A stretch of 11,487 nucleotides of DNA from Planctomycetales bacterium. GTDB taxonomy: Bacteria > Planctomycetota > Planctomycetia > Pirellulales > Thermoguttaceae. The notes beneath the pieces are model-generated. The model saw only the letters and a list, made by a program, of their open reading frames with translations. It was not told the DNA's origin and made no database searches. The translations under genes and the position numbers were made by a program. The stretch spans positions 1-11,487 of the forward strand of contig SKZG01000090.1 of assembly GCA_007127495.1 (NCBI GenBank). The letters are read 5' to 3'. How positions within the stretch are numbered: the stretch's first letter is position 1; every line of letters starts with the position of its first letter. Below are positions 1-11,487 of the stretch, piece by piece.

Positions 1-4
1 CTAC

Positions 5-1216
5 ATGTACCTCGCACTCATCCAGTCAGGCATTCTCCTTGTCTCGGTCAGCGTCCTTAGGGCGGAGCCGGTCGAGTTCGAAGCGGAGCTTGCCGATGGG
101 CGCAGGCTGGTCGGAGCCGCTGTCATGCTCGATTCCAAGAACCTTACCCTGGGCACCGTCGACGGCCCGATGTCGCTGCCCACGGACGAGTTGATGTCCC
201 TCTCGGCCCGAGCCCCCGCGGCGGCACCCGCCAAAGCGCCCGAGGTCTGGGTGCGCCTCGTCGACGGTTCCAGTGTGGCAGGGGCGAAATGGACGCTCGA
301 GGGCGATGCGTCCCGCATCACGCTCCTCAACGACCGGGTGACGGACCTTCCGCGCCGCGCGATCGGGTCGGTCCGCTTCAGCCCGGCAACCGGAGCGCTC
401 GCGGAACAGTGGGCTCGCCTCGTTGCGATGCAGCGCGACGGCGACATCGTGGTCGTCCGCAAGGGCGATCACCTCGACTTCTTGCGCGGTGTCATCCGAT
501 CAGCAGGCGAAGAGTCGATCGCATTTGACATGGATGGCGATCTGCTGCCGATTCGGCGGAGCAGGTTGTTTGGGGTTATCCTGTTCCGGCCCGCCGGACG
601 CGAATTGCCTGCCGCCGTCGGCCGCATTACCGATCACACCGGATCGGAATGGTCGGTTCAATCGCTTGCCTTTCCGGGGGAACTGCAGTGGACCACCCCG
701 GCGGGCGTGACAGTGAGCCAATCGCTGACGTCGGTGGTACATATCGATTTTTCCGTCGGGAAGGTGGTGTACCTGGCCGACCTTGAGCCACAATCGGTCG
801 ACTGGCAGCCGTTCTTTCCCATGGATACCGAGTTGCCCTCGCGGAATGAGTTCTTTCGGCCCCGGCGTAACCGTGGCCTGGTGGCCGACACGTTGAGGCT
901 GGGCGGCGTCGAATACGAGCGGGGGTTGTCCATGCATAGCCGGTCCGAGGTGGTGTATCGACTGCCGGACGAGATGACGCGTCTTAAGGCAACGGCAGGA
1001 ATCGACGACCGCGTCCGCCCGCATGGCAATGTCGTCTTGATCATCCGTGGCGACGGGGCAATGCTGTTCGAAGAGACGTTGTCCGGCACGGATCCGCCGA
1101 TGGAAATCGACCTGGACGTCGCAGGCGTGCGCCGTTTGTCCATTCTGTGCGACTTCGGCGAAGGCATGGACGTAGGCGACCACTTGAATTTGTGTAATCT
1201 GAGGGTCATCCGATGA
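5..1216 (+). CDS. Exported NPCBM-domain protein with N-terminal beta-barrel-like repeats
   Basis: The first ~20 residues are hydrophobic and end in VLRA-EP, like a signal peptide, so the protein is probably exported. The n-region has no Lys or Arg and the frame stays open to the window edge, so the true start may lie upstream. Residues ~22-250 hold about four segments with a shared pattern of short strands around an Asp-Gly (for example 24-66, 80-126, 146-196, 203-250), resembling Sm/SH3-like barrels. Residues ~253-403 match the NPCBM domain: VVYLADLEP, then a GLSMHSRSEVVYRL segment, AGIDD, an IIRGDGAMLFEE strand pair, and a closing GDHLNLCNLRVI. NPCBM is a beta-sandwich found beside glycosidase and other carbohydrate-active domains. 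No catalytic domain is visible, so a binding or scaffolding role is inferred. It overlaps the HtrA-like protease gene by four bases. The NPCBM call is confident; the barrel count is tentative. Confidence 0.85.
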   Translation: MYLALIQSGILLVSVSVLRAEPVEFEAELADGRRLVGAAVMLDSKNLTLGTVDGPMSLPTDELMSLSARAPAAAPAKAPEVWVRLVDGSSVAGAKWTLEGDASRITLLNDRVTDLPRRAIGSVRFSPATGALAEQWARLVAMQRDGDIVVVRKGDHLDFLRGVIRSAGEESIAFDMDGDLLPIRRSRLFGVILFRPAGRELPAAVGRITDHTGSEWSVQSLAFPGELQWTTPAGVTVSQSLTSVVHIDFSVGKVVYLADLEPQSVDWQPFFPMDTELPSRNEFFRPRRNRGLVADTLRLGGVEYERGLSMHSRSEVVYRLPDEMTRLKATAGIDDRVRPHGNVVLIIRGDGAMLFEETLSGTDPPMEIDLDVAGVRRLSILCDFGEGMDVGDHLNLCNLRVIR

Positions 1217-3189
1217 GATATTGTTCGCGTCCATCTTCTCGCCGCAGGAGAGCAGCCCTGAGGGGGCCCGCTTCATTGCAGGCAACCATTTGCCCCGCCC
1301 CCAGTGCAGGGTGCTCCCGGCGATGCCTTGCCCGCGCCCTTGGCACGCTGGCGGTCTTCATTGCAGCCACGGCCTGCCAGGCGGCGACCTCGCCGGTGCC
1401 GCCGGCTGTCCTGGAAGCCGAGGCGGCGCGCATCGCGGTCATGGAGAGGGTGCAAGGTTCCGTGCTGGCAGTGTTCTCGGCCACCGGTCGCGGCGGCGGC
1501 TCCGGTGTGGTCATTTCGCCCGACGGCTTCGCCCTGACCAACTATCACGTCGTGAAACCGTGCGGCAACGCAATGAAATGTGGCATGCCCGACGGCAAAT
1601 TGTATGACGCGGTGATTGTGGGAGTCGACCCGGTCGGCGACGTCGCCCTGATCAAACTCTTCGGCCGCGACGACTTTCCCGTTGCCGAACTGGGCGATAG
1701 CGACCTGGTGCGCGTGGGCGATGAGTGTTTCGCCATGGGCAACCCGTTTGTCTTGGCCACCGACTTCCAGCCCACCGTCACGTGGGGAATCGTCTCGGGA
1801 ACGAATCGCTATCAGTACCCCGCCGGTACGCTGCTGGAATATACCGACTGCATCCAGACCGACGCCTCCATCAATCCGGGCAATTCCGGCGGTCCTCTGT
1901 TCAATGCCGAGGGGCAACTCATCGGCATCAACGGCCGAGCTTCATTCGAAAAACGCGGGCGGATCAACGTGGGCGTGGCCTATGCCATTTCCATCAACCA
2001 GATCAAGCACTTTCTCGGACACCTGCACAGCGGGCGCATTGTCGATCACGCCACCTTGGGCGCAACGGTCGTCGCCGATCTGGACGGGAATGTTGTGGTG
2101 AACGACATCCTGGACGATTCCGACGCGTATCGTCGTGGGCTGCGTTATAACTCCGAGATCCTCCGCTTCGGCGGGCGGACCATCACGACGCCGAACCAGT
2201 TCAAGAATGTACTCGGCATTTATCCGAAGGGATGGCGTGTTCCACTCAGTTTTCGCCAGAGCGGAACGCGGTACGACACGGTGGTTCGGCTGCGAGGATT
2301 GCACGGCGAAGAAGAGCTGATTCGGAATGTATCAGGCTCCGGTCCACCGATCGAACCCTGGGAGCCTAAGCCGCTCCCCCCCGACACCAAACCGGCGCCC
2401 GATCAAGACGAAAACGGCGGTTCCACGCCGGGCAACCAACCCGGCGCCTCGGAGTCGGAGCCCGATGCGCCCAAGCACCGACGCACTCCACCGGGCCCGG
2501 CCCGTCGGATCGCGCTCCCCGAGGAGCCCATGCCGGAGATCGCCAAGCAGCACTTTGAGAGCCGGCGTGGTTTCTCAAACTATTTCTTCAACAAGCGCCA
2601 TCAGCAACGCGTTCTGGAAGCATGGAACGCGACGGGCGATTGGCGCAGGCTGTCCGGCACGTGGACACTCTCCGGCCGGCTTGGCGGCGGTGGCGACTTC
2701 GAGCTGGCCCTCGGCAACGACGGATGCCGTCTGCAATTGCCTGCGGTCGATTTCGATTGGACCGCGTCCGAACACCTGGAGGCCGATCTGGCGCCCCCGC
2801 AAAGTGGCGGACTGTTTCCTGCGCTGTTGCTGTGGCGCCGCCTTGCCGTCGCCGGGCCGGAAGCTCTGGAAAACGTCTACTACGTAGGCACCGCTCCGTT
2901 GCCCGGCCACGACGGTCTCGCAGACGTTCTGGCCGGGCAGCTTCGTGGCGTCGCGGCGTGGTTCTACTACCAACCCGAAAGCGGAGAACTGCTGGCTGTC
3001 GATCTTTTTTCCGACGGCGAAAATGCCGATCCCTGCGAAGTGTTCTTCCGCGACTATCACGTCCACGACAAACGCCGGTTGCCCGCTCGGATTGAGGTGT
3101 ACCATGGCGGCGAACCCTACGCCGAATTCCACATCGACAACTGGCGATTCGGGGAAGACACGCCCGAGACGCCGAAAGGATCACCATGA
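1213..3189 (+). CDS. HtrA/DegP-like trypsin-fold serine protease with PDZ and unknown C-terminal domain
   Basis: Probably an envelope serine endopeptidase. The N-terminus has a long Arg-rich n-region and a hydrophobic stretch (~42-53); cleavage near CQA-A is likely, and Cys55 makes only a poor lipobox. The trypsin-like domain spans ~75-270 with an intact triad: His112 in LTNYHVV, Asp143 in DPVGDVALIKL, and Ser225 in NPGNSGGPL, with oxyanion residues Gly223 and Asn224 also conserved. A PDZ domain (~275-365) follows, then a Pro/Asp/Glu-rich linker (~375-435) and a Trp/Tyr-rich domain of about 215 residues (~440-655) that I do not recognise. DegP-type proteases usually have one or two PDZ domains after the protease, so this tail is unusual. 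The ATG overlaps the previous stop (ATGA), and GAGGG at 1201-1205 lies 7 bases upstream. Of the three HtrA-like proteins in this operon, only this one looks catalytically competent. Confidence 0.92.
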   Translation: MRYCSRPSSRRRRAALRGPASLQATICPAPSAGCSRRCLARALGTLAVFIAATACQAATSPVPPAVLEAEAARIAVMERVQGSVLAVFSATGRGGGSGVVISPDGFALTNYHVVKPCGNAMKCGMPDGKLYDAVIVGVDPVGDVALIKLFGRDDFPVAELGDSDLVRVGDECFAMGNPFVLATDFQPTVTWGIVSGTNRYQYPAGTLLEYTDCIQTDASINPGNSGGPLFNAEGQLIGINGRASFEKRGRINVGVAYAISINQIKHFLGHLHSGRIVDHATLGATVVADLDGNVVVNDILDDSDAYRRGLRYNSEILRFGGRTITTPNQFKNVLGIYPKGWRVPLSFRQSGTRYDTVVRLRGLHGEEELIRNVSGSGPPIEPWEPKPLPPDTKPAPDQDENGGSTPGNQPGASESEPDAPKHRRTPPGPARRIALPEEPMPEIAKQHFESRRGFSNYFFNKRHQQRVLEAWNATGDWRRLSGTWTLSGRLGGGGDFELALGNDGCRLQLPAVDFDWTASEHLEADLAPPQSGGLFPALLLWRRLAVAGPEALENVYYVGTAPLPGHDGLADVLAGQLRGVAAWFYYQPESGELLAVDLFSDGENADPCEVFFRDYHVHDKRRLPARIEVYHGGEPYAEFHIDNWRFGEDTPETPKGSP

Positions 3190-4301
3190 CAAAATCAGCT
3201 TCATTTGACATGGCGAGCGATTCCCCGAACTGCCGGCTCGGGCTTGGCTCGCGGGGCGGCTTCAGGTTGGTCCAGCGCATCTTGATCGCGCTCCTGACGG
3301 CTATGGCTGCGGTTTCCTCATCTGCCGGGGACACACTTCCCAATATCATCGAGGACGCTCAGGCCAAAATCGTGAAGATATATGGCGCCGGCGGATTTCG
3401 GGGGATGCAGGCATACCAAAGCGGCATACTCATTTCGCCCGATGGTTATATTTTGACCGTCTTCAGCCACGTGCTCGATACCAACTACATAACGGCGGTC
3501 GTGCATGACGGGCAGCGTTTCGATGCGACATTGCATGGCGCCGATCCACGTTTGGAAATTGCCCTGCTGAAAATCGACGCGACCGATCTGCCCCATTTCA
3601 AACTCTACGAAGCCGTCGAGGCCGACGTAGGAACCCGCGTCATCGCGATGAGCAACCTCTTCGGCGTGGCCATGGGAAACGAGCCGGCCAGCGTGCAGCG
3701 GGGCACGATTGCCGCGCGCACCAACCTCCAAGCCCGTCGCGGCCAGTTCGAAACCGCCTATCGCGGGCCGGTGTACGTGCTCGATGCCACAACGAACAAT
3801 CCCGGAGCTGCAGGCGGGGCACTGCTCACCGTGCGAGGCCAGTTGCTCGGCGTTCTCGGGAAGGAACTGCGGAACGCGCAGAATCACACATGGCTCAACT
3901 ATGCGCTGCCGATTGCCGAAATGGAGGCGGTGATTGCCCAAATACAATCCGGGGCATTCGCGCCGTCCGCGGAGATTTCCGGAGCCGCCAAACCGGAACT
4001 CGCCTATTCGCTCGAACGGCTGGGAATTCGCCTCGTGCCGGACGTGCTCGATCGTACACCGCCGTTCGTGGAATACGTGCGCGAGGGCTCGCCGGCAAAC
4101 AAGGCAGGCATTCAATCGGACGATCTGGTGCTGCTCTTGAACGATCAGCTCATCCAGTCGTGCTCCGCGCTCCGCGAGCAGTTGGAATATGTGGACTTGC
4201 ATGACGAAGTCAGGCTGACGGTCCTGCGCGGCCGCGACGTGCCCGAACTACGCGAGGTCATTCTGACAGCCGCCCCTGAAACCTTCAGGAACTTGCCATG
4301 A
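3186..4301 (+). CDS. HtrA-like pseudoprotease with one PDZ domain (Ser to Ala)
   Basis: The fold is that of an HtrA protease, but the triad is broken. After a 31-residue n-region and hydrophobic segment (~32-46, cleavage near SSA-G), the trypsin-like domain covers ~50-255. The GILISPDGYILT strand is conserved and His95 lies in TVFSHVLD, one residue later than the usual spacing. The Asp position in DPRLEIALLKID is Glu124. The nucleophile motif NPGNSGGPL reads NPGAAGGAL, so the serine is Ala209 (GCA at 3810-3812) and the oxyanion Asn is also Ala. A PDZ domain follows (~276-360). No extra C-terminal domain is present. The start overlaps the previous stop by ATGA, with AAAGGA at 3175-3180 five bases upstream. 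The clean reading frame and preserved fold motifs argue for a maintained non-catalytic protein rather than a decaying gene. A regulatory or substrate-binding partner of the upstream protease is inferred. Confidence 0.9.
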   Translation: MTKSASFDMASDSPNCRLGLGSRGGFRLVQRILIALLTAMAAVSSSAGDTLPNIIEDAQAKIVKIYGAGGFRGMQAYQSGILISPDGYILTVFSHVLDTNYITAVVHDGQRFDATLHGADPRLEIALLKIDATDLPHFKLYEAVEADVGTRVIAMSNLFGVAMGNEPASVQRGTIAARTNLQARRGQFETAYRGPVYVLDATTNNPGAAGGALLTVRGQLLGVLGKELRNAQNHTWLNYALPIAEMEAVIAQIQSGAFAPSAEISGAAKPELAYSLERLGIRLVPDVLDRTPPFVEYVREGSPANKAGIQSDDLVLLLNDQLIQSCSALREQLEYVDLHDEVRLTVLRGRDVPELREVILTAAPETFRNLP

Positions 4302-6277
4302 AAACACCGACACCGCTTTGCACGATAGGGCGACTTGCCGCGGCCGTCCTGCTAGGCATCGTCGCCGCGCCCCTACCCGCCCGCGCCGCCGAGGAACTTG
4401 GCGCTCTCGAGGAACTGGCTTTCCGGGCGGCGACGGCACGCGTGGCGCCGTCCGTGGTCCGTATTGAAACCCTCGGTGGTTTAGAGCGGGTAGGCCAGGT
4501 GCTGTTCGGCCCCGGCCCCACGACGGGGCTCGTGGTGGGTGAGAATGGCTACATCGTTTCCAGCGCCCTCAACTTTCGCCACCGGCCGGCTTCCATCCTC
4601 GTTCGCTTGTCCGACGGTACGCGCAAGCCTGCGAGGCTTGTCGCCACCGACCAGAGCCGCATGATCGTCCTGCTGAAGATTGACGTCGATGCGCCGCTCG
4701 CGGTACCCGAATTTGCGTCTTCCGAGGAGCTTCGAGTGGGCCAATGGGCCCTGGCCCTTGGCCGCGCGTTTGAAAGCGACGAACCCAACGTGGCGGTCGG
4801 CATCGTTTCGGCCCGAAACCGCGTGTGGGGCAAGGCCGTGCAGACCGACGCCGCCGTGTCGCCAAACAACTACGGCGGCCCGCTGATCGATATCGCCGGT
4901 CGGGTCGTGGGAATCCTTGCACCGCTTTCGCCCGAGGGCGATGATGAGATGGCCGGGTATGAATGGTACGATTCCGGCATCGGCTTCGCCGTCCACGCTG
5001 ATCAAGTCCTTCGCGCCCTGCCGCGTCTAAAGGCGGGTGAGGACCTCCATGCGGGGCTTCTCGGGGTGAACCTCCGGGGTGGCAACCCGTCCGTATCCGA
5101 GACCATCGTGGTCAACTGTCATCCGAACTCGCCCGCCCAACGTGCCGGACTGAAGGCCGGCGACAAGATCGTGGAGGTTGACGGGCGCGCCGTCGAACGT
5201 ACGGCCGAATTCCGCGAGGCGATGGCGCGATGCTACGCCGGCGAGTCGGTTCGCGTCACCGTCGCTCGAAACGGCGAGCGATTCGAACGTGAGCTGGAAC
5301 TCGTTGCGAAACTATCGCCTTATGAGCATCCGTTTCTGGGGATCCTTCCCATGCGCGAAGCGGTGGCCGGCGGCGGCGTCGCGGTTCGCTATGTCTACCC
5401 GGAAAGCCCCGCGGCTAAAGCCGGCGTCCAACGCGGCGACATCCTGGTAGCCATGGCCGGCGAGGCGCTTCCCGGGGCTGCGGCACTTCGAAACGAACTG
5501 GCCGAACACCAACCCGGCGCCGAAGTCCAAATTCCCCTCTTACGTAACGGCAAGACGCGGGACGTCGCCGTGACGCTCGGCCGGCTCCCCGAGTCGGTCC
5601 CAAATGAGACGTTGCCGCCTGCACGTGCCCACCAGAAGCCGCCCCAGCCGGACGCTGCCGGCGGTCGCCGCGTTTCCATAAAGGTGCCCGAGTTTCCCAA
5701 TGAAGTGTGGGCCTATCTGCCCGAAACGTATCGCCCCGATACTCCACATGGGCTCGTCGTATGGCTGCACGGGCCGGGGGGATTCCAGTGGGATGAATTG
5801 CTGGCGCAATGGAAGCCGCACTGCGATCGTAACGAGTGGATTCTCCTGGCGCCGAAGGCCGTGGATTCAAGGAGATGGGATAGGATCGAACTACCGCTCA
5901 TACGGAAGCTCATCGATCAGGCATCAGCCGATTACTCGATCGATCCAGCACGCATTGTTCTGGCCGGTTACGAGTCCGGCGGCGCCGTGGCTATGGTTGC
6001 GGCAACGCAGAACCGCGACGTGATTCGCGGTGTTGCCGTCATCGACGGGCCCTTGGCGGCGCAACTCGGGCCCAATGAGCCCCTTCAGCGGCTGGCGTTC
6101 TACGTGGCGACGTCGCCGCAGTCGCGCCATGCCAAGATCATCCAGAGTACCATCGAACGGCTTCGTGAAGCCAAGTACCCAGTGACCGTCAGGCGCCTCG
6201 GCGAGACCTCGCACCCCCTGGCTCCGGAAGAGCGGGCCGAGCTTTCCCGCTGGATCGATGCATTAGACCAACTGTGA
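4298..6277 (+). CDS. HtrA-like pseudoprotease with two PDZ domains fused to a degenerate alpha/beta-hydrolase domain
   Basis: A signal peptide (hydrophobic ~12-26, cleavage near ARA-A) directs export. The trypsin-like domain (~35-240) keeps its framework (GENGYIVSS, LSDG, LLKID, SGIGFAV) but lacks the triad: Leu91/Asn92 stand at the His position, Met122 at Asp, and Tyr192 at Ser (SPNNYGGPL; TAC at 4871-4873). Two PDZ domains follow (~252-336 and ~345-430), each with the hallmark SPA-x-x-AG-x-x-x-GD pattern. After a Pro-rich linker, ~458-659 resembles the carboxylesterase/PHB-depolymerase type of alpha/beta hydrolase: VVWLHGPGGF for the first strand and oxyanion loop, VLAGYESGG at the nucleophile elbow, and a late SHPL carrying His639. 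The elbow puts Glu559 where Ser is expected, and no GxxD acid loop is seen before the His. Both enzyme domains therefore look inactive. AGGA at 4287-4290 is 7 bases before the ATG, and the ATGA overlap couples it to the gene upstream. Confidence 0.9.
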   Translation: MKTPTPLCTIGRLAAAVLLGIVAAPLPARAAEELGALEELAFRAATARVAPSVVRIETLGGLERVGQVLFGPGPTTGLVVGENGYIVSSALNFRHRPASILVRLSDGTRKPARLVATDQSRMIVLLKIDVDAPLAVPEFASSEELRVGQWALALGRAFESDEPNVAVGIVSARNRVWGKAVQTDAAVSPNNYGGPLIDIAGRVVGILAPLSPEGDDEMAGYEWYDSGIGFAVHADQVLRALPRLKAGEDLHAGLLGVNLRGGNPSVSETIVVNCHPNSPAQRAGLKAGDKIVEVDGRAVERTAEFREAMARCYAGESVRVTVARNGERFERELELVAKLSPYEHPFLGILPMREAVAGGGVAVRYVYPESPAAKAGVQRGDILVAMAGEALPGAAALRNELAEHQPGAEVQIPLLRNGKTRDVAVTLGRLPESVPNETLPPARAHQKPPQPDAAGGRRVSIKVPEFPNEVWAYLPETYRPDTPHGLVVWLHGPGGFQWDELLAQWKPHCDRNEWILLAPKAVDSRRWDRIELPLIRKLIDQASADYSIDPARIVLAGYESGGAVAMVAATQNRDVIRGVAVIDGPLAAQLGPNEPLQRLAFYVATSPQSRHAKIIQSTIERLREAKYPVTVRRLGETSHPLAPEERAELSRWIDALDQL

Positions 6278-7476
6278 GCGTCATGGATTTCAAAGAAAAT
6301 ACGTTTGCGTACGACTTCATCGCACCGGGTCGGATCGCGTTTGGCTGGGGGCGCCGTGCCGAAGCCGGCACCCTCGGGGCGACTCTTGGCCGTCGAGCAG
6401 TGGTGTTCTGCGGGCTGCCCGACGAACAGGCGGCCGTCGTCTTGCCGGAAATCGCCGACTCGCTCCACGCCAGTCAAATTGACATGCTCGAAGCCGGAGC
6501 CATCGACCATGAACCTGAGGCGGCCGACGTCGATGAGGCCGCCGCCGGCCTGCATGAACTGGGCGCCGGGGCAGGCGACTTCATCCTGGCGGTTGGCGGC
6601 GGGGCAACCATCGATCTTGCCAAGGCCGTGGCCGCCATGGGGGTCCACGCTGCAAATGGCAAAGTGGCCGACTACCTGGAAGGCGTAGGCCGCGGCTACA
6701 CGCTCCACCGGGACCCCCTGCCGGTCATGGCCCTGCCCACCACCGCCGGCACCGGGGCCGAGGCCACGTACAACGCGGTCATCTCCAATTACGATCCTCC
6801 GTGGAAGAAGAGCCTCCGCGATCCTCGCCTGATGCCTCGTGTGGCACTGGTTGACCCGGAGCTGTGCGTGACCGTTCCCCCGGCCATTACGGCTGCCAGC
6901 GGTATGGACGCCGTAACGCAATTGATTGAGAGCTACATTTCGCGCAAGGCGCAACCCATTCCACAGGCGCTGTGTTTGCAGGGTTTGCGTCTGGCTATCC
7001 CGGCCATTGTCGAGGCGGTCGAGAACGGCACCTCGCGCCGGGCGCGCGAGGCGGTGTCGCATGCCGCCTTGCTTTCAGGGATGGCCCTTGCCAATTCCGG
7101 CTTGGGGATGGCCCACGGCGTGGCTCCGGCCCTCGGCACGCACTGCCGACTTCCACACGGCATCGCATGCGCGATCATGCTGCCTGCGGCGTTGCGAATC
7201 AATCGCGATGCCCGCCGCGACGAGCTTGCCCACATGGCTCACGTGCTGTTCGGAACTCCCTCGCGGCAATCGCCCGATGCGGCGGTGGAACGCCTTATCG
7301 ACGAGATCGACCGTTTGCTCGCTCGCGTGGGTATTTCCGCGCGGCTCTCCGAGTCGGGCGTGAAGCCCGAGCACATTCCGGCCATCGCCAAAGATTCGTT
7401 CGGCAACAGCATGCGAGGCAACCCGGTGGAACTCAACGAGCAACAGTTGGCTGAGGTCCTCCAGGGCTTGCTATAA
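6274..7476 (+). CDS. Iron-type (group III) alcohol dehydrogenase family protein
   Basis: A 400-residue NAD(P)-dependent dehydrogenase of the Fe-ADH family, normal in length. The dinucleotide-binding GGGATIDLAKAVAAM (108-122) and the family signature PTTAGTGAEAT (155-165) are clear. Metal-ligand positions are Asp212 (GMDAVTQ), His281 (GMAHG) and His295 (LPHG), but the second expected ligand, the His of the D-x-x-x-H pair, is Gln216 (CAA at 6919-6921). Related enzymes reduce aldehydes or oxidise alcohols with Fe2+ or Zn2+; the substrate cannot be told from sequence. No signal peptide is seen, so it is cytoplasmic, unlike the four exported products before it. The GTG start gives a GTGA overlap with the preceding stop, matching the other junctions, though no clear Shine-Dalgarno precedes it. 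An ATG at 6283 is an alternative that would shorten the protein by three residues. Confidence 0.92.
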   Translation: MSVMDFKENTFAYDFIAPGRIAFGWGRRAEAGTLGATLGRRAVVFCGLPDEQAAVVLPEIADSLHASQIDMLEAGAIDHEPEAADVDEAAAGLHELGAGAGDFILAVGGGATIDLAKAVAAMGVHAANGKVADYLEGVGRGYTLHRDPLPVMALPTTAGTGAEATYNAVISNYDPPWKKSLRDPRLMPRVALVDPELCVTVPPAITAASGMDAVTQLIESYISRKAQPIPQALCLQGLRLAIPAIVEAVENGTSRRAREAVSHAALLSGMALANSGLGMAHGVAPALGTHCRLPHGIACAIMLPAALRINRDARRDELAHMAHVLFGTPSRQSPDAAVERLIDEIDRLLARVGISARLSESGVKPEHIPAIAKDSFGNSMRGNPVELNEQQLAEVLQGLL

Positions 7477-7564
7477 TCGTCGCAATACGACAGAATAACA
7501 TTAGGTGATTCATCCCGAGGCCGAAACCGTAAGAGTTTACACGGGTTGTCCTTCGTTGAGCATT

Positions 7565-7568
7565 GGAG
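7565..7568 (+). promoter_or_regulatory. Ribosome binding site that decides the start of the leucine-rich-repeat gene
   Basis: GGAG lies six bases before the GTG at 7575 and is the best Shine-Dalgarno match near the 5' end of this frame. An in-frame TTG at 7563 overlaps this motif and has no comparable site of its own, so GTG 7575 is preferred. No convincing promoter was found in the ~100 bases between the dehydrogenase stop and this point; only a weak GTCG/CGAC hairpin (7479-7491) is visible. Confidence 0.5.
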
Positions 7569-7574
7569 CATGGT

Positions 7575-8318
7575 GTGGGAAGGCTTAGATCCCCCAGTCG
7601 CATTGTTTTCGGTATCGTCGTGCTGGTGCTGGCGCTTGCCGTCGGCTTTCTCTATACCCCCTATGCAGGCACTGCGGTCAATTTCTCCAGCGCGCTCTGG
7701 GGCAGCTTGCTTTATGGCCGGTCCGAGCAACAGGCCGGAGCCGAACTGGAGGCGCGGGGCGTTCGAGTCGTCTACCAAACCGGCACAGGCAACGTCGAGA
7801 CTGTCAGCTACCACGGCCGGCAATTGACGCAGCCTGACCTCGCCCCGCTGCTGAATCTGCAGCGCCTCGTACTGCTCGATTTGCGTGAAACCGCCATTAC
7901 CGACGAGGAACTGAAATATCTGAAGAATCTCTCGCATTTGAGCACGCTCGTTTTGAGCGGCACCCCGATTACTGATGAGGGCCTGCCGCGCCTCTCGCGG
8001 CTGAGAAGCATCGAAGCGTTGCACCTGGCTGGTACGTCCATCGGTGACCCTGGCCTGGCGCATCTGAAGAATCTCTCCTATTTAGCGGCGCTCGACCTGT
8101 CAAGCACGAACGTGACCGATGAGGGCTTGCGCCATATCACCGGCCTGGGCAAACTCCACTGGCTGCTGCTGAGCGATACCGCGATCACCGATCGCGGCCT
8201 CGACATCCTGGCTGAGATGAAGCACCTCAAGCGACTCACTGCATCCAACACCCAAATAACACCCGCCGGCATGCGCCGGCTGGAGCAAGCCGTACCGGGT
8301 CTTGCCATCGACCGGTGA
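7575..8318 (+). CDS. Membrane-anchored leucine-rich-repeat protein
   Basis: A 247-residue protein beginning with a short basic segment (GRLRSPSR) and one hydrophobic span (~10-27, IVFGIVVLVLALAVGFLY), which suggests an N-terminal membrane anchor or uncleaved signal. A region of ~65 residues without known motifs follows, then six leucine-rich repeats (residues ~95-238). Each is exactly 24 residues with the pattern L-x-x-L-x-x-L-x-L-x-x-T-x-I-T-D-x-G-L. This ITDEGL style is common in planctomycete extracytoplasmic proteins, where the repeats are taken to mediate protein binding; no partner can be named. The start rests on GGAG at 7565-7568 before GTG; a TTG at 7563 would add four residues. It is on the same strand as the upstream operon but about 100 bases beyond it. 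It ends 21 bases from a convergent gene. Confidence 0.85.
   Translation: MGRLRSPSRIVFGIVVLVLALAVGFLYTPYAGTAVNFSSALWGSLLYGRSEQQAGAELEARGVRVVYQTGTGNVETVSYHGRQLTQPDLAPLLNLQRLVLLDLRETAITDEELKYLKNLSHLSTLVLSGTPITDEGLPRLSRLRSIEALHLAGTSIGDPGLAHLKNLSYLAALDLSSTNVTDEGLRHITGLGKLHWLLLSDTAITDRGLDILAEMKHLKRLTASNTQITPAGMRRLEQAVPGLAIDR
7857..8288 (+). repeat. Six 72-base coding units for 24-residue leucine-rich repeats
   Basis: Translation gives six consecutive 24-residue units with no insertion or deletion between them. Leu or Met stands at position 1, and Thr-x-Ile/Val is near positions 12-14. The third unit reads IGDPGL and the last ITPAGM instead of ITDEGL. The DNA copies are diverged, so this is a protein-level repeat rather than a recent DNA duplication. 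Confidence 0.85.
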
Positions 8319-8337
8319 ACGGTCCATGAACGGTCCA
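8316..8337. repeat. Perfect 11-base tandem duplication over the LRR stop codon
   Basis: TGAACGGTCCA occurs twice in direct succession (8316-8326 and 8327-8337). The first copy contains the TGA stop of the leucine-rich-repeat gene. The second ends two bases before the stop codon of the convergent dehydrogenase gene. CGGTC in the first copy can also pair with GACCG at 8310-8314, giving a 5-bp stem over a 5-base loop; it has no U tract, so I do not call it a terminator. Confidence 0.8.
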
Positions 8338-8339
8338 AT

Positions 8340-9251
8340 CTACCGACTGCGCCAGTCGATATTTGAAAGCGAGGCAAGGGCCAATTGAAGGGCGTGTGTG
8401 CCCTTGCGCCCGTATCCTTGCGCGCGGAGCGCGAGGTAAAGCTGCTGGGCCAACGCCAACCCGGGAAGCGACAGGTCCATGCGCCTCGCTTCGTCCAATG
8501 CAATGCCCATGTCTTTGATGAAATGGTCGACAAGAAATCCTGGATCGAAGTCGTTCTCGATAAGGCGCGGGCCGAGGTTCGATAGCGACCAGCTTCCGGC
8601 AGCGCCCGAGGCGACCGACTGCAAGACCGTGTTGAGATCGAGCCCCGCCTTGTAGGCGTAGAGCAGCGCCTCACAAACTCCGACCATACCGGAGGCGATA
8701 AGCGTTTGGTTGACCATTTTCGCATGTTGGCCTGCGCCTGGACCGCCCTGCCGAACAATGGTCTTGCCCATAAGCTCCAAGCAGGGGCGCACCACGTCGA
8801 CGGCTGCGGGATCGCCGCCGATCATGATCGAAAGGCGCGCTTCCCGCGCACCCACGTCGCCGCCGGAAACGGGCGCGTCGATGGCGTACACTCCTACGTC
8901 GCCGGCTCGGGCGGCGATGTCGACGGCAAGGGAAGGCTCGCTGGTCGTCATATCGACCACAACGTTGCCCGCCTTGCATCCGGCCAGGACCCCGTCCGGA
9001 CCCAGCATGACGTCGCGCACGTCACTCGGGAACCCGACGATCGTGAAAACGACATCGGCCTCACCGGCCACGGCCTTCGGGTGGGGCGCCCACCGAGCAC
9101 CCCGATCCAGAAGCGGCCCGGCGCGCTCCGCCGTGCGATTGGACACGGTGACCGCAAAACCTGCGTCGAGCAGGTGCCCGCACATGCTCGCGCCCATCAC
9201 CCCGGTGCCAATCCAACCGATGCGGGTCTTATTGGGGGTAGCCGGATCCAT
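8340..9251 (-). CDS. 3-hydroxyisobutyrate dehydrogenase-family NAD(P)-dependent oxidoreductase
   Basis: A 303-residue cytoplasmic member of the beta-hydroxyacid dehydrogenase family, which oxidises or reduces short 3-hydroxy acids (3-hydroxyisobutyrate, tartronate semialdehyde, glyoxylate or succinic semialdehyde, depending on the subfamily). The Rossmann motif [13 protein letters not shown] is at 11-23. The substrate loop [11 protein letters not shown] (125-135) and the catalytic [11 protein letters not shown] with Lys178 and Asn181 are all intact. Ser/Asn/Arg at the end of beta-2 (SNRT, 37-40) is typical of NADP-preferring members, so NADPH use is possible. The ATG at 9251 is chosen because GGA lies 7 bases upstream; a TTG at 9263 would add four residues. 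It lies 36 bases after the membrane-protein gene on the same strand and may be the last gene of the floA transcript. The exact substrate is not determinable here. Confidence 0.92.
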
Positions 9252-9287
9252 GTTTGATTCCAAAGGCAGACAGGTTCCGTGAGCGAA

Positions 9288-9959
9288 CTACCACCGGTCT
9301 TCCGGACGACCGAGGATTTCCGCCAACACGATGGCCTGGCGCAGGTTGGCTGGCTCGGATAACATGGCGTACAGCCCGGCGGCCGGTGCGACGTCGCGCG
9401 GCGAGTCCGGCTGGGTGGCTGCAAAGATGCTCGCCAGTTTCACTCTCGGTGCATCGGCGGCCGGTGCGGGGCTGGAGGCAAGCGCCGGCGTCGACATATC
9501 GCGGGGCGTACCGGATCCTTGGGTTTGCCGCGCCACGGCGGCTCGCTGGGGGCCTTGTTGCATCGTGCGGCGCGCCAACTGCTCGGCTTTGGCTCGTTGC
9601 CTGGCAGCCTGGAGGGCTTGCTCGCGCAGCACCTCGCCGGGGACGGGCCGTTGCTGCCCTCCGACCACCTCCGCCTGCATGGCGCGCTCACCGCGATGCT
9701 GTCGTGCCGGCGGGGCTGCTTCCCGCTGTGGTTGGCCGCGCCGCGCCGCCTTACGCAGGAAATCGCCAATCTCGTCTTCCAGACCGCCGCCTTGCGCCGG
9801 CTGCTTGGGAGCCGGCCGCTTCGGAGGTTGCGGCCGGCCCTTCTGAGCCATCTTGCCAAATGCCTGGACCGCCCAAATGACGATGGCAATCACGAGGAAG
9901 ACCACGAAACCGATAACATCCTCGAGGCCGTTGGCCAGCAGTGCGGGCAGGCCGTTCAT
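9288..9959 (-). CDS. Single-span membrane protein of unknown function, coupled to floA
   Basis: A 223-residue protein I do not recognise as a named family. It has one strong transmembrane segment (~15-33, [19 protein letters not shown]). A Pro/Lys-rich stretch (41-56), a short amphipathic helix ([12 protein letters not shown], 61-72), and a long Gln/Arg/Ala-rich, probably disordered or coiled region (~75-150) follow. The C-terminal block (~192-223) reads [28 protein letters not shown] and looks like a compact, conserved helical motif. Its ATG overlaps the floA stop (ATGA), and a strong AAGGAG at 9967-9972 sits 7 bases upstream inside floA, so the two are probably made together. A role as a membrane partner of the flotillin is inferred only from this arrangement. 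The low-complexity middle would make homology searches unreliable; the C-terminal block is the useful query. Confidence 0.82.
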
Positions 9960-10999
9960 CCCGTGACTCCTTGGTTAGCGGCCGGGGCGATACCCGCCTT
10001 GGCGATCGAAGTCCGCATTTCGGTATCGGCCTGCACATTGCGCAACTTATAGTAGTCGAGAATGCCAAGCTGCCCCTCTTGGAAGGCTTGAGCGATGGCC
10101 TTGGGAACTTCGGCCTCCGCCTGAACGACCTTCGCGCGGTTCTCTTCGATTGCGGCAATCATCTCTTGCTCCTCGGCCACGGCCATCGCCCGGCGTCCTT
10201 CGGCATTGGCCTGGGCCACCCGCATGTCGGCCTCGGCCTGGTCGGCCTGGAGCCGCGCGCCGATATTCTCGCCCACGTCGACGTCGGCGATGTCGATCGA
10301 TACGATCTCGAAGGCGGTTTGCGAATCCAAACGGCGACCGAGCACTGTGGTGGAAATGCGATCGGGGTTCTCAAGCACCTCGCCATGCGCCTTCGCCGAG
10401 CCAATGGCGCTGACGATCCCCTCACCCACCCGGGCAACGATGGTTTCCTCGGTGGCCCCGCCGATCAATCGCTGGAGATTGGCGCGAACCGTCACCCTCG
10501 CCTTCACCTTCAGTTGAATGCCATTCTGGGCGATCCCGTCGAGCGAATCGCGCGGGCCGCCACGGGCAGGGCAATCGATCACTTTCGGGTACACACTCGT
10601 TTGCACCGCTTCGAGCACGTTGCGCCCGGCAAGGTCAATCGCCGCGGCCTGCTTGAAATCCAGGTCGACGATTTTCGCCTTCTGGGCAGCGATCACCGAA
10701 CGGATCACCAGTGGCACGTTGCCGCCGGCCAGGTAGTGCGCCTCCAGGGCTTTTGAGGTAACCCCCTGCTCGTCGCCAATTCCCGCCTGCACGGCCATGA
10801 TCTTGCTGCGAACAATGACCGCCGGGCTAACCTTGCGGAAGGTCATGCCGAGCAGGTCGAGAATGCCGATGCCCGCCCCGGTCGTGAACGACTGGATCCA
10901 GAACCGAAAATAGGTGGCAAAGACAAAGAACGCCACCAAGCCCACGATGACGACTACAAACGCGCCAACCACCGATACGATGAACCACAAGTCTTCCAT
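9956..10999 (-). CDS. floA: Flotillin-like membrane-microdomain scaffold FloA
   Basis: A 347-residue SPFH/band-7 protein of the FloA (YqfA) type, which forms oligomeric scaffolds in functional membrane microdomains. The N-terminal hydrophobic segment (~5-29) is followed by [17 protein letters not shown] (43-59) and by AVQAGIG and [11 protein letters not shown] (69-75, 85-95), all characteristic of this family. The SPFH core continues to ~245 (ILDLL through [19 protein letters not shown]). An Ala/Glu-rich coiled coil (~248-310) and the closing [18 protein letters not shown] complete it. Length is close to the usual ~330. The start has AAGGA at 11007-11011, 7 bases upstream, and a good promoter lies further up. 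It is the first gene of a - strand unit with the 223-residue membrane protein and a dehydrogenase. FloA is commonly linked to an NfeD-type protein; none is seen here. Confidence 0.95.
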
Positions 11000-11006
11000 A
11001 GCTTGT

Positions 11007-11011
11007 TCCTT
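11007..11011 (-). promoter_or_regulatory. Ribosome binding site of floA
   Basis: AAGGA on the - strand, seven bases before the ATG at 10999. It supports that start over any upstream codon. Confidence 0.7.
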
Positions 11012-11054
11012 GGAACGGGAGAAATCGGAAACGCAGGACCATCAATCAACCCCA

Positions 11055-11083
11055 TTTATCCCCGAATCTCCCCACACTGTCAA
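11055..11083 (-). promoter_or_regulatory. Predicted sigma70-like promoter upstream of floA
   Basis: Read on the - strand, a perfect -35 hexamer TTGACA (11083-11078) is followed after 17 bases by GATAAA (11060-11055), four of six matches to TATAAT. Transcription would begin near 11048, giving a leader of roughly 48 bases before the floA ATG. The site lies in the 153-base gap between floA and the rmlB-like gene. That gap shows no strong rho-independent terminator for rmlB; the CGCCG/CGGCG inverted repeat near 11116-11132 has no following U tract. Whether planctomycete housekeeping sigma factors use this site has not been tested. Confidence 0.55.
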
Positions 11084-11152
11084 CAGGGGCTCTCCCCCAG
11101 AGGAATCGGCGCTCCGCCGCGAATTCCCGGCGAATGACACCCCTCCGTAGAG

Positions 11153-11487
11153 CTATGTTCCCCCCAGCCCAAGCCGTTCGCGTTGGTACTTCCCGGTTTG
11201 TACCCGTTCGACCCAGCCTGAGTTGTCGAGGTACCAAGCGACAGTGGCTTCAAGGCCCGACGCAAAGTCGTGTGTGGGGCGCCACCCCAACTCCCGATCG
11301 ATTTTCGTTGCGTCGATCGCGTAACGGCGGTCGTGGCCCGGCCGATCGGTCACAAATCGGATAAGCTGCCGACAGGGTGTGTGCGGCAGGTCGGGCCGCA
11401 ACCGATCGACCACGCGGCAAATGGTTTCGACCACATCGATGTTTCGCTGCTCGCAGTTCCCGCCGATATTGTAGGTTTCGCCCAATC
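11153..11487 (-). CDS. rmlB: dTDP-glucose 4,6-dehydratase, C-terminal part (cut by window edge)
   Basis: The ~111 visible residues are the C-terminal third of an extended short-chain dehydrogenase of the RmlB/RfbB type. This enzyme converts dTDP-glucose to dTDP-4-keto-6-deoxyglucose in the pathway to dTDP-L-rhamnose and related sugars of surface polysaccharides. Diagnostic segments are GETYNIGG, the nucleotide-binding [40 protein letters not shown], and the closing YQRERLGL. The N-terminal NAD-binding domain and active-site YxxxK lie beyond position 11487, so integrity of the whole enzyme cannot be judged. The TAG stop is followed by about 70 bases before the floA promoter. Spacing and a separate promoter suggest it is not in the floA transcript. 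Other sugar-nucleotide dehydratases are less likely given the close RmlB-type C-terminus. Confidence 0.9.

Follow-up and report, generated by a model that had tools for sequence, protein, structure and literature searches.

Results and discussion

The three adjacent genes A, B and C of the window (the whole stretch of DNA analysed, 11,487 nucleotides) are interpreted here, with moderate confidence, as working together in the cell envelope as a single functional unit, in which two dedicated pseudoproteases, B and C, would regulate or feed a single active HtrA-type protease, A, and which closes a conserved planctomycetal MoxR/BatA-like vWA operon on its 3' side. The genes form three open frames on the + strand, with neighbours sharing 4 nt at each junction (Table 1), and the relatives used for comparison are almost certainly Planctomycetota. 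All three proteins match Pfam Trypsin_2 above the cut-off of 27.6 bits (A 117.6 bits, E 9.7e-34; B 70.9 bits, E 2.5e-19; C 75.5 bits), and none reaches the cut-off of 416.2 bits of NCBIfam degP_htrA_DO (206.1, 117.5 and 211.4 bits, respectively).

A sequence-only reading of the same DNA had described a coupled trypsin-fold/PDZ trio. The trypsin folds, the 4-nt overlaps and the open frames stand, as do the PDZ domains of B (one, E 1.1e-8) and C (two, by Pfam), while the PDZ domain of A needs qualification, since the A protein of the window shows no Pfam PDZ match at E<=0.01. The corresponding region aligns to the DegQ PDZ region, and PDZ_2 was matched at E<=0.1 in all ten A relatives scanned (above the cut-off in 4); as read from these alignments, A probably has a divergent PDZ domain. 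Fold comparison with VIA-align placed the C-terminal domain of A in the LolA/LolB fold; a sequence search of this domain against the PDB gave a best match of only E 0.31. For C, a protease plus PDZ fold was found.

Table 1 Genes, domains and catalytic-site codons of the trio and its upstream neighbour (window coordinates; column counts refer to aligned relatives)
Feature	Position	Strand	Description
Gene N	5..1216	+	Exported-looking protein with C-terminal NPCBM (E 6.7e-25); sits at contig start
Gene A	1213..3189	+	658 aa; predicted active HtrA-type protease with a putative, divergent PDZ and a C-terminal LolA/LolB-like domain
A His112 codon	1546..1548	+	His in 172/172
A Asp143 codon	1639..1641	+	Asp in 172/172
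A Ser225 codon	1885..1887	+	Ser in 172/172
A LolA/LolB-like domain	2524..3186	+	Residues 438-658; recognised by fold
Gene B	3186..4301	+	371 aa; predicted pseudoprotease with one PDZ
B Ser94-His95 codons	3465..3470	+	Catalytic-His position; column Ser 147, Asn 14, Gly 8, His 1 of 175
B Glu124 codon	3555..3557	+	Catalytic-Asp position; Glu 98, Asp 38 of 175
B Ala209 codon	3810..3812	+	Nucleophile position; Ala 118, Pro 20, Gly 12, Ser 2 of 175
Gene C	4298..6277	+	659 aa; predicted pseudoprotease, two PDZ, C-terminal alpha/beta-hydrolase-like domain
C Leu91-Asn92 codons	4568..4573	+	Catalytic-His position; Leu91 column Phe 136, Tyr 25, His 1 of 181
C Met122 codon	4661..4663	+	Catalytic-Asp position; Met 74, Lys 26, Gly 25, Asp 3 of 181
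C Tyr192 codon	4871..4873	+	Nucleophile position; Tyr in 179/181
C esterase/PHB-depolymerase-like domain	5660..6274	+	Residues 455-659; NF050058 55.8 bits, 3wyd E 4.7e-4
C Glu559 codon	5972..5974	+	Replaces Ser of active esterase; ungapped to GHSMGG of 3wyd

Catalytic triads across relatives

Among relatives with a full protease domain, the His-Asp-Ser triad was found in 172/172 A proteins, 0/175 B proteins and 0/181 C proteins, after rows below 180 bits or below 85% domain coverage had been left out (3/175 A, 1/176 B, 5/186 C). Other HtrA-like paralogues kept it in 27/27 cases, these being the best 30 of 57 matches in four genomes minus three that are A itself. Because the dead-site pattern recurs in all aligned relatives while all 27 paralogues keep the triad, it is more than a chance effect. 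To judge from its sequence, A is the only member of the trio with a catalytic triad, and the residues His112/Asp143/Ser225 previously assigned to it are those kept throughout its relatives; the assignment for C (Leu91 or Asn92/Met122/Tyr192) was likewise borne out. In a quick tree with support from SH-aLRT only, A, B and C each formed one clade (96, 99 and 98; sample of 45 each). The stepwise loss of the triad proposed for the three genes could not be upheld, as A, B and C are old, separate clades, and B and C are best described, at the level of their predicted proteins, as two old, fixed pseudoprotease families.

Joint retention, gene order and fusions

Homologous loci lacking the trio, named by the sequence-only reading as evidence against it, were sought within the order, where all three genes are present in 132 of 146 genomes, none in 11, and a part in only 3 drafts. 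Genomes without a clear C likewise miss a clear A and B (17/17), and A and B are still present in all nine genomes of another family in which C stands apart. Gene order and strand are kept in 172/172 loci, a count biased towards intact loci, since the 120 regions from the order were hand-picked from genomes in which the trio mostly shares a contig (116 genomes), most fragmented genomes being omitted; the 40 regions from the class and 20 from the phylum were picked by C alone. A-B-C in a row was found in 31/40 class regions and 18/20 phylum regions, the two phylum exceptions being a locus cut by a contig end (L236) and one with a different order (L254); L192 and L235 are the same contig. The phylum search gave matches at E<=1e-36 in 48/246 genomes; of the places outside the class, 20 were retrieved, and matches of lower score may be ordinary HtrA proteins.

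In 9/40 class loci (other families of the class, retrieved through C only), C is not encoded with A and B, and co-translation is therefore no requirement. Within the order, one genome (G125) carries C on another contig and not at that contig's end. A, B and C are all encoded apart in two genomes, G163 and G250. Natural A-B fusions occur at six loci in four lineages, and in these A stays live and B dead. Together with co-retention where the genes lie apart, these fusions make a mixed complex more likely. The same scattered loci can be read differently, with B and C as independent envelope proteins that bind peptides or act as chaperones, have targets in common with A and form no mixed complex. 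This we consider unlikely, though by no means far-fetched. In its favour are the nine genomes with a detached C, the full separation of the trio in G163 and G250, the confident fold prediction for C by itself, and the chaperone action also known for HtrA proteins; against it stand the A-B fusions in four lineages and the strict all-or-none retention within the order.

The dead sites of C and B

In C, the 528-row alignment places Leu91 at the catalytic-His position, and the stretch around Tyr192 is strongly conserved. The C-terminus of C does not reach the NF050058 cut-off of 150. In the aligned hydrolase nucleophile column, Ser is found in 4/145 long C proteins and another residue in 141/145, and GxSxG occurs anywhere in the last 260 residues in 12/145. 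On these alignments the hydrolase domain appears mostly dead, and a few esterase domains may be live. A short form of C has no hydrolase domain; C frames below 600 aa make up 41/186, some of them truncated by contig ends. Database annotation is misleading here, since the dead C protein is named 'serine protease Do'.

The fixed replacements raise the question of whether the dead site of B or C has gained a new ligand, with the invariant Tyr192 and the dead hydrolase domain forming a site in C and control of A being secondary. We hold this to be rather improbable. The near-invariance of Tyr192 and its surroundings favours it, as does the precedent of MamO, for which metal binding is described in PMC4794232; no ligand motif was recognised, however, and the short form of C dispenses with the hydrolase domain altogether.

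For B, the earlier assignment of Glu124 and Ala209 holds. His95 had been given as the catalytic His, and it is probably not at that position by alignment: the 528-row alignment and an ungapped alignment to 22kg both place Ser94 there, although the two best-scoring chains, 4yo1 and 4ynn, favour His95 (with a gap). A triad in B or C that would contradict the pseudoprotease assignment was sought and found under neither placing (0/175 B rows whether Ser94 or His95 is taken, 0/181 C rows). Catalysis of another kind in B or C, by a displaced Ser or His or another nucleophile, or a working esterase domain in C, seems very improbable to us. It could draw on the neighbouring column of His95, which is His in 41/175 B rows, and on the minority of long C proteins with GxSxG or an aligned Ser, but the nucleophile column before the invariant GG holds Ser in only 2/175 B and 0/181 C, and the hydrolase nucleophile is replaced in nearly all long C proteins.

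Selection

Median dN/dS values for the protease domain were 0.19 for A (1697 pairs), 0.19 for B (150) and 0.21 for C (152), the pairs being non-independent and dS high in many. In the 16 pairs comparable for all three genes the values rose from 0.13 (A) to 0.17 (B) and 0.23 (C), which suggests a somewhat weaker constraint on B and C than on A. In a whole-gene run some loci had over-long frames, and one B value of 0.91 (L250/L244) was set aside as its 903-codon frame crosses another gene's region. Values near 1, which would have spoken for relaxed genes, were looked for, and those obtained lie well under 1, so B and C are, by this measure, under purifying selection. The idea of maintained pseudoproteases is supported by the fixed dead sites, the dN/dS of about 0.2 in the protease domain and the conservation of the one-active/two-inactive set. 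That B and C are redundant HtrA copies simply decaying after a tandem duplication, a process expected to begin with loss of catalytic residues, is scarcely credible, and decay was rejected as far as sequence allows, given the open frames, the dN/dS of about 0.2, the same fixed substitutions across the phylum sample, the single clade of each family and the confident fold of C.

The surrounding operon

At its 3' end, a larger conserved operon of MoxR ATPase, DUF58, BatA-like vWA and NPCBM genes finishes with the trio; the contig of the window begins inside this operon. An N homologue lies directly upstream of A in 153/167 loci with more than 1.5 kb of upstream sequence, and two further upstream genes, X1 and X2, were found in 142/158 and 88/104 loci of relatives. 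Among 20 long upstream stretches, 16 contain a BatA-like gene and 15 contain MoxR and DUF58; squalene-cyclase-like and PQQ_2 genes are present in part of them. Pfam matches of the operon proteins of one locus (L285) were AAA_3 (E 1.3e-62), DUF58 (E 2.7e-48) and BatA (E 6.1e-13), and PQQ_2 was matched at E 2.5e-30 among the operon proteins scanned. X1 was present in 12/12 trio-bearing genomes (E<=3.5e-33), with a near-full-length match in only 1/19 trio-less genomes. In the source genome, a BatA-like piece and X1 lie on another contig (C379), which ends about 100 bases past X1. From neighbourhood only, we infer a tie between the MoxR-vWA genes and the trio. The Fe-ADH gene at 6274-7476 was considered as a member of the module and rejected: in the window it shares 4 nt with C, yet a close downstream homologue was found in only 1/154 loci, namely the window itself.

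Comparison with known systems

DegS and RseB of the sigma-E response are among the closest known systems. Chloroplast Deg5/Deg8 resemble the proposed assembly in combining different HtrA proteins and differ from the trio in that both, as far as is known, keep their catalytic residues. As described in PMC4794232, MamE and MamO of magnetotactic bacteria likewise pair an active HtrA protease with a trypsin-fold pseudoprotease from one gene island; MamO, which binds metal, activates MamE non-catalytically, and MamE proteolysis needs MamO. The same source reports that a physical MamE-MamO interaction was not detected and that the transporter domain of MamO is needed. The systems differ in that MamO is a single pseudoprotease with a TauE-like transporter domain (PMC4794232), whereas the trio has two pseudoproteases, belongs to a MoxR-vWA-type operon, and carries additional domains, LolA/LolB-like in A and hydrolase-like, mostly dead, in C. 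Against the NCBIfam MamE and MamO models, the trio scored at best 138.1 and 59.6 bits for a cut-off of 800.

The relatives' operon recalls the Bat (Bacteroides aerotolerance) operons, in which, according to PMC3557215 and to general background on their gene content, MoxR, DUF58 and BatA-like vWA genes stand in a row; it differs by adding three HtrA-type genes, an NPCBM gene and, in some stretches, squalene-cyclase-like and PQQ_2 genes. BatD and BatE families were absent from the Pfam matches at E<=0.01 in ten operon proteins scanned. With the MoxR-vWA ternary conflict systems, as PMC7159879 describes them, it shares MoxR-vWA pairs, planctomycete hosts among others and inactive trypsin domains (there as effectors), and it may also resemble their beta-propeller subtype. 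Their effectors vary (PMC7159879), in contrast to the fixed set of the trio operon, and the operon MoxR matches AAA_3 (E 1.3e-62) far better than the bpMoxR family of those systems (E 3.3e-10). A full-text search of the literature outside subscription journals and preprints found no description of this one-active/two-dead set.

Proposed function

In the functional unit favoured here, A, B and C would all be exported (signal peptides were judged by eye), and B and C would join A through their protease domains in a mixed HtrA-type assembly. Via their PDZ domains and blocked active sites, B and C could bind envelope proteins or peptides and either switch A on or pass substrate to it, while lipids or lipoproteins may act as an input to A through its LolA/LolB-like domain. 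The MoxR-DUF58-vWA proteins might act on, or report to, this assembly across the membrane. As a result, envelope proteins would be cleaved in a regulated way, whereas general clean-up could be the task of the other HtrA paralogues of the same genomes.

More tentatively, one may picture a transmembrane envelope machine of the Planctomycetota. In it, an exported HtrA hetero-oligomer, made of one catalytic subunit and two pseudoproteases that it cannot do without, would be linked to a MoxR-DUF58-vWA chaperone module in the cytoplasm. The live subunit would sense its lipid or lipoprotein cargo through the built-in LolA/LolB-like domain, and the dead subunits, of which one carries a second dead enzyme domain, would gate the active site or load it. 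We regard this picture as less likely than not, though a real possibility. HtrA proteases are usually regarded as self-activating homo-oligomers. If the proposal is true, a one-live/two-dead set kept by a bacterial phylum, its live member bearing a LolA/LolB-like domain and its genes backed by a MoxR-vWA operon, would represent a new control mode for an envelope protease and a possible downstream activity for the unexplained Bat-type MoxR-vWA genes. The general question of whether pseudoproteases serve as obligatory subunits of their live relatives would thereby become testable.

At one aligned position, taken to lie in the trimer interface of HtrA2, Trp predominates in A and C (111/172 and 156/181) and Arg in B (114/175), so B may not enter a canonical trimer.

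Catalytic sites of the trio

Alignment confirmed the proposed sites of A, a live HtrA-type protease with a LolA/LolB-like C-terminal domain (His112/Asp143/Ser225; His-Asp-Ser in 172/172 A rows), and of C, a PDZ-bearing trypsin-fold pseudoprotease with non-catalytic Leu91 (or Asn92)/Met122/Tyr192. For B, the second such pseudoprotease, Glu124 and Ala209 were likewise recovered, while His95 at the His position is disputed: structure chains 4yo1 and 4ynn support it, whereas 22kg and the 528-row alignment place Ser94 there. As no triad arises with either His column (0/175 B and 0/181 C rows), the disputed placing is irrelevant to the verdict. The nucleophile column holds Ser in 2/175 B and 0/181 C rows, with Tyr in 179/181 C rows, and is followed by GG in every row. 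Other HtrA-like paralogues from four genomes, among the best 30 of 57 matches, carried His-Asp-Ser in 27/27 cases.

Conservation of the set

The sequence-only reading of one active gene followed by two inactive ones also held across homologous loci, with A, B and C together in 132/146 genomes of the order (C in 133 and A in 135, both at E≤1e-40; B in 135 at E≤1e-20). Partial sets occurred in three drafts (A in G065, C in G067, A and B in G096), and 11/146 genomes, including the single-contig genome G017, contained no clear A, B or C; the weak matches to B or A in G141, G095 and G082 have the appearance of ordinary HtrA paralogues. Strand and gene order were the same in 172/172 parsed loci with a complete trio, loci mostly picked for being together; when fetched by C alone, A-B-C stood in a row at 31/40 loci of the class and 18/20 from other classes. 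Nine class genomes with C apart all retained both partners, A at E≤2.3e-116 and B at E≤2.3e-58, with A adjoining B in seven and all three genes scattered in G163 and G250. In the 17 genomes without a clear C, even the best A and B matches (2.4e-37 and 7.2e-19) scored as ordinary paralogues do.

Three genomes carry a divergent second copy in addition to the standard set, at L180 (G008:C12), L181 (G047:C3) and L182 (G026:C778); the B of L180 and L182 has Ser at the nucleophile and lacks the His. A set on a contig labelled Candidatus Nealsonbacteria (L193, JABMRB010000139.1) and a C protein labelled Patescibacteria (P0035) are probably mis-binned planctomycete contigs.

Gene neighbourhood and upstream operon

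The window contig (C241) belongs to a draft genome of 3.17 Mb in 592 contigs, 84% complete.

Features of the window
Feature	Position (nt)	Strand	Remark
N	5-1216	+	NPCBM domain
A	1213-3189	+	
B	3186-4301	+	
C	4298-6277	+	
Iron-type alcohol dehydrogenase	6274-7476		joined to the end of C by a GTGA overlap
FloA (flotillin-like) and gene whose frame overlaps the FloA end	9288-10999	-	opposite to operon

Every window junction from N to the alcohol dehydrogenase is a 4-nt overlap; such start-stop overlaps recur at N-A in 90/159, A-B in 87/167 and B-C in 96/175 loci. The alcohol dehydrogenase, next to C in 1/154 loci, namely the window itself, is not a conserved neighbour; 3' of it lie genes for an LRR protein, for a 3-hydroxyisobutyrate-dehydrogenase-like protein and for FloA. 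Upstream, N directly precedes A in 153/167 loci with room, and two further genes, X1 and X2, are found in 142/158 and 88/104 loci.

The 19.9 kb preceding A, read at twenty loci, revealed an operon on one strand and mostly in one order: PQQ_2 protein (13/20), squalene-cyclase-like protein (8/20), MoxR AAA ATPase (15/20), DUF58 (15/20), BatA-like vWA protein (16/20), weak vWA protein (16/20), a protein without family (16/20), X2 (16/20), X1 (17/20) and N (18/20), with A-B-C last. L302 has MoxR and DUF58 between N and A; L296 and L299 retain the operon end alone, and the stretches of L303 and L304, from genomes with scattered trio genes, contained none of the upstream genes. A Pfam scan returned no family above cut-off among the X1 proteins scanned, with a TPR hint in L250. 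In the source genome, contig C379 carries X1 together with a BatA-like piece and stops ~100 bases past X1, and the window contig starts at N; the operon is thus very probably split by a contig end.

X1 was present in 12/12 trio-bearing genomes tested (E≤3.5e-33). Among 19 trio-less genomes, 12 lacked a match at E≤1e-8 and six matched the X1 C-terminal part only; G239, with a near-full-length relative (G239:C127:1221-2177; 4.3e-24) and no clear trio, is an exception to joint loss. Judged from these genome comparisons, one predicted live and two maintained dead proteases are inherited together with an envelope-type MoxR-vWA operon.

Putative function and variant loci

Pseudoprotease-HtrA pairs and Bat-type operons are already known, while the full-text literature searched yielded no description of a set fixed at one live and two dead members and combined with these domains and gene neighbours. 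The trypsin-fold pseudoprotease MamO is reported to activate the HtrA protease MamE non-catalytically, although no contact between them was detected (PMC4794232). Inactive trypsin domains are also described as effectors of other MoxR-vWA systems (PMC7159879); Bat function is itself called unsettled (PMC3557215).

We infer a mixed A-B-C assembly in which B and C would regulate A or load it. Position 171 of A falls in a column that we take to be part of the HtrA2 trimer interface; there and in the equivalent columns Trp occupies 111/172 A and 156/181 C rows, and Arg 114/175 B rows. This Arg in B versus Trp in A and C calls for care over the assembly.

Six loci encode A and B in a single frame of 924-1126 aa (three in one genus, one each in three further families), with His-Asp-Ser in the A part (6/6) and no triad in the B part (6/6). 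As A and B are unfused in G127 (L146), from the same genus as the three fusions, the fusions are derived. They argue for a physical contact of A with B; contact with C is conjectural.

The remote locus L254 (G484:C21, 6160-9412) has the order dead-C-A, still one live and two dead, with Ala instead of Tyr at the nucleophile position of its C-like dead protease and a live protease with two PDZ domains and no LolA/LolB-like domain; this arrangement may represent an early stage in the history of the trio.
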